From the NCBI RefSeq assembly GCF_900107195.1, contig NZ_FNPB01000003.1, positions 186,001 through 250,000 on the forward strand: a DNA stretch of 64,000 nucleotides. The letters run 5' to 3'. The translations under genes were made by a program, and so were the position numbers. The notes under the pieces are model-generated. The model did not search any database. It was not told where the DNA came from and worked only from the letters and a program-made list of their open reading frames with translations. The DNA is from Halobellus clavatus. Its GTDB lineage: Archaea; Halobacteriota; Halobacteria; Halobacteriales; Haloferacaceae. The first letter of the stretch is position 1, and each line of letters starts with the position of its first letter. Shown here one piece after another: positions 1-64,000 of the stretch.

Positions 1-157
1 GCAGGATCGGTCCGACGATCCCGCCTTGGAGGATCCCAGAGACGGCGCGCTGGCCGCCGCCGGCGAAGAAGATGGCGAACGCGACGCCCAGCGCGACCCA
101 CGCGAGTGCCAGATCCTGGAGCTCTTTGGAGCTAAACGAGAGGGAAGACGTACTCAT
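1..157 (-). CDS. Membrane protein, probable M50 (site-2 protease-like) peptidase, 3' part missing
   Basis: Only the first 52 codons are present; the gene runs off the left end of the window. The start ATG is at 157-155 and the protein begins MSTSSLSFSSKELQDLALAW, followed by a hydrophobic stretch and a GGGQ turn. From memory this N-terminus resembles haloarchaeal membrane proteins annotated as M50 zinc metalloproteases, but the HExxH motif is outside the window, so the function is an inference. It lies just upstream of the end of the TraB-family gene on the same strand (about 70 bp between the TraB stop and this start). Confidence 0.5.
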   Translation of the reverse strand, partial: MSTSSLSFSSKELQDLALAWVALGVAFAIFFAGGGQRAVSGILQGGIVGPIL

Positions 158-227
158 CCCTGTTGAGTTCGGGCCGACGAGATTTGGGCCTTGTGGGTGC
201 GGGGGTGTGCCCGCCAGCCCGGTGGTC

Positions 228-1889
228 TCACGCGACCGTGCCCCAGAGGATCTCCCAGCCGTTTTGTGCGCCCTCGAAGAGCAGTCGTGTCACGCCCGCA
301 GCGCCGCCGAGATCCAGTGCAAACAGCGGGAGCAGATAGGCGACGAACAGTGCCGAGGCGACGATGCTCCCGATGTTCGTCGCCGCGACGACGATGATGA
401 GCCGGAACAGCGGCACGGCGAACATCTCCTCGAGCAGGTCCGAAATCGGCTTCTCCTCGTCGGCGAGCAACTCGTTGAGCGTACCGATGTCGGAGATGTT
501 CACCGGGTCGTACTGGAGTTCGACGTATCCGGTGAACCACCCCGGCGCGAGGAAGGGGTTGATCGACGTCATCCACGCGACCGCGCCGCCGACGAGCGAG
601 GACGACCACCGCGCGCCGGCCGCCTTCGCGAGTCCGGCGGCGAAGAGCCCGTTCACCAGGAACCACGCGCCGAACAGGCGGAGCAGCGTATCGTCCCCGG
701 CGGACGAGAGCGCCAGCAGGACGAAGAAGCCGATCACGACGACGGAGATGCCCGTTCCGACGACTTTCGCCCACGGAATCCTGCCGCCCTGTGTCCCCGT
801 AAGCGACTCCATCGGCGGGAGTTCCTCCGGATGCTCGAGGTACCGTTCGATGCCCTCCCTGTGACCCGCGCCGACGACAGCGACGACGTCCGCGCCGTGC
901 TGTCGGAGCGCGACCAGTTTGTGTGCGATGAACGCGTCGCGCTCGTCGATGAGCGCCGCTGCACCCCCGGGCGAGAACTGGCGGAACTCCTCCATCATCG
1001 CGCTCACGACGTCGGTGTCTGTCATCTCAGACATATCGAACTCGTCGACGTCTTCGACCTCGCCGAACCCGAACGCAGTGGCGAACTGGCCCAGCACCCC
1101 GCCGACGAGCAGACCAGTGCCCACGCCGAGGGTCATACTCCCGACGATCCTGACGACGAAGGGTCCCAGGACGTCCGTCACCGGCTCGGCGAGTCCGAGT
1201 CCGACGCCGCCGACCCCGCCCACGGCGATGCCGAGTCCGAGCGCCGCGAGGAGTCGGTCCTCCGCAGTGCCCATCGACGCCGACGCGAACCAGACGGCCG
1301 CGGCGACGCCGACCGCCAGGAACGCACCACCCGCGATTCGGGTCAGAACCGGCAGTCCGAGTCCGACGCTGCCGCCGAAGATCGCGACGAGCGGCCCCAA
1401 CAGGAGGCCGAGGACCGCGCCGGCCGCGAGTCCGACGCCCCGGTTGTCGCCGATGCCGAAGGCCAGCCCGCCGATCATCCGGAACTTCTCTACGATTCCC
1501 ATCTGGGTCCAGAACCGCCGCATCGTCTCGTTGATGTCGCGGTCGACGAGCGCGACGTCGATCCCCTCTTCCTCGGCGGTTTCCACGGCCGCGAGCATAT
1601 CCGCGCCGGGCGTCACGTCGAATTTCTCACCCAATCGCGCCTGCACGTACGACAGCATCCAGTACGCGATGAACTGGAACACCGTGTTGCCCGAGAGCAG
1701 ATCGCTCGGTTCGATGTCGTCTGGTTCGCCCCCCTTCAACTGTCGATACCGCCCCTCGTCGAGTTCGACAGCGACGACGTCGGGACGTTCGGCCTCGATC
1801 GTCTCCTCGACCTCGCGGATGCTTTCTTCGGAGACGTGCGCGGTGCCGACGACGCGGACGCGACCCTCCTCGGCCGCTTCCTGACTCAT
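228..1889 (-). CDS. TraB/PrgY-family membrane protein
   Basis: The 553-residue protein has the N-terminal TraB signature GTAHVS (residues 15-20) and a later GAGHREG motif. Both His-bearing motifs are typical of the TraB/PrgY/GumN family, whose fold is related to metalloproteases. Residues from about 170 on contain several Gly/Ala/Val-rich membrane segments, with two or three more in the C-terminal third. PrgY in enterococci limits a peptide pheromone; the archaeal substrate is unknown. The start is the ATG at 1889-1887, with MSQEAAEEG before the conserved core. It is read toward the M50-like gene on the same strand, so a shared role in membrane peptide processing is plausible but unproven. 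The long open frame on the opposite strand (72-2015) is a shadow of this gene. Confidence 0.85.
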   Translation of the reverse strand: MSQEAAEEGRVRVVGTAHVSEESIREVEETIEAERPDVVAVELDEGRYRQLKGGEPDDIEPSDLLSGNTVFQFIAYWMLSYVQARLGEKFDVTPGADMLAAVETAEEEGIDVALVDRDINETMRRFWTQMGIVEKFRMIGGLAFGIGDNRGVGLAAGAVLGLLLGPLVAIFGGSVGLGLPVLTRIAGGAFLAVGVAAAVWFASASMGTAEDRLLAALGLGIAVGGVGGVGLGLAEPVTDVLGPFVVRIVGSMTLGVGTGLLVGGVLGQFATAFGFGEVEDVDEFDMSEMTDTDVVSAMMEEFRQFSPGGAAALIDERDAFIAHKLVALRQHGADVVAVVGAGHREGIERYLEHPEELPPMESLTGTQGGRIPWAKVVGTGISVVVIGFFVLLALSSAGDDTLLRLFGAWFLVNGLFAAGLAKAAGARWSSSLVGGAVAWMTSINPFLAPGWFTGYVELQYDPVNISDIGTLNELLADEEKPISDLLEEMFAVPLFRLIIVVAATNIGSIVASALFVAYLLPLFALDLGGAAGVTRLLFEGAQNGWEILWGTVA

Positions 1890-2035
1890 TGCTCTCCATA
1901 CCGCACGGTGGTTTTTACTCCTGTCGGAGCAGTCGGCACTGGTGAATCACGTCCGCTCCGGTCCCGAGCGTCCCGCTGGGACCGCACACATATGATCGTT
2001 GAAGTTATTATCTGAATATCACGTAGTGGGGAGTA

Positions 2036-2854
2036 ATGGGACAAGGGGACGAAAGGTGGTACAATCGAGCCGACGTATTGGAGGGGCAAGCGGTTCGAAT
2101 GCCGTTACTGGACGAGGAGGCCGAGAGGCAACTCCACAAAACTGCGACGCTCCTCGCGGAGGGATGTCGCCGGAAAGCCGAGTTGCTTTCGGACCCCTCG
2201 ATATCGGTCGCACAGGCTTACGAGCGGGAGTTCGAGTACATCGCCAAGCGGTGCAAATACCGGCTTCGGCAGGTCGCCGGCGACGACTACGAGGCGGTCG
2301 CGAAGGCGTACATTACCGGTGAACGCGACGATCGAACCGGCGCGCTCGCCGTCTACTATCTCGAGGCGCTGTGGCGGATCCAACGGCGCTCGACCGTTCC
2401 GGGGATGCTGTTCTTCCCACTCATTATCCGATATCCGAACAGTTACACGGCGAACCTCCGTTTCCCGCACGTTCACACGACGACCGAGTCGGTCATCTTC
2501 GAGTCACCCGGGCACGCGAAAGTCGGGCCCGACGACCCGCACGCCCAGCAGTACTTCGACGACAGCCAGCACGAGCAGGACCGGGCGGCCGACTACCTCC
2601 GACGGGCCGCACAGACGTATCACGAACAGTTCCCGCATCCCGACGATCTCCCGGACGACGAACCGAGGTACGGCGGCATCGTCGGCGCGGCCGGTCGCCG
2701 CGGGTCGATGTTCACCGAGATGCTGGCACCTGTCGAACCGGACCCGGACCGATTCGACGAGCCACCGACTGAACCGGAGTTAGTGCCCGCAGGGACGGAA
2801 GCCGAGCGGACGGCGCGAGAGTATCTCCCGGAGGCAGCGGCGCTCACCGACTGA
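2036..2854 (+). CDS. Conserved haloarchaeal protein of unknown function
   Basis: The protein has 272 residues and I do not recognise the family. It is soluble and acidic, has no signal or membrane segment, and has a mid-region rich in aromatic residues and His (residues about 110-165). The first 21 residues (MGQGDERWYNRADVLEG) precede a second Met at 2099 (MPLLDEEAERQ), which could be the true start. I keep 2036 because GGAG lies 4-8 nt upstream and a TATA-like TTATTATC lies near 2003-2010. The gene stands alone between the divergent TraB gene and a tRNA-Leu region carrying a tRNA-derived repeat, so it could be a leftover of an old integration, but its codon use looks like the chromosome. Confidence 0.7.
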   Translation: MGQGDERWYNRADVLEGQAVRMPLLDEEAERQLHKTATLLAEGCRRKAELLSDPSISVAQAYEREFEYIAKRCKYRLRQVAGDDYEAVAKAYITGERDDRTGALAVYYLEALWRIQRRSTVPGMLFFPLIIRYPNSYTANLRFPHVHTTTESVIFESPGHAKVGPDDPHAQQYFDDSQHEQDRAADYLRRAAQTYHEQFPHPDDLPDDEPRYGGIVGAAGRRGSMFTEMLAPVEPDPDRFDEPPTEPELVPAGTEAERTAREYLPEAAALTD

Positions 2855-2917
2855 GCGTCGTTTGTGGCTGGTAGGGTCACAGAAGCCGAATCGCTCGCTG
2901 TCGCTCGCGGATTCGTA

Positions 2918-2941
2918 TGCGGGGATGGGATTTGAACCACG
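2918..2941 (-). repeat. Partial copy of the tRNA 3' end (att-like remnant)
   Basis: On the minus strand this stretch reads as the T-loop plus acceptor 3' half of a tRNA: GGTTCAAATCCCATCCCCGC, nearly identical to the 3' end of the intact tRNA-Leu at 3015-3040. The 5' two thirds of a tRNA are absent, so it is not a functional gene. Integrative elements in archaea commonly recombine at tRNA 3' ends and leave such copies. Confidence 0.65.
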
Positions 2942-3014
2942 GTCGCGGCGTAGCCGCTCCCTGATTCAACTCCCACCGTTCGACACGAGTCCTCACTATG
3001 GCTCGGACATCGAA

Positions 3015-3099
3015 TGCGGGGGATGGGATTTGAACCCACGAACCCCTACGGGAGCGGATCTTAAGTCCGCCGCCTTTGGCCTAGCTCAGCCACCCCCGC
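3015..3099 (-). tRNA. tRNA-Leu (anticodon TAA)
   Basis: This class II tRNA has 85 nt. The acceptor GCGGGGG pairs with CCCCCGC and the discriminator is A. The anticodon arm is GCGGA-CTTAAGA-TCCGC, giving anticodon TAA. A long variable arm follows (CTCCCGTAGGGG), then a T-arm with GGTTCAAATCC. CCA is not encoded. Confidence 0.95.
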
Positions 3100-3160
3100 G
3101 CAATCGGGCTTTTCCGGGACGCGGGGTTAGAGGTTTCGCTTCGGACGGTGTCTCATCCCT

Positions 3161-5669
<2,509 letters not shown>

Positions 5670-5701
5670 ATGTACACTACCGCTTACGAGGTGACTGACC
5701 A

Positions 5702-8224
5702 ATGAGTTCCGACGCACCAGAGGAGTTCGATCCGAGCACAGGCATCGCCGCCGAGGTGGAGACAGCGCGGATCGAACAGGAGATGGAACAGTCCTACATC
5801 GATTATGCGATGTCCGTCATTGCGGGTCGGGCCCTGCCCGACGTTCGCGACGGGCTCAAACCCGTTCATCGGCGCATCCTCTATGCGATGCACGAGGCGG
5901 GCGTCACGTCCCGCTCTTCACACCGGAAGTCCTCGTCGATCGTCGGCGAGACGATGGGTGATTACCACCCCCACGGCGACTCCGCCATCTACGACACGCT
6001 CGCGCGGATGGCCCAGGACTTCTCGATGCGCTACCCGCTCGTCGACGGGCAGGGAAACTTCGGGTCGGTCGACGGCGACCCGCCGGCCGCGATGCGCTAC
6101 ACCGAAGCACGGATGGCGCCCATCGCCGAGGAACTCCTCTCGGACATCGAGATGGACACCGTCGACTTCCAGTCCAATTACGACGACCGACTGGAGGAAC
6201 CGGAGGTGTTGCCCGCCGCGTTACCGAATCTCCTGGTGAACGGATCCTCGGGTATCGCCGTCGGGATGTCGACCAACATTCCGCCGCACAACCTGGGAGA
6301 GGTGATCGACGCGACCGTCCACCTCATCGAGAACCCCGACTGCACGATCGAGGACCTGATGGACTACGTCAAGGGTCCGGACTTCCCGACCGGCGCGAAC
6401 ATCGTCGGTCGCAACGCCATCCACAAGGCGTACAAGACGGGTCGCGGCCGGGTCCGCGTCCGCGCGGAGTTCGAGGTCCAATCGGATCGGATCGTCATCA
6501 CCGAACTCCCGTATCAGGAGAACAAAGCTCGACTCGTCGAGCGGATCGCCGACGACGTCAACGAGGGGAAGATCGAAGGCATCCGCGACCTGCGCGACGA
6601 GTCCGACCGGGACGGCATCCGCGTCGTCGTCGAACTCAAACGCGGGGCCAACGCGGACGTCGTGAAGAATCAGCTCCTCGAGCACCACCTCGAATCGACG
6701 TTCGGTGTGATCAACCTCGCGCTGGTCGATGGCCAGCCGAAGGTGTTGGACCTGAAAGAGACACTCGTCGAGTACGTCGACCACCGCCGCGAGGTCGTGC
6801 GCCGGCGATCTGCGTCCGAACTCGAAGAGAAGGAGGATCGCGCACACATTCTCGAGGGGCGACTGACGGCTCTCGAGAACGTCGACGACGTCGTCGAAGT
6901 CATCAGAAACTCCGAGAGCCGTGACGACGCGAAGGCGGCACTCCGCGGCGAGCACGTCGTCGAAGTCGACGGCGAGACGCTGCCGACGTTCGACTTCTCC
7001 GAGGCGCAGGCCGATCACATCGTCGCGATGCAACTCGGCTCGCTCACCGCGATGGAGGCCGGGGAGATCGAAGCGGAGTACGAGGAAGTCCAAGCGCGGA
7101 TCGAGCGGCTAGAGACGATCCTGCGCGACCCCGACGAACTGGACGCCGTCGTGACGTCCGAACTCGAAGAGATCAAAGACGAGTACGACGACGACCGCCG
7201 AACGTCGATCATCGAAGATACGGGCACGGTCACCCACGAGGACCTCATCGCCGAGGAGGACGTCGTCGTCGTCGTCACCGAAGACGACTACATCAAGCGG
7301 ATGCCCCTCGAAAACTTCCGCGCGCAACACCGCGGCGGGAAGGGGATCATCGGCACCGAGCTGAAGGAGGGCGACCGCGTCTCATCGGTCTACGTCGCGA
7401 GTACGCACGACTATCTCCTGTACTTCACCAACCACGGACAGGTCTACAAACTCAAGACCTACCAGGTGCCGGAGATGTCTCGGACTGCACGCGGGAAGTC
7501 GGCGGTCAACCTCTTAGACCTCGACGAGGGCGAGGAGATCGCTGCAGTGGTCAACACTGCCGACATCGAGGCCGACGAGGAGAAGTACCTCACCCTCGCG
7601 ACCCGAGACGGGTACGTCAAGCGGACCAGCGTCGACCGGTTCCAGAACATCCGCTCGACGGGAATCATCGCGACGAAACTCGACGACGACGACGCGCTCG
7701 CGGACGTCGAAGTCACCGACGGCTCGCAGGATCTCATCCTCGCGAGTCGCGACGGTATGGCCATTCGCTTCGCGGAGGCGGACGTCCGGGCGATGGGCCG
7801 CTCTGCCCGTGGGGTCCGCGGCATCAAACTCGAGGGCGACGACGAAGTCGCGGCGCTCGCAGCCGTCGATCCCGACCGCCACGAGTGGGTCCTGACCGTC
7901 ACCCAACAGGGCTACGGCAAACGCACTGACGTCGGTCAGTACCGCCGACAGTCGCGGAACGGAAAAGGGCTCATCGACATCAAGACGAACGAACGCAACG
8001 GCCGGGTCTGCGAACTCGAGACGGTCGGTCCGGCGGACCACCTGTTCGTAATGAGCGGCGACGGTCAGATCCTCCGGACGCCCGTCGAGGACATCTCGAC
8101 GGTCGGCCGCAACACGATGGGCGTCATCGTGATGGACCTGACACCGGGCGATGCGGTCGCCAGCGTCGACGTGCATCCCGCCCAGGACGACGACGAGGAA
8201 CCCGGCGACGATCCCGACGAATAA
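5702..8224 (+). CDS. gyrA: DNA gyrase subunit A
   Basis: This is the DNA-breaking and wrapping subunit (840 residues). The catalytic tyrosine is Tyr133 in [10 protein letters not shown]. The region homologous to the quinolone-resistance segment reads [12 protein letters not shown], with Ser94 and Asp98 matching E. coli Ser83 and Asp87. The GyrA box that marks true gyrases is present as QHRGGKG (residues 542-548), one change from the bacterial QRRGGKG, at the start of the six-bladed C-terminal wrapping domain (repeats through about residue 820). The tail is acidic. GAGGTGA lies close before the ATG. It follows gyrB by 32 bp on the same strand. Confidence 0.98.
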
Positions 8225-8342
8225 CCCCGCGTTCGGGCGTTAGCTTCCGGGTCCTGTCTACCGACCAATCGGATATTTTCACCGGAAACGCGGTGTGTGC
8301 AGTCCTCGCACGCCCTCGCCGCGTACGGCACCTATGACGCGA

Positions 8343-9251
8343 TCAGAGGATCTGCTTGCCGAGCGCACTCGCCGCCAGTTCAGTCGCCAGGGAAGCCGTC
8401 TCGTTGTGCTCGTCCAGAATCGGATTCACCTCGACGAGTTCGAGCGAGCGCAGACAGCCGCGATCCGACACGGACTCGAGCGCCGCGTGCGCCTCGCGGT
8501 AGGTGACGCCGCCGCGCACGGGTGTTCCGACGCCGGGCGCCTCTCGCGGATCGAGCCAGTCGAGGTCGAGACTGACGTGGACCCCGTCGGTGGCCATCGT
8601 CGCGACGTCGAGCGCGTCCTCGACGACCGGTGCGATTCCGCGCTCGTCGATGTCGGACATCGTGAACGCCGTCACCGGGCTGTCGGCGATCGCTTCGCGC
8701 TCCGCCTCGTCGACGTCACGGAGCCCGACGAGCGCGATGCTCTCAGACCGGAGCCCGTCACCCGCGGGCCACTCGAGATTCGCGAACTCGCCGACCCCGA
8801 GCAGCGCCGCGAGCGGCATCCCGTGGACGTTGCCAGACGGCGACGTCGCCGGCGTGTTGAAGTCGCCGTGCGCGTCGAACCAGACGGTTCCGATCTCCGC
8901 ATCACGGGCCGAACCGGTGACAGAGCCGATAGCGACCGAGTGGTCGCCGCCGAGAACGAGCGGCGTCTGGTCGGCATCCAGTGCCGTGGCGACCGCGTCG
9001 CCGAGGCGGGTGGAGACCTGTCGAGTTTCTCTGAGGAATTTCGCTTCGCCCGATTGGAACGTCTCGGCGTCTGGCTCGCGCTCTTCGGCCCGCGGCGCGG
9101 GAACGTCACCCGAATCGACGACGTCGATGCCGATCCGCTCCAGTTGCGCAGCCAACCCCGCATAGCGGATTGCCGACGGCCCCATATCCACGCCGCGACG
9201 GTTCGCCCCGTAGTCGGTCGGGGCCCCGATGATCCGAACGGTCCGGCTCAT
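8343..9251 (-). CDS. rocF: Arginase (ureohydrolase family)
   Basis: The enzyme hydrolyses L-arginine to ornithine and urea with two Mn ions (302 residues). Metal-binding motifs are intact: GGDHS (residues 101-105), DAHGD (126-130) and later VSLDLDWLDP. The substrate loop SGNVHGMPLAAL (139-150) and the C-terminal PGVGTPVRGG are arginase-like rather than agmatinase-like. MSRTVRIIGAPTDYGANRRG is the family start; a further 22 in-frame codons upstream are not conserved in style. Formimidoylglutamase is the main alternative. It is convergent with gyrA. Confidence 0.88.
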   Translation of the reverse strand: MSRTVRIIGAPTDYGANRRGVDMGPSAIRYAGLAAQLERIGIDVVDSGDVPAPRAEEREPDAETFQSGEAKFLRETRQVSTRLGDAVATALDADQTPLVLGGDHSVAIGSVTGSARDAEIGTVWFDAHGDFNTPATSPSGNVHGMPLAALLGVGEFANLEWPAGDGLRSESIALVGLRDVDEAEREAIADSPVTAFTMSDIDERGIAPVVEDALDVATMATDGVHVSLDLDWLDPREAPGVGTPVRGGVTYREAHAALESVSDRGCLRSLELVEVNPILDEHNETASLATELAASALGKQIL

Positions 9252-9474
9252 CGGCCACCCGCTCGCAGAGTCGCAGCAGCGGTCACCCGCTTCGTGATCG
9301 GTTCCATATCTCACCACGACCCGGCGCTCACAAAGCCATTCCGCCGAAACAGAATTGTCTGATAATCGAACAGAACGGGAGTCGAATTGTGTTCTGTACA
9401 GCTATGTTCGACAATTGTATACACACATCGGAGAATGAAATTACTACCTGCTGTGGCGTTAATCCATCCACCGG

Positions 9475-9480
9475 ATTTAA
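9475..9480 (+). promoter_or_regulatory. TATA-like box of the HTH regulator at 9506
   Basis: ATTTAA lies 26-31 nt before the ATG at 9506, the distance expected for a leaderless haloarchaeal transcript. About 120 bp upstream, AATTGTC (9353-9359) and GACAATT (9410-9416) form a spaced inverted repeat in an AT-rich stretch. Confidence 0.45.
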
Positions 9481-9505
9481 GGCCGTCAGCGGCGAACCAC
9501 AGTCT

Positions 9506-10039
9506 ATGTCATCGATCGAACTGACGTCCAGTCAGAAAACCATCCTGACGGCGCTCATTAACCTCCACCGCGAAGACGAAGACGCAGTAAAGGGCGAGGA
9601 CATCGCCGCCGAGGTCGACCGCAACCCCGGAACGATCCGTAACCAGATGCAGAGCCTGAAAGCCCTCCAACTCGTCGAGGGCGTCCCCGGCCCGAAAGGC
9701 GGGTACAAGCCGACTGCGAACGCGTACGAGGCCCTCGACGTCGACCAGATGGACGAGCCAGCGTTCGTCCCGCTGTTCCACGACGACGAGGAAGTCGAGA
9801 ACGCGAACGTCGACGAGATCGACCTCTCGTCGGTGCATCACCCCGAACTCTGCCGCGCGGAGATCCACATTCAGGGCTCGGTGCGCGAGTTCCACGAGGG
9901 TGACAACGTCACCGTCGGCCCGACGCCGCTCTCGAAACTGGTGATCGAAGGCACCGTGGACGGGAAAGACGACACCGGAAATATCCTCATTCTCCGCATC
10001 GAGGATATGCGCGCGCCCGTCGGCGACGCCTCGCACTAG
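9506..10039 (+). CDS. Winged-helix transcriptional regulator (Rrf2/TrmB-like N-terminus)
   Basis: The protein has 177 residues. Residues 5-70 form a winged helix: a recognition segment DRNPGTIRNQMQSLKALQL followed by a wing at VPGPKGGYKPT. The C-terminal half (about 115-172) is a small beta-rich domain with HIQGSVREFHEGDNVTVGPTPLSKLVIEG and no Cys ligands for an Fe-S cluster. I infer a soluble sensor-regulator; the ligand and targets are unknown. The ATG at 9506 is supported by a TATA-like box at the right distance, while the longer frame from 9389 reads through the promoter. Downstream lies the convergent NDH-2-like gene. Confidence 0.8.
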   Translation: MSSIELTSSQKTILTALINLHREDEDAVKGEDIAAEVDRNPGTIRNQMQSLKALQLVEGVPGPKGGYKPTANAYEALDVDQMDEPAFVPLFHDDEEVENANVDEIDLSSVHHPELCRAEIHIQGSVREFHEGDNVTVGPTPLSKLVIEGTVDGKDDTGNILILRIEDMRAPVGDASH

Positions 10040-10142
10040 CTCTCCAGACTCTCTCTTTGCCAGACCGCCCGGAGCCGCAGCCGTATCCGAAACAGGCTAA
10101 AAACTCGACGACGTTCCTCGTCTGTGTCTGTCTCCGCCTATC

Positions 10143-11327
10143 TCACATACTGTCCCACGCGTCGAGCGCGTGGCGTGGCGAGGCGACGTCCGCGATCCAA
10201 CGGGCCGCGATGGCCTTCTTGAGGTTTCGAGCCGCCGAGCCCCCGAAGACGTTCACCGGGAACGCGCCGAGCACGGGCAGTTTGACATCGTGTGCGACGG
10301 CGTCGTCCCCGACGGAGACGACCGTTCCTTTGTCGTCGTGACGCCAGGTCTTCAGCGGCTTCCCCGCGGCCGCCCGAGCGACGTTTTCGCCGGCGATTTC
10401 GGCGGCCTGCCAGGCTGCCTGGGCTGTCGGCGGTGCGACGTCGTCCGGGCCCTGCTCGACGAGCGCCGTGTCGCCAACCGCGAAGACGCGCTCGTCTGAG
10501 GTCTGGAAGTCAGCATCGGCGAAGAGGCGGTGGGAGCGGTCGTCCTGGTCGAGTTCCATTTCGCTGACTTCCTCGTGGCCCGTGATGCCGCCCGTCCAGA
10601 TCAGGACGTCGTAGTCAAGGGCGTCGTCGTCCTCGTCGTCGCCCAGATAGGCTGTCTCGGCGTCGACCTTCGAGATGAAGTCGCCGGTGAGGATCTCGAT
10701 GTCGAGGTCTTCGAGGCGTCGCCGGAGCGCGCCCTGGAGTTCGGGATCGTTGCCCGGGAAGACCTCGTCGAGCCCCTCGACCAGCGTCACGTCGATCGGT
10801 GCGCGGTGCTCGTCGCGGTACTCGGCAATCTCGCCGGCGGTTTGGATGCCCGAGAGACCGGCACCACCGACGACGACCTGCGCGGGATCGTCACGTGAGG
10901 CCGCCTCGGCGGCCTCCTTGACGTCTGCGTGGATCGCTCGGGCATCGTCCAGCCCCTTCAGCTCGTGAGCGTGCGCTTCGAGCCCGTCGATGCCGAAGAA
11001 CGCGGTGCCCGACCCGACGCCGAGTAGCAGATAGTCGTACTCGATCTCGTCGTCGCCGAGTTCGACGACGCGCTCGTCGACGTCGACGTTCTCGACGTGT
11101 CCCTTCACGAACTCCGTGGAGTCGGCCTTGATGTCGTCGACCGGGATGGCGATCTTCGATTCGACGCTCGGATCGCGGATGCATCGGTGGACCTCGTGGA
11201 GAACGAGATGGTAGTCGTGCTCTGAGACCCAGGTGAGTTCCGCGCTCGCATCGAGTTCCGCTTCGAGTCGTTTGACCGCACCGGCACCGGCGTAGCCGGA
11301 ACCGACGACGACAACCTGCGTAGTCAT
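10143..11327 (-). CDS. NAD(P)/FAD-dependent oxidoreductase, type II NADH dehydrogenase-like
   Basis: This two-Rossmann flavoprotein has 394 residues. The FAD site is VVVGSGYAGAGAVKRLE (residues 5-21) and the NAD site VVVGGAGLSGIQTAGEIAE lies near residues 150-170. The second FAD motif is VFAVGDTALVEQG. Type II NADH dehydrogenases pass electrons from NADH to quinone without pumping protons and sit on the membrane face; the C-terminal end fits such a monotopic protein. Sulfide:quinone reductase is less likely because the paired catalytic Cys are missing. The start MTTQVVVVGSGYAG is chosen over an 85-codon upstream extension lacking homology. Confidence 0.85.
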   Translation of the reverse strand: MTTQVVVVGSGYAGAGAVKRLEAELDASAELTWVSEHDYHLVLHEVHRCIRDPSVESKIAIPVDDIKADSTEFVKGHVENVDVDERVVELGDDEIEYDYLLLGVGSGTAFFGIDGLEAHAHELKGLDDARAIHADVKEAAEAASRDDPAQVVVGGAGLSGIQTAGEIAEYRDEHRAPIDVTLVEGLDEVFPGNDPELQGALRRRLEDLDIEILTGDFISKVDAETAYLGDDEDDDALDYDVLIWTGGITGHEEVSEMELDQDDRSHRLFADADFQTSDERVFAVGDTALVEQGPDDVAPPTAQAAWQAAEIAGENVARAAAGKPLKTWRHDDKGTVVSVGDDAVAHDVKLPVLGAFPVNVFGGSAARNLKKAIAARWIADVASPRHALDAWDSM

Positions 11328-11448
11328 ATCTGTCCCTGCGGCGGCATCGAATAAAGGGACTGCGAAACGCCGCGCAGAACTGCTCCCCCCGGGATCGTCC
11401 GCGTTCGTGGGTTTCAGTCGGAACGAGCCACAATCGGCCTGTCGGCAC

Positions 11449-12267
11449 TCACTCGATCGAGAGCCCCGCGTGCCAGTGGTCGACGCCGGCCGCCCGTTTG
11501 GCCTCGTCCATCTTCGCGAGGAGGTGGACGGCGAGACTGGCGGTCTCGGCGGCCCGGGACTCGCCGGCGGTCCGGAACTCACCGGTGACCCGGTTCGCGT
11601 ACACCGAACAGACCGCGCCGGCCCGGAGGCCGTAGACGTTCGCGATGGTGAGCAGTGCGGCGGCCTCCATCTCGATGTTCTTTACCTCCGCGTCGCGGAG
11701 TTCCTCGACGAGTGACTCCGCGCCGGCTGCACGGAAGCCCTCGAATCCTTGCCGCCCCTGGCCCGCATAGAAGGAATCAGCGCTCATCGTCAGCCCGACG
11801 TGGTAGTGGTGACCGAGGCGCTCGGCGGCGGCGACGAGTGCGGAGACGACTTCACGGTCGGCCACTGCCGGATAGTCCTCCCGGACGTACTCCTTCGAGG
11901 TTCCCTCTTGACGGACTGCGCCCGAGGTGATGACGAGGTCACCGACGTCCATTTCGGGCTGGATCGCGCCGCAGGAGCCGACGCGGACGAACGTGTCCGC
12001 GCCCACCCGCGCGAGTTCCTCTGTGGCGATTGCCGCCGACGGACTGCCGATCCCCGTGGAGGTGACAGAGATCGGCGTTCCCTCGTAACTGCCCGTCGCT
12101 GTCCGGTACTCGCGGTGGTGCGCCCGTTCCTCGGCGTCGTCCCACAGCGCGGTGACCTTGTCGACGCGCTCGGGGTTGCCCGGCAGGAGGACCGCGTCGG
12201 CGACGTCGTCGGGGCCGACGGCAATGTGGTACTGCGTTTCGTCGTTCGGGTCTTCGCTGTCGGTCAT
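11449..12267 (-). CDS. udp: Nucleoside phosphorylase (uridine phosphorylase-like)
   Basis: The enzyme cleaves a nucleoside with phosphate into free base and (deoxy)ribose-1-phosphate. The 272-residue protein has the PNP/UDP family core: LLPGNPERVDKV at the phosphate site, STGIGSPSAAIATEEL, RVGSCGAIQ, and the nucleoside-binding NIEMEAAALLTIANVYG. The purine/uridine distinction rests on the overall uridine-phosphorylase-like pattern. The cytidine deaminase 57 bp upstream on the same strand produces uridine, so the pair makes sense as cytidine-to-uracil salvage feeding ribose-1-phosphate into central metabolism. Confidence 0.9.
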   Translation of the reverse strand: MTDSEDPNDETQYHIAVGPDDVADAVLLPGNPERVDKVTALWDDAEERAHHREYRTATGSYEGTPISVTSTGIGSPSAAIATEELARVGADTFVRVGSCGAIQPEMDVGDLVITSGAVRQEGTSKEYVREDYPAVADREVVSALVAAAERLGHHYHVGLTMSADSFYAGQGRQGFEGFRAAGAESLVEELRDAEVKNIEMEAAALLTIANVYGLRAGAVCSVYANRVTGEFRTAGESRAAETASLAVHLLAKMDEAKRAAGVDHWHAGLSIE

Positions 12268-12324
12268 ACCCGAGTGTCGAGAACGAAGGGAGAATACACT
12301 GTCGGCTGTGGTCGTCGGACGTCC

Positions 12325-12756
12325 CTACCCCTCGTCGTCGCGTCGCCCGGCCTCGGCCGCCGAGAGCGTCTCCAGCGTGATCGCGTCCGGAAGGAGAGCA
12401 CCGAGCGCGTACACCGTCGTCTCGTCGCCCCCCTCGTCGCAGACGACCGTCAGATCCTCCGAAGCGAACTCGGCGAGGGTCTGTCGACACATCCCGCAGG
12501 GGGTGACGCCGTCGCGCGCGCCGGAGGTGACCGCGATCCGTTCGAAGTCGCGGTGGCCCTCCTTTATCGCCTCGAGGATCGCGACCTCCTCGGCGTGGCG
12601 GCTGTTCGAGTAGTTCGCGTTCTCGATGTTGCATCCGAGATACACCGAGCCGTCGGCGGTTTCGAGCGCGGCGCCCACGCGGTACTCCGAGTACGGGACG
12701 TACGCGTTCTTCGTGGCCTGGCGGGCGCGCTCGACGAGTTCGCGGTGGGCTGGCAT
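12325..12756 (-). CDS. cdd: Cytidine deaminase
   Basis: The zinc hydrolase deaminates (deoxy)cytidine to (deoxy)uridine (143 residues, the usual length for the small tetrameric class). The catalytic motif is RHAEE with His54 and Glu56, and the zinc ligands are PCGMC (Cys87 and Cys90). The substrate-binding NIENANYSNS (residues 43-52) is well conserved. A His replaces the first Cys of the Bacillus-type enzyme, giving a mixed His/Cys2 site. MPAHRELVERARQA is chosen as start; the frame remains open 259 codons upstream but is non-coding. It probably forms an operon with the phosphorylase gene downstream. Confidence 0.93.
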   Translation of the reverse strand: MPAHRELVERARQATKNAYVPYSEYRVGAALETADGSVYLGCNIENANYSNSRHAEEVAILEAIKEGHRDFERIAVTSGARDGVTPCGMCRQTLAEFASEDLTVVCDEGGDETTVYALGALLPDAITLETLSAAEAGRRDDEG

Positions 12757-12846
12757 CGCCCGTCGCTTCGAGGGGCCGAGGCTTGTAGGTTGCCGTCGAG
12801 GCGCCTGCACCGAAAGGGCAAGGGGGCCGCCGCACGTAGATCGACC

Positions 12847-13176
12847 GTGCAATCGGATACAGCAGTCGAGGACGGCGCGGTCACCGGGCAGGCGGGGCTC
12901 GGCCGACGCATTATGCTCGCGGTCGGTGGCACGGTGGTGCTCCTCTCGGCCGCCGTCGGCTGGTTCGTCGGTAGCAACGGCTCGGCGGAACTCGCAGACG
13001 CGGCGGTCCTGGGCACGAACCTGACAATCCCCGTGACACCGCTCGCTGTGGCGCTCTACGGCGTCGGCATCTCGACCCTTCTCCTGGGTGGGCTGTTCGG
13101 CCTCGTCGAACTCGCGTCTCGTCTGGAAGACGACGACGTCGGGACGAACGAGAGCGAGCGGGTCGATCGCGACTGA
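12847..13176 (+). CDS. Small membrane protein with two transmembrane helices, unknown function
   Basis: A GTG at 12847 opens a 109-residue frame. Two clear hydrophobic helices are visible (about residues 24-42, VGGTVVLLSAAVGWFVG, and 64-85, LYGVGISTLLLGGLFGLVEL), followed by a charged tail with DDDVGTNESERVD. I recognise no catalytic motif. It is divergent from cdd and separated by only 90 bp, so the two probably share a promoter region. The next gene on the same strand is another two-helix protein. Confidence 0.65.
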   Translation: MQSDTAVEDGAVTGQAGLGRRIMLAVGGTVVLLSAAVGWFVGSNGSAELADAAVLGTNLTIPVTPLAVALYGVGISTLLLGGLFGLVELASRLEDDDVGTNESERVDRD

Positions 13177-13236
13177 CCTCGCTGAGACACGGTGACACAG
13201 CGCGGCGCTTTTGTCGCTGGATGTCCGAGTGCCGGT

Positions 13237-13521
13237 ATGCCTTCGACCACGTCGGCCGAGGACCGCGGCGACACCGCGGCGACCCCCGACGAGGAGTTCG
13301 ACCCCGACGACCCGCTCGACTCGACCTCGGGCGGCAAAAACCGCCGTCGCGCCGCCCTCGCGGTCGCTCCCTTCCTCGCCGTCGGCCTCGCGGACGTCGT
13401 GTTGCTCCTCGGGTGGGGGATCCAGCCGCTGTGGGCGTTCGCAATCCTCCCGCCGATCCTCTTCTGTTCGGTGCTGGCGTACATCGTCTTCAGCACCGAC
13501 TTCCTCGAAGACCGGACGTAG
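13237..13521 (+). CDS. Small membrane protein with two transmembrane helices, unknown function
   Basis: The 94-residue protein has an acidic, disordered N-terminus (residues 1-32, including FDPDDPLDSTSGGKNRRR) and two membrane helices (about 38-58 and 63-85). The basic NRRR before the first helix suggests a cytoplasmic N-terminus. ATG at 13237 is chosen over an upstream ATG at 13192 because the latter would add 15 unrelated residues. It is convergent with the acetyltransferase at 13579. The pairing of two unrelated two-helix proteins suggests a small membrane module. Confidence 0.65.
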   Translation: MPSTTSAEDRGDTAATPDEEFDPDDPLDSTSGGKNRRRAALAVAPFLAVGLADVVLLLGWGIQPLWAFAILPPILFCSVLAYIVFSTDFLEDRT

Positions 13522-13578
13522 CGACTGATCCACAGACGTGGACTCGACGCCGCGGCAATCGTTGCGGCCCTGACCGCC

Positions 13579-14172
13579 TCAGTTACCGGTGTCGTACTTG
13601 TACGTCGCTTCGTCTGCGTCGATCCCGAAGTCCTCCGCCGTCTCTTCGATCGGTACCTCACCGTCCTCGGGTTCGTCTGCGGGCGACGCGTTCTTGAACC
13701 GCTCGCGGAACCGCGAGGGAACGGTGAAATCGTCGGCGTGGACCGCCATCGCGATGACGTCCTCGCCGCGCTCTTTCCGAACGGTCTCGAGGCGCTCGCG
13801 GACCGCAGCCGGGAGGTCGCCGGTCTCTCGTGGCTCGAAGTCGAACGGCGTGAAGTACGAGGGCTGCCGCGTGAACGTGTACACCGTGTCGTAGCCCTCG
13901 TCTGAGGCCTCAGAAACCAGCCGTTCGATGACGTGCGCCGCGACGCCCTGTTGGCGCCACGGCGGGAGGGTGTAGACGAACGCGAGTTCACAGAACTCAC
14001 CCGCGTCGGTCTTGTGGACCCGAATACGGCCGAATCCCGCCTTTCGTGACGTCTCCTCGTCGAGGGCGATCACGTAATCCCGGGACCGAAACGCGGGGTC
14101 GTCGATGTCGGCCTCCTCGATCCTGTCGAGTAACCAGACCTCGTCTCGATTTTTGGCGTCCCGGACGTACAT
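13579..14172 (-). CDS. GNAT-family N-acetyltransferase
   Basis: The 197-residue protein has its acetyl-CoA fold in residues 1-130. LAFVYTLPPWRQQGVAAHVI carries the pyrophosphate-binding RxxGxA-type loop, and the final beta strand is YDTVYTFTRQPSYFTPFDF. The acidic C-terminal 60 residues (EEPEDGEVPIEETAEDFGID region) look disordered. The substrate is not predictable. MYVRDAKNRDEVWLLDRI is the natural start; an extra 56 codons upstream read into the intergenic region shared with the divergent regulator at 14317. Confidence 0.82.
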   Translation of the reverse strand: MYVRDAKNRDEVWLLDRIEEADIDDPAFRSRDYVIALDEETSRKAGFGRIRVHKTDAGEFCELAFVYTLPPWRQQGVAAHVIERLVSEASDEGYDTVYTFTRQPSYFTPFDFEPRETGDLPAAVRERLETVRKERGEDVIAMAVHADDFTVPSRFRERFKNASPADEPEDGEVPIEETAEDFGIDADEATYKYDTGN

Positions 14173-14316
14173 AACCCGACGTAGAACGCCGGGATGCAAG
14201 TGTATTGCGGAGGGAGAACACCCCGTCCCGCGACGGCGACGGCCCCACGGCACTCGTCCGATCTGGACCCCGGCAGAACAACAGATTTGTATCGGTCCCC
14301 GTCGTAGCGATTTGCG

Positions 14317-14940
14317 ATGGCTCGTCTCCTGCCCTCCCAATCCGAGCCCGACGTCGACGCGTCCCCGCGCGTGGTCGGACTCGACGACGATGACGCCGAC
14401 GAACTGCTCTCGGTCCTCTCATCGAAGACCGCTCGGCAGCTCCTCGGTGCGCTCCACGACGAACCGACGAACCCCGCCGCCCTCGCCGAGACCGTCGACA
14501 CGTCCCTGCAAAACGTCCAGTACCACCTCGGACGCCTCGAATCGGCCGGGGCGATCGAGGTGGTCGACACGGCTTACTCCGAGAAGGGTCGCGAGATGAA
14601 CGTCTACGCGCCCGCGGACCGCCCGCTCGTCGTCGTCGCGACAGACAACGAAGAGACGGCCGGTCTCTCGTCGGCGCTCAAGAGCCTCCTCGGCGGCGTC
14701 GGCGTCGTCGGAATCGTGAGCATGCTCGCGCAGGTCGCGATCGAGGGGTTCCCCTTCGGCGCGCAGACCGGCAGCGGGGGCGGCGACGCTGGAACGTTCT
14801 CGGCGGAATCGACGGAATCGGCCCAGATCGCCGCCGATGCCGCCGCGTCTACCATTCCTCCCGGGCTGCTCGTCTTCCTCGGTGGCCTCACCGTCTTACT
14901 CCTGTGGTTCGGGATCTGGGCTGTCCGCGAACGACGGTGA
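14317..14940 (+). CDS. ArsR-like HTH protein anchored in the membrane
   Basis: The protein has 207 residues. Residues 22-95 form a winged helix of the ArsR type (LSSKTARQLLGALHDEP, then TSLQNVQYHLGRLESAGAIEV as recognition helix and wing). Two hydrophobic helices follow, near residues 119-137 and 181-201, separated by a Gly/Ser/Ala-rich loop (GSGGGDAGTFSAESTES). The domain order predicts a cytoplasmic DNA-binding head tethered to the membrane, with the loop outside the cell. Membrane HTH proteins of this kind occur repeatedly in haloarchaea. Target genes are unknown; the divergent GNAT gene is a possible one. Confidence 0.82.
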   Translation: MARLLPSQSEPDVDASPRVVGLDDDDADELLSVLSSKTARQLLGALHDEPTNPAALAETVDTSLQNVQYHLGRLESAGAIEVVDTAYSEKGREMNVYAPADRPLVVVATDNEETAGLSSALKSLLGGVGVVGIVSMLAQVAIEGFPFGAQTGSGGGDAGTFSAESTESAQIAADAAASTIPPGLLVFLGGLTVLLLWFGIWAVRERR

Positions 14941-15027
14941 TCGCGGGGCCCGTGACCGAGTGCGCGGCCCGTCCGAGAGGGGGTCACGTCCCGTAAGTAT
15001 TCGTACCCGGACGCACTAGAGCACGGT

Positions 15028-15540
15028 ATGAATCACCCGGGCGAGGTCGAAGGCATCGCCGTTGGCGTCGACGCCGACGGCGAGAACATCCCCGCGGTCG
15101 TCGTGTCAGCACGGTCGGAGTTCCTCCCGATCGTGGTCACGAACGACCAGGCCCGGGCGATCCAACTCGCTGTCTCAGGCGAGCCCTTCGAGCGCCCACT
15201 GACGCACGACCTGCTGGTCGAGATGGTCACCGAGTTCGGCGGCGCGGTCGATCGCGTCCGGATCGACGACGTCGCAGACGGGACCTTCTACGCGAAGATC
15301 GACGCCGAGCGGTACAAACAGGGACAGTCCCGCCAGTTCGTCTTCGACGCTCGCCCGAGTGACGCGATCGCGCTCGCAGTCCGCATCGACTGCCCGATTG
15401 AGGTGAGCGACGTGGTGCTCGACGAGGCGGGGCAACCCCCCGAGCGGTTCGATCTCGGACCGACTGACGACACCGGCGACGACCCGACCGAGGAACCCGA
15501 CGAGTTCGACGACTTCGACGGCTTCGGCGGCGAGCGCTGA
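15028..15540 (+). CDS. DUF151 bifunctional-nuclease-family protein
   Basis: The 170-residue protein has the whole DUF151/BFN fold (residues about 15-140), including PIVVTNDQARAIQLAVSGEP, RPLTHDLLVEMVTEFGG and RPSDAIALAVRIDCPIEV, the most conserved block. Plant and bacterial members have reported RNase/DNase activity; no classical nuclease motif is present, so the activity in archaea is uncertain. The C-terminal 25 residues are acidic and Gly-rich. Confidence 0.85.
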   Translation: MNHPGEVEGIAVGVDADGENIPAVVVSARSEFLPIVVTNDQARAIQLAVSGEPFERPLTHDLLVEMVTEFGGAVDRVRIDDVADGTFYAKIDAERYKQGQSRQFVFDARPSDAIALAVRIDCPIEVSDVVLDEAGQPPERFDLGPTDDTGDDPTEEPDEFDDFDGFGGER

Positions 15541-15605
15541 GTTCGAGCGTCTCTCCCGCCCGGTCGTCCCGACAGTATATCCCGCCTGGAGGCCAACATC
15601 TTCCT

Positions 15606-16064
15606 ATGACGCTCTCGGTCGAGACCCCGTCCGTCCCGGAACTCGAAGACACCGTCGACCCGAACGAGTACGACGACGCCGACGTCGTCGGCGACACCGA
15701 CTATCGCCGCGACGACCTCGAGGCGCTCCTCCGCGACGGCGCGTGGGAAGACGCCTTCGCGGCGTGGGCTGCGACAACCGACGTCACCGACGAGGAGTGG
15801 ACGATCATCCTGGAACTGGAGTTGCTCTCGCACTTCGATTTCTTCTGGGACGACTTCGCCGACCGCGTGGGGTATCACGCCCCCGGCCTGCCGGAGGACT
15901 GGAAAGAGCGCGAGATCCACCCCGACGTCGACTCCTGGAAGACGGTCTCGTCGATCAACGCCGGCCTGACAGAACTGGGCCAGACCGTCTGCGACGTGCT
16001 GAAAGACGACTACATCACCTGGGAATCGGAGTACGAAGCGCCCGACGACCTGCCTGACTTCTAA
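15606..16064 (+). CDS. Conserved haloarchaeal protein of unknown function
   Basis: This 152-residue soluble acidic protein is unusually rich in Trp (GAWEDAFAAWAATTDVTDEEW, then WDDFADRVGYHAPGLPEDW in sequence). No signal peptide, membrane helix or metal motif is visible. I do not recognise the family beyond its haloarchaeal style. It is on the same strand as the DUF151 gene, 65 bp downstream, and could be co-transcribed. A T-run follows the stop codon. Confidence 0.7.
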   Translation: MTLSVETPSVPELEDTVDPNEYDDADVVGDTDYRRDDLEALLRDGAWEDAFAAWAATTDVTDEEWTIILELELLSHFDFFWDDFADRVGYHAPGLPEDWKEREIHPDVDSWKTVSSINAGLTELGQTVCDVLKDDYITWESEYEAPDDLPDF

Positions 16065-16072
16065 AACCCACC

Positions 16073-16077
16073 TTTTT
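16073..16077 (+). terminator. Possible T-run terminator
   Basis: TTTTT begins 9 bp after the stop codon of the 15606 gene, in otherwise GC-rich sequence. Archaeal termination often uses such runs without a hairpin. Confidence 0.35.
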
Positions 16078-16258
16078 GCTGCGTCGGGTGCCGGAGGCGC
16101 ACCACTCCTTGCAAAAATCTGGACGAAAAAAGTGCCGCGAGACTCGCGCCGCGAGACTCGCGGTACGATTCGGTGCGACGACTGCACCGCCGCCACGAAG
16201 CGTACGCTCACCGCCCATCCGATCGTACCCGTTCGATCGCGCTCCAGTCCACGGATAT

Positions 16259-16888
16259 ATGTCGATGGCTCCGGGAGAGTCGACCGTGAATCGCAGAGCC
16301 CTCCTCTCGACGACCGCGTCGGCCGCCGCCCTGTCGATGACCGCCCTCGCCGGCTGCACCGGCGCGGTGCGCCGAGAACTGAGCGACGACGTCGAAATGG
16401 ACGTCGCCACGATGGTGTTTCACCCCGCGTCGGAACCGTGGTTCGCCGACGGCCTCTCGGCGTCGTCGGAGTCGACCCACCACGCCGCGCTGTTCACCGA
16501 GAAACCGCCGGACGTCTCTGAGGTATTCACCGATCACTACCCGACGAACGAGCGCACCTTCGACAACAAACTGCGAAACGCCGACTACGGGTCGCACTTC
16601 ATCCTGGTCTACGAAGTGCGGATGCCGCGGGCCGACGCCGCCCAAGTCGCCCCGACGATACTGTACGGCGACCTCGGCTGGACGGGCTGGCGGACGGTGA
16701 TGGCCCCGATGGTGCGAGCGACGCGGGATGCCTCAGAACTCGACCTGCCGCCGGAGACCGAGGACGTTATCGCGACGACGGTCATCCGCTACAGCGCCGA
16801 CGCGACCCCCCGACGAGTCCGTGTCCCCGTATACGACGAGGAGACGGGGGAGGTGCTCGCCGAACGGATGGTCCGATCCGAGTCCTGA
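16259..16888 (+). CDS. Tat-exported lipoprotein of unknown function
   Basis: The 209-residue protein has a twin-arginine signal (NRRALLSTTASAAALSMTAL) and a lipobox ending in Cys33 (LAGC). The mature part has about 175 residues with no known domain that I can see. It contains VRMPRADAAQVAPTILYGDL and a beta-rich end (VRVPVYDEETGEVLAERMV). It would be lipid-anchored outside the cell. ATG at 16259 is chosen; a GTG at 16286, directly before NRRALL, is an alternative. The frame is open back to 16076 but that part is GC-biased noise. Confidence 0.75.
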   Translation: MSMAPGESTVNRRALLSTTASAAALSMTALAGCTGAVRRELSDDVEMDVATMVFHPASEPWFADGLSASSESTHHAALFTEKPPDVSEVFTDHYPTNERTFDNKLRNADYGSHFILVYEVRMPRADAAQVAPTILYGDLGWTGWRTVMAPMVRATRDASELDLPPETEDVIATTVIRYSADATPRRVRVPVYDEETGEVLAERMVRSES

Positions 16889-16969
16889 CGGTCCCGACTC
16901 GCGCCGCCGAGACCCGAAGTTCGCGCCCGTTCCACGGATTTCATATACGTTCGCTGGTACTCCACCTGT

Positions 16970-19900
16970 ATGGACGAAGTCGACGACCAGTACACGCCCG
17001 CGGCCGTCGAATCCGCGGTCGAGGAGTACTGGGACGACGCCGACGCTTACGAGGCGACGAAGGAGGCGCACGCCGACGACCCGCCCTTCTTCTTCGTCGA
17101 CGGGCCACCGTACACCTCCGGACAGATGCACCTCGGGACGGCCTGGAACAAGACGCTGAAGGACGCCGTCATCCGGTACAAGCGGATGACAGGGCACCGC
17201 GTGACCGATCGGCCGGGGTACGACATGCACGGCCTGCCGATCGAGGTGAAAGTCGAGGAGGAACTCGGCTTCGAGACCAAGCGCGACATCGAAGAGTTCG
17301 GCATCGAACCGTTCATCGAGGAGTGCAAGGCGTTCGCCGAGCGCAACCGCGAGGCGATGGACGACGACTTCCAGTCGATCGGGGTCTGGATGGACTGGGA
17401 CGATCCCTACGAGACGATGTCGCCCGAGTATATGGAAGCCGCGTGGTGGGCCTTCCAGCAGGTCGACGAGCGCGGACTCGTCGAGCAGGGCAAGCGCTCG
17501 GTCAACTACTGCCCGCGGTGTCAGACCGCCATCGCCGCCAACGAGGTCGAGTACGACGAGATCACCTCACCGTCGATCTACGTGAAGTTCCCGCTTCGGG
17601 ACCGAGCGGGGAGTCTCGTGATCTGGACGACGACCCCCTGGACCATCCCCGCGAACACGTTCGTCGCCGTCGACGGCGAGATGACGTATCAGGCCGTTCG
17701 CGCGGAGAAGGGCGGCGAAAGCGAGGTGCTCTACATCGCCGAACCGTGCGTCGAGGACGTCCTCAAAGAGGGCCGTTACGAGGACTACGAGGTCGTCGAG
17801 GAGTTCGCTGGCGAGGAACTCGTCGGCTACACGTACGACAATCCGCTCGAACCACATCTGAACGAACACGCGGACTTCGAGGGCGCCGGCGAGGTGTACA
17901 CCGCCGACTACGTCGAGGCCGACCGCACCGGACTGGTCCACTCAGCGCCCGGTCACGGGCAGGAGGACTTCGCCCGCGGTCAGGAACTGGACCTCGACGT
18001 CTTCGTCCCCGTGAACGGCCGCGGAGCGTTCACCGAACAGGCCGGCGCGTACGCGGGCACGTTCGTCCGCGACGCGAACGACGACATCATCGACGACCTC
18101 GACGACGACGGCGCGCTCCTTGCGTCGGGGACCCACGAGCACCGGTACGGTCACTGTTGGCGCTGCGACACGGACATCATCTTCCTCGCGACCGACCAGT
18201 GGTTCATCACCGTCACCGACATCAAAGACGAACTGCTCGACAACATCGAGGAGACCGAGTGGTACCCGCAGTGGGCGCGCGACAACCGCTTCCGCGACTT
18301 CGTCGAGGACGCCCCCGACTGGAACATCTCCCGGCAGCGTTACTGGGGGATCCCCCTGCCGATCTGGCAGGCCGACGACGGCGAGTGGATCGTGATCGGC
18401 ACCCGGGACGAGCTCGCCGAACGCGCCGATCAGGACGTCGACCCCGACGAACTGGACCTCCACCGGCCCGCGGTCGATCCGCTGACGATCACCGAGGACG
18501 GCAAGACCTACGAGCGCGTCCCCGACGTCTTCGACGTCTGGATCGACTCCTCGGTCGCGACCTGGGGAACCCTCGATTACCCGAGCGAGACCGACGCCTA
18601 CGAGGAACTGTGGCCCGCCGACTGGATCGTCGAAGCGCACGACCAGACCCGCGGGTGGTTCTGGTCCCAGCTGGGAATGGGTTCGGCCGCGGTCGGCCGC
18701 GCCCCCTACGAGGAGGTGATGATGCACGGCTTCGTCAACGACGAGGACGGCAGAAAGATGTCGAAGTCGCTCGGGAACATCGTCACGCCCGAGGAGGCCA
18801 TCGAGCGGGCCGGCCGGGACCCATTGCGAGCGTATCTCCTCAGCCACGACCAGCAGGGCGTGGATCTCTCCTTCGAGTGGGACGGACTGGGTGAAATGCA
18901 GTCGACGCTCAACATCTTCTGGAACGTCTTCCGCTTCCCGCTGCCGTATATGGAACTCGACGGCTACGATCCCGCGGACGCGGACCTCTCGGACGGCGAA
19001 CGCACGGTCGTCGACGAGTGGGTCCTCTCGAGACTGCAGTCCGTCAAGCGCGAGGCCCGCGATGCGTGGGAGGACTACGAGGTGAGCACGGCGCTGAACA
19101 CGGTGCTCGATTTCCTCACCGAGGACGTCTCGCGCTTCTACGTGAAGGCGATCCGCGAGCGAATGTGGGACGACGAAGACTCAGCCTCCAAGCGCGGCGC
19201 GTACGCGACGCTCGTGACCGTCCTGGAGGAGACGATCCGTCTGCTGGCACCCGTGACGCCGTACCTCGCAGAGCAGATGTACCAGCACCTCGACGGCGAC
19301 GCGGCGAGCGTCCACGCGCTCTCGTACCCCGAACCCGACAGCGACCTGCGCGACGAGGAACTCGAACGTGAGATGGCGGTCCTCCGTGACGTCGAGGAGG
19401 CCGCAGCCAACGCCCGCCAGCAGGGCGGTCGCAAACTCCGCTGGCCCGTCGAGCGCGTGATCGTGGCCACCGGCGACGACGACGTCGGCGCGGCAGTCGA
19501 ATCGCTCTCGGCGCTCCTGCGCGAACGCGTCAACGCCCGCTCGATCGAGGTAGTGGCGGAGTTCGACGAACTGATCGAGCGCGCCGTCCCCGAAATGGGC
19601 GTGATCGGCCCCGAGTTCGGTGCCGACGCCCAGAACGTGATGGAAGCCGTCCAGGGGGAGACGCGCGAGGCAGTCGAAAACGGCGTCGAGATCGACGGCG
19701 AAACCTACGAACTCACTGACGAGATGGTGTCCTACGAGGCCGAACCGCCCGAGCACGTCTCGGGGGCAGACTTCGACGGCGGCACCGTCTACGTCGACAC
19801 CTCGCTCACCGAGGAGATCGAAGCCGAGGGGTACGCCCGCGACGTGGTCCGGCGGATCCAGGAGATGCGCAAGCGGCTCGATCTCGACGTCGACGCGGAG

Positions 19901-20104
19901 ATCGACACCTACGTCGACGTCGCCGATCCCCGAATCGAGCAGTTCGTCGACCAGTACCGCGACGTCGTCGCCGAGGAGACTCGCACGCGGGAGTTCGTCG
20001 ACGGCGACGAACTCGCCGCCGAGAGCGAGTGGGCGCTCGTCGAGGAGTGGGACGTCGAGGGCGTGACCGTCACGATCGGCGTCGAACCCGTCGCGTCGGC
20101 GTAG
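16970..20104 (+). CDS. ileS: Isoleucine-tRNA ligase
   Basis: This class I aminoacyl-tRNA synthetase charges tRNA-Ile (1044 residues). The HIGH motif appears as HLGT (residues 54-57, after PPYTSGQM) and the KMSKS loop is GRKMSKSLGN (Lys596). RPGYDMHGLPIEVKVE and NWRCDTDII-like zinc/editing features (HCWRCDTDIIFLATDQWF near residue 395) follow the archaeal/eukaryotic-type IleRS pattern. The CP1 editing domain lies about 200-400, the anticodon-binding domain 660-830, and a C-terminal domain beyond. The start MDEVDDQYTPAAVESAVEEY is typical. Its upstream neighbour is the lipoprotein gene, 81 bp away. Confidence 0.97.
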   Translation: MDEVDDQYTPAAVESAVEEYWDDADAYEATKEAHADDPPFFFVDGPPYTSGQMHLGTAWNKTLKDAVIRYKRMTGHRVTDRPGYDMHGLPIEVKVEEELGFETKRDIEEFGIEPFIEECKAFAERNREAMDDDFQSIGVWMDWDDPYETMSPEYMEAAWWAFQQVDERGLVEQGKRSVNYCPRCQTAIAANEVEYDEITSPSIYVKFPLRDRAGSLVIWTTTPWTIPANTFVAVDGEMTYQAVRAEKGGESEVLYIAEPCVEDVLKEGRYEDYEVVEEFAGEELVGYTYDNPLEPHLNEHADFEGAGEVYTADYVEADRTGLVHSAPGHGQEDFARGQELDLDVFVPVNGRGAFTEQAGAYAGTFVRDANDDIIDDLDDDGALLASGTHEHRYGHCWRCDTDIIFLATDQWFITVTDIKDELLDNIEETEWYPQWARDNRFRDFVEDAPDWNISRQRYWGIPLPIWQADDGEWIVIGTRDELAERADQDVDPDELDLHRPAVDPLTITEDGKTYERVPDVFDVWIDSSVATWGTLDYPSETDAYEELWPADWIVEAHDQTRGWFWSQLGMGSAAVGRAPYEEVMMHGFVNDEDGRKMSKSLGNIVTPEEAIERAGRDPLRAYLLSHDQQGVDLSFEWDGLGEMQSTLNIFWNVFRFPLPYMELDGYDPADADLSDGERTVVDEWVLSRLQSVKREARDAWEDYEVSTALNTVLDFLTEDVSRFYVKAIRERMWDDEDSASKRGAYATLVTVLEETIRLLAPVTPYLAEQMYQHLDGDAASVHALSYPEPDSDLRDEELEREMAVLRDVEEAAANARQQGGRKLRWPVERVIVATGDDDVGAAVESLSALLRERVNARSIEVVAEFDELIERAVPEMGVIGPEFGADAQNVMEAVQGETREAVENGVEIDGETYELTDEMVSYEAEPPEHVSGADFDGGTVYVDTSLTEEIEAEGYARDVVRRIQEMRKRLDLDVDAEIDTYVDVADPRIEQFVDQYRDVVAEETRTREFVDGDELAAESEWALVEEWDVEGVTVTIGVEPVASA

Positions 20105-20262
20105 ATCGCGTCCTCGTTCGCCGGCCGACCGGGCTGCCTGTAGACGGCCCACCACGGGGTCAGTCGACGGCCCGACCCTGGGAGACGGTGCGCTGACAGC
20201 CACGGACAGCACCCGAAACGGACGCCGAAGTCACCGGACCGAGCCCACCGAACGGAGGGTCT

Positions 20263-20967
20263 ATGTCGCGGCAGGCGCTAGTGCTGTCGATGACTTCGGA
20301 GCCGCCGCTGGTCCTGGACATCGACGGGACGCTCACCGACGACGCCGGCCGCCTGGACTCCCGGACCTTCCCGTATCTCCAGGCCTGGAACGCACCGGTG
20401 GTGTTGGCGACCGGGAAAGCCTTCCCGTATCCAGTGACGCTCTGTCACTACCTCGGGATCGAACTCACCGTGATCGCGGAGAACGGCGGCGTCGTCCTCG
20501 CCGACGGGCAGGTGTCCTATCAGGGCGACCGCGAGCGGGCGCAGGCCGCGGCCGATGCGTTCGTGGAGCGGGGCGGGGACCTCGGCTGGGACGGGTTCGA
20601 CGACGTCAACGAGTGGCGACGCACGGAGGTCGCAGTCGATCTCTCGGCCGACGAGGACCTGCTCCGGACAGTCGCCGCGGAGTTCGATCTGGAAGTCGTC
20701 GACACCGGCTACGCGTACCATCTCAAGACGCCCGGCGTCGAGAAGGGGGACGGACTGGGTGTCGTCGCCTCGTCGCTGGGCCGGAGCCCGTCGGAGTTCG
20801 TCGCTATCGGCGATAGCGAGAACGACGTCTCGACGTTCCGGGCCGCCGGGACTGCCTACGCCGTCGCGAACGCCGACGCGGCTGCTCGGGACGCAGCAGA
20901 CGTCGTCGTCGACGGTTCCTACTTCGACGGGACGGCGTCGGTGTTGGGTTCGCTCGGCTCGACGTAG
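20263..20967 (+). CDS. Phosphoglycolate phosphatase, archaeal HAD (SPP-like) type
   Basis: The HAD hydrolase has 234 residues and dephosphorylates 2-phosphoglycolate or a related sugar phosphate. Motif I is VLDIDGTLTD and motif IV is AIGDSENDVSTFRAAG. A C2-type cap domain occupies about residues 90-165, and HLKTPGVEKGDGLGVV supplies the conserved Lys. GGAGGG lies 5 nt before the ATG at 20263, which I use; a second ATG at 20290 (MTSEPPLVLDIDG) gives the more usual family N-terminus and may be correct. It follows ileS by 158 bp. Confidence 0.85.
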   Translation: MSRQALVLSMTSEPPLVLDIDGTLTDDAGRLDSRTFPYLQAWNAPVVLATGKAFPYPVTLCHYLGIELTVIAENGGVVLADGQVSYQGDRERAQAAADAFVERGGDLGWDGFDDVNEWRRTEVAVDLSADEDLLRTVAAEFDLEVVDTGYAYHLKTPGVEKGDGLGVVASSLGRSPSEFVAIGDSENDVSTFRAAGTAYAVANADAAARDAADVVVDGSYFDGTASVLGSLGST

Positions 20968-20984
20968 AGCGAAGAGAACCGCAC

Positions 20985-21194
20985 TCAGGCCGTCGCAGCC
21001 TTCGACTCGTCCTCGAAGGGGACGAACGAGCCGTTGATGTCCCACTCGTGAATACAGTACGGGCTGCCGACGTCCCGATCGCTCTCGTCGTCCTCGTTCG
21101 TCAGACGCCACGTGGCGATGGACTCATCCCAGACCTCGATTCGGCCGCAGCGTTCACAGGTCCGTTCGGTCGGGCTTTTGAGTGTCGGGGCCAT
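20985..21194 (-). CDS. HEWD-family small protein
   Basis: The protein has 69 residues. It has CERCGR near the N-terminus and the diagnostic CIHEWDINGSF motif that names this haloarchaeal family, with Cys and His able to bind one zinc. The start MAPTLKSPTERTCERCGRI is chosen because the frame upstream is non-coding. Function is unknown. It is divergent from the methyltransferase at 21301 (106 bp between starts) and convergent with the HAD phosphatase. Confidence 0.8.
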   Translation of the reverse strand: MAPTLKSPTERTCERCGRIEVWDESIATWRLTNEDDESDRDVGSPYCIHEWDINGSFVPFEDESKAATA

Positions 21195-21300
21195 CGCCAG
21201 AAGATCTGCGTGCGACCCTGATAACTGTGACTCCTCCGTCTCCCTCGTCCGGTGAGAGCGCAACGGACACACTTAGGCCCGTACCGTCCCTCCATCCGGT

Positions 21301-21855
21301 ATGGGATTTCACACCTTCGACGCTGACCGGGCGGACGTCCTCGAAGACCCCGGTCGGTATCGGTTCTGCTCGCGAGAAGAACTTCTCGCCGCGCTCGATC
21401 TCGGCGGCCGAGCGGTCGTGGCCGACATTGGCAGCGGTACTGGATTCTACACCGACGAGATCGCCCCCTTCGCCGACACCGTCTACGCAGTCGACGTCCA
21501 GAGCGAAATGCACGAGTACCACCGGGAGAAGGGTGCTCAGGAGAACGTCGAATTCGTCGCCGCCGAAGCGTCCGCGATGCCGCTCGACGACGACGAACTG
21601 GACGCCGCCTTCTCGACGATGACCTACCACGAGTTCGCTTCCGAGGCGTCTCTCGAGGAACTCGCGCGCGTCGTTCGGCCCGGGGGACGCGTGGTGACCC
21701 TCGATTGGTCCGCGCGGGGGACCGGCGACGACGGCCCGCCGATGGACGAGCGGTACGCACTTGCCGACGCCGTCGAACGGTTCGAGTCCGCCGGATTCCG
21801 AACCGTGGAAGCGAGCAGCCGGAAAGAAACGTTCGTTCACATCGCGCGTAGATAA
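21301..21855 (+). CDS. Class I SAM-dependent methyltransferase
   Basis: This 184-residue protein has a Methyltransf_11-type Rossmann fold. Motif I is VADIGSGTGFYTDEIAP (residues about 40-56), the acidic end of beta2 is VYAVDVQSEM, and the motif IV region is LDAAFSTMTYHEF. The C-terminal VRPGGRVVTLDWSARG is characteristic of UbiE/COQ5-like enzymes. The substrate is not predictable. A downstream AT-rich gap of 110 bp precedes a zinc microprotein. Confidence 0.87.
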   Translation: MGFHTFDADRADVLEDPGRYRFCSREELLAALDLGGRAVVADIGSGTGFYTDEIAPFADTVYAVDVQSEMHEYHREKGAQENVEFVAAEASAMPLDDDELDAAFSTMTYHEFASEASLEELARVVRPGGRVVTLDWSARGTGDDGPPMDERYALADAVERFESAGFRTVEASSRKETFVHIARR

Positions 21856-21936
21856 TCCTAGACTGATACGATAACTGTCGATATATTATGTTACTTTAGG
21901 TCTTATTTCTCGTACAGCCCGATATCAGGGCAACTG

Positions 21937-21942
21937 TTATTA
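21937..21942 (+). promoter_or_regulatory. TATA-like box of the zinc microprotein at 21966
   Basis: TTATTA lies 24-29 nt before the ATG at 21966, in an AT-rich gap. This spacing supports transcription of the very short gene. Confidence 0.45.
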
Positions 21943-21965
21943 CGGTGTGTCATCAGCTAACACGT

Positions 21966-22115
21966 ATGGTGATATACAACGGGTCAATCGATCCATACCA
22001 CCCCGACGAGAGTCGTTACGAGTGCCGGATATGCGGCGCTCGGGCCGACGAAGGCGGCGTCTGCGAACAGTGTGGCGAAGCATCGCTGGTGAACATCGCG
22101 GTACCGAGGGAGTGA
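21966..22115 (+). CDS. Rubrerythrin-like zinc-ribbon microprotein (49 residues)
   Basis: ATG to TGA gives 49 residues: an N-terminal MVIYNGSIDPYHPDESRYE, a zinc ribbon made of CRICG and CEQCG (two CxxC knuckles 11 residues apart), and a tail ending NIAVPRE. The NI-VPRE ending is, in my memory, diagnostic for haloarchaeal small proteins labelled rubrerythrin-like domain proteins, often found in several copies per genome. Codon choice is less GC-rich than the neighbours, and a TATA-like box lies at the right distance. Function is unknown; binding of one zinc is likely. Confidence 0.8.
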   Translation: MVIYNGSIDPYHPDESRYECRICGARADEGGVCEQCGEASLVNIAVPRE

Positions 22116-22398
22116 TACTGGGCACACGCACACTCCCGCGGCGACGGCGGCCGATCGGCATCACATCGGGTCGGACGGTGCCACACGTCGGTCGCCCGCC
22201 GCATCACGGTGGCCTTCCTCCCGACCGCTGGGCGCGGTGCCCCGCCGGAGCACTGCGCGCGGACGACGTCGTTCGCTGCCGGCCCTCACGCGGTCGGGAC
22301 GCCTGTGACCACGTCGCTGTCAGTCATCCGGCGTTCGTCCCTTCGATTCTGCGGCTCGAACCCGTCTGTTCGACCAGCCCGAAACGCCAGTTCTGCGT

Positions 22399-23460
22399 CT
22401 AGGCTCCGTCCTCGATGGTCGCGACGCCCGTGTACCGTTCTAACAGGAGCACGAGCGCTGCGCCGACCACGGCTGCGATGATAAAGACGCCGATGGTCGT
22501 GGGAGTCCACGTCCGACCGAGCTCCGCTAGGCGGTCGCCGGTCCGAGACAGTGGGGCGCGCAGCGCACCGACGATCAGCGCAACGAGGAACGCCAGCGTC
22601 GCGGTCCGCGCACGATCCAGCGCCCACCGGACCGCGTGCGCGACGGTGAGCAGGCCGACGAGCGCGCCAGAGACGAACGCGGCCACGACGATTCCGTTCT
22701 CGCGCAGTGGCCCCAGTCCGCCGCCCGTCGCGAGCGCGAGGAGCGCATCGACGAACGCCGAGAGGGTGCCGGTCATATAGTCGTACTGACCCAGGATGAG
22801 GAGGAGGAGCGACCCCGAAATTCCGGGGAGGATCATCGCGCTCACCGCGATCGCGCCGGCGAGAAAGGTGACCGGAAGCCCTGCGCCGAGGGCTGCAGAC
22901 GCCTGCCCTGAGGCGACGAAGGCGATGACGAATCCCGCGACGGCCGCGGCCATACGCGGGGCCGTGTCGACGGCGACCTCCGAAAAGAGCACCCACGCGG
23001 ACGCCGCGATGAGGCCGAAGAAGAACCCGAAGGTGAGGACCGGCATCGACTGGATCCCGACGTGGACGACGCGGGTGACGGTGACGATCGCCGTGGCGAT
23101 GCCGAATCCGAGCACCGCGAGGAATCCGCCGTCGATCGTGCGGAGCGCCTCGATCGCATCGCTGCGGTGGTCCGAAAAAATCCCCATCAGGACGCGACGG
23201 ATCCGCGCCGGCGATACCGCGGTAATCGCCCCGATCAACCGCTCGTAGATCCCAGTGATGAGTGCGATCGTGCCCCCGGAGACGCCCGGGACGGCGTCCG
23301 CAGTGCCCATACAGAGCCCCTTGAGGTAGACGACCACCCACGACGTTCCGCCGAGACCGAGGACGCTCTCACCGCGGCCCAGTTCCGGGTTCTCTGCCCC
23401 GTCGACGGCCGTCCCGGACCCCCCACTCGTCCCGCCCGACCCGTCTCGCTCTTTCGACAT
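22399..23460 (-). CDS. DUF368 polyprenyl-phosphate translocase-like membrane protein
   Basis: The 353-residue integral membrane protein has about 8-10 helices. The family signature GTADAVPGVSGGTIALITGIYERL spans residues about 53-76, and the second repeat shows SAMILPGISGSLLLLILGQY. In bacteria, DUF368 members (PopT) were shown to flip undecaprenyl phosphate back across the membrane. By analogy this protein may recycle dolichyl phosphate used in S-layer glycosylation; that is inference. The N-terminal 35 residues are Gly/Ser-rich and disordered. Confidence 0.85.
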   Translation of the reverse strand: MSKERDGSGGTSGGSGTAVDGAENPELGRGESVLGLGGTSWVVVYLKGLCMGTADAVPGVSGGTIALITGIYERLIGAITAVSPARIRRVLMGIFSDHRSDAIEALRTIDGGFLAVLGFGIATAIVTVTRVVHVGIQSMPVLTFGFFFGLIAASAWVLFSEVAVDTAPRMAAAVAGFVIAFVASGQASAALGAGLPVTFLAGAIAVSAMILPGISGSLLLLILGQYDYMTGTLSAFVDALLALATGGGLGPLRENGIVVAAFVSGALVGLLTVAHAVRWALDRARTATLAFLVALIVGALRAPLSRTGDRLAELGRTWTPTTIGVFIIAAVVGAALVLLLERYTGVATIEDGA

Positions 23461-23573
23461 AGGAGTGCGTTCGGTTGCCCCCTACTCCGGACTTTCGTTT
23501 CAGTGTGTCGTTGCGGGACCGTTCTCACTCGGATCAATTCACCGAAACGTATAGTGTTATGTGTGCACGTATA

Positions 23574-23583
23574 GCATATATGC
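23574..23583. promoter_or_regulatory. Palindrome over the start codon of the antitoxin-like gene
   Basis: GCATATATGC is a perfect 10-bp palindrome that contains the ATG of the 23580 gene. It lies within an AT-rich segment after GTGTGCAC. Ribbon-helix-helix antitoxins usually bind such palindromes in their own promoter, so self-repression is a natural guess. Confidence 0.4.
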
Positions 23584-23810
23584 CCGCGATCACCATCGAG
23601 GTAGACGACCAACTCAAACAGCGGATGGACGCGTACGGAGACGTAGACTGGGGCAGCATCTCGGAGCGCGCGATTCGGCAGCGCCTCGAGACGCTGGAAC
23701 TGATCGATCAGGCGGCGATCGATGCGGCGGCGAGCGACGCTGACACGGCCGAACTCGCCGATCGGATCGACGAGATTGCCCGCCGGCGGATCGAGCGCGC
23801 GTCGGACTGA
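23580..23810 (+). CDS. VapB-like (ribbon-helix-helix) antitoxin, no toxin beside it
   Basis: The protein has 76 residues. The N-terminal MPAITIEVDDQLKQRMDAYG has the short beta strand and first helix of a ribbon-helix-helix DNA-binding domain, followed by ISERAIRQRLETLELIDQ as the second helix. The acidic helical tail (residues 45-76) resembles a toxin-binding arm. No PIN-domain or other toxin gene lies on either side; the next gene is ychF, 67 bp on. It could be a solitary regulator acting on other loci. Confidence 0.72.
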   Translation: MPAITIEVDDQLKQRMDAYGDVDWGSISERAIRQRLETLELIDQAAIDAAASDADTAELADRIDEIARRRIERASD

Positions 23811-23877
23811 ACGGCTCCGACAGCGCGAGCGCGAGTGGGACGGAAACCTACTTCCGACCGTCGCCCCTCTCGCTGGT

Positions 23878-25053
23878 ATGCTCTCTCTCGCACTCGCCGG
23901 GAAGCCCAACGCGGGCAAGTCTACTTTTTATCGCGCGGCGACGATGGCCGACGTCGACGTCGGCAACTATCCGTTCACGACGATCGATCCGAACCGCGGC
24001 GTCACCCACGCGCGTACGCAGTGCCCCTGTCTCGATCGCGAGGAACGCTGCGGCAACTGTGAGGACGGCGTCCGCTACGTCCCCGTCGAACTCCTCGACG
24101 TGGCCGGGTTGGTCCCCGGTGCGCACGAGGGACGAGGCTTGGGCAATCAGTTCCTCGACGCGCTGACGGACGCGGACGCGATCCTGGCGGTCGTCGACGC
24201 CGCCGGGGAGACCAACGACGAGGGCGAACCCGTCGAAGTGGGGACGTACGACCCCGTCCGCGAAGCGGACTTCGTCGAAGCCGAACTCGAACAGTGGCTG
24301 GCCGGCATCATCGAACGCAACTGGGAGTCAGTCGTCAGGAAGTCCCGATCGCCGGACTTCGACATCGACGAGGCGCTCACGGAGATGCTGACTGGATTCG
24401 GGGCCACCGAGTACGACGTGGCCGCATCGCTCCGGGCAGTGTCGTACCCCGAGGACCCACAGCAGTGGACGGACGACGACCGCGAGCGACTCGCCAGGGA
24501 CGTCCGCGAGCGGACCAAGCCAATCGTGCTCGTCGCCAACAAGGCCGACGTAGCTCCCGCGGAGAACCTCGACCGACTGAACGAAGCAGGGAAGCCCGTG
24601 ATCCCCGCGACGGCGGACGGCGAGCGGGCGCTCCGGACGGCCGCCGAGTCGGGAGTCGTGGACTACCTGCCGGGCGACAACGACTTCGAGATTTCGGGTG
24701 CCGTGTCCGACGCCCAGCAGCAGGGCTTAGAAACGATCCGCGAAGTGATGAACACGCACGGCGGCACCGGCGTCCAGCGTGCTATCGACACGGTCGTCTA
24801 CGACGTCCTCGATATGGTGACGGCCTACCCGGTGCAGAACGAGACGAGGTGGACCGACGGGACCGGCGACGTCCTGCCCGACGCCTTCCTCCTGCCGCGA
24901 GGGTCGACGCCGAAGGACCTCGCGTACGCCGTTCACTCCGACATCGGCGAGGGCTACCTTCACGCGGTCGACGCGCGATCGAATCGCCGGATCGGCGAGG
25001 ACTACGAACTGGAATCGGGCGACGTGATCAAGATCGTCAGCACGGCGAATTGA
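23878..25053 (+). CDS. ychF: Obg-like GTPase/ATPase YchF
   Basis: This ribosome-associated P-loop NTPase has 391 residues. Visible features are the Walker A LAGKPNAGKSTFYRA, an archaeal zinc-like insert CPCLDREERCGNC (residues 45-58), the G3 motif LLDVAGLVPGAHEGRGLGNQ, the G4 motif VLVANKADVA, and a C-terminal TGS domain (LPRGSTPKDLAYAVHSDIGEG). A coiled-coil insertion lies around residues 125-190. In archaea and eukaryotes the family acts in translation control. MLSLALAGKPNAGKST is chosen as start; 52 further codons upstream overlap the antitoxin-like gene. Confidence 0.95.
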   Translation: MLSLALAGKPNAGKSTFYRAATMADVDVGNYPFTTIDPNRGVTHARTQCPCLDREERCGNCEDGVRYVPVELLDVAGLVPGAHEGRGLGNQFLDALTDADAILAVVDAAGETNDEGEPVEVGTYDPVREADFVEAELEQWLAGIIERNWESVVRKSRSPDFDIDEALTEMLTGFGATEYDVAASLRAVSYPEDPQQWTDDDRERLARDVRERTKPIVLVANKADVAPAENLDRLNEAGKPVIPATADGERALRTAAESGVVDYLPGDNDFEISGAVSDAQQQGLETIREVMNTHGGTGVQRAIDTVVYDVLDMVTAYPVQNETRWTDGTGDVLPDAFLLPRGSTPKDLAYAVHSDIGEGYLHAVDARSNRRIGEDYELESGDVIKIVSTAN

Positions 25054-25205
25054 GCCCGTCTCTGGGTTTCGTGCCGTCCGCCACCCCATCACTGTGGAGT
25101 CACTGGCCGGTTCCGGGCGTCCAGGCTCACCGACCGATTGCACGGACGGCCACTCCATAGCGAGGAACCGTGGGGGCCCGCGCGGAGTGGTGGGCGAGCG
25201 TTCTC

Positions 25206-26345
25206 TTATAACGGTCTCCCATCAGCGACCGGTGACTCCAGCGGGGGATTCGGCGGTGATCCCGTCTGTGGCCGCTCGAACCTGAGACAGATGATGCTGC
25301 CTGTCGGATCGTTCTCCTCGAATCCGACTTGTCCGCCTGATTCGATGACGATCCAGTTGACGAGCCAGAGTCCGAGGCCGCTCGTATGTTCGAGCGGTGT
25401 CTCGTATCCCCGTTCGAGGACTTCGCGCTCGCGGTCGGGGATGCCCGGACCGTTGTCCGCGATCCGAATCTCGACCAGGTCGGTTCTGCCCTGGCTGGGC
25501 GCGACCGATTCGACTGACACCCGGGGCGTCTCCGTCTCGTTGTGTTCGATCGCGTTCTCGAGTACGTTCCGGAGCGCCGATTCGATCAGTGGATGTCCGT
25601 AGACGACCAATTCGTCCGGAAGCGCGGTATCGATGATGCTATCGGGATACTCGCGGGCGAGCTGTTCGCAACTGCTCTCGATCAGGGAGACGATCTCGAC
25701 CGGGTCGATACGCAGATCGTCCGCCTGGAGCAGTTGCTCCACCTGTCTCGCCTGCTTGCCCATCTCGACCAGTTCGGTCGACCGCTGGCGGATCGTGTTG
25801 ATCTGTTCGGCAGTGTCAACGGAATCCTCCTCGATCAGTTCGGCGTGGCCCCGGATGATGTTCGCGTTGTTCCGTATGTCGTGACGAAGGACGCGATTCA
25901 GGACCGTGAGTTGGTGACTCAACTGCGTTAGTTTCTGTTGTGCAATGCGCTGTCGGATGTCATAGACACCGGTAATAAATCCGATGACGGCACCGGTAGA
26001 GGCGGCGTTCGAGAACACGTAGAACTGGTGGCTCATCGTCACGCCCTCGCCGTGTTGATACACCGTCGTCAACGTCGCGACGCCGGCCAACGCGACCGCC
26101 CCGAGTGCACACCACCCTGCGACACGGAGGACATATTCACCGTCAAGTCGCAGTCTCCAGAGCCAGATGCCACCGGTGAAGACCCCGAGCGCGAACAGCA
26201 TCGGAATGAAAATCCCCGAGAGGAAGGTCTGGAGGCTCTCTCGGTCGCCCAGAGCGTGGTTCACGTGGATACTGACAAGCCCGGCACCGATGGCTCCGAT
26301 CAGGAGGATACCCACGCGGGCTCTGGTCGCTTCCGAACGCGGCAT
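25206..26345 (-). CDS. Membrane sensor histidine kinase
   Basis: The protein has 379 residues. The N-terminal half (1-130) holds about four transmembrane helices (about 11-28, 44-64, 73-95 and 107-127) with no extracytoplasmic domain. The phospho-acceptor is His155 in LNRVLRHDIRNNANII, followed by HATPase motifs: N-box NVLENAIEHN, G1 DNGPGIPDRE, and G2 GLGLWLVNWIV. The RHDIRNN H-box is the usual haloarchaeal form. The stimulus is probably sensed inside the membrane. No response regulator gene lies beside it, so it is an orphan kinase. A 152-bp gap separates it from the end of ychF, which runs toward it. Confidence 0.92.
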   Translation of the reverse strand: MPRSEATRARVGILLIGAIGAGLVSIHVNHALGDRESLQTFLSGIFIPMLFALGVFTGGIWLWRLRLDGEYVLRVAGWCALGAVALAGVATLTTVYQHGEGVTMSHQFYVFSNAASTGAVIGFITGVYDIRQRIAQQKLTQLSHQLTVLNRVLRHDIRNNANIIRGHAELIEEDSVDTAEQINTIRQRSTELVEMGKQARQVEQLLQADDLRIDPVEIVSLIESSCEQLAREYPDSIIDTALPDELVVYGHPLIESALRNVLENAIEHNETETPRVSVESVAPSQGRTDLVEIRIADNGPGIPDREREVLERGYETPLEHTSGLGLWLVNWIVIESGGQVGFEENDPTGSIICLRFERPQTGSPPNPPLESPVADGRPL

Positions 26346-26557
26346 TCGATAGCGTCAAGATTAGTTTGTTCGTATAAAAACGCTCCTCTAGAGACTCACA
26401 CCTGATTTTCTGCCGAAGTGTGCCCACAGGAGTCGGTCGGACTCGCTCGGGACGCACGTCCCTCCCCAGGACGAACGGAGCCGTGTCCTGACGTCGCGTC
26501 CCATCTGGATCTCCGCGACGTCCGGTGCCAAACGCGGTGAGTGCGCCCCGCTCGCGT

Positions 26558-27700
26558 TCACACCACGGCGTCGTACGCGTCTTCCATAATACTGAGCGCG
26601 TTCCGGAGGGACTCCTCGTCGGTCGCATACGAGAGACGGGCGTACCCGTCACCGTGGTCGCCGAAGGCCTCCCCGGGGACGATGACAACGCCCCGATCCA
26701 AGCACTCGTCGACGAAGCCCTCGGGGACTTCTGGCATCGCGTAGAACGCACCGCCCGGTGTGGGTACGTCGAGACCGATCTTCTCCAGGCCGTCGACGAC
26801 GAGATCCCGTCGCTCGCGGAAGGAGTCGGTCATCTCCGCAACCTGGTCCTGTGGCCCCGTCAGCGCGGCCTCGGCGGCGAACTGCGAGGGTGCCGCGGCG
26901 CAGGCCTGCGCGTACTGGTGAACGCGGAGCATCCGCTCGACTCGCGGCGTGGACGCCGTCACCCAGCCGAGTCGCCACCCGGTCATCGAGTAGAGTTTCG
27001 AGGCCGAGTTGACCACCACGACGTTGTCGCTCTCGGCGAACTCCATCGGCGAGCGGAACTCGCCGTCGAATACCGTATACTCGTACACCTCATCGGAGAT
27101 GCAGAGCACGTCGTGTTCGTCGGCGATCCGGGCGAACTCGCGGACGTCTTCCGGTGGGGAGACCGCTCCGGTCGGGTTGCCGGGGCTATTGACGACGAAC
27201 GCCGCGGTGTCGTCGGTGATCGCCGCCTCGATGGCGTCCGGATCGATCGTGAGGTCCTCGCGAAGCGGAACGGGAACGGGCGTACCACCCGTGAGCCGCG
27301 TGAGCGCGTCGTAAGAGACGAATCCGGGGTCCGGAATTATGACTTCGTCGCCGGCATCGACGTGGGCTTCCAACGCGATGTGAAGCGCCTCAGAACCGCC
27401 CGCAGTGGCGATCACGTCGTCGGGGTCGACGTCGAGGCCCTGGTCTCGTTCGTGCTTCGCAGCAATCGCCTCTCGCAACGAGGCCATCCCCTTGTTCTCG
27501 GTGTAGCCGTCGGCAGCGCCGTCTCGGATTGCTTCGACGGCTGCCTCGCGGGCGTGCGGCGGCGCGGCGAAATCCGGCTGCCCAAGTCCCAGATTGATCG
27601 CGTCCTCCCCCGCGGCCTCGAACACCTCGCGGATGCCGCTGATCGACACCTGCTCGACCCGCTCGGAAAAGTTCGTCATATCCTCGCTGGCGTCTGCCAC
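26558..27700 (-). CDS. Class I/II aminotransferase (aspartate aminotransferase-like)
   Basis: This PLP enzyme has 380 residues. The Schiff-base lysine is Lys235 in NSASKLYSMTGWRLGW. Other active-site residues are Asn175 (NSPGNPTG), Asp203 and Tyr206 (ISDEVYEY), and Arg near the C-terminus in YARLSYA. The N-terminal INLGLGQPDF block is typical of AspC/AlaT-like enzymes, so the amino donor could be Asp, Ala or an aromatic amino acid. MADASEDMTNF starts at 27700; MTNFSERVEQV at 27679 is equally possible. It is divergent from the ABC importer at 27942. Confidence 0.9.
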   Translation of the reverse strand: MADASEDMTNFSERVEQVSISGIREVFEAAGEDAINLGLGQPDFAAPPHAREAAVEAIRDGAADGYTENKGMASLREAIAAKHERDQGLDVDPDDVIATAGGSEALHIALEAHVDAGDEVIIPDPGFVSYDALTRLTGGTPVPVPLREDLTIDPDAIEAAITDDTAAFVVNSPGNPTGAVSPPEDVREFARIADEHDVLCISDEVYEYTVFDGEFRSPMEFAESDNVVVVNSASKLYSMTGWRLGWVTASTPRVERMLRVHQYAQACAAAPSQFAAEAALTGPQDQVAEMTDSFRERRDLVVDGLEKIGLDVPTPGGAFYAMPEVPEGFVDECLDRGVVIVPGEAFGDHGDGYARLSYATDEESLRNALSIMEDAYDAVV

Positions 27701-27910
27701 CGGGTTAGGTCTTGCCTCCTCGGCCGACCGCGCCGGTAGCCGTCAGTGACGACTGCCGTGCATCGTGCATAAATAAGCAACTTTTACTGGTATCTCTGAC
27801 AACACCTGAACGGCGGCTCTGAACCCAGGGGGCCGTTCCGGACCGAACGTGGCCAATCAGGGCTTTTTCGACCGTCTGACCTGTGCGTGACGTTCGCCGC
27901 GTGCGCGCTG

Positions 27911-27917
27911 TAAATAA
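27911..27917 (+). promoter_or_regulatory. TATA-like box of the NitT/TauT-type importer operon
   Basis: TAAATAA lies 25-31 nt before the ATG at 27942, which suits a leaderless transcript. A second AT-rich stretch near 27766-27785 may serve the divergent aminotransferase. Confidence 0.45.
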
Positions 27918-27941
27918 GGGAGGAACGCCTATAACAGTCGA

Positions 27942-29024
27942 ATGACAGACGACACGACGACCGATCGGATGGCGGTCTCGCGGCGACGGGTACTCCGGTC
28001 GGCCGGGGCGATCTCGGCGGTCGGCCTCACGGGCGTTGCAGGCTGTACCGGCGGTGGGGCCAGTGGAAGCGGCGGTGACGGCGGCCTCGAGGAGATCACC
28101 GTCGCGTATATGCCGATCTATCCGGATATGCAGTACTTCATTATGGAGCAGGAGGAGTACTTCGACGAACTGTCGGCGACGGTCTCCGGCGAGGTATTCT
28201 CCGACGGCCCGAGCATCGTCCAGGCCTCCGCGACCGGCGATTTCGACGTGATGATGTTCGGCATCGTGCCGGCGATGATCGTGATGGACAAGGGCATTCC
28301 CTCGAAGATCACCGCCGCAAATATCCAGAACGCGATGCAGATCCTCGCACACGACGACTTCGCGGCGATGTGGGCGGACGCGTCCTCGGGTGCCGAGGCG
28401 TTCGCTCGCTTCGAGGAAGAACGGGGTCGGAAGTTCACCTTCGGAACGTTCCCACCCGGTTCGGTTCCGGACATCCTGCTCCGCTACTGGCTCGCGGAGA
28501 TCGTCGGCGTCGATCCCGAAACCGACGTGAACGTCACGGCGCTGGGCGGCGCCGGTCCGGTCCGGCAGGCGCTCCTGGCGGGCGAAATCGACGGGACGTC
28601 CATTATGGAACCGGTCCCGACGATCGCCGAAATCAACGACGCGCCGTATCAATCGATCGCCTGGGCGGGCGACTTTATGCCCGGCCAACCCGCGGCGGTC
28701 ACGCTGATGCACGACCGCCTCCGCGAGGACAACCCCGAGCAGGCGGCGGCGTTCGTCGAGCAGCACCAGCGCGCGACGACGTTCGCGAACGAGAACCCCG
28801 AGGAGGCGGCACAGCACGCGAGCACCGTCATCGGGGAGTCCTCGCTGCCGGTCGAGACCGCCCGGCGGGCGATGGACTCTCGGGCCTCTGATTTCATCAC
28901 TGATCCGCACAAGATCGCCGACGGCGCACAGGTCTTCTCCGAGTACGCCGAGCAGTCCGGCAAGACGAGCGAGGTACTCTCGAACGACGCGATGTTCGAC
29001 TTCGGGGTGTACGACTCGCTATGA
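27942..29024 (+). CDS. ABC importer substrate-binding lipoprotein, NitT/TauT (SsuA/THI5-like) type
   Basis: The 360-residue protein has a twin-arginine signal SRRRVLRSAG and lipobox ending at Cys35 (GVAGC), so it is lipid-anchored outside the membrane. The mature part has the two-lobe NMT1/SsuA-type fold, with VAYMPIYPDMQYFIMEQEEY at the first lobe and GDFDVMMFGIVPAMIVMDKG at the hinge. Family members bind nitrate, taurine/sulfonates, bicarbonate or thiamine precursors; the sequence does not tell me which. It is the first gene of a tight three-gene operon, its stop overlapping the permease start by 4 bp (ATGA). Confidence 0.9.
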   Translation: MTDDTTTDRMAVSRRRVLRSAGAISAVGLTGVAGCTGGGASGSGGDGGLEEITVAYMPIYPDMQYFIMEQEEYFDELSATVSGEVFSDGPSIVQASATGDFDVMMFGIVPAMIVMDKGIPSKITAANIQNAMQILAHDDFAAMWADASSGAEAFARFEEERGRKFTFGTFPPGSVPDILLRYWLAEIVGVDPETDVNVTALGGAGPVRQALLAGEIDGTSIMEPVPTIAEINDAPYQSIAWAGDFMPGQPAAVTLMHDRLREDNPEQAAAFVEQHQRATTFANENPEEAAQHASTVIGESSLPVETARRAMDSRASDFITDPHKIADGAQVFSEYAEQSGKTSEVLSNDAMFDFGVYDSL

Positions 29025-29911
29025 GCCTCGAGACGGGAGCGACGTCCGGCACCGGCACGTCGGAAGCGGCCCGGCCCGACGAGGAGTCCGACTCGGTCTC
29101 GACGAGTTCGCTCGCGGACCTCGACGGAACGAGTTTCGCCTACGGTGCGGTCGGATCACTCGCGTTTCTCGCCCTCTGGCAGGCCGCGGCGATGGCGGTC
29201 GACCGGACGTATCTCCTCCCGTCGCCGGTGGAAGTCGCGACGGCGTTCGTCGTCGAACTCACCGCGCCGACGACGTTTACCGTCCCGTTCGTCGGCGTCG
29301 CCATGCCGGCGACCCGACTGACAGCGAACCTCGCACAGAGCCTTCTGCACTACCTTCCGGGGCTGGTCGTCGGGAGCGTCCTCGGGATCGCCCTCGGCGT
29401 CGGGATGGGGTGGAGTGGGCGGCTCGACGACGCACTCACACCGGTCACGCGCTTCCTGCGGCCGATCCCACCGCTGGCGTGGATCGTCTTCGCCATCGTC
29501 TGGATCGGAATCGGCCACGGCGGCGCGGCGTTCATCGTCGGCATCGGCGCGTTCTGGATCAACTTCTACAACGCCTACGCCGGTGTCGAGGGCGTCGAGA
29601 CGCACCTGAAGGAAGTCGCGGCGAGCCTCGGCGTCGACGACGACCTCACGATGATCCGGAAGGTCATTCTCCCGGCGGCGACGCCGTCGATCGCGACCGG
29701 GATCCGGACGAGCATCGGGCAGTGCTGGATGATCGTCGTTGCCGCCGAACTGTTCGGCGCGCCCGGCGTCGGATTCCAGATCATCAACGCCGCACAGAAC
29801 CTCGCGACAGACGTCAGCGTGGCGTATATGGCCGTCATCAGCCTCGTGTTCCTCGTGAGTGACGGACTGTTCCGGCGGGTCGAACGGAGGGTCCTGGCGT
29901 GGCGGGCGTGA
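29021..29911 (+). CDS. ABC importer permease, NitT/TauT (SsuC) type
   Basis: The 296-residue permease has an acidic N-terminal extension (residues 1-40), then about six transmembrane helices. The EAA cytoplasmic loop that contacts the ATPase reads VAASLGVDDDLTMIRKVILP and is the family hallmark. The C-terminal SVAYMAVISLVFLVSDGLFRRVERR ends with basic residues. A homodimer would form the pore for the binding protein encoded just upstream. Its stop codon overlaps the ATPase start. Confidence 0.92.
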   Translation: MSLETGATSGTGTSEAARPDEESDSVSTSSLADLDGTSFAYGAVGSLAFLALWQAAAMAVDRTYLLPSPVEVATAFVVELTAPTTFTVPFVGVAMPATRLTANLAQSLLHYLPGLVVGSVLGIALGVGMGWSGRLDDALTPVTRFLRPIPPLAWIVFAIVWIGIGHGGAAFIVGIGAFWINFYNAYAGVEGVETHLKEVAASLGVDDDLTMIRKVILPAATPSIATGIRTSIGQCWMIVVAAELFGAPGVGFQIINAAQNLATDVSVAYMAVISLVFLVSDGLFRRVERRVLAWRA

Positions 29912-30726
29912 GCGACGGCGACGCGGCGGCGTCGGATTCCTCGACGGCCGACGACGCCGAGCGGACGAACGCGACGATGCGGGGCTCGAAAGTCGTCGTC
30001 GACGACGTCGGCAAGGTCTACGAGTCCGATCGCCAGCGTGTCGAGGCGCTCTCTGGCGTGCGCTTTACCGTCAACGACGGCGAGTTCGTCTGTCTCGTCG
30101 GTCCCTCCGGGTGTGGGAAGACGACGCTGTTCCGGACGATCGCCGGGCTAGAAGCCCCGACGAGCGGTGAAATCCGCCTGGACGGCGAGCCGGTCACCGG
30201 GCCCGGGACGGACAGAGGGATGGTGTTTCAGGAGTACGGCCTGTTCCCCTGGCGGACCGTTCGCGAGAACGTGGCGTTCGGCCTCGAAGAACAGGGGGTG
30301 CGCGGCACCGAGCGGACCGACCGAATCGACGAGATGCTGCAGTTGGTGGGCCTCACCGACTTCGCAGACGCCTATCCCAAGGAGCTCTCCGGCGGGATGA
30401 AACAGCGCGTCGGGATCGCGCGGGCCCTCGCGGTGGACCCGGAGATCCTGCTCGCCGACGAGCCCTTCGGAAGCGTCGACGCACAGACCCGCGATATGCT
30501 GCATCAGGAACTCCTCCGGATCTGGTCGGAGACGGAGAAGACCGTCCTGTTCGTGACGCACGACGTCGAGGAAGCGGTGAAACTCTCCGATCGGGTCGTC
30601 GTGATGGCAGCCGATCCGGGTCGGGTCCGTGAAGTCGTGACCGTCGACCTCGATCGGCCGCGCGATCGGACGGAACCGGCGTTCGGCGAGTACGTCGATC
30701 GAGTCCGCAGACTGATCGGGGAATAG
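29908..30726 (+). CDS. ABC importer ATP-binding protein, NitT/TauT (SsuB) type
   Basis: This 272-residue ATPase shows Walker A GPSGCGKTTLFR, Q-loop MVFQEYGLFPW, signature LSGGMKQRVGIARALA, Walker B ILLADEPFGSVD and H-loop VTHDVEEAVKL. The start is a GTG at 29908 overlapping the permease stop (GTGA); a GTG at 29899 or an ATG at 29977 (MRGSKVVVDDVGK) are alternatives, since the first 25 residues are low complexity. With the two upstream genes it makes a complete importer without further regulators. Confidence 0.93.
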   Translation: MSDGDAAASDSSTADDAERTNATMRGSKVVVDDVGKVYESDRQRVEALSGVRFTVNDGEFVCLVGPSGCGKTTLFRTIAGLEAPTSGEIRLDGEPVTGPGTDRGMVFQEYGLFPWRTVRENVAFGLEEQGVRGTERTDRIDEMLQLVGLTDFADAYPKELSGGMKQRVGIARALAVDPEILLADEPFGSVDAQTRDMLHQELLRIWSETEKTVLFVTHDVEEAVKLSDRVVVMAADPGRVREVVTVDLDRPRDRTEPAFGEYVDRVRRLIGE

Positions 30727-30748
30727 CGACCGAGACGCGGCCCGCTGG

Positions 30749-30943
30749 TCAGTCCTCGTCCGCCTGTGCCTCGCGCAGGCGCTCGACGTGTGTCATCACG
30801 ACCGACAGCGTCGCGTCCGCGTCGACGTAGCCGCGCTCGTAGTCGTCGTATGCGGCGTCGACATCGCGGAGGACCGCCGCTACCGTCGCCTCCAGCGACT
30901 GTTCCCCGGCCTCCTCGTCGGTTTCTTCGGATTCGCGGCTCAT
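30749..30943 (-). CDS. Small acidic helical protein, unknown function
   Basis: The 64-residue protein is acidic throughout, with a predicted long helix in LEATVAAVLRDVDAAYDDYE and a second in VVMTHVERLREAQ. The start is MSRESEETDEE at 30943; the ATG further upstream would put the start inside the helicase promoter region. I do not recognise it. It lies between the importer operon and the XPB-like helicase, divergent from the latter by 98 bp. Confidence 0.65.
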   Translation of the reverse strand: MSRESEETDEEAGEQSLEATVAAVLRDVDAAYDDYERGYVDADATLSVVMTHVERLREAQADED

Positions 30944-31041
30944 ACCACCGGAGTTGCGTGCGGGTCGGTAAAAGCCCGCCGTCCGAGTCATCAGCCACCC
31001 TCGGCCCACAGTATATATGCGATCACCACGCACCTCCGGGC

Positions 31042-32391
31042 GTGCTCACGCTGCGGTTCGAGGACGGAACTATTCGGATCGAGGGACTCGACGAGTCCGC
31101 GGCCCGCGCCGCGTCGCTCCCCGGCGTCGCCTGGGACGAACGCGGCCTGGTCGCCCGCACGCCCGCGTTCCGGTACGCGGACCTCCGGCGCGCGCTTCGC
31201 GACGCTGACTCGACGGTCGCCGACCACGTCCTCCCCGAAGAGACGCTCTCGCTGTCGCACTCCTACGACTTACGACCGTACCAGCGAGACGCGATTACCG
31301 CCTGGCGCGAGCGCGGAGACCGCGGCGTCGTCGAACTCCCGACGGGCGCGGGCAAGACCGTACTCGCCGTCGACGCGATCGCGACGCTCGGCGTGCCCAC
31401 GCTGATCGTCGTGCCGACAATCGATCTGCTCACGCAGTGGCGACGCGAACTCGAAACAGACTTCGACGTCGAAGTGGGGCAGTTCGGCGGCGGCGAACAG
31501 ACCCAGGCACCGATCACGGTCTCGACGTACGACTCGGCGTACCTCCGGGCCGAGGACGTCGGCGGTGACTTCGGGTTCGTCGTGTTCGACGAAGTCCACC
31601 ACCTCGGCGGCGAGGGATACCGCGACATCGCACGACTACTCGCGGCTCCGGCGCGTCTCGGGTTGACGGCGACCTTCGAGCGTCCGGACGGTGCGCACGA
31701 GGTCCTCGAAGACCTCGTCGGGCCGAAGGTGTACGAGACGTCGGTCGACGATCTCGCCGGTGAGCATCTCGCAGCGTACGAGATCCGGCGGATCGAAGTC
31801 GAACTGGGCCCCGAGGAGCGCGAGGCGTACGACGAGGCCCAGGGGACCTTCGTGGACTACCTGAAACGCTCGAACCTCTCGCTGACCAGCGGATCGGACT
31901 ACCGCAAACTGGTGATGCGCTCGGGCACCGATCCCAAGGCCCGGGAAGCCCTGCTCGCCAAGCAGCGCGCGCGCCAGATTATGATGAACGCCGACGCGAA
32001 GGTGGACACGCTGGGACGCCTGCTCGACCGTCACCGCGACGACCGCGTGATCGTCTTCACCGCGCACACGGACCTCGTCTACCGGCTCTCAGATCGCTAT
32101 CTGCTCCCGGCGATCACGAGCGAGACCGGCGCGAGCGAGCGCCAGGAGATTCTGGATCGGTTCCGCGAGGGGACGTACTCACGAGTCGTGACCGCGAACG
32201 TCCTCGACGAGGGCGTCGACGTTCCGGACGCAACCGTCGCGGTCGTACTCGCCGGGTCCGGTTCCGAGCGGGAGTTCACCCAGCGGCTCGGGCGGATCCT
32301 CCGCCCGAAGTCCGACGGCCGAGGCGCGCTGCTGTACGAAGTCGTGACCGAGGAAACTGCCGAAGAGCGCGTGGCCGACCGACGGCGGTGA
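31042..32391 (+). CDS. XPB/Rad25-type DNA helicase
   Basis: The SF2 helicase has 449 residues. Residues 1-75 form a damage-recognition-like N-terminal domain. The first RecA fold has the Q-motif-like LRPYQRDAI, Walker A ELPTGAGKTVLAVD, DEVHH box (FVVFDEVHHLGG) and LTATF. The second fold has DRVIVFTAHTD, VTANVLDEGVDVPD and QRLGRILRPK (motif VI). A thumb/RED-like insert lies around residues 245-310. The GTG at 31042 gives the natural start VLTLRFEDGTIRIEGL. Archaeal XPB works with the nuclease Bax1 in excision repair, and a Bax1 gene follows at 32916 with one antiparallel gene between. Confidence 0.93.
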   Translation: MLTLRFEDGTIRIEGLDESAARAASLPGVAWDERGLVARTPAFRYADLRRALRDADSTVADHVLPEETLSLSHSYDLRPYQRDAITAWRERGDRGVVELPTGAGKTVLAVDAIATLGVPTLIVVPTIDLLTQWRRELETDFDVEVGQFGGGEQTQAPITVSTYDSAYLRAEDVGGDFGFVVFDEVHHLGGEGYRDIARLLAAPARLGLTATFERPDGAHEVLEDLVGPKVYETSVDDLAGEHLAAYEIRRIEVELGPEEREAYDEAQGTFVDYLKRSNLSLTSGSDYRKLVMRSGTDPKAREALLAKQRARQIMMNADAKVDTLGRLLDRHRDDRVIVFTAHTDLVYRLSDRYLLPAITSETGASERQEILDRFREGTYSRVVTANVLDEGVDVPDATVAVVLAGSGSEREFTQRLGRILRPKSDGRGALLYEVVTEETAEERVADRRR

Positions 32392-32409
32392 GCCGTCAGC
32401 GCACCCCAC

Positions 32410-32811
32410 TCAGCCGACGTCGACGCTCAGGCTCCCGTTCGAGGTGAACCGCGCGTACTCGACGTCGAAAACCACTGACCACTCGGCGGTCGAGTCCGAG
32501 TCGACTGCCACTGACGTCTGCGTCTCAACCCGCTCGTCGCCGATGTCGGCCGTCACCGTTACCGTCGCGGTCGTCTGGGTTTCGCCTCGGTTCTCGACCG
32601 TGCCGAACACGCGGAGTGTGCCCGCGTCGGTCGCCTCGAAGTCGAACGTGCCGACGACGAGGGCCGGCGGGGGAGTGGTTTGCCGGGGCTCCCCCGCGGG
32701 TGCCGCCGGGGGGTTTCGCGGACCCGTCGCCCGGGGCGCCGCGCCGAGACAGCCGGCCAGGACTGCGGTGCAGACACCGGCGGCGGCCTCGAGGAGGCTT
32801 CGTCGCTTCAT
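32410..32811 (-). CDS. Small lipoprotein with a FxLYD/CARDB-like beta domain
   Basis: The 133-residue protein has a basic start MKRRSLLEAAAGVCTAVLAG and lipobox Cys21. Residues 21-50 are Pro/Ala-rich, and the rest is one beta-sandwich with the pattern LRVFGTVENRGETQTTATVTV, which is like domains that repeat an immunoglobulin-like fold in haloarchaeal lipoproteins. It is anchored outside the cell. It lies on the opposite strand between the helicase and its presumed nuclease partner. Confidence 0.78.
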   Translation of the reverse strand: MKRRSLLEAAAGVCTAVLAGCLGAAPRATGPRNPPAAPAGEPRQTTPPPALVVGTFDFEATDAGTLRVFGTVENRGETQTTATVTVTADIGDERVETQTSVAVDSDSTAEWSVVFDVEYARFTSNGSLSVDVG

Positions 32812-32915
32812 CGTCTCCCGAAGGACCGGCCGGTGTGATCAGTCTTCTCCTCGCGGCCGGGCCGTCTCGACCCCCCGGCGGCACGCTCTTGGCCTGCGCC
32901 CGCGAAATCGTGGAC

Positions 32916-34487
32916 GTGCTGCGAAAAGACCTCTTGCGCGTCTCGCGGGCAGGCGGCGGCTACCACCCGCAGTTCGCAGAGCGCGCGGATCGTCCGCTGG
33001 CCGCGCGCGTCGTCGGCGTCTTTCAGGGCCACGTCGGCGAGCCGCGCGTCCGACTCGACGAGGCGCTGGAGGATCTCGAACGCGATGCTGAGGACTTCAA
33101 ACTCGTCCGGGGGTTCGCCGCGCTGCTGGAGCGCGAAGCGGTGTTCGAGACGCGAGCGCCCCTGCCGCCGGCCCGGGTCCGTCGGGTCGCCTTCGAGGCC
33201 GCCGAGTCCCTCGGCCCGGTCGTCACGGCGGCGGACCGCCGCGAGGCGCTGGACGCCGCAGCCGACCGACTGGGAGCGGACCGCGACGCGGTCGAGCAGT
33301 CGCTGTACGCCGACCGCGACCGGAACGAGGTGCTCACGGAGTTCGATTCGCGGTGGGACCCGGCACAACTGATCGCGCAGTACAATCTATCGCTCGCGCA
33401 GACGGCACTGTTCGACGCGACTGAGGTCCGGATCCGGAGTTCGGACCCAAAGCGGCTGGTCTCGGCGGTCAAGCGCCTCGGCCTGCTGTACGAGATCCGA
33501 CGGCTGACCCAGGACAGCGCCGACGAGGCGACCGACGGCACGGCGGCGCGCGAACTCCTGGTGACGGGACCGGATGCGCTCTTTCGCCGCACGAGGCGGT
33601 ACGGCACGGCGTTCGCCCGGCTACTGCGCAGTGTTGCGGCCACCGCCGACTGGTCGCTGACGGCGACGATCGACGATCGAGGGACCGAACGCGAACTCCG
33701 ACTCGGTCCCGACGACGTCTCCGTCCCCGACGTCGACCCCGTCGCCGAACCGACGTACGACAGCGGCGTCGAAGCCGACTTCGCCGCCCGGTTCTCGAAT
33801 CTCGATCTCGACTGGGAACTGTCCCGGGAACCCGAACCGCTCGCGGCCGGCGCGCGGGCGATGATTCCGGATTTCGCCTTCGAGTACCGCCCCGGTGATG
33901 CGGATCCAGCGGGGGACGCGGCGGCCCCCTCACGCAGGGTCTTCTTCGAGGTGATGGGCTTCTGGACGCCGGCGTACGTCGAGAAGAAACTGGATCAGTT
34001 CGGGAGCGTCGCCGAAGACGTCGAACTCCTCGTCGCGGTAGACGAATCGCTCGGCGTCGGCGAGGAGATCGAGGCGCTGGATCACCGCGTCGTCACCTTC
34101 TCGAAACGGGTGCGGGTGAAAGACGTCGTCGACGCGCTCCGCGAGTACGAGTCCGAACTGATCGCGCGGGCTGCGGCCGGCCTGCCCGAAGCGTTGGTTC
34201 CCGACCGGGACGTGGTCAGCCTCGAAGACGTCGCGAACGAGCGCGGTGTCGGCGTCGAGGCCGTCGAATCGGTGTCGTTTCCCGAACACGAACGCGTGGG
34301 GCGGACGCTGATCCGGCCGGCGGTGCTCAGCGAGATCGAGGCCGACGTCGAGGCCGGACTGTCGCTCTCGGCGGTGGAGGAGACGATGTCGCGCCACGGC
34401 ATCGACGAGGTGGCTGCAGTCCTCTCGCGACTCGGGTACCGCGTCGCCTGGGAAGGACTCGGTGGCGGCACCGTCCAGCCGAAGTGA
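32916..34487 (+). CDS. bax1: Bax1-like nuclease (DUF790)
   Basis: The 523-residue protein belongs to DUF790, whose characterised member Bax1 is a nuclease that binds XPB helicase in archaea. The start VLRKDLLRVSRAGGGYHPQF (GTG at 32916) matches the family N-terminus; GTG codons at 32910 and 32835 are alternatives. The WDPAQLIAQYNLSLAQTALF block (residues about 147-166) is a DUF790 signature. The PD-(D/E)xK-like nuclease core is in the second half (MIPDFAFEYRPG, then RRVFFEVMGFWTPAYVEKKL). With the helicase at 31042 it would excise damaged DNA. It is separated from that gene by 524 bp. Confidence 0.9.
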   Translation: MLRKDLLRVSRAGGGYHPQFAERADRPLAARVVGVFQGHVGEPRVRLDEALEDLERDAEDFKLVRGFAALLEREAVFETRAPLPPARVRRVAFEAAESLGPVVTAADRREALDAAADRLGADRDAVEQSLYADRDRNEVLTEFDSRWDPAQLIAQYNLSLAQTALFDATEVRIRSSDPKRLVSAVKRLGLLYEIRRLTQDSADEATDGTAARELLVTGPDALFRRTRRYGTAFARLLRSVAATADWSLTATIDDRGTERELRLGPDDVSVPDVDPVAEPTYDSGVEADFAARFSNLDLDWELSREPEPLAAGARAMIPDFAFEYRPGDADPAGDAAAPSRRVFFEVMGFWTPAYVEKKLDQFGSVAEDVELLVAVDESLGVGEEIEALDHRVVTFSKRVRVKDVVDALREYESELIARAAAGLPEALVPDRDVVSLEDVANERGVGVEAVESVSFPEHERVGRTLIRPAVLSEIEADVEAGLSLSAVEETMSRHGIDEVAAVLSRLGYRVAWEGLGGGTVQPK

Positions 34488-34508
34488 GTCTGTCCCAGTC
34501 TACGAGAT

Positions 34509-35057
34509 CTATGAGAGGTCTTCCTGCCGTCCCTTCGGGACGGTCGACCGGAGTTCGCCGTGGAGATAGAGGCCGACGCCGATCGGTTCGACCCCGTCGG
34601 CGATCTCGTGGGCAGCGATCACGTAGCCCCAGTCGCCGTCCCACCGGGGGAGTTCCTGGTCCTCACCGCGGGCGAACCGCTCTGCCTCGGTCCGATCGAG
34701 ACGCACCACGTTCTCGGTCGCGGCACGTCCGAATCGCTGGACTGCGTCCGTCGAGGGCTTCCAGTGTTCCTGCCGCGTCCGGAGGATGCGCAGCCCCAGG
34801 CTTTCGACCGGGATCGGCGAGACCACGTCGGCCGCAAACGCCCATAGTTTCCCGTTGCCCTTCTCCCAGAACGTGTGTTCCTCCCACGTCGCTGGCGGAA
34901 TCCCGTATCGCTGTTCCCACCACTGAACGACCTCCGCTCGGGTCGGTCGGCCCGGCACCTCGCGCTCGGCGGCCGTCGCCGGCAGTCGGTCGAACCGGTG
35001 GCCATCGTTCTCGGGGGGACTGTCGCCGTCGACACCGTCCGTGTTCGGGTCAGTCAT
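34509..35057 (-). CDS. Small protein co-encoded with an m5C RNA methyltransferase (PUA/NusB-like C-terminal domain)
   Basis: The 182-residue protein's C-terminal part (FWEKGNGKLWAFAADV, then DWGYVIAAHEIADGVEPIGVGLYL) resembles the separate C-terminal domain of NOL1/NOP2/Sun-type methyltransferases, which helps bind RNA. Here it is a separate gene whose start overlaps the methyltransferase stop by 4 bp, so the two probably act together. The first 30 residues are acidic and disordered. ATG at 35057 is chosen because of that overlap. Confidence 0.8.
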   Translation of the reverse strand: MTDPNTDGVDGDSPPENDGHRFDRLPATAAEREVPGRPTRAEVVQWWEQRYGIPPATWEEHTFWEKGNGKLWAFAADVVSPIPVESLGLRILRTRQEHWKPSTDAVQRFGRAATENVVRLDRTEAERFARGEDQELPRWDGDWGYVIAAHEIADGVEPIGVGLYLHGELRSTVPKGRQEDLS

Positions 35058-36004
35058 CCAGTCACCTCCAGTTTCGCACAAAAGAACCCGCCCGTGTCGT
35101 TGCGGTGCGGGTAGACGCGGTGTGCCAGTTCGACCGACGGGTCGTACTCGTCGCCGTCCCACTCGGTGATCCCCGGGTCGGTCTCGAATCCCGCGGGCGG
35201 TTCCCACTCGCGGAGTTCGCAGTCTTCGGTCTCCAGCGCGTGATTCAGCACGGCCTCGTTCTCTTCGGGGGCAAACGTACAGGTGGAGTAGACCACGGTC
35301 CCGCCCGCGCGCGTCGCCTGAACCGCCCGCCGGAGGATCCCTTTCTGTATTCCCACCACGCTCTCGACGTGGTCCATCGACCACTGGTCGAGCGCGTCGG
35401 GGTTCTTCCGGATCGTCCCCTCACACGAGCAGGGAGCGTCCACCAGCGCGCGGTCGACCGCCTCGATCCGGTTTTCGTCGTCAGTGCGGTCGCCGAACGG
35501 CTTGAACGAGAAATTCCGTGCGTCCTGATTCGTCACGACGAGGTTCGTGATCCCCAGTCGCTCGGCGTTGTGTCGCAACGCCGAAAGCCGTCCGAGGTTG
35601 TTGTCGTTGCCCAAGAGCACTCCCCGATCGTCCATCAGGTCGGCCAGTTGCGTGGTCTTGCTCCCGGGCGCGGCACAGGCGTCCCAGACGACGTCGCCGG
35701 GTTGTGGATCCAGTGCGAGTGCGGGCAGCACCGAGACCTCCTCCTGCCCGTGGAGCCAGCCGTGGAAGTACGGCCACGACGTCCCGGGACCGCGCTCTTC
35801 GAGTCGGAGGATGCCGGGGTGCCAGTCGGTCGCCTCGTACTCGACGTTATCGGCGTCGAGTGCCGCGCGAGCGCGCGCTATCGACGCCTTGAGAGTGTTG
35901 ACGCGGACGACAGACGGGAGCGGCCGATCGCACGCCGCCCGGAACGCGTCGAACTCGTCGACGATCGACGCGTACCGCTCGAGTGGTTGCATACGACGAG
36001 CCAC
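35054..36004 (-). CDS. RNA cytosine-C5 methyltransferase, NOL1/NOP2/Sun family
   Basis: This SAM-dependent enzyme makes m5C in tRNA or rRNA (316 residues). Motifs visible are AdoMet site DACAAPGSKTTQLADLM, motif IV DAPCSCEGTIRKNP, and motif VI VVYSTCTFAPEENEAVL. The two Cys (in PCS and STC) are the catalytic pair typical of this family. The N-terminal ferredoxin-like domain is in residues 1-90. MARRMQPLERY at 36004 is used; MQPLERY at 35992 is an alternative. It is co-transcribed with the gene at 34509 and divergent from the PAC2 gene. Confidence 0.9.
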   Translation of the reverse strand: MARRMQPLERYASIVDEFDAFRAACDRPLPSVVRVNTLKASIARARAALDADNVEYEATDWHPGILRLEERGPGTSWPYFHGWLHGQEEVSVLPALALDPQPGDVVWDACAAPGSKTTQLADLMDDRGVLLGNDNNLGRLSALRHNAERLGITNLVVTNQDARNFSFKPFGDRTDDENRIEAVDRALVDAPCSCEGTIRKNPDALDQWSMDHVESVVGIQKGILRRAVQATRAGGTVVYSTCTFAPEENEAVLNHALETEDCELREWEPPAGFETDPGITEWDGDEYDPSVELAHRVYPHRNDTGGFFCAKLEVTG

Positions 36005-36103
36005 TCGGCGTATGCGCTTGTGAATGTCGGTTCGCGGAGGCCGACTGGCGCAGTGCGGCGCTGGCCCAGCGATTTTTTGTACCGGTGCGCTCTTGCGTCA
36101 CAT

Positions 36104-36847
36104 ATGGCACGGATCTCCGTCCTCGCAGACGACCTCTCACTCACAGAGCCGTGTTTGATCGAGGGATTCCCCGGCGTCGGACTGGTCGGCAAGATCGCCG
36201 CAGACCACATCGTCGAGGAGTTCGAGATGACGCACTACGGGAACATCTACTGCGACAGCGTGCCGAAGGTCGCAGTGTATCAAGAGGACAACGCCAAACT
36301 CCACCCGCCGGTCCGCCTCTACGCAGACGAGGAGCGGGACCTCCTCGTCCTGCAGAGCGACGTTCCCATCCAACCGGCTGCTGCTGACTCGCTCGCCGAG
36401 TGCCTCTCGGGGTGGTTCACCGACCTCGACGTGATGCCGCTCTATCTCTCGGGGATTCCGAGAGAGAAAGAACAGGGGCACGTCCCGTCGCTGTACGGCC
36501 TGGGCGTCGGCGAGGGGATCGATCTCATCTCGCAGGCCGGGATCGAAGCGCCGTCGGAGACGGGGCTCGTCTCCGGGCCGACGGGCGTCCTCCTGAACGC
36601 CGCGGTGGAATCAGACCGCGTCGCTGTCGGCCTCGTCGTCGAGTCGGACCCGCGCTTTCCGGACCCCGAGGCCGCACGGGTCCTGATCAAGAAGGGAATC
36701 GAACCGCTCGCGGATCTGGAAGTTCCCGTCGACGACCTCGTCGACCGAGCCGAACAGATCCGACAGGCGAAAGAGCGGCTGGCAAAGCGGATGCAGGAGG
36801 CCAACGAGGAGAGCACTCAGGCGCGTCCGATCGGGATGTACCAGTAG
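36104..36847 (+). CDS. PAC2-family (proteasome assembly chaperone-like) protein
   Basis: The 247-residue protein has the family start LTEPCLIEGFPGVGLVGKIA (residues 12-31), the most conserved part of archaeal PAC2/DUF75 proteins, and later VSGPTGVLLNAAVE and PEAARVLIKKGIEP. In eukaryotes PAC2 helps assemble 20S proteasomes; archaeal proteins of this family (PbaA/PbaB) are tetramers or pentamers with debated roles. The C-terminal 40 residues form a charged helix. CATATGG places the start ATG at 36104. It is followed by grpE 53 bp on. Confidence 0.88.
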   Translation: MARISVLADDLSLTEPCLIEGFPGVGLVGKIAADHIVEEFEMTHYGNIYCDSVPKVAVYQEDNAKLHPPVRLYADEERDLLVLQSDVPIQPAAADSLAECLSGWFTDLDVMPLYLSGIPREKEQGHVPSLYGLGVGEGIDLISQAGIEAPSETGLVSGPTGVLLNAAVESDRVAVGLVVESDPRFPDPEAARVLIKKGIEPLADLEVPVDDLVDRAEQIRQAKERLAKRMQEANEESTQARPIGMYQ

Positions 36848-36899
36848 CTGCCAGGCCAGTTTCTACACGTTTAAGACGCGCGGACCACTCTCTCCGGGT

Positions 36900-37637
36900 A
36901 TGAGCGAAGAGTCCCCCGAGAGCCGTTCTGCCGCCGAGAAAGACGGAGACAACGCGCGCGCCGCAGCGGCCGCCGAACGGACCGACGGGGCCGACGAAAC
37001 CGACGCAGTCGAAGAGGAGACTGCAGGTGAGAACGGGCCGGAGAGCCCGACCGCCGAGGAGCCCGAATCGGCCTTGGTCTCCCGCGTCGCCGAGTTCGAC
37101 GAAACGCTGGCCGAAGACGTCGCGGCGCTGGAGGCGCGGCTCGCGGCAGCCGAAGAAGACCTCGAGGAGCGCGACGACCGAATCGAGGAACTCGAATCCG
37201 CGCTGAAGCGCTCGAAAGCCGATTTCAAGAACTACAAGAAGCGCGCGAAGAAGCGCCAAGAGGAGATCCGCGAGCGCGCGACCGAGGACTTCGTGGGACG
37301 GATCGTCAGCGTCCGTGACAATCTTGTTCGCGCGCTGGATCAGGACGAAGACGCGGACATCCGCCCCGGGGTCGAGTCGACGCTGGAGGAGTTCGACCGA
37401 ATTCTCGAGGAGGAGAACGTCGAGGCTATCGAGCCCGAATCCGGCAGCGACGTCGACCCGACGCGGCACGAGGTGCTGATGCGGGTCGACGACGAAGAGC
37501 CCGAAGGCACCGTCGCCGACGTCTATCGGCCCGGCTACGAGATGGCCGGAGCCGTCGTGCGCGAGGCCCAGGTGACGGTCAGCACCGGCGAGGGCAGCGA
37601 CGACGAGCCCAGTACCGACGGCGACAGCGAGGCATAG
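36900..37637 (+). CDS. grpE: Nucleotide exchange factor GrpE
   Basis: The 245-residue protein drives ADP/ATP exchange on Hsp70 (DnaK). An acidic disordered region (residues 1-65) precedes a long coiled coil (about 70-125, ending FKNYKKRAKKRQEEIRERA), then the beta domain (RHEVLMRVDDEEPEGTVADV and VYRPGYEMAGAVVREAQVTV). The VYRPGYEMAG motif is the family mark. The acidic N- and C-terminal extensions are common in haloarchaea. Unusually, dnaK does not follow; the next gene is on the other strand. Confidence 0.93.
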   Translation: MSEESPESRSAAEKDGDNARAAAAAERTDGADETDAVEEETAGENGPESPTAEEPESALVSRVAEFDETLAEDVAALEARLAAAEEDLEERDDRIEELESALKRSKADFKNYKKRAKKRQEEIRERATEDFVGRIVSVRDNLVRALDQDEDADIRPGVESTLEEFDRILEEENVEAIEPESGSDVDPTRHEVLMRVDDEEPEGTVADVYRPGYEMAGAVVREAQVTVSTGEGSDDEPSTDGDSEA

Positions 37638-37646
37638 CCTCGCTCG

Positions 37647-38570
37647 TCACGGGATGAATCGTCGCCGGTACCGCCAGGCGGCGCCGACGACGAGGACCAT
37701 CGGCAGCACGAACGTGATGAGATACGGGAGCGCGTAAGCGGTCCCGACCACGAGCGCGCGAGCGACCACGGCGACGCCGTCGACAGACTGGAGGAACGCC
37801 GAGAGGACTGGCGTGTCGTACCAGCGATCGGGCGCGACCCGGTTCGGCGTGGGTCGTGGCTCTTCGAGCCGCACGGTCAACGTCGAGTACGCGACCTGAT
37901 TCTGGAGCGACTGCAGCCGCGCGTCGAGCCGTTCGATCTCCTGCTGGACGTCAGAGAGTTCACGCTGGACGGCGAGCACGTCCTCGGTCGTATTCGCCTG
38001 CTGATAGAGTTCCCGGAGACGGTCGCGCTCGGCGCGGAGGTTCTTCAGCCGCGCCTGGATATCGACGATCTGTCCGGTCACGTCCTGGGCGTCGGTATCG
38101 ACCGATTCGACCTCGCCGAGTCCTTTCGCGTCATCGACGAGGGCGTCGAACTCGGACTGTGGGACACGGAGCACGACCGCTCCGCGGACCCAGGTCTGGT
38201 TGTCGATCTCGCGGCGCTCCTGCGACGTGTCCGAAACGTACCCACCGTACCCCTCGGTCGCTTCGGTGATATTCGAGCGGGCTCGCTCGAAGTCCTCGAC
38301 CTCGACGACGACCGTGCCGGTCCTGATCACCTGTCGTTCCTGAACGGTGACCGCGGCGTCGCCGTCACCGCCCGTGCCATCTTCGGCGTCCCGGGCCACC
38401 GCTGTCTCCGGTGGGTCGCCTGTCGCCTCAGCCCCTGCGTCGGCGACCTCGGTTGCCTGTTCGTACCCCCCATCAGCGCCGCCGCTGCCGCCCCCGGTCG
38501 CGCCACAGCCGGCGAGCGCGACCAGTGCGACCAGCGCGACGAGCGCAAGTGTCCGTCTCGATGCCATCAC
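37647..38570 (-). CDS. DUF4349 envelope lipoprotein
   Basis: The 307-residue protein has a lipoprotein signal with Cys22 (ALAGC), then a Gly-rich acidic linker (25-75) and a DUF4349 domain. The domain shows VIRTGTVVVEVEDFERARSN at its start and a coiled coil (LRAERDRLRELYQQANT, QQEIERLDARLQSLQNQV, about 175-225). A C-terminal transmembrane helix (about 270-292) ends in RRRF. Thus it is probably anchored at both ends, with the coiled coil outside the membrane. No basic RR motif before the hydrophobic core is needed for Sec export, though SRR is present. It ends 9 bp from grpE, convergently. Confidence 0.85.
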   Translation of the reverse strand: MMASRRTLALVALVALVALAGCGATGGGSGGADGGYEQATEVADAGAEATGDPPETAVARDAEDGTGGDGDAAVTVQERQVIRTGTVVVEVEDFERARSNITEATEGYGGYVSDTSQERREIDNQTWVRGAVVLRVPQSEFDALVDDAKGLGEVESVDTDAQDVTGQIVDIQARLKNLRAERDRLRELYQQANTTEDVLAVQRELSDVQQEIERLDARLQSLQNQVAYSTLTVRLEEPRPTPNRVAPDRWYDTPVLSAFLQSVDGVAVVARALVVGTAYALPYLITFVLPMVLVVGAAWRYRRRFIP

Positions 38571-38780
38571 GTGCGTCCGTACGTGGAACCACGGGAAAGA
38601 CGCGCCGGTGGCACAAAGGCGGCTTTGAGTTTTCTCGAGGCTCTCGATAGTTGCGAACAGCCGGCGGGACGGCTCCGCGTCGAGGTGCCGGACACCCGCT
38701 GCCCGACGCGGACTGAAGGCTACGTCACGGGGCGTCTGGCCCCGGCTTCGTATATAAGAGTTCGTGAGCGTCTGCGGCCC

Positions 38781-39656
38781 TCACTCGGCGTCGCGCGAGT
38801 CGTTCGGCCGGACGAGTCGGACGTCTCCCTGTGCTCGAATCGTCCCATCGATCTCCGCGCCGTCGTGGAGTTCGAGTTCCGAGCACGAGACGTCACCGAG
38901 GATCCGAGCCCCGTCGGCGATCGTCACGGCCCCGTCGCGGGTCGTCACGTCGCCGTGAATCTGGGTGCCGCTACCGACGCTGATGTCACCGCGGGCGCGG
39001 AGGCTCCCGAAGATGTTGTTGTCTTCTCCGACTGTGAGCCGCTCCGCGCGAACGTTCCCGTGGAGCCGACACCCGTCTCCGATCGTCGCCGGGGTCGACG
39101 CCTGCCAGGCGTCGTCGGAGACCGTCGACCCGCGCGGGATCACGAGCGGGTCGTCTTCGCTGTCGCCCGAGAGCGCCTGGGCGAGTTCGTCGGCTGCGTC
39201 GTTCTCCCCGAGGCGGAGGAGCTGTGAGAGCACCACGAAGTAGAAGACCAGGGTCGGGACCGGATTCCGGATGACGATCCAGCCGTTGGCCTCGAAGCCC
39301 TCCTCGATGTCGACGTCGTCGCCGATGTCCAAGTCGCCGGAGACCATCAGCCGCCCGGCGATGTGGACGCGTTCGCCGAGATACGCGTCCTCGCCAACCA
39401 GGACGTTGCCGGCGACGTCGCACCACACGTCCAGACGACAGTCGCCTTCGGCCTCGATATCACCGCCGAAGGTGACGCGTTCGCCCGCGAGGACGTTCCG
39501 TCCGCGGACGCCGAACTCGACAGTGCTCTGTCCGCCGACGACCACGTCTCCGTCGGTCACGAGATCGTGCTCCTCGACGGTCGTGCCGTCCGGGATCTCG
39601 AGCGCGTCGAGCGGATCTTGACCGAGTGCCACACTCCGGATCAACACACGCGGCAT
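38781..39656 (-). CDS. Bactofilin-like polymer-forming protein
   Basis: The 291-residue protein is made of short beta repeats: GDVVVGGQSTVEFGVRGRNV in the first half, and LHGNVRAERLTVGEDNNIFG then GSLRARGDISVGSGTQIHGD in the second. The stacked I/V-x-G-x-V pattern is the beta-helix of the bactofilin (DUF583) family. A hydrophobic stretch at about 125-145 (VPTLVFYFVVLSQLL) splits the two halves and could contact the membrane. Haloarchaeal halofilins are related bactofilins that shape cells, so a role in cell form is plausible. MPRVLIRSVALGQ starts at 39656, preceded by an 18-bp tandem repeat. Confidence 0.8.
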   Translation of the reverse strand: MPRVLIRSVALGQDPLDALEIPDGTTVEEHDLVTDGDVVVGGQSTVEFGVRGRNVLAGERVTFGGDIEAEGDCRLDVWCDVAGNVLVGEDAYLGERVHIAGRLMVSGDLDIGDDVDIEEGFEANGWIVIRNPVPTLVFYFVVLSQLLRLGENDAADELAQALSGDSEDDPLVIPRGSTVSDDAWQASTPATIGDGCRLHGNVRAERLTVGEDNNIFGSLRARGDISVGSGTQIHGDVTTRDGAVTIADGARILGDVSCSELELHDGAEIDGTIRAQGDVRLVRPNDSRDAE

Positions 39657-39710
39657 ATTAAACGGCGCGTCAGACGGTCGTCGGACGCTTCGAGACGATC
39701 CCGGCAGTGG

Positions 39711-39764
39711 AATCGACTCCGGTGGTCGAATCGACTCCGGTGGTCGAATCCACTCTGGCGGTCG
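39711..39764. repeat. Tandem repeat, three 18-bp units
   Basis: AATCGACTCCGGTGGTCG occurs exactly twice (39711-39728 and 39729-39746). A third copy, AATCCACTCTGGCGGTCG (39747-39764), has three changes. A separate 16-bp repeat CCGGAAATCGGATCGA occurs at 39790-39805 and 39824-39839. The whole 244-bp gap lies between two divergent genes and is not coding. Confidence 0.85.
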
Positions 39765-39900
39765 CACCGAGCCCGAACTCAAACCGAACCCGGAAATCGG
39801 ATCGAATCGGGACTCAAATCCAGCCGGAAATCGGATCGAGACCGCGAAGCGATCGATGCGGATTGATGGCCTTTTACTCCGCGGCCGACTACGCCCTCGT

Positions 39901-40098
39901 ATGACCACACTTTCGTTCGACGAGGACGGCGTCGACGTCGTCTACGAAGGGACCGAATTCAGACTGGAGAAACCCCTCATCGAGGAGGCCATCGAGAAGT
40001 CCTATCCGGACGTGACCGACCACGAAGTCCTGAAGATCGTCGAGGAGAGCCCGTCGCTGAACGGCGAGCCGCGGCGGATCCAGGACATCATCCGCTGA
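39901..40098 (+). CDS. DUF5800 small protein
   Basis: The 65-residue protein has the core MTTLSFDEDGVDVVYEGTEF then EATIEKSYPDVTDHEVLKIV-like helix (in full, an alternating beta and helix pattern) and an RIQDIIR end. I know this pattern as the haloarchaeal family DUF5800, unknown in function. ATG at 39901 is chosen because the frame before it is the repeat-containing spacer. It is divergent from the bactofilin-like gene and convergent with the glycosyltransferase at 40150. Confidence 0.82.
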   Translation: MTTLSFDEDGVDVVYEGTEFRLEKPLIEEAIEKSYPDVTDHEVLKIVEESPSLNGEPRRIQDIIR

Positions 40099-40149
40099 CA
40101 ACGCGCGCACCACGTGTCGGAGCCCTCCGGAGTCACTGCGTCGCCGAAG

Positions 40150-40833
40150 CTACCCGAATTGCTCTTCGAGACAGACCTTCACGATCGACTTCGCGATGGC
40201 GGCACCGCCCTCGATCGGATCGAGTTTCGTTTCCCCGGCGCGCTCGCGGTACGGAATCGGCTCCTCTCTGACCTCGTAGCCGCGCAGCAGCGGCCGGATC
40301 AGGAGCTCCGCCGACAGCCCCGTGTTCTCGGTCCACTCGATATCGTGCAGTAGCTCCCGCCGGTAGGCGCGCATCCCGGTCGTCGTGTCGTGGACGCGCT
40401 CGCCCATCAACCCCGAGGCCAACAGGGCGAACGCGGCGTTGCCGAAGCGGTTGAACGCGGGCATCGCGTCGGCCCCGTGGTACAGACGGTCGCCCGAGAC
40501 GACGTCGTAGCCCTCGTTGATCAACTCGAGGAACGCCGGGAGTTTCTCCATCGGATAGGTGTCGTCGCAGTCGGTGGTGACGACCACCGGGCGGTCGGGC
40601 GCGACGAGGGCCTCCCGGACGGCGTAGCCGTACCCCATCGGCGGCTGGTCGATGACGGTGGCGCCGTGCTCGCGGGCGATCTCCGGCGTCCGATCGTCGG
40701 AACTGTCGACGCAGACGATCTCCGCGCGCCCGTCTGTGACCGACTCGATGTCCCCGAGGACGCTCTCGATGGCTGCTTCCTCGTTGTAAGTCCCCATAAC
40801 GACCGCCAGGTCGTCGAAGGTGTACGTAGTCAT
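40150..40833 (-). CDS. Glycosyltransferase family 2 (dolichyl-phosphate sugar transferase-like)
   Basis: This 227-residue GT-A enzyme has LAVVMGTYNEEAAIESVL at the N-terminus, the donor Asp pair in VVVTTDCDDTYPMEKLP, and VHDTTTGMRAYRRELL, which is typical of DPM1/AglJ-like enzymes that load a sugar on dolichyl phosphate. There are no C-terminal membrane helices, so it would be soluble or peripheral at the inner membrane face. The product would feed S-layer or archaellin glycosylation. Length matches the stand-alone catalytic domain. Confidence 0.88.
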   Translation of the reverse strand: MTTYTFDDLAVVMGTYNEEAAIESVLGDIESVTDGRAEIVCVDSSDDRTPEIAREHGATVIDQPPMGYGYAVREALVAPDRPVVVTTDCDDTYPMEKLPAFLELINEGYDVVSGDRLYHGADAMPAFNRFGNAAFALLASGLMGERVHDTTTGMRAYRRELLHDIEWTENTGLSAELLIRPLLRGYEVREEPIPYRERAGETKLDPIEGGAAIAKSIVKVCLEEQFG

Positions 40834-40911
40834 TACCCGCCGTTTCGTCTGGGGGTATTTGTGTTTTTAGGTTCGCCAAAAACATTCGCGGCGACCGACG
40901 CGACGGCTCAG

Positions 40912-41697
40912 TTACGATCGCGGATCGGGAATGCCGGCGGGTTCGCCGGCGACGGCGCCCAGCGAGTCGTCGTGGAGGCGTCTGGCGACCACGTCGGCGA
41001 GGTTCTGGAGGTTCTCCGTGTCCTCGCGGTTGTACGAAACCAGCGTGTCGAGCGCGCCGTCGTCGCCGTCGCGGGCGTACTGGTGCCAGAGGCGTACGGC
41101 ATCTTTGCCCGAGAGGTCCGGGCGGTCGCGGTCGATGCCGACCGCTCGCTCGATGGCTTTCAAGCCGCCGGTCAGATCGATGCGGCGGCAGGGGTACATC
41201 AGATCGAGGTGCGGCGCGTCGATCGACACGTCGAAGTTGTCCTCGAGGAACGGGACGTCGAACTGCTTGCCGTTGAACGACACCACAAGTGGGGCGTCGC
41301 GGAACTGCTCGCGGAGCGATTCGTCGGTGAGATTCTCGCCGCGAACGAGCGTCGTGGTCTCGCCGCCCTGTGTGACCGAGACGGTGGTAACGTCGTTGCG
41401 GCCGGCGTCGAGGCCGGTCGTCTCGATGTCGAAGAAGACCGCACGGTCCCTGAAATTCTCGTAGAGCCGCCAGTTCTCCTTCGTCGGGAAGCGCTCGCCG
41501 AAGTAGTGCGCGTCGTCGTCGTCGAGTCGCTCCAGCGCCTCCGCGAGGAAGGATTCGACCCGTTCGCCCATCTTCGGTCCGACCGGGGCCCGCGCCGGGT
41601 CGAAGTCTTCCCACGTCAGGATGCCCGCCTCCCACAGCGAGCGCTCGCGGGTCTCGCCGACACCCTCAGCGGGGACGAAGCTGTTCTCGATTCGCAT
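40912..41697 (-). CDS. RNase H-fold 3'-5' exonuclease (YprB-like)
   Basis: This 261-residue protein has the DEDD-type exonuclease motifs: VFFDIETTGLDAGRNDVTTV (Asp and Glu of motif I), VVSFNGKQFDVPFLEDNF (motif II) and LVSYNREDTENLQNLADVV (motif III). The set matches the YprB/ribonuclease H-like superfamily. The first 70 residues contain a helix-hairpin-like ETRERSLWEAGILTWEDF that could bind DNA. MRIENSFVPAEGVG at 41697 is the start. It is divergent from the SRAP gene at 41848, and both may act on damaged DNA. Confidence 0.87.
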   Translation of the reverse strand: MRIENSFVPAEGVGETRERSLWEAGILTWEDFDPARAPVGPKMGERVESFLAEALERLDDDDAHYFGERFPTKENWRLYENFRDRAVFFDIETTGLDAGRNDVTTVSVTQGGETTTLVRGENLTDESLREQFRDAPLVVSFNGKQFDVPFLEDNFDVSIDAPHLDLMYPCRRIDLTGGLKAIERAVGIDRDRPDLSGKDAVRLWHQYARDGDDGALDTLVSYNREDTENLQNLADVVARRLHDDSLGAVAGEPAGIPDPRS

Positions 41698-41847
41698 ATC
41701 CCAACGAGAGAGGGCCCCACGCCTAAGCGTGTCGGAGGCCGCGTCGGGGGGCCGGTATCCAGCGGCTGTACCGTCCGGCGGATGTACCCGTCGGTGAGGG
41801 AACCGTGGCCGATTCAATTTTCACGCCCCAGATCCGAGACTCTGGGT

Positions 41848-42558
41848 ATGTGCGGTCGTTACACGCTCTTTACACCTACCGAGGAACTGGAGGCGCGCTT
41901 CGACGCCGAGTTCCCCGGTTCGAGAACCCCGCGGTACAACTGCGCGCCGGGACAAGCCCTGCCGGTCATCAGAAACGACGCGCCTGACACCTTCCAGCGG
42001 CTCCAGTGGGGGTTAGTCCCGTCGTGGGCCGACGACGAACGCGCCGGTAACGACCGCATCAACGCCCGCGCGGAGACGATCGACGAGAAGGCCAGTTTCG
42101 CTGACGCGTACGAACGCCGTCGCTGTCTGGTCCCCGCAGACGGCTTCTACGAGTGGGTGCAGCGTGACGAGACCAAGCAGCCGTACCGGGTCGCGTTCCA
42201 GGACGATCGCCCGTTCGCGATGGCGGGGATTTGGGAACGCTGGGAGTCCGACCACGCCCAGACGGGACTCGGTGACTTCGGCGGTGACGGCGGTGCCGAC
42301 GCGGACCCGGAGGTCGTGGAGTCCTTCGCGGTCGTCACGACCGATCCAAACGACGTCGTCGCCGACTTACACCACCGGATGGCAGTCGTCCTTGATCCCG
42401 AAGAGGAGTCGACGTGGCTCCAGGGATCGACCGAAGAAGCCGCCCGTCTTCTGGATCCGTACCCCGCCGAAGCGTGGGACGCGTACCCGGTATCCACCCG
42501 CGTGAACAGCCCCGGAAACGACGATCCTGGACTGGTCGACCCGATCGAGGCCGAGTGA
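41848..42558 (+). CDS. SRAP (HMCES/YedK-like) abasic-site protein
   Basis: The 236-residue protein forms a covalent link with abasic sites in single-stranded DNA to protect them. The catalytic Cys2 (MCGRYTLF) becomes N-terminal after Met removal. Other conserved elements are YNCAPGQALPVI (Asn), WGLVPSWADD, NARAETIDEK (Glu), RCLVPADGFYEW and LHHRMAVVL (His). A Gly/Asp-rich insert (about residues 145-158) is the only odd part. ATG at 41848 is certain because Cys must follow it. Confidence 0.95.
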   Translation: MCGRYTLFTPTEELEARFDAEFPGSRTPRYNCAPGQALPVIRNDAPDTFQRLQWGLVPSWADDERAGNDRINARAETIDEKASFADAYERRRCLVPADGFYEWVQRDETKQPYRVAFQDDRPFAMAGIWERWESDHAQTGLGDFGGDGGADADPEVVESFAVVTTDPNDVVADLHHRMAVVLDPEEESTWLQGSTEEAARLLDPYPAEAWDAYPVSTRVNSPGNDDPGLVDPIEAE

Positions 42559-42587
42559 GGAACGAGTGGGAGTGCACCGCCGGCCGT

Positions 42588-43586
42588 TCAGCAGGGGTGG
42601 AATCGGTCGCGCGGGAACGTCACCGACACGTCGCTCCCGACTGACGGCGGATGGTCGGCGAACGCCTCGACGGTCACATCGTCGAAGGCCAGCGTCACGC
42701 GGTTGGTCGCGTCCTCGCGGACGACCCGCTGAACTGTCGCGCGGAGGTCGCCGTCGCCGTCTTGGAGTCGGATCGCCTCGGGTCTGATGGCGACCTGTCC
42801 GCTCGTGCCGTTCGGGCGCGCAGGGTTCTCGGCGCCGGGCCCGCTGCCGTTCAGAAGCGACTTGAGTTCGGGCGCGGACGAGAGATCGACGACGTTCGAC
42901 CCGGTGAACTTCGCAACCATCGACGACTTCGGGCGCTCGAAGACCGCCTCGGGCGTCCCGCGCTGGACCACACGGCCGTCTGCCATCACGATGATCCGGT
43001 CGGCGATCGCCCGTGCGGTCGTTCGGTTGTGGGTCACGTAGACAGACGTGACGTCGGCGAGGACGTCCACGAGGTCATCCCGCAATGACTGCCGTGTCGG
43101 CACGTCGAGCGCGGCCAGCGGTTCGTCCAAGAGTAACACCTCCGGACGGACGGCGAGGGCGCGAGCGAGTGCGACGCGCTGTTTCTCTCCCCCCGAGAGG
43201 GTCGGCGGACTCCGGTCGGTCAGGTGGCCGACGCCCAGTTCTGCGAGCAGCTCGTCGGCATCGCGTGGTGAGTCGCGATAGCGCGCGCCGTACTCGACGT
43301 TCTCCCGCACGGTCATATGTGGGAAGAGCGCGTAGTCCTGAAACACGAACCCGAAGTCGCGATCCTCCGGTTTGCGGTCGGTGATGTCCTCGCTGTCGGC
43401 AGTGACCGTTCCCTCGTGGCCGTGGAAGCCGGCGAGCGTCTCCAGGAGTAGTGTTTTGCCGCTCCCACTGGGGCCGAGGATGACAACCGTCTCTTCGTCG
43501 CCGGCTTCGAGCGCGGCGTCGACGGTGAACGGCTCTGCGCCCTCGGCGGTGAACGTCGAGGTGAGTTCGGCGCTGAGGTGAGTCAC
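42588..43586 (-). CDS. wtpC: Molybdate/tungstate ABC importer ATP-binding protein
   Basis: This 332-residue ATPase has Walker A GPSGSGKTLLLE, Q-loop VFQDYALFPH, signature LSGGEKQRVALARALA, Walker B VLLLDEPLAALD and H-loop VTHN. The C-terminal 90 residues look like a TOBE domain, as in ModC/WtpC/CysA-type ATPases (IRPEAIRLQDGDGDLRATVQ region). TOBE domains can bind oxyanions and regulate transport. It overlaps the permease stop by 4 bp. The specificity is assigned from the binding protein and the ModE-like regulator in the locus. Confidence 0.9.
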   Translation of the reverse strand: MTHLSAELTSTFTAEGAEPFTVDAALEAGDEETVVILGPSGSGKTLLLETLAGFHGHEGTVTADSEDITDRKPEDRDFGFVFQDYALFPHMTVRENVEYGARYRDSPRDADELLAELGVGHLTDRSPPTLSGGEKQRVALARALAVRPEVLLLDEPLAALDVPTRQSLRDDLVDVLADVTSVYVTHNRTTARAIADRIIVMADGRVVQRGTPEAVFERPKSSMVAKFTGSNVVDLSSAPELKSLLNGSGPGAENPARPNGTSGQVAIRPEAIRLQDGDGDLRATVQRVVREDATNRVTLAFDDVTVEAFADHPPSVGSDVSVTFPRDRFHPC

Positions 43587-44566
43587 GGCATTCCCCCCGT
43601 CGCGTCGTCGTTGGTCAGGTATCGCACTATCAAGAAGATGACCGCAGAGACCGCCAGCAGGAGGAACGCGACGGCACCGCTCTCCTCTAGGCCACCCTGG
43701 AGGTACGTGTTGTAGACGAACACCGGCGCGTGCTGGGCCGTCACCTTCTCGCCCGCCGGTGGGTAAAAGAACGTGACGCTGTAAGCGACGACCGCGACTG
43801 CACCGAATTCAGAGACGGCCCGCGCCCACGCCAGCACGCCCCCGGTGATCATCCCGCGAGCGGCCAGCGGGCCCGTCACGCGCCGAAACGTCTCCCACCG
43901 GTTCGCCCCGTGGATCCGGGAGGCGTACTCGAGGCGGTCCTCGATCGCCTCGAAGGACTCCCGTGTGGCGTTGACAGCGTACGGCGCGGCGACGAAGGTC
44001 ATCGCCAGCACCATTCCGACCATCGATCCGAGCACCGAGACGTTCGGGAACGCCCCGCTCTGCCCGAAGCCGAACAGAATCAAGATCCCGGCGACCGAGT
44101 GCGGGACGACGAGCGGAAGGTCGACTAGGCTCTCGACGAGGGGTTGTCCGGGGAACCCCTCCGAGAGGAGGTGCGCGAGCGGGACCCCGAATCCGAGGCT
44201 CAGCAGGGCGGCCAGAAGCGGTCCGTAGACGCCCAGATACAAGACGCGATGGACGTCGGGGTTCAGCGCTTTCTCGACGACGAGTGATGGCGTCTGACGC
44301 GCGACGAACATAAACAGCGGCAGTCCGAGTGCAACGACGAGCACACTACCGAGCGTCGCGGTCGCAACAGTGAACGACGAACCGTCCAGAACGTACGCCG
44401 TAACCGCCGTGCTCCCGATCATAAAGTACGCGTACCACGTCGGGCGTCCGGTCGTGTAGGCGGCGGCGAAGGCGACTCCCTGGAGGACCACGAACCCGAC
44501 GACGAGCGCGACGCTCGTCATCCCGCCGGAATCGACCTCGACACTGGGTCCGGTTTCTGTTGCCAT
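43583..44566 (-). CDS. wtpB: Molybdate/tungstate ABC importer permease
   Basis: The 327-residue protein has about eight hydrophobic helices. The EAA loop reads YASRIHGANRWETFRRVTGP (about residues 224-243), the contact site for the ATPase. VVPHSVAGILILFGFG and ARAVSEFGAVAVVAYSVTFF are typical of ModB/WtpB/CysT permeases. The N-terminal extension before the usual core contains three more helices than short ModB proteins. Its ATG follows the binding protein stop by 24 bp and its stop overlaps wtpC. Confidence 0.9.
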   Translation of the reverse strand: MATETGPSVEVDSGGMTSVALVVGFVVLQGVAFAAAYTTGRPTWYAYFMIGSTAVTAYVLDGSSFTVATATLGSVLVVALGLPLFMFVARQTPSLVVEKALNPDVHRVLYLGVYGPLLAALLSLGFGVPLAHLLSEGFPGQPLVESLVDLPLVVPHSVAGILILFGFGQSGAFPNVSVLGSMVGMVLAMTFVAAPYAVNATRESFEAIEDRLEYASRIHGANRWETFRRVTGPLAARGMITGGVLAWARAVSEFGAVAVVAYSVTFFYPPAGEKVTAQHAPVFVYNTYLQGGLEESGAVAFLLLAVSAVIFLIVRYLTNDDATGGMP

Positions 44567-44590
44567 CAGAACCTCTTCATCGGGGTCGGC

Positions 44591-45718
44591 TCATAGTTCC
44601 AGTGGCCCGAGCGTTTCTTGCGCACTGGCAACGTTCATCACGCGTTCAGGGATCGCGTCTTCGGAGGCGGCTGGGACGACGACCGGATCGACCGGCACGA
44701 GACCCAGATCTTCCAGGATCTGCCGACCGGGTTCAGTTGCGAAGTACTCGACCCACTGGGCTCCACGGCCGGGCGCCTCGGCGACGCTCGGGACCGTCAG
44801 CCCATAGGCGATCGGCGCGCCGGTGAAGGTCCCCGAGCCCGTCTCGACCTCGGCTTTGGCGTAGTGCTTCGCGTACTCACTGGTCGCCTGTGAGAGGTCG
44901 ACTTCGGGCTGGAGGTCGATATACGGGAGACCGGAGTTCGCGGAGATCGACTGATAGTAGAACACGTAGTCCAGTTCGCCCGATTCGAGTTGGCCTTCGA
45001 GGTTCGTCTCGGTGCCCGTCGGAACGGTGGAGTTCTCTCGAAGCGCCTGGTAGGTGGCATCGTCGTAGAGGCGCTCGCCATTGAATTCGATCGCGCCGAG
45101 TTGCTGTGACATTACTGCGCGGTACCCACCAGGATCAACGGCCGGATCGGAATGACCGATCGTGACGCCGTCGCGGGTCAGCACTTCCCACCAGTTGTCC
45201 GCCGAAATCTCGTCGGCTCCGGGGGAGTCCTCGCGATACTGGATCGACATCGAGTTGGTCGTGAAGATGGCGTACCAGTCGCCGTACTCGGGGAGCACGC
45301 GGTTCCGGATGAGCCGGAAGTCCGAGACTCCGAGGACATCGGCCGAACGGCCCTGCTGGGTGATCTTCTGCGTCGAGGCGACCGACCCTTTCGCTTCGCG
45401 GTTCACGTCCACATCGTATTCGTCCTCGAACTGTGGCTCGGCCTCGCTGAACGGCGGCGCGAGCGACCCCGCGTGGAAAATCGTCATCGAGTCCGACATC
45501 GGCGTCGCGGTTGGAGTGCCTGTCTCCGTCGCTGTCGACATCGAGTCGGTTTCCTCGGACGCTGTGGTTTCCGTCGATCCTGAACTGTCGCCTCCGCCCG
45601 AACAGCCGGCGAGTGCGGCGATGCCGGTCCCTCCAGCAATCGTCAGGAATTTTCGGCGGGATGTAATCGATTGTTCGGCCCCTTTCTGAGTACCGTTATC
45701 AGACCGTTGTTTCGACAT
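44591..45718 (-). CDS. wtpA: Molybdate/tungstate-binding lipoprotein
   Basis: This 375-residue Tat substrate has RRKFLTIAGGTGIAALAG and lipobox Cys39. A Ser/Thr-rich linker (40-75) leads to a WtpA/ModA-type fold: MTIFHAGSLAPPFSEAEPQF (anion loop with Ser), GSVASTQKITQQGRSADVLG, then YFATEPGRQILEDLGLVPVD at the end. HAGSL and GRSADVL are the marks that separate tungstate/molybdate binders from sulfate ones. The start MSKQRSDNGTQ sits just after a TATA-like box, pointing to a leaderless or nearly leaderless message. It leads the three-gene operon. Confidence 0.92.
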   Translation of the reverse strand: MSKQRSDNGTQKGAEQSITSRRKFLTIAGGTGIAALAGCSGGGDSSGSTETTASEETDSMSTATETGTPTATPMSDSMTIFHAGSLAPPFSEAEPQFEDEYDVDVNREAKGSVASTQKITQQGRSADVLGVSDFRLIRNRVLPEYGDWYAIFTTNSMSIQYREDSPGADEISADNWWEVLTRDGVTIGHSDPAVDPGGYRAVMSQQLGAIEFNGERLYDDATYQALRENSTVPTGTETNLEGQLESGELDYVFYYQSISANSGLPYIDLQPEVDLSQATSEYAKHYAKAEVETGSGTFTGAPIAYGLTVPSVAEAPGRGAQWVEYFATEPGRQILEDLGLVPVDPVVVPAASEDAIPERVMNVASAQETLGPLEL

Positions 45719-45781
45719 AGATACAACCGCGTTTTCCCAGAGTGGATATAATGCTTTTGCTCTGGACTCCGAAACGGGTGT
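45719..45781. promoter_or_regulatory. Shared divergent promoter/operator of wtpABC and the ModE-like gene
   Basis: Only 63 bp separates the two starts. ATATAAT (45746-45752) lies about 30 bp from both start codons and could serve as TATA element in both directions. It is enclosed by CCAGAG (45737-45742) and CTCTGG (45760-45765), an exact inverted repeat. A regulator dimer bound there would cover the TATA element and switch off both genes. Confidence 0.55.
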
Positions 45782-46468
45782 ATGGACACGCAATCCACGT
45801 TCGACGCCTACCTCAGCGCCGGTGACGTCACCCTCGGCGCTCGGGACGTCGAGTTACTGCGCGCGATCGACCGCGAGGGATCGCTCAACAACGCCGCCGA
45901 GACCCTCAGCCGGTCGTACGCACACGCACAACGGCGCATCGTCGAACTGGAAGAGGCGTTCGGCTCGCTCGTGGAACGCCGACGCGGCGGAGCCGGCGGC
46001 GGGGGAAGCGAACTCACCGACAACGCGAGAGACCTCCTGGCGGCGTTCGCACGAACCCAATCCAGCTTCGAGGGCGTGGCTGACATCGCGGAGACTGTCC
46101 TTTCGGGCGATATCGTGGACCGCGACGGCGAACTGGTGACCGTCGAGACAGGGGCCGGTCACGTCCGTGCCCTCGTCCCCGATGGATCGGGCGCAGTCGA
46201 GCTCTCGATCAGGGCGGACGCCGTCACGCTGACCGACCCCGAGGACACTCCAGTGCCGGAACACACCAGCGCTCGCAACCGGTTCTCGGGGACTGTTCGC
46301 GAGGTCGAGATGGGCGAACGCATCGCTCGCATCGCGGTGGACATCGGCGGTAACCAGCCCATCCTGGCACTGGTCACCGAGGACAGCCGAGAGAAGCTCG
46401 GGTTGGAGCCAGGCCACGACGTCGTCGTCTCGTTCAAGGCCACGGCGACTCGGGGCGTTTCGGTCTGA
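45782..46468 (+). CDS. ModE-like HTH/TOBE regulator of molybdate/tungstate uptake
   Basis: The 228-residue protein has an N-terminal LysR-type winged helix as in ModE (LGARDVELLRAIDREGSLNN, then AAETLSRSYAHAQRRIVELE, and a GAGGGGSELTDNARDLLAAF wing/hinge). The C-terminal part (about 150-228) holds a MOP/TOBE-like domain, ARNRFSGTVREVEMGERIAR and PILALVTEDSREKLGLEPG. ModE binds molybdate through TOBE domains and represses uptake genes. It is divergent from wtpA and is followed at 181 bp by a MOT1-type transporter, so it probably controls both systems. Confidence 0.9.
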   Translation: MDTQSTFDAYLSAGDVTLGARDVELLRAIDREGSLNNAAETLSRSYAHAQRRIVELEEAFGSLVERRRGGAGGGGSELTDNARDLLAAFARTQSSFEGVADIAETVLSGDIVDRDGELVTVETGAGHVRALVPDGSGAVELSIRADAVTLTDPEDTPVPEHTSARNRFSGTVREVEMGERIARIAVDIGGNQPILALVTEDSREKLGLEPGHDVVVSFKATATRGVSV

Positions 46469-46505
46469 CTTCCGTTCTCACTCCGGGCGACGACGCGGCC
46501 AGCGC

Positions 46506-46523
46506 GTAACGACATTTTGTTAC
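46506..46523. promoter_or_regulatory. Inverted repeat between the ModE-like and MOT1 genes
   Basis: GTAAC (46506-46510) and GTTAC (46519-46523) form a 5-bp inverted repeat with 8 bp between, about 125 bp before the MOT1-type gene. A TTTTA element at 46619-46623 is 26-30 nt before that gene's ATG. The arms do not match the CCAGAG/CTCTGG repeat near wtpA. Confidence 0.3.
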
Positions 46524-46648
46524 CACCTCCCAGCCGAGAACTGCGACAAGCAGGAATCGAAAGCAGTTTCCTGACGATAATTGGATCCGCAGCCTTCGCC
46601 GCAGAGGATACAAAGAGATTTTACGCCCCCGGATTCTGCTCTCTATCG

Positions 46649-47737
46649 ATGGACGTCTTCGCCCGGATCAGCCACCGAGAAGGGATCGCCTTCTCGTGGG
46701 ACGAACTGACCGGGGCGTTAGGGGATTCGGTTACGGTGCTGCCGATCGTGGTCAGCGTGGCCGCCCTCACCGAACTCTCGCTCGCGCGTCTCCTGCTGGG
46801 CTTTGCCGTGTTCCAGATCGTCTGGGGAATCCACTACGGACTCCCGATCTCGGTCGAACCGATGAAAGCGCTCGCTGCACTGGTGATCGCTGGCTCGCTC
46901 GCCCCCTCAGAACTCGCCGTCGCTGGGCTGCTGGCCGGCGTGGTGCTGCTCGCGGTCGGGGCGACCGGGACGCTCGCCCGAGTCGAACGCCACGTGGACC
47001 GGCCGGTGATCCGCGGCGTGCAACTGGCTGTCGGGCTCGTTCTTCTCCGGACTGGGATCGAGTTGAGCCTCGGCGGCCCAATCCTCGCGCTCATCGCCAT
47101 CGCCGTCGTCCTCGGGAGCCTCGCGCTGGGCCACAGACGCCTGAGTACGCTCGCCGTCCTCAGCGTCGGAGTCGCGATCGCTGTCTGGGAGACGGGGTTC
47201 TCCGCTCCTCACTTGCCTGCACTCACAGTGGCGATTCCGGACCCGTCCGGGCTCTCGACCGATGCCGTCGGCGCGACTATCGGACAGCTCGCGATGACCG
47301 TGGGTAACGCAGCCGTCGCGACCTCACTGCTGTTATCTGATTACTTCGATAGCGATGTCTCGCCTGACGAACTGGCGACGAGTATGGGGGCGATGAATCT
47401 CCTCGCGATCCCCTTCGGTGCGATGCCGATGTGTCACGGCAGCGGCGGGGTGGCGGGGAAGTACGCGTTCGGTGCGAGAACGGCCGGAGCGAATCTGCTT
47501 CTGGGGGTGCTCTACGCGCTGGCCGCAATCCTCGCGGTCGGCGTGATCGCGGCCTTTCCGGTGTCGATGCTCGGCGTGGTCCTCGGAGTAATTGCCATCG
47601 AACTGGCCCGTAGCGGCCTCGAAACCGAAGATTTGGCCCTCACTGTCGCTGTCGGCCTCATCGGCGTCCTCGTGAACGTCGGTGCCGCGTTCATCGTCGG
47701 AATCGCCGCAGCCCAGGTTCGAAACCGGATCCAGTGA
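46649..47737 (+). CDS. MOT1-type molybdate/sulfate transporter
   Basis: The 362-residue protein has about ten transmembrane helices and a STAS-free SulP-like fold. VWGIHYGLPISVEPMKALAA (residues about 60-79) holds the first MOT1 motif, and MPMCHGSGGVAGKYAFGART holds the second; these two motifs define the MOT1 molybdate transporters of plants and algae and their prokaryotic relatives. ATG at 46649 is supported by a TATA-like element; the frame is open back to 46517 without coding character. It is on the same strand as the ModE-like gene. Two unrelated uptake systems at one locus suggest high and low affinity or different anions. Confidence 0.88.
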   Translation: MDVFARISHREGIAFSWDELTGALGDSVTVLPIVVSVAALTELSLARLLLGFAVFQIVWGIHYGLPISVEPMKALAALVIAGSLAPSELAVAGLLAGVVLLAVGATGTLARVERHVDRPVIRGVQLAVGLVLLRTGIELSLGGPILALIAIAVVLGSLALGHRRLSTLAVLSVGVAIAVWETGFSAPHLPALTVAIPDPSGLSTDAVGATIGQLAMTVGNAAVATSLLLSDYFDSDVSPDELATSMGAMNLLAIPFGAMPMCHGSGGVAGKYAFGARTAGANLLLGVLYALAAILAVGVIAAFPVSMLGVVLGVIAIELARSGLETEDLALTVAVGLIGVLVNVGAAFIVGIAAAQVRNRIQ

Positions 47738-48677
47738 CCAGCGGGGAACCGGAGCCAGTTCGTATAGCGATATGAAGTATACGAGTCTCGGAGGAGACGG
47801 CTCCGAATCGAGACGAAAGCCGCCACGCGACACACCGAATAGAAACCAGAATTCGCGGGCATTCACTGCGAGTCACTCGACACTTCACTCCAGTCGGTGG
47901 TCGAACGGGAGCGGGTCTTTAGCAGCGCGCCTACGCAGTCACCGTCAGGAACGGACGATCGGATTGGTAGCGCCCACATACGGGCCGGTAACCCAAAGCC
48001 AGGGAACGGGCTCAAGCCGGTGTGAAATTTCGGATCGGAACGGAATTGACAGCTCGAGTGGAATCACGGATGAAGACGCGTTCTCGGGCCGGGTCGAGAC
48101 GTAGAGACGGTACCAATCGCACGCCACCAAGTGACCCCGAGCGCAGAGGAGGCCCAAACTACTGCGGACCGTCGCTGAATCAGCATCGGATGTATCCAGG
48201 CGACGCCTCGAGCACATCTGATTCGGGGATCACTGTCTGATCGGTACGAACGCCTGAACGTCGCTACGCGACAGTAACCGCGTGTTGCATCTGCATTTCA
48301 CGGGCGAAACCGGTCACTGAGGTTATCCGCCAGAATCGTGTTTCATCGGTCGATTCAGTGAGTCCTGTCGAGCGGTTGTCCGTCGCACGGCGAACAGTGG
48401 GAAGAATATTTGCCGAGAGATCGACCACCCCGGTGATCCTCATCCACTACGCCCGGCGCTCGGTTCGCCTGTGAGGTTATCTCAGGGGACGTCGTCGAGA
48501 GCGGAGAGAATCAGGATGGTCCTTGAATCCCTGTTCTGTATCCCGCGTCGATCCAGCGCTGGATAACTTCGGAAAACGAAGAACGCGGATCGTGACTGGT
48601 CGGCCGAGATCCTGATCGAAGCGTGCCTCGTTTCCGAGACGGGTCGAGAAAACCAATTGCCAGATCGAGACCGAATA

Positions 48678-48705
48678 TCTAACCCGGTGTCTATACCGGG
48701 CTATT
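48678..48705. repeat. Inverted repeat with 6-bp centre (candidate recombinase site A)
   Basis: The exact arms CCCGGT and ACCGGG flank GTCTAT. Extended to 11 bp each side the arms match at 8 of 11 positions. The 11+6+11 layout is that of Xer/dif sites. It could also be a plain hairpin. Confidence 0.4.
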
Positions 48706-48821
48706 CAGGTGGTGGCTCCTCCCCGGTTCTGGAGCCCTCTACCCCAGGGGTTGCAGGTCGAAGAGCCGGGTGTCGAAATCAGTCGTTGGCGGCCCAACGC
48801 TAATCCTGGATCCGGGCTCTC

Positions 48822-48849
48822 AGGGCGACAAAATATTATTTGTGCCGGT
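48822..48849. repeat. Inverted repeat with 6-bp AT-only centre (candidate recombinase site B)
   Basis: ACAAA and TTTGT flank ATATTA. Extending to 11 bp, AGGGCGACAAA and TTTGTGCCGGT match at 7 of 11 positions, with the best match next to the centre, as in known dif sites. It is about 140 bp before the DUF5805 start. Confidence 0.4.
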
Positions 48850-48990
48850 AAAACCAATTCACATTTTATGATAGTACTTGCACAACTAATACTTTGGAAC
48901 CGGTGCTAATAGGGTTTCAGAACCACATCTAAGAGAGGTTATCCTGATTCGTACAGTATATTCAAGTGGGACGGGTTCGCACACACCAGT

Positions 48991-49434
48991 ATGTCGACGG
49001 AGGGATCCGACACGGAACGAAAAACCGTGATGACGTACGTCCCGGCGTATCAGAAAGAACGCTGGAAAGAACACGCCGATCAACTCGGGATGAGTCAGAG
49101 TGAATTCCTGCGGACGATGGTCCAGGCGGGCCGTCGCAACTTCGAGATTCCTGATCTCCCTAGTGGGGAGGAAGAAGAGACCGCCCAGTCGGCCAACTCG
49201 CAGAACTCCGAAGAGAGCGCACAGCAGGGAGAAGAGTTCCGAGAGCGAGTGCGGGCTGCACTCTCGGACTCGGAGTACCGATCATGGGACGAACTGCTCG
49301 CGGCATTGACGAACGACATCGAGGATCGGCTGGATACGACGCTACAGGACCTCCAGGCCTCGAACGAAGTTCAGTACAGCGGCCGACACGGCGGATATAC
49401 GCTGGCAGGCTCTTCGGAGCGTCCCGATGAATAG
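48991..49434 (+). CDS. DUF5805 DNA-binding-like protein, partner of the recombinase
   Basis: The 147-residue protein's N-terminal 50 residues (MTYVPAYQKERWKEHADQLG, then MSQSEFLRTMVQAGRRNFEI) look like a ribbon-helix-helix DNA-binding domain. A Gln/Ser/Glu-rich linker (58-85) follows. The C-terminal 60 residues form a winged-helix-like domain (SDSEYRSWDELLAALTNDIE, LQASNEVQYSGRHGGYTLAG). I match it to haloarchaeal DUF5805. Its stop overlaps the recombinase ATG region by 8 bp, so the two proteins are made together. It may position the recombinase at its site or set the direction of the reaction. Confidence 0.85.
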   Translation: MSTEGSDTERKTVMTYVPAYQKERWKEHADQLGMSQSEFLRTMVQAGRRNFEIPDLPSGEEEETAQSANSQNSEESAQQGEEFRERVRAALSDSEYRSWDELLAALTNDIEDRLDTTLQDLQASNEVQYSGRHGGYTLAGSSERPDE

Positions 49435-50494
49435 TGAAGCGACTGACCTCCAGCGTGAGGACCCCGTGTCGTACTTCTTAGAGGATATGACGTACCACGG
49501 GAAGTCGGATCGAACGCGAGCGGCCTACGAGCGGGTGTTACGCCGCTTTGAGGCCTTCCTCTCGGATCCTGCGCAAAACCCCAGCAACGCCTCGATATCC
49601 ATCGGCGACGCGTCCTACCGCGACTGTATGGCGTGGATCCATACGCTTCGCCGCTCGGAGATGGCCGACAGCACCATCGCGACATACGCGTCGTACCTGC
49701 ACCGGTTCTACGCGTACCTGACGCAGGTTGGACGGTTCGAGTCCAATCCTATGACTCTCGTGATGGAGGAGATGGACGAGGCGATCGATACGAACCCGTC
49801 CCGGCGTGAAATTTCGCTGTCAGCAATGCAGTCGTTCCTGCACGACGTGCACCATCCACTGGATCACGCGGTCATCTGTACGCTGCTCAAAACGGGGATG
49901 CGAGTCGGCGAACTCTGTAATCTGGATCTTCGAGACGTCGTACTAACCGATCAAACGCCAATCTCGAATCTCACCGACGGCGACATATCACCTCGGACGC
50001 AATTGGACGGTCGCGGCTCCTCGATCTACGTCGCTGCTGAACCCACTGCGGGGGAGGTCGTCGCCGGTGAGGAACGGAGCGCATCGAACAAACGAAAGCG
50101 CTCGACCATTGTTCCCGTGGACGAGGAACTCGAAACCGTGCTTTGTCGGTGGGCGGCCGTTCGTCCGGCCACGCGATCCCCCGCAGCACCGCTGTTCGTC
50201 AGCACTTCCGGCAGTTGGGGCGAGCGCCTGACACCGGATATGGTCCATCACATCGTCGAGCGTCACGCCAGTGATGCGGGCTGGCACCGATCCGGTGGTG
50301 GGGCCGACGAAAACGTCACGCCTCACTACTTCAGGCACTTCTTCACCACACACCTGCGGGACCGGACCGGCGACCGCGGGATCGTCAAGTATCTCCGCGG
50401 CGATGTCGGAGGCGACATCATCGATACCTACACCCACAATTGGGGCGATCGGGTTCGTGAGACCTACGAGGCGAACATTTACTCGCTCTATTGA
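49427..50494 (+). CDS. Tyrosine recombinase (XerC/D- or integrase-like)
   Basis: The 355-residue protein has an N-terminal SAM-like core-binding domain (residues 10-105: LEDMTYHGKSDRTRAAYERV, then STIATYASYLHRFYAYLTQV) and a catalytic domain. Catalytic residues visible are Arg in KTGMRVGELCNLDLRD, the HxxR pair in TPHYFRHFFTTHLRD, and the C-terminal Tyr in IIDTYTHNWGDRVRETYEAN. An insert with charged residues (about 180-225) enlarges the catalytic domain compared with XerC/D (about 300 residues). It could be a chromosomal Xer-type resolvase or a domesticated integrase. There is no tRNA at either side within 3 kb, which speaks against a fresh integrative element. Confidence 0.92.
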   Translation: MNSEATDLQREDPVSYFLEDMTYHGKSDRTRAAYERVLRRFEAFLSDPAQNPSNASISIGDASYRDCMAWIHTLRRSEMADSTIATYASYLHRFYAYLTQVGRFESNPMTLVMEEMDEAIDTNPSRREISLSAMQSFLHDVHHPLDHAVICTLLKTGMRVGELCNLDLRDVVLTDQTPISNLTDGDISPRTQLDGRGSSIYVAAEPTAGEVVAGEERSASNKRKRSTIVPVDEELETVLCRWAAVRPATRSPAAPLFVSTSGSWGERLTPDMVHHIVERHASDAGWHRSGGGADENVTPHYFRHFFTTHLRDRTGDRGIVKYLRGDVGGDIIDTYTHNWGDRVRETYEANIYSLY

Positions 50495-50868
50495 ACTGAT
50501 TGACTGTCCGATAGCCGTCGTATAAATTCTATACCGCTATATGGAATTCTTACTTCCTGATTGGGAATCCGAGCGATCTGGTGAACGACAGCACGAATGT
50601 AGTCGGCGGAATCGCGGAGTGTTCGGCCGTCCGCCTTCCTCGTAAGTGTGCGAGACCGCATCTCGCTGGCTTTCGCCCGCGACGCTCGTCTCCCTCGGTG
50701 CTTGCTGGTCTTGCGGGGACGAGAACTGTTCACGACGCCTTACATCGTGGATCTAAGCGATCTTTCCAGTAGCCGAGACGAGTCCAGCCTCGTCCGTCCG
50801 TCTATCACTCTCTTCACTCACGCAGAAACTCGCTCAGCCCTGGAGCGTACCACAAACCAAAACCGGAG
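50495..50868. other. Intergenic stretch, no supported gene
   Basis: The first 60 bp after the recombinase stop are AT-rich (TATAAATTCTATACCGCTATAT near 50521-50543). The rest has open frames on both strands without the acidic codon signature, and looks like decayed sequence. A minus-strand frame at 50488-50733 is discussed under rejected items. Confidence 0.5.
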
Positions 50869-51018
50869 TCACCGTCCAATGAAGTACGCCGCTGCCTGGG
50901 CTTCGGGACCGATCTCCTCGAACGGAGCGTCGTCACACCGACGACACTGGGGCGGCACTTCGACGTCCGCATAGACAGTTTCACAGCCTCTGCAGACGAA
51001 AAATCGGAGTCCGAGCAC
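50869..51018 (-). CDS. Zinc-ribbon microprotein (49 residues)
   Basis: GTG at 51018-51016 to TGA at 50869 gives 49 residues. VLGLRFFVCRGCETVYADVE opens with one CxxC (Cys9, Cys12), and PPQCRRCDDAPFEEIG has the second (Cys25, Cys28), giving a Cys4 zinc ribbon. The tail reads GPEAQAAAYFIGR. Four correctly spaced Cys in such a short frame are unlikely by chance. The function is unknown. It is the only believable gene between the recombinase and the methyltransferase at 51449, on the opposite strand to both. Confidence 0.6.
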   Translation of the reverse strand: MLGLRFFVCRGCETVYADVEVPPQCRRCDDAPFEEIGPEAQAAAYFIGR

Positions 51019-51448
51019 GAATCACAACACGGTGGCGACGAGCAAAACCGTGTCGGCCCGCGAGTTCGAATCGCCACGCAGTCCCGATGCGCTACGACAC
51101 CGCCAGGGGGCGTTCGTCCGAACGTACAGGGTCTCTTTTTCCCACCTCAATCAAATCCCTATGAGGTGGGTGCCGATTTGTCGGGTGAGGCATTTCTGGT
51201 AGTATGGCCGAGTCACCGGAATCGATCGCAGGGGTCGCCGACGGTGACTGCACTGGGATGCGGGCGCTCGTGACGGGATTGACGAACCGCTTGCCACCTC
51301 GGCCGCGGACCCTCGACGGATGAAGCGTGACGTTCCGGGAGTCACCGGCCGTATCTAGGTCGGGAGCCGCGTCTGGATTCGCAGCAGTGGCGAGCGGTGT
51401 CTCTGAGACGCCACGCCGCCTATACCGGTTCCGCACGTACAGGCGACT
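51019..51448. other. Intergenic stretch with a strong inverted repeat
   Basis: No supported gene. It contains T5 at 51136-51140 followed by a perfect 9-bp hairpin (51141-51170). A 39-codon frame at 51204-51323 begins MAESPESIAGVADG and includes MRALVTGLTNRL, but I cannot support it. Confidence 0.5.
51141..51170. repeat. Perfect 9-bp inverted repeat with 12-nt loop
   Basis: CCCACCTCA (51141-51149) and TGAGGTGGG (51162-51170) pair exactly. A TTTTT run lies just before it on the plus strand. It does not sit directly behind a gene as a terminator would, so it may be an element end or an RNA structure. Confidence 0.6.
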
Positions 51449-52060
51449 ATGACCGAGTTGCTCTCGGATTCCGAGCGGGCCAAACTCGACGCGAACCCCG
51501 ACGAGACGTTCTACGACAGCCCGCGCTTCGTCACGCACGCCGACGACGGGTTCTTGGATCGACTCACCGACACGTACGCGTCGGTGTTGTCCGACGGCGA
51601 CCGGGTCTTCGACGCGATGAGTAGCTGGGTGTCACACCTTCCCCCGCGCGAGTACGAACGCGTCGTCGGCCACGGACTCAACGCTGCGGAACTAGCGGAT
51701 AACAATGCGCTCGACGAGTGGTTCCTGCAGGATCTCAACCACGAACAGACGCTTCCGCTCGACGACGGGAGTTTCGACGCCGTGCTGTGTGCCCTGTCGG
51801 TCCAGTACCTACAGTATCCCGCAGCAGTGTTTGCGGAGTTCGACCGCGTACTCACTCTGGGCGGCGTGCTCGTGGTGAGTTTCACGAACCGGATGTTCCC
51901 GACCAAGGCGGTCCGCGCGTGGCGGGATGCCGATATGACCGGGCGGACCGACCTCGTCGAATCGTACTGCGAGGCCGGCGGATTATCCGTGACGGATGTC
52001 GTCCGGGACCGGCCCGAGGGCGATCCCTTCGTCGCCGTGGTCGCACAGTCGCCCCGCTGA
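51449..52060 (+). CDS. SAM-dependent methyltransferase-like protein (Methyltransf_11 type)
   Basis: The 203-residue protein has a Rossmann-type core, with VFDAMSSWVSHLPP at the motif I position and FDAVLCALSVQYLQYPAAVF plus VLTLGGVLVVSFTNRMFPTK after it. The usual GxGxG of motif I is replaced by AMSSW, which is unusual and may mean altered cofactor binding or a pseudo-enzyme. The N-terminal 50 residues (NPDETFYDSPRFVTHADDGF) precede the fold and recall a haloarchaeal subfamily. It is on the same strand as galK, 87 bp upstream of it. Confidence 0.8.
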   Translation: MTELLSDSERAKLDANPDETFYDSPRFVTHADDGFLDRLTDTYASVLSDGDRVFDAMSSWVSHLPPREYERVVGHGLNAAELADNNALDEWFLQDLNHEQTLPLDDGSFDAVLCALSVQYLQYPAAVFAEFDRVLTLGGVLVVSFTNRMFPTKAVRAWRDADMTGRTDLVESYCEAGGLSVTDVVRDRPEGDPFVAVVAQSPR

Positions 52061-52147
52061 CACGGGGGCCGTCCTCGACCGCGGTCACCGATCCTTCTCG
52101 CTGGTCTCCCAACGCTTATTTTGTCGAGCGCGGGAATTTCGGCAAAG

Positions 52148-53236
52148 ATGGACACGCGCACCCACCGGGTGATTTCCCCGGGTCGAGTCAACCTCATCGG
52201 CGATCACACCGACTACACCGGCGGATACGTGCTCCCGGTGGCGACCGACCTGCACACGCAGTTGGCGGCGTCGCCCGCGGACGAGGTGACCGTGTACTCC
52301 GAGGCGACCGACGACCGTCGCTCGTTCGCGGTCGACGACGAACAGCCGAGCGGTGACTGGACCGATTACGTGAAAGGCTGCTATGCAGTGCTCCGGGAGG
52401 AAGGGTACGCTCCGGGGGGATTCGATGGTGATCTCAGTGGGACGCTCCCGCTGGGCTCGGGGTTGAGCTCCTCGGCTAGTCTCGAACTGGCTGTGGTCGC
52501 CTTTCTGAACGACGCGTACTCGCTGGGACTCTCACGGGAACGAATGGCCAGGCTCAGCCAGCGTGTGGAGAACGACTTCGTCGGCGTCTCCTGTGGGATT
52601 ATGGATCAGTTCGCGGTGGCGCTCGGACAGTCGGGACACGCGCTCCACCTCGACACCGGAAGCCTGGAGTACGATCCGATCCCGATCCCCGACGACGTCC
52701 GCCTCGTCGTCTACCACACCGGAGTCGAACGCGGCCTCGTAGACACGGCGTACAACGAGCGCCGAGAGACCGTCGAAGGGGCGCTGGATGCCCTCGGAGC
52801 GGAGGCCTCAACCCAACTATCGGAAGCAGACATAGAAGACGCGGGGTCGCTCTCGGAACTCCAGCGGCAACGACTCGGGTACGTCGTCAGGGAGAACGAG
52901 CGAGTGCTTCGCGTCGGTGAGGCGCTTTCCGGAGGCGACCTCGAAACGGTGGGATCGCTCCTCACGGCCGCCCACGCTGACATCGCCGCGAACTACGACG
53001 CTAGCTGCCGGGAGTTGGACTTCGTCGTCGACCAGGCCGTCGAGCGCGGTGCCTACGGAGCGCGGCTCACGGGAGCGGGCTGGGGTGGAGCCGCTGTCGC
53101 GCTCGTCGATGCGGCGGATGCAGAGGCGTTTGCCCGTTCGCTGCACGAGCGCTACTGCGAGCAGTTCCCCGACCACGAATCGCGGTATCACCTCGTCACA
53201 CCGTCGGACGGCGTACGTGTCCAACGGCGATCGTGA
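52148..53236 (+). CDS. galK: Galactokinase
   Basis: The GHMP kinase has 362 residues and phosphorylates galactose at C1. The galactokinase signature is present as GRVNLIGDHTDYTGGYVLP (residues about 12-30), the ATP loop as LPLGSGLSSSASLEL, and motif III as GARLTGAGWGGAAVALV. The signature has Asp instead of Glu in IGEHTDY, a conservative change also seen in archaeal galactokinases. ATG at 52148 is chosen; TTATTTT at 52117-52123 is about 28 nt upstream. No other Leloir gene is in the window. Another small-sugar kinase of the GHMP family is the alternative. Confidence 0.88.
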   Translation: MDTRTHRVISPGRVNLIGDHTDYTGGYVLPVATDLHTQLAASPADEVTVYSEATDDRRSFAVDDEQPSGDWTDYVKGCYAVLREEGYAPGGFDGDLSGTLPLGSGLSSSASLELAVVAFLNDAYSLGLSRERMARLSQRVENDFVGVSCGIMDQFAVALGQSGHALHLDTGSLEYDPIPIPDDVRLVVYHTGVERGLVDTAYNERRETVEGALDALGAEASTQLSEADIEDAGSLSELQRQRLGYVVRENERVLRVGEALSGGDLETVGSLLTAAHADIAANYDASCRELDFVVDQAVERGAYGARLTGAGWGGAAVALVDAADAEAFARSLHERYCEQFPDHESRYHLVTPSDGVRVQRRS

Positions 53237-53301
53237 GTGGTGCGAGCGGTGAGTCGATCCGGACCCGCCCAGTTTAAGTCCCGGGAGACCCTCGCCCGGG
53301 T

Positions 53302-53820
53302 ATGCACGTCGCGCTGGGCGGGACGTTCGATCCGGTCCACGACGGCCACCTCGCGCTCTTCGAGCGGGCCTTCGAGTTGGGCGACGTCACCGTGGGCCTG
53401 ACGAGCGACGAACTCGCACCGAAGACCCGTCACGTCGACCGCTACGTCCGCTCGTTCGAGGACCGAAAGCGCGATCTCGTGGCCGAACTGGAACCCCTCG
53501 CCGAAAGCCACGACCGGGCGTTCGAAGTCCGCGAACTCTCCGATCCCACCGGGATCGCAACCGAGCCCAAATTCGACTATCTGATCGTTTCTCCAGAGAC
53601 TCGCAACGGGGGCGAACGAATCAACGAGATTCGTCGCGAACGCGGCCACGAACCGTTAGAAATCGAGGTCGTCGACCACGTGATGGCCGAAGACGGCGAA
53701 CGGATCTCCTCGACACGCATCGTCGAAGGAGAGATCGATCGCCACGGCAACGTCACGCCCGACCGCAACGGTCGCGGAGCCACCCGGCCGACTGCCGACA
53801 GTTCTGATACGTCGCAGTAG
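53302..53820 (+). CDS. coaD: Phosphopantetheine adenylyltransferase (archaeal type)
   Basis: The enzyme converts 4'-phosphopantetheine and ATP to dephospho-CoA in CoA synthesis (172 residues). The nucleotidyltransferase motif is GGTFDPVHDGHLALFERAF (HxGH as HDGH), followed by VGLTSDELAPK and the C-terminal ISSTRIVEGEID. The archaeal form differs from the bacterial CoaD and lacks its C-terminal helix. The last 25 residues are low complexity. It is on the same strand as galK, 65 bp on. Confidence 0.92.
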   Translation: MHVALGGTFDPVHDGHLALFERAFELGDVTVGLTSDELAPKTRHVDRYVRSFEDRKRDLVAELEPLAESHDRAFEVRELSDPTGIATEPKFDYLIVSPETRNGGERINEIRRERGHEPLEIEVVDHVMAEDGERISSTRIVEGEIDRHGNVTPDRNGRGATRPTADSSDTSQ

Positions 53821-53850
53821 CTGCGATGCGGAACCGGCTCCGAGCTGACG

Positions 53851-54159
53851 TCACCACGACGGGGGTCGGAAGCCCGCCGTTTCGAGGATGGGTTTCCAGT
53901 GTTGCTGGACGCTGAGTCGGCTCACGTCCATCGCGTCGGCGACCCGAGACTGGGACCGTTCCTCCCCGGCGATCAGCGCGCCCGCATAGAGACTGGCGGC
54001 GGCGATAGCCGACTTGGAGCGGTCCGTCTCGGGCACCTCCGAGAGGAACAGGTCCGCCGCAACCGACCGTGCTTCCGACCCGAGGTCGAGGCGGTCCGCG
54101 GCGCGTTCAATCTGGGTCAGCCAGGGCTCGTTTTCGACCCGGTCCCGGGCGCTGTACAT
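53851..54159 (-). CDS. Mini transcription factor B (single cyclin-like domain)
   Basis: The 102-residue protein resembles one cyclin repeat of transcription factor B: WLTQIERAADRLDLGSEARS, then SAIAAASLYAGALIAGEERS and VADAMDVSRLSVQQHW, with the helix-turn-helix near the end. It lacks the N-terminal zinc ribbon and the second cyclin repeat of a full TFB (about 310 residues). It could bind BRE-type DNA or modulate a full TFB; haloarchaea use many TFBs. It is transcribed away from tRNA-Leu(TAG), 83 bp between. Confidence 0.82.
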   Translation of the reverse strand: MYSARDRVENEPWLTQIERAADRLDLGSEARSVAADLFLSEVPETDRSKSAIAAASLYAGALIAGEERSQSRVADAMDVSRLSVQQHWKPILETAGFRPPSW

Positions 54160-54242
54160 ACGTCGACTGGGGTGTCAGCGCACAAGAATCCTCCGTGCGA
54201 GAGCGATAAGTTGAATGGGGACTTCCGTGTAGTGACGTGTGC

Positions 54243-54325
54243 GCGCGGGTAGCCAAGTGGTCAACGGCGCAGCGCTTAGGACGCTGTCCCATAGGGGTCC
54301 GCAGGTTCGAATCCTGTCCCGCGCA
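54243..54325 (+). tRNA. tRNA-Leu (anticodon TAG)
   Basis: This class II tRNA has 83 nt. The acceptor GCGCGGG pairs with CCCGCGC, with A as discriminator. The anticodon arm is CAGCG-CTTAGGA-CGCTG, giving TAG. A long variable arm (TCCCATAGGGGTCC) and a T-arm with GGTTCGAATCC follow. CCA is not encoded. Confidence 0.96.
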
Positions 54326-54480
54326 GTGAGGAGCGTAGCGACGAGCGAGCAGGCACCACGAGTGTCTGATCCCCGAGTTCTCAGTTCTGTTTCGATAGAT
54401 GCCCATTCGAGGGTGCGTTGCCGCCGACACGTTGACGCTCATCAAAGGTCATACGCCCTCGAATCGAACGACAGAGCCTC

Positions 54481-55869
54481 TCAGCCGGGCGACTGCGTGA
54501 GGACGGCGTCCGTCATCCAGCAGCCGTCGTACTCGCCCTCGTCGATCCGCTGTAAATAGAAGTCATATCGCCCCGTCACGGTCCCGTTCTCCCGCGTCAC
54601 GACGCCGACTCTGGCGGCGTCGTCGCTGAGTCGTTCCGGTTCGTACCGAACAGTGTCCCACGAGAGCAGCGCCGCGTACGTGGGCCCGTAGATCACCTCG
54701 CGGTACTCGGAGAAACTGTCGATCGCCCGGCGGTTCGTTGGCGATGCGAACCGGCGGATCGTCTGGATGCCCTCGTCGGATTCGTTGTCATTGTAGCGCA
54801 GCGCGTTCGTCTGAATCTGTGTGACGAGCAGGAACGATCGATTACACGACGGCGCGGGACGGGTGTTCCGCACGGTTTCAGACACTGGAGTGTCCTCCGA
54901 CGTCGTGTCACCGCGAATGACCACGCGCTTGAGCCGGTCGATGCCATCGTTCTCTGTGGTGTTTGATCCGTCGACGGCTTCGGCTTCCATACCGGCACCC
55001 GTCGAGGTACCGGGCGCGGCGGTCGTCGGTTCGACCTCGGTGGCGGTCGCTCCCGACGATGGTGCGGCGGCTCCCGAAGCACCGTCACCGGCCCCTGAGA
55101 GCGCACTCATCGGGTCACCGGGCGAGAGCCCCCCGACAGCGACCGCACCGCCGACGGCGACGAAGAAGACGAGCACGACGGCAGCGATTCGCCGGGGTGT
55201 TATCGGGGTTGCCAGTGCCGACGATCGACGCTGGTCGGCGGTGGAAGATGGCGAATCCGGCACCGATGATCCCGTAGACGTGTCTCCGGTGGCGGTGGCT
55301 CCCGGACTCGATGGCCCTTCTCTCACAGAATTCGCCGTCGGTCCCGTCGGCCGCAGTTCGGCGGACTCACTCGTGGGAACCGCACTCGATGGCGTTTGTT
55401 CAGCCGTCTTGCCGGGTGATTCGCCAGCCGTCTTGCCGGACGGTTCTTGAGGCCCACTCCGGACTGATGGGTAGGCCGATGACCGAGCCGACAGCCCGAG
55501 AAAATCCTCGCACAGCGACTCGGCGTCTTCGGGAGGGAGCGCGTACAACAGCCGCGTTCGCAGGTCGGTCGGCGTCAGGACCGACACCTCCGACCCCCTC
55601 TCCGGGGAGTCCTCGGACGGTTCGTCGTCCGATCGAACCACCGCATCGGGCTCTGTGTCGACCTCGTCAGCCGCCGACCCCGGTGGATCAACGAGGAGGG
55701 TCTGTCGATCGGTGCCCTCGCCGACGGTGACGATGGGGCCGTTGACGTCGACAGCCACGCCCGCCTCCGAACCCCAGAGTGCGCCGACGAACGCGGCGAA
55801 CTCGTCGCGGTCGAGCCGGCCTAGTGCGCTTGCGAACTCCTCTGGTGGCACGGGCGAGACGTCTGTCAT
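54481..55869 (-). CDS. Membrane-anchored protein with long disordered linkers, unknown function
   Basis: The protein has 462 residues. Residues 1-70 (PEEFASALGRLDRDEFAAFV) form a small globular domain; 70-215 is Ser/Thr/Pro/Glu-rich linker; one transmembrane helix lies near 228-250 (RIAAVVLVFFVAVGGAVAVG). A second low-complexity linker (255-310) leads to a C-terminal globular domain (about 335-462) with RYDFYLQRIDEGEYDGCWMT, similar to DUF4864 or NTF2-like domains. The N-terminal domain would be inside the cell and the C-terminal one outside. I do not recognise the family. It may sense surface conditions. Confidence 0.72.
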   Translation of the reverse strand: MTDVSPVPPEEFASALGRLDRDEFAAFVGALWGSEAGVAVDVNGPIVTVGEGTDRQTLLVDPPGSAADEVDTEPDAVVRSDDEPSEDSPERGSEVSVLTPTDLRTRLLYALPPEDAESLCEDFLGLSARSSAYPSVRSGPQEPSGKTAGESPGKTAEQTPSSAVPTSESAELRPTGPTANSVREGPSSPGATATGDTSTGSSVPDSPSSTADQRRSSALATPITPRRIAAVVLVFFVAVGGAVAVGGLSPGDPMSALSGAGDGASGAAAPSSGATATEVEPTTAAPGTSTGAGMEAEAVDGSNTTENDGIDRLKRVVIRGDTTSEDTPVSETVRNTRPAPSCNRSFLLVTQIQTNALRYNDNESDEGIQTIRRFASPTNRRAIDSFSEYREVIYGPTYAALLSWDTVRYEPERLSDDAARVGVVTRENGTVTGRYDFYLQRIDEGEYDGCWMTDAVLTQSPG

Positions 55870-56016
55870 TAGCGGATAGCCTGGAAGTGTGTGATGTCAG
55901 GGGGCCACTCATTTGCCGCTTGCGGCCGGCGAGGTGACGGGGGGGCAGCGATCGCCACGCGCTCAGCACACACACCGGAGGGGGCGTTCGACCCCGATCG
56001 GGCGTTTGAGTCCCGC

Positions 56017-56469
56017 TCAGGCCAGGTCCGCGTCCGCCTCCTCCGTGACACGCTCGGCGAGGTGCCGGAGGATCTGTTTCAGTTCCCGACGGTTGTACCG
56101 GCTCGTGACCGGTCGGAGGAGGAGTTCCACCGCCCGTGGGAGGCCGAGGTCGTACTCGGCGGTGTATCTGACGCAGGTCCCTCCGTCGACGGCTTCGAAT
56201 TCCCACTCGATCTGTCCCTCGATATCGCCGGTCAACTCGAAGACGATTCGTTCGGGTGGCTTGTGGACGGTGCCGTGGACCTCGCCGTCGAACGTCAGTC
56301 CCAGCAACTGGTACGTGTACGAGGCACGCTTGCCACCGTTATCGAAGGTTCCGAGCGTTTCGACGTTTGACAGGCGCGGCGAGATCCGTGCCTGGTTCTC
56401 CGGGACGTCCATATACTCGAAGACGGCTTCGGGCGGACGGTCGATCACGACTTCAGCAGCGTTTCGCAT
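56017..56469 (-). CDS. SRPBCC (START-like) small-molecule-binding protein
   Basis: The 150-residue protein's opening AAEVVIDRPPEAVFEYMDVP and the central EVHGTVHKPPERIVFEL are typical of the polyketide-cyclase/SRPBCC fold with a deep hydrophobic pocket. The C-terminal helix is LLRPVTSRYNRRELKQILRH. Members bind lipids, aromatics or act on them; the ligand is unknown. It is upstream of the gene at 54481 on the same strand. Confidence 0.83.
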   Translation of the reverse strand: MRNAAEVVIDRPPEAVFEYMDVPENQARISPRLSNVETLGTFDNGGKRASYTYQLLGLTFDGEVHGTVHKPPERIVFELTGDIEGQIEWEFEAVDGGTCVRYTAEYDLGLPRAVELLLRPVTSRYNRRELKQILRHLAERVTEEADADLA

Positions 56470-56580
56470 ACGCTCAGTTCCGGGGGCGGCGCAAAAAGGG
56501 GCTGTGGATGCTGATCCGCGAGGAGTGCTGGATGCTGCTTTTGGGTGGCTGCCGATCCATCCAGCGGGGAGTCGGTGCCG

Positions 56581-58035
56581 TCAGTTCCCGTTCCCGCTTT
56601 CGGTGCTCTCGACGCCCATCGCTTGGAACAGTTTCTTTCGAACGGCTTCCTCGGTGAGTTGCAAGAGCGTATCGCGGTTCTCGTCGCTGGTCTCGATGCC
56701 GGTGAAGATCCCCAGCGGGATCTCCACGTCGCCCTGCGTCGAGTGACCGCCCGTCTCGCCGATCCCGGTGAAGGCGTCTTCGAGGATCTTCCCGATGTTC
56801 ATCCGGATGTCTTTCGAGCGCGCCGAGAGGAAGATGCGGTCGTCGGCGATTCCGAAGACCGCCGTCGTCGTGATTCCTTCGAGTTTGAGGAGGTGCTGGG
56901 CGGCCTGGCCGAGCGCGTCGCGGTCACGGATGAACCCCGCGTTCGAGACCAGGTGACTGCCCTGCACCTCGCGGTTCTGGATCGCCTCCGCCAGCACGTC
57001 GAGGGTCTCCGGCGACATCGACGGCGACTCCACCTGTTCGAGCGTGTCGTGGTTCGCGAACGGGTGGAGGTACGCCGCGGCGGTGAGATCTGCCGGCGTC
57101 GTCTCCCGCTTGAAGTCCAGGGTTTCCGAACGGATCCCGTACAGGAGCGCCGTCGCGACGGCCTCGCTCGGTGAGAGGTCGAACTCCTGGAGGTACTTCG
57201 TGAGGATCGTCGAGGTCGACGAGACGTTCGGACGGACGTCCGTGAACGCGGCCTCGATTCCATCCTCCGGTTCGTAGTGGTCGATGAAGATGTCGACCTC
57301 GGTGTCGATGTCGGGGTCGCCCGACTTCATGTGATCCACGAGCGCGACCGCGCCGTACTCCGAGAGCGACTTCCCCTCCGAGAGCGGCACCAGTTCGATC
57401 CCGAGGAGATTGACGAACGCGCGGTTCTCCTGGTGACCGATGTCGCCGTCGTAGTTGATCACGGCGTCGATACCGTGTTCTCTGGCGATCGCCTGCAGGG
57501 CGGCCGCGGAGGCGATCGAGTCGGGATCGGGGTTGTCGTGAGTAAGTACGGCCAGTCCGCCGGTCGCATTCTCGAGTACCTCCGCGAGTTGGCGGGCCTT
57601 GTACTCGAGTTCGCCCGACTCCAGCGATCGCAGTGTGGAGTCCGCGATGACTTCGGAGGGGTTGATCACGACGTCCGCGCCCAGTTCCGCGAGTTCGTCC
57701 TCCGAAACCGGGTCCGAGGCGCGAACGACGACGAATCGGTCGCCACCGTGTCCGCGGATCGACGAGACGGCTGCCTTGTTGGCTTCCACGTCCGACGACA
57801 GGATGAGAACGACGTCTCTGTCCGCTACGGCGTCCACGACGTCGGGATCCGCGATGTCGATCTGTTGAGCGTTCAGATCCTGATCGCGGAGCGATTCGAC
57901 CCGGTTCTCGTCTTTGTCGAGGATGAGGACGTCTTTCCCGTCCTCGACGAGGCCCTCTGCCACCGCGTAGCCCACGCTCCCACATCCGAGGATGGCGTAC
58001 GAAGACATCGACGAGATTGTGACCCCGGTACTCAT
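56581..58035 (-). CDS. TrkA-N/DHH/DHHA1 phosphoesterase
   Basis: The 484-residue protein has three parts. Residues about 10-135 form a Rossmann NAD-binding domain as in TrkA (YAILGCGSVGYAVAEGLVED). Residues about 160-330 form the DHH domain: THDNPDPDSIASAAALQAI, ALVDHMKSGD and IFIDHYEPEDG. The C-terminal DHHA1 domain has GETGGHSTQGDVEIPLGIF. DHH-DHHA1 enzymes cut oligonucleotides, pAp or cyclic di-AMP. The third motif here is DHY instead of DHH. The fused nucleotide-sensing domain suggests a regulated hydrolase. ATG at 58035 (MSTGVTISSMSSYAIL) is used; 58008 (MSSYAIL) is possible. Confidence 0.88.
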   Translation of the reverse strand: MSTGVTISSMSSYAILGCGSVGYAVAEGLVEDGKDVLILDKDENRVESLRDQDLNAQQIDIADPDVVDAVADRDVVLILSSDVEANKAAVSSIRGHGGDRFVVVRASDPVSEDELAELGADVVINPSEVIADSTLRSLESGELEYKARQLAEVLENATGGLAVLTHDNPDPDSIASAAALQAIAREHGIDAVINYDGDIGHQENRAFVNLLGIELVPLSEGKSLSEYGAVALVDHMKSGDPDIDTEVDIFIDHYEPEDGIEAAFTDVRPNVSSTSTILTKYLQEFDLSPSEAVATALLYGIRSETLDFKRETTPADLTAAAYLHPFANHDTLEQVESPSMSPETLDVLAEAIQNREVQGSHLVSNAGFIRDRDALGQAAQHLLKLEGITTTAVFGIADDRIFLSARSKDIRMNIGKILEDAFTGIGETGGHSTQGDVEIPLGIFTGIETSDENRDTLLQLTEEAVRKKLFQAMGVESTESGNGN

Positions 58036-58161
58036 TCTGGACCATTCTCCGGACGGCCGCCACTTAACAGCACTCGTTCGTTCGGACGCGCTGACAATCA
58101 TACCTTGGCCCGGCGGAAAGGAAACATCTTTAATCGCGCCACCGGAACGAATGATTGCAAT

Positions 58162-58235
58162 GGGCCGGTAGCTCAGTCCGGCAGAGCGTCTGACTCTTAA
58201 TCAGACGGTCGCGCGTTCAAATCGCGTCCGGCCCG
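58162..58235 (+). tRNA. tRNA-Lys (anticodon CTT)
   Basis: This class I tRNA has 74 nt. The acceptor GGGCCGG pairs with CCGGCCC, with G as discriminator. The D-arm is GCTCAGTCCGGCAGAGC; the anticodon arm is TCTGA-CTCTTAA-TCAGA, giving CTT. The T-arm contains GTTCAAATC. CCA is not encoded. Confidence 0.96.
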
Positions 58236-58341
58236 TTCTATACTCCGAGTATCTTCGCGTCCGCAGCGCAGCGGGTCTCGCACCGACCACTGAAGGTCCG
58301 TTGGGAGGGCAAAGATCTCTTCGGGGGGCCACCTGCACCTG

Positions 58342-58827
58342 TCACTCGTCGGCGAGTTCTTCCAGCAGCGTCTCCAGTTCGTAGTTCTCCAGCGCCCGGG
58401 TGCTGTGTCTGAGAGACGAGACGACAAAAGTCGAGTTCGTCCGGCGGATCTCCTCGATCGTTTCGAGGTCGGTGATGAGGCGCTCGACCATCTCCTGATC
58501 CGGGAGGTGCGCGATCACGACGAAGTCGGTCTCGCCCATCGTGAAGTACGCCTGAGACACCCCCTCGACGTCAAGGATCTTGTGTTCGAAGTCGTGGTGT
58601 GAGCCGTTGTAATCGGTCAGGAGTTCGATGATGACGGTCACGCCGAGTCCGACCGCATCGAGGTCGATATCGTAGAGGTCGTTCTCGATGATCCCCGCCT
58701 CGCGGAGGTTGTTCAGCCGGTAGTGGATCGTCGAGACGGGAATGTCGGTCTCCTCGTGAAGCCGCTCTGGGCTCCCGGTGCCGAGATCCGAGATGGCCTT
58801 CAGGAGGCGGATGTCGCGTTCGTCCAT
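58342..58827 (-). CDS. Lrp/AsnC-family transcriptional regulator
   Basis: The 161-residue protein has an N-terminal HTH (MDERDIRLLKAISDLGTGSP, then TDIPVSTIHYRLNNLREAGI) and a C-terminal RAM ligand-binding domain (VTVIIELLTDYNGSHHDFEH, VSQAYFTMGETDFVVIAHLP). Lrp-type proteins are octamers that sense amino acids. The last 20 residues (STRALENYELETLLEELADE) are an extra helix. MDERDIRLLK at 58827 fixes the start; the frame upstream is open but not conserved. Ligand and targets are unknown. Confidence 0.93.
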   Translation of the reverse strand: MDERDIRLLKAISDLGTGSPERLHEETDIPVSTIHYRLNNLREAGIIENDLYDIDLDAVGLGVTVIIELLTDYNGSHHDFEHKILDVEGVSQAYFTMGETDFVVIAHLPDQEMVERLITDLETIEEIRRTNSTFVVSSLRHSTRALENYELETLLEELADE

Positions 58828-58936
58828 AGTTCCGATGCGGACCCGTTTCTGCCCGGAGGGGTTGTATGTTGCGCTACGGCCGGTGGTCCCTACGCAGTCC
58901 CACAAACGACTTATACCCCGGCCGGAGACGTGGTGT

Positions 58937-59269
58937 ATGGTCGAACCGTTACAGCTCTCGCTTGATCCGACCCAGCTCGGTCTGGAGTTCGGAAGCGGCG
59001 CGTTGATCGGCGGAATCATCGGGTTCGCGGCCAAGAAGGTCGCGAAGGTGATCGCCGTCATCATCGGATTGGAGCTCGCGCTGTTCAAGTTTCTCGAATC
59101 CCGCGGCATCCTGAGCGTCGACTGGGAACGTCTCACGTCGGGGCTCGTAAAGACCACCCAGACGGCCGCCGACGGGACGCCCCCGGACTGGATCTCGACG
59201 ATCCTCTCGACGCTATCGATCTCTGCGGGGTTCACCGGCGGCTTCCTGGCCGGGTTCAAGAAGGGATAA
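58937..59269 (+). CDS. FUN14-family membrane protein
   Basis: The 110-residue protein has FGSGALIGGIIGFAAKKVAK followed by VIAVIIGLELALFKFLESRG, and a third hydrophobic stretch TISAGFTGGFLAGFKKG-like at the end. The Gly-rich GGFxxGFKxG end is typical of FUN14 proteins, which in eukaryotes include the mitophagy receptor FUNDC1. Function in archaea is unknown. It is convergent with the SBDS gene, 24 bp between stops. Confidence 0.87.
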   Translation: MVEPLQLSLDPTQLGLEFGSGALIGGIIGFAAKKVAKVIAVIIGLELALFKFLESRGILSVDWERLTSGLVKTTQTAADGTPPDWISTILSTLSISAGFTGGFLAGFKKG

Positions 59270-59293
59270 TTCTCCGGTACTCCCAGCGCGGCC

Positions 59294-60019
59294 TCAGCGG
59301 GTGCTGAGTTCGTCTTTCTCCTTGATGATCCGGGTCTCGGCCTCACCGGACGTGTGTTCGTTCACCAGATCGTAGAATTCGTTTTGCATTCCCGCGGGGA
59401 ACGTGACGACACCCACCCACGAGCCGTCCGGCTGCCACTCTTCACGCTCGAGATCCCCGTACTCTCTGACCTGCGCCTGCGTTTTACCGGCGTATTCGGG
59501 AGGCACCTGCACCGCGACGGTCACCTCGTCGAAGCGGATCGGGATCACGGGTCGGAGCGCGTCCAGCGCTTCGTCGACCTGCGCCTCGACGGGTTCCATC
59601 GGATCGACGCGAAAGCCCGCTTCTTCGAGCGCGCGCTCGATCCGCTCGGGCGGGTGCGGCGCGTTGTCCATCTGTGGGTTCACCGCATTCCGCGCGATGC
59701 GGTTGATGAGGTTCTTGCGTTTCTGTTCCTGCATTTCTCGGCGTTGATCGGCCGTGATCTGGATCTCTCCCTCACGGATCACCTCGGGGATGATTTCGAG
59801 GGGATCTGTCGTCTCGAAGACGGTCTTGAGGTCCTCCTCGGCCGGGCGATCGCCACGGGAAGCGTCCTCGAAGACGTCTTCGGCGGCGATCACGTCCTCG
59901 AGGTCGCCCTCGAATTCGCCGCGTTTGATCGCCAGTGCGGCGTCGGGGTCGACGAGTACCTCGAACCGCTCGCCGTGCGATTCGAGTCGTGCCGTTACGG
60001 CCTCGTCAAGTGAGATCAT
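59294..60019 (-). CDS. sdo1: Ribosome assembly factor SBDS
   Basis: SBDS helps release a factor from the 60S subunit in eukaryotes and acts in late large-subunit maturation in archaea (241 residues, usual length). The N-terminal FYSH domain ([40 protein letters not shown]), the helical domain ([40 protein letters not shown]) and a C-terminal ferredoxin-like domain are all complete. MISLDEAV at 60019 is the start; the 30 codons upstream are non-coding. Confidence 0.95.
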
Positions 60020-60187
60020 ACCTCCCCTTTCGAGTTCGGGGGTAAAAAGCCTCCCTGCACCGGATTCAGTTCGGACTCTGTCCCCGGATGCGAAGCCGAC
60101 CGTCCGCACCCGTGAGTCGGGGGCAGGGTCGCCGATATCTGGCGTTTAACGACTGATTATACGTCAAAATCGCGTGATAACTCACGA

Positions 60188-60195
60188 TTAATTAA
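60188..60195 (+). promoter_or_regulatory. TATA-like box of the zinc microprotein at 60221
   Basis: TTAATTAA lies 26-33 nt before the ATG at 60221, at the distance expected for a leaderless transcript. Confidence 0.45.
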
Positions 60196-60220
60196 CTGAC
60201 GGTAGGCTGTATGCCATCGT

Positions 60221-60400
60221 ATGACCCGCGTCGTCGATCGTGAATCCTCCGTGTCCGCCTCCGCCTACCACGTCGTCTGTCACGACTGTCAGACCGAATC
60301 GATCGCCTTCGCAGAGGACGAAGCGGAAGCGCAGCTCTCTGAACATCGGTCTGAGACTGGTCACAACGTGGAAGTTGCGCTCCTCGCGGACAACGGCTGA
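60221..60400 (+). CDS. CxxC...HxxxxxH zinc-finger-like microprotein (59 residues)
   Basis: ATG to TGA gives 59 residues. Residues 1-17 are polar (MTRVVDRESSVSASAYH), then CHDC (Cys20, Cys23) and, after a helix rich in Glu and Ala, EHRSETGH (His42 and His48), a CCHH arrangement like a classical zinc finger. The tail VEVALLADNG is beta-like. A TATA-like box lies about 30 nt before the ATG. The frame is convergent with trxA at 20 bp. I do not know the family; haloarchaea encode many such short zinc proteins. Confidence 0.72.
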   Translation: MTRVVDRESSVSASAYHVVCHDCQTESIAFAEDEAEAQLSEHRSETGHNVEVALLADNG

Positions 60401-60419
60401 CCGCGCGAGCGACGGCTGA

Positions 60420-60758
60420 TTACGCCGCCAGCTCTTCGATGACCGCGAGAAGGTCGTCCTTGTCCTGCACACCGACCACGCTGTCCTGTTTCGATCCGTT
60501 CTTGTAGAACTCCAGCGTCGGGACCGAGCGGACGCCGGCGTCTTTGGCGAGGTCCTGGAGCTCGTCGATGTCGACTTTGAGGACGGCCGCGTCTGTCTCC
60601 GAGGCGAGTTCCTCGACGGTCGGCTCGAGCATCTTACACGGACCGCACCACTCAGCGTGGTAATCGACCATTACGACGTCGTGGTCTGCAACGAGTTCAT
60701 CGAACTGGTCTGCGTTCTCGACGTGGATCGGCGCGCCGGTCGCTTCGGGCGTGCTCAT
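60420..60758 (-). CDS. trxA: Thioredoxin
   Basis: This disulfide reductase is 112 residues long, the usual size. The redox motif is WCGPC (Trp37 to Cys41), the cis-Pro is in VRSVPTLEFYKNG, and the buried Asp is in VMVDYHAEW. The N-terminal STPEATGAPIHVENADQF is a short haloarchaeal extension. It probably serves thioredoxin reductase-dependent thiol homeostasis in the cytoplasm. Confidence 0.96.
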   Translation of the reverse strand: MSTPEATGAPIHVENADQFDELVADHDVVMVDYHAEWCGPCKMLEPTVEELASETDAAVLKVDIDELQDLAKDAGVRSVPTLEFYKNGSKQDSVVGVQDKDDLLAVIEELAA

Positions 60759-60824
60759 ACCACACCTTTTCGCGGCAGCCCCTTACCTATTTCGAGGGTT
60801 GGGCCACTGATCGCACGACCGAAG

Positions 60825-61493
60825 TCACCGCTCGTCGACGTCGTACTCGAGGAGGACCCCGTCGTCGATCCGGGTCGTCGCCCGGAGCGAGAGTGACGGA
60901 AACGACTCGACGAACCCGTCACCGTCAACGAGCGTCGGTGCGTCTCGGCCGCCGATAATCAGCGAGCCCACGTAAACCGAGAGTTCGTCGACGAGCCCTG
61001 CCGCGAACAGCGAGTGGATGACCTCGCCACCGCCTTCGACCATCAGCGCCTCGATCCCGTCTGCTTCGAGCTCCGAGAGGGCCGAGTCGAGATCGACTCG
61101 TTCAGTCCCCGCGGTGAGCACGGTCGCGCCGGCGGCTTCGAGGTCTTGGCGACGCTCACCCGAGATCGACTGTGAGGTGAGCAGATACGTCTCCGCGGCG
61201 TCGTCGAGGATGCGCGAGTCCAGCGGTGTGCGGCCCGTCGAATCGACGACGACGCGGGCGGGATTCGGGGCCTCGCCGCGCTCGCGCCGCTGGTCGCGGC
61301 GGTCGTCGTCGTCGAGGGTAAGGTGGGGATCGTCCGCTAGGACTGTTCCGACGCCGACGAGGACCGCGTCGTTGTCGGCGCGGAGTCGATCCACGCGGGC
61401 GAAATCTGCCGATCCGCTGATCCGGACCTGCTCGCGGCGACGGGTCGACAGCTTCCCGTCGACGCTCGTCGCGGCGTTGACGACGATGTGCAT
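60825..61493 (-). CDS. arfC: 2,5-diamino-6-ribosylamino-pyrimidinone 5'-phosphate reductase
   Basis: This riboflavin and F420 (deazaflavin) pathway reductase uses NADPH to reduce the ribose side chain (222 residues). It shows VNAATSVDGKLSTRRREQVR, VLVGVGTVLADDPHLT, and VEGGGEVIHSLFAAGLVDEL, the RibD/ArfC reductase signature. The archaeal order is reduction before deamination. No other riboflavin gene is nearby. The insert with DDDRRDQRRERGEAP is a halophilic elaboration. Confidence 0.9.
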   Translation of the reverse strand: MHIVVNAATSVDGKLSTRRREQVRISGSADFARVDRLRADNDAVLVGVGTVLADDPHLTLDDDDRRDQRRERGEAPNPARVVVDSTGRTPLDSRILDDAAETYLLTSQSISGERRQDLEAAGATVLTAGTERVDLDSALSELEADGIEALMVEGGGEVIHSLFAAGLVDELSVYVGSLIIGGRDAPTLVDGDGFVESFPSLSLRATTRIDDGVLLEYDVDER

Positions 61494-61621
61494 ACCGGGT
61501 TCTCGACCCGGTCGGACAAGCGGATTTCGGTCACCCGCGCACGAAGGCGCACGCGAACTATTACAGTTTCTCGACAGTACGGGCAGGACTTATGTGAGCC
61601 ACCGTGGTCAGATATACGCGT

Positions 61622-62665
61622 ATGCCGCCGAAGGTGCTGATGCTCGGGTGGGGGTTTCCGCCAAACGTGAGCGGTGGACTCGACACCCACGTGGGGGAGT
61701 TGTTCGACGGGATGCGAGACCGCGGTGTCGATGTCGAACTCGTCCTTCCAGCCGAGTACGCGCCTGAGGGTCGCGAGGGGATCGTCGGCGTCCCGACCGG
61801 CGACGGCGACATCATCACCCGGGTCGGTCGGATGAGCTCGACGTTCGCCGAGCGTGCCGAGGCCGCCGACGTGATCCACACCCACGACTGGTTCGGCTAC
61901 GGACCGGGTTCGCGGGCGAAGTCGAACGCCGACGTGGAGTGGGTGACGACGTTCCACTCGCTGTCGAACGATCGGAACGTCGACCCGCCGAAACGCGAGG
62001 TGGAGACCGAACGCCGACTCACCGAACGGGCCGATCATCTGGTCGCCGTGAGCGAACTCACCGCGAACGAGGTCCACCAGCAGTACGGCGGCGACCCCAC
62101 GGTGATCTACAACGGATTCTCCGAGTGCGAGACGACCGGCCGCGACTACAAGACCGAACTCGGGATCGACGGCGAAATGCTGTTCTTCGTCGGTCGACAC
62201 ACCGACCAGAAGGGAATCTCCCACCTCGTCTACGCGCTCGAAAAGCTCCGTCGCGACGACGTGACGCTCGTGATGGGTGGATCGGGTCATCTGACCGCAC
62301 AGCTGAAGCGGTTCGCGGAACTGCTCGGTGTGGCGGACAGAATCGAGTGGGTCGGCTACGTGCCCGAAGAAGAACTCGGGGACTACTACGCGTCGGCGGA
62401 CCTGTTCGTCTCGCCGTCGCTGGCGGAACCGTTCGGCATCACGATCACCGAGGCACTCTCGGCGGGGACCCGCGTCGTCGCCACCAGAAGCGGCGTCAAC
62501 GAGGTTCTCAGCGAGGAGTGCGTCGTCGAGGTCGACCCCAACTCGGAGTCCATCGCTGCGGGCATCGAACGCGGACTCGAACTGGAGGGGACCCCGGAGT
62601 ACGATCCCATCACCTGGGACGAAGTCGTCGAGCAGACCGTCTCCTTCTACGAAGACATCGTCTGA
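61622..62665 (+). CDS. Glycosyltransferase family 4 (GT-B)
   Basis: The 347-residue protein begins PPKVLMLGWGFPPNVSGGLD, with the acceptor-site Gly-rich loop. The donor domain shows FFVGRHTDQKGISHLVYALE, VGYVPEEELGDYYASADLFV and PSLAEPFGITITEALSAGTR, the E-x7-E motif of retaining GT4 enzymes. The sugar could be glucose in glycogen or trehalose-like products, or an S-layer or extracellular glycan. The N-terminus is closest in style to archaeal glycogen synthase-like proteins. ATG at 61622 fits MPPKVLMLGWGFPP. Confidence 0.9.
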   Translation: MPPKVLMLGWGFPPNVSGGLDTHVGELFDGMRDRGVDVELVLPAEYAPEGREGIVGVPTGDGDIITRVGRMSSTFAERAEAADVIHTHDWFGYGPGSRAKSNADVEWVTTFHSLSNDRNVDPPKREVETERRLTERADHLVAVSELTANEVHQQYGGDPTVIYNGFSECETTGRDYKTELGIDGEMLFFVGRHTDQKGISHLVYALEKLRRDDVTLVMGGSGHLTAQLKRFAELLGVADRIEWVGYVPEEELGDYYASADLFVSPSLAEPFGITITEALSAGTRVVATRSGVNEVLSEECVVEVDPNSESIAAGIERGLELEGTPEYDPITWDEVVEQTVSFYEDIV

Positions 62666-62721
62666 GGTGCCCTCCGTCTCTGACGTCGGCGCGGTGAGTT
62701 GGCGGGCTGCTGCAGCCGTCG

Positions 62722-63171
62722 CTATCGCAGGAGCCGGACGTCGTGCGCCGGTTCGGGGTGTCGGATCCGGTACCCTTCGGCGGTCGACACCATTCCCTCG
62801 CTCGGCAACTCCTGTCTGGCCGCCTGATACGGACTGTCGCTCTCGATGCCTCGATACGGACTGGAACTCTCCGCACCCTGGTAGGGACTGGAGCGTTCTG
62901 CCCCCTGATACGGGCTCGAACTCTCTGCCCCTCGGTACGGGCTTGAATCAGTCGCTCCGTCCTCGGCGTTGCCGCCGCTCGCCTCGCGTTCGAAGTCTTC
63001 CGGCGGGAGATAGATCCGCTCGCCCATCTCGGACCGCACGATCACTGCGGTGTCCCGATCGCCGCGCATCGTCACGACTGTCTCCCCGTTCTCGATGGTG
63101 ACAGAGAACGTGACGCCCCCCTCGTCGTCGCCGCCATCGCCGTCGACGGTCGCGTCGTCTTCGGTACTCAT
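62722..63171 (-). CDS. Protein with nine-residue tandem repeats, unknown function
   Basis: This 149-residue protein has an acidic leader (1-20) and a small beta domain (21-62: VTFSVTIENGETVVTMRGDR, IVRSEMGERIYLPPEDFERE). Five imperfect nine-residue units follow (75-119), SSPYRGAES, SSPYQGAER, SSPYQGAES, SSPYRGIES and DSPYQAARQ, then a basic C-terminus. The repeats encode a pattern of Ser-Pro-Tyr every nine residues; similar repeats in other organisms can be phosphorylated or mediate binding. I do not recognise the family. It is convergent with the GT4 gene. Confidence 0.78.
   Translation of the reverse strand: MSTEDDATVDGDGGDDEGGVTFSVTIENGETVVTMRGDRDTAVIVRSEMGERIYLPPEDFEREASGGNAEDGATDSSPYRGAESSSPYQGAERSSPYQGAESSSPYRGIESDSPYQAARQELPSEGMVSTAEGYRIRHPEPAHDVRLLR
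62815..62949 (-). repeat. Five tandem 27-bp units inside the 62722 gene
   Basis: The DNA encoding residues 75-119 consists of five imperfect 27-bp repeats. The middle units are closest to one another, which fits recent duplication by slippage or unequal crossing-over. Confidence 0.8.
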
Positions 63172-63413
63172 AGGCGCACCGTCGGCCGCGGCCTACTTAA
63201 TCGCTGGCAGTGTGAGACTCCTGGCGCTGACGGGGGACGCAGAGCCTTGGTTGCCGGAGCGGGTCGTTCATATCGAGCGGGTCGGGCGCGGATCGCCGGC
63301 AAAATTTGACATTTAGACATTGATTCGGCAGTACGGCCGCTCGGATTGCGAAAGGACCACACCTCGGCGGAGATTTCCCCGAATGTCAAGTGGGGGGACG
63401 ACCATATACGTGT

Positions 63414-64000
63414 ATGGACATTCGCGATGCTACGACGGAAGACGTAGCGGAGATTCGCCGTGTCGCCGCCGAGTCCTTAAGCGCCTCGTACGGCCACGCC
63501 ATCCGCGAGGACGCGATCGACGCCGCCATCGACAAGTGGTACAGCGCCCAGCGGGTGACCGCCTCGCTCAACGACGACAGCGAGGTGTTCGTTCTCGCAG
63601 CGGACGAGGGAGGCGTCGTCGGGTTCGCCCAGAGCGAGATTTCGGAGGGCCGCGAAACCGTGGGGTACCTCGACTGGCTCCACGTCGTGCCGGAACACCG
63701 GGGAGCGGGGATCGGCTCGCAACTGCTCGCCAGGCTCGAACAGGAACTGATCGAGGCGGACGTCGACCGACTGGAGGGGCGTGTCCTCACCGAGAACGAA
63801 GAGGGCGTCACCTTCTATGACGACCAGGGCTTCAGCGAGGTCGGCGAGCGGACGGTCGAGATCCGCGACGAGACCTTCACCGAGCGCGTCTACACGACGT
63901 TCCTCGACGACGACCAGGGCGACCCGACGGGGCTGGACGAGCGGAGGACCGAGGACGGGACGTCTGTCCACATCGCCTACGACGAGTCCGTTCGCGGTTC
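63414..64000 (+). CDS. GNAT-family N-acetyltransferase, 3' end outside the window
   Basis: The open frame begins at ATG 63414 (MDIRDATTEDVAEIRRVAAE) and has no stop before the window end, giving at least 195 residues. The acetyl-CoA motif is LHVVPEHRGAGIGSQLLARL (residues about 86-105), followed by RVLTENEEGVTFYDDQGFSE. After residue about 150 the chain continues beyond a normal GNAT domain into an acidic region with TSVHIAYDESV, so a second domain follows outside the window. Substrate unknown. Confidence 0.87.
   Translation, partial: MDIRDATTEDVAEIRRVAAESLSASYGHAIREDAIDAAIDKWYSAQRVTASLNDDSEVFVLAADEGGVVGFAQSEISEGRETVGYLDWLHVVPEHRGAGIGSQLLARLEQELIEADVDRLEGRVLTENEEGVTFYDDQGFSEVGERTVEIRDETFTERVYTTFLDDDQGDPTGLDERRTEDGTSVHIAYDESVRG

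Follow-up and report, generated by a model that had tools for sequence, protein, structure and literature searches.

A DUF5805-recombinase gene pair between inverted dif-like sites opposite the main replication origin, a candidate Xer-type system of haloarchaea

The stretch of 64,000 nucleotides from Halobellus clavatus analysed here (the window) carries two overlapping genes, one for a small protein of the family DUF5805 and one for a tyrosine recombinase, and the question raised by this locus is what such a pair does on an archaeal chromosome and at which DNA sites it would act. Haloarchaea are polyploid and recombine heavily. The mechanism by which they resolve chromosome dimers appears not yet to have been worked out. 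The study of archaeal Xer/dif names no haloarchaeal site (PMC2958812), and the open-licence papers searched do not mention DUF5805 and yielded no account of the present system, a negative result that is no proof of novelty. No protein above the cut-off of NF040815, the archaeal XerA family (220 bits), was found in any of 59 haloarchaeal genomes, and the window recombinase scores 117 bits against the same model.

The sequence-only reading of this DNA had proposed a dedicated chromosomal two-protein recombinase system and had looked for its sites in front of the two genes. The locus is now seen to be composed as follows, R1 being the covariance model that was used to score the sites.

47756-47799, minus strand: left site, S- (core 47756-47782; the minus strand reads GTATACTTCAT ATCGCT ATACGAACTG; R1 26.4 bits)
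47785-47798, minus strand: GTCTC-N4-GAGAC palindrome of S-
47800-48926, no strand: non-coding part of the module, from S- to the promoter region, with no supported open reading frame, containing both of the repeats proposed earlier
48927-48943, plus strand: operator-like palindrome ATCTAAGAGAGGTTATC, whose left end is about 63 bp 5′ of the start codon of DUF5805
48991-49434, plus strand: gene for the DUF5805 protein, 147 aa (PF19121, Pfam E 4.5e-28)
49427-50494, plus strand: gene for the tyrosine recombinase, 355 aa (PF00589, E 4e-14; invariant columns; alignment to PaXerA, TaXerA and XerD)
50505-50548, plus strand: right site, S+ (core 50522-50548; ATAAATTCTAT ACCGCT ATATGGAATT, with an upstream TGTCCG half; R1 33.1 bits, the best of the genome)

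From the coordinates of the two sites, the interval under study is nearly the same as the segment between S- and S+, here called the module. The 8-bp overlap of the two genes was confirmed, as were the lack of a supported gene in the 1.25 kb before them (47738-48990) and of a tRNA nearby. In relatives the overlap is typically 4, 8 or 11 bp, and the recombinase gene lies directly 3′ of the DUF5805 gene in every locus examined (about 110 loci for both statements). Of 242 haloarchaeal genomes, 240 have a PF19121 match, in nearly all cases just one, and the only control genome with a match is that of Haloferax volcanii; the pair is core, chromosomal and usually present once. One of the two genomes that lack a match (G021) encodes a diverged ribbon-helix-helix protein next to a recombinase that is 46% identical, and because this related pair, with its sites, stands beside the Rio2 kinase gene, a true loss was rejected in favor of mere divergence. 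When the recombinase was compared with 50,697 phage records no close relative was found, the one match being distant and none exceeding 27% identity, and in plasmid records it occurs at more than 60% identity on two replicons only, each of about 1 Mb, where both copies are likewise bracketed by sites. Inverted duplicate copies of the recombinase were also seen inside one module in Natrinema hispanicum (L106) and in Halorussus ruber (L071), the former having DUF5805 duplicated within the same module as well.

The recombinase family conserves R159, K222, H300, R303 and Y335, and the position of the catalytic H/W is D326 throughout; the six-residue set R-K-H-R-[H/W]-Y is therefore incomplete. The profile of the family nevertheless matches PaXerA, TaXerA and XerD, and the predicted fold matches the Tn1549 integrase, XerA and Cre (E about 1e-7 to 6e-9 for XerA and Tn1549 Int), with 4a8e and 5hxy among the best solved-structure matches. 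For DUF5805, an N-terminal ribbon-helix-helix and a C-terminal winged helix are predicted with moderate confidence, with helices at residues 19-32, 36-50, 73-93 and 99-123 and a hairpin at 127-138. Its sequence weakly matches the winged helices of MCM4 and cullin, as well as MazE, and a fold search with the model returned nothing significant, the ribbon-helix-helix and winged-helix matches being weak ones only. A separate observation concerns chain 14 of PDB entry 9i5v, which is labelled as the ribosome-associated inhibitor RaiA and whose sequence matches tyrosine recombinases over both domains, so that this label is probably wrong.

The site itself is a conserved 45-bp element with the consensus YGTYCG-N4-CSRAC-NN-RTAAAYYRTAT-N6-ATAYNNAAWT. 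A weight matrix, trained on the downstream copies only and with the upstream sequence excluded from training, found the downstream site in 109 of 111 loci; in these 109 its orientation never varies, and its median distance past the recombinase stop codon is 65 bp. S+ is present in all 75 loci with full flanks, and the same matrix detected the inverted upstream copy, S-, in 72 of them; the segment is thus bounded by inverted sites. Within the window, S+ and S- give the two top scores (41.0 and 24.2), the next independent position scoring -5.6. Over the loci as a whole, real sites mostly score 20 to 46, and shuffled sequence of equal size reached at most 13. The core fits an 11+6+11 layout with the inner symmetry RTAT/ATAY; its outer arms are asymmetric and its spacing is unlike that of the Pyrococcus abyssi dif. 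Base by base, no covariation within the site was found beyond the consensus symmetry. All sites share a strong polarity. That the element might be a promoter of the gene downstream was rejected, as the start codon lies at no fixed distance and the downstream genes differ, and identical direct repeats of the site in one locus (L079) were set aside, as they adjoin an assembly gap.

The sites are thereby not where they had been sought. The sequence-only reading had pointed to two imperfect 28-bp inverted repeats at 48678-48705 and 48822-48849; these do exist with the 11+6+11 layout, but their arms match at only 8/11 and 7/11, and the same layout occurs in the 64-kb window at 228 places with at least 8/11 and at 1075 with at least 7/11. 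A blastn search of 48600-48999 against 13 close relatives gave a single 33-bp match, in one locus only. Being at chance frequency and unconserved in these relatives, although the gene pair is kept, the repeats were rejected as dif sites, a result that falls on them and leaves the idea of the system standing. The view that no second att copy is visible was mistaken, because the inverted copy at 47756-47799 exists. The palindrome before the DUF5805 gene has the family consensus GATAAG-N4-CTTATC, with at least 9 of 12 matches in 87 of 101 loci (shuffled expectation 5.4), and is probably an operator. Direct repeats of about 20 bp, some 50 bp apart, were also noticed 5′ of it (window 48880-48945) and seem to be conserved in relatives.

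The position of the module on the chromosome was followed relative to the long Orc1/Cdc6 gene, which we take to be the marker of the main haloarchaeal origin. On a scale on which 0.5 of the chromosome length is exactly opposite this gene, the module lies at a mean distance of 0.448 (sd 0.042) in 42 genomes, seven of whose chromosome lengths are rounded values, and 37 of the 42 have it at 0.40 or beyond; the controls, Rio2 and the second Orc gene, lie at 0.209 and 0.071. In at least 10 of the 42 genomes no more than 2.5 kb separates the Orc1 gene from the start of the record, which would fit a convention of beginning records at this gene. A location opposite the replication origin, which had been put forward as a check on the 28-bp repeats, accordingly holds for the gene module. 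The 42 genomes are not independent, because the distances of Rio2 from the origin are conserved too, and the position of the module may in part be inherited; a single ancestral placement at 0.40 or beyond has a probability of about 0.2 by chance. A position opposite Orc1 is required by a function at the terminus and is no proof of such a function.

The gene order around the module carries a signature of in-place inversion. When the genes flanking the module were compared between genome pairs, 1337 shared genes agreed in both side and strand, 810 differed in both, and 37 and 45 fell into the other two classes, as against 637, 4, 55 and 6 for the Rio2 control. Both flanks are swapped in 43 genome pairs, and at least four independent in-place inversions have occurred between species (Haloferax versus Halogranum, Halorussus L068 versus L070, Halegenticoccus L065 versus L086, and L076 versus L089), those in Halorussus and Halegenticoccus being within a genus. 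The breakpoints of these inversions are at the sites, where synteny often breaks. The orientation is constant in all comparable loci of Haloferax, Halorubrum and the window's genus (one genome per species); inversion is therefore rare, and frequent phase variation was rejected on this ground. In dif modules, recombining sites have identical or near-identical 6-bp spacers (PMC13141974), a rule with which the present spacers agree only weakly. The spacers of S- and S+ are identical in only 17 of 87 genomes, which argues that inversion is not routine, and at least 5 of their 6 positions agree in 41 of the 87 (shuffled 31); those of the Rio2 pair reach 5 of 6 in 7 of 20 cases (shuffled 3.5) and are identical in none of the 20.

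The same site is found elsewhere in the genomes. With a sequence-only model, the window's genome gives 9 matches and each of 30 complete or nearly complete genomes gives 5 to 15. Most of the sites are arranged in inverted pairs that face inward, with 0.2 to 6 kb between them. In a set of 26 sites that had not been selected for pairing, 16 had a partner on the inner side in the opposite orientation and 4 had one in all other arrangements together. The pairs bracket complete genes: those for the Rio2 kinase and a DHH-family exonuclease, the gcvT-gcvH-gcvP operon, HMG-CoA synthase with an S19e-like gene, DUF5783 with NifU, and DUF7095. The case that stands out is the following.

9733-10809 of locus L133 (C19:218735-219809 of the window's genome; also L150-L179): Rio2 kinase gene, with 45-bp sites beside it in most genomes

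In 26 of the 30 genomes Rio2 is flanked by the site on at least one side, usually by a full inverted pair. Relative to the start codon the upstream site is at about -83, and the downstream site often overlaps the stop codon. The glycine-cleavage operon gcvT-gcvH-gcvPA-gcvPB of the window's genome (C26; L134 5021-9702) lies between an inverted pair whose left copy is weak, and the gcvT module recurs in another genus (L229). Ten sites have no partner. Five of them have a tyrosine integrase gene nearby, from one of two other families, and four of these five are within about 250 bp upstream of that gene. As a further observation, a tyrosine recombinase of about 410 aa, from another family, is encoded directly 5′ of Rio2 inside the bracket in two loci (L149 8837-10066 and L235 6193-7425), and in the window's genome a member of the same family adjoins a single site (L130). 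Insertions cluster in a hot spot at the right-hand edge of S+ in the window's genus. The window itself has a methyltransferase and a galactokinase gene in this stretch (50549-53300), and in the genus it varies between no insert, a tungstate-type ABC operon, a gene for a 738-aa protein and the window's genes.

The explanation that we consider probable, though far from secure, is a haloarchaeal system of the Xer/dif type, in which the recombinase and DUF5805 act at the 45-bp dif-like site, present as an inverted pair opposite the main origin. The action of the recombinase, the help of DUF5805 and the resolution of chromosomes are inferred from the genomic findings combined with knowledge of Xer systems. 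The two proteins would be produced by translational coupling; recombinase monomers would bind the arms RTAAAYYRTAT and ATAYNNAAWT that flank the 6-bp spacer and exchange strands there; and DUF5805, as a putative accessory DNA-binding factor, or another factor would bind the adjoining GTYCG-N4-CGRAC palindrome and make the site directional. Two copies of one site, on sister chromosomes or within a dimer, would then recombine and so resolve the dimer, taking over the task of canonical XerA, which is absent; this is presumably the main role of the system, and matching spacers within a pair would allow an occasional inversion of the module itself. Counted for this reading were the universality of the pair, the lack of phage relatives, the absence of XerA, the sites, the terminus position, the inversions, the integrase-borne sites and the XerA-like fold; counted against it were the 5 to 15 sites per genome, the mostly unmatched spacers, the change of the catalytic H/W to D and the different dif spacing.

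Some of the same observations could be accounted for by a system resembling the dif modules of Acinetobacter plasmids, whose recombinase would shuffle, invert and move site-flanked core chromosomal genes (Rio2, DHH exonuclease, the gcv operon, the HMG-CoA synthase operon), its own module being just one of them. The inward pairs around complete genes (the 16 versus 4 sites) and the hot spot beside S+ speak for such shuffling, yet in about 20 genomes the orientation of Rio2 towards its left-hand neighbours does not change, the lack of any identical Rio2 spacer pair does not fit, and neither a module relocated together with its sites nor a movement of Rio2 was found, so that we hold it to be unlikely. 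An improbable reading is that of a local inversion switch, in which flipping of the 2.8-kb module would alter its own expression or that of its neighbours: it would explain the repeated in-place inversions between species, but the orientation is constant in three genera, the promoter region lies within the module and the spacers are usually unlike.

The sites might also be bound by a regulator, an insulator or a nucleoid protein, the recombinase being linked to them by descent only. The upstream Rio2 site near -83, the unmatched spacers of the pairs and the polarity common to all sites would suit this; sites that lie 3′ of genes and overlap the Rio2 stop codon, the same site beside genes of other integrase families, and inversion breakpoints and breaks of synteny that coincide with sites do not, and the proposal is in our view quite improbable. 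Very improbable is a domesticated integrative element, i.e., an integrase remnant with its attachment sites that became fixed in the haloarchaeal ancestor. A small DNA-binding protein paired with a tyrosine recombinase, sites at both ends, and mobile relatives of other families in the same genomes recall such an element, but the pair is universally retained with intact catalytic motifs, its terminal sites are inverted rather than direct, and it has no phage relatives. A transposon or prophage was rejected on the grounds of universality, lack of phage relatives and inverted terminal sites, and an ordinary phage or plasmid integrase with att sites fails too, there being no direct attL/attR and the distribution being universal, not patchy.

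Returning to the Xer/dif reading, the haloarchaeal system shares with XerA/dif of P. abyssi and Thermoplasma acidophilum a chromosomal, universal, single-copy tyrosine recombinase and a site near the terminus; the 11+6+11 layout is compatible with its core, though the outer arms are asymmetric. It differs in having D for the catalytic H/W, a score below the XerA family cut-off, an obligate DUF5805 neighbour, an inverted site pair next to the gene and several sites per genome instead of one; the inner spacing of the P. abyssi dif is also different (PMC2958812). XerS/difSL of streptococci and lactococci, as outlined in that study (PMC2958812), likewise has a recombinase with a dif-like site next to its gene at the terminus, but XerS/difSL is a single-recombinase system, whereas the haloarchaeal one always encodes a second DNA-binding protein and has a duplicated, inverted site; the bacteria use FtsK. 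Genes between inversely oriented Xer-type sites, in modules that invert, are known from the pdif modules of Acinetobacter plasmids (PMC13141974), in contrast to which the haloarchaeal modules are chromosomal and surround core genes, with all pairs facing inward, spacers often unmatched and the recombinase inside its own module. Another haloarchaeal tyrosine recombinase aided by adjacent small proteins is the SNJ2-type integrase with Orf2/Orf3 (PMC8371274), the part proposed here for DUF5805; that integrase is viral and belongs to a mobile element, whereas the present pair is chromosomal, without a close relative in phage records.

The idea of a dedicated chromosomal two-protein recombinase system is thus supported by a pair that is core in the class and lies opposite the origin, by the ribbon-helix-helix predicted in the partner protein and by sites that resemble dif; the sequence-only reading had been right about a chromosomal system, and had foreseen neither the bracketing pair nor the pairs at other core genes nor the in-place inversion of the module. 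A wider proposal is more tentative and has, in our estimation, somewhat less than an even chance: that a two-protein system replaced XerA, with inward inverted pairs of sites around both its own genes, at the terminus, and a set of other core genes (Rio2, for example), and that it is a class-wide chromosomal counterpart of the plasmid dif modules, with an altered active site in the recombinase, by which polyploid cells resolve their chromosomes and slowly rearrange their genomes. A prediction with both proteins named and the sites placed exactly can now be tested in Haloferax volcanii, which has a DUF5805 gene. If the prediction holds, an archaeal recombinase of the Xer type would here have its own DNA-binding partner, and inverted Xer-type sites would for the first time be seen around core chromosomal genes across a whole class. 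Judged from the genomes compared, the cassette is a strong candidate for the untangling and occasional flipping of haloarchaeal chromosomes.
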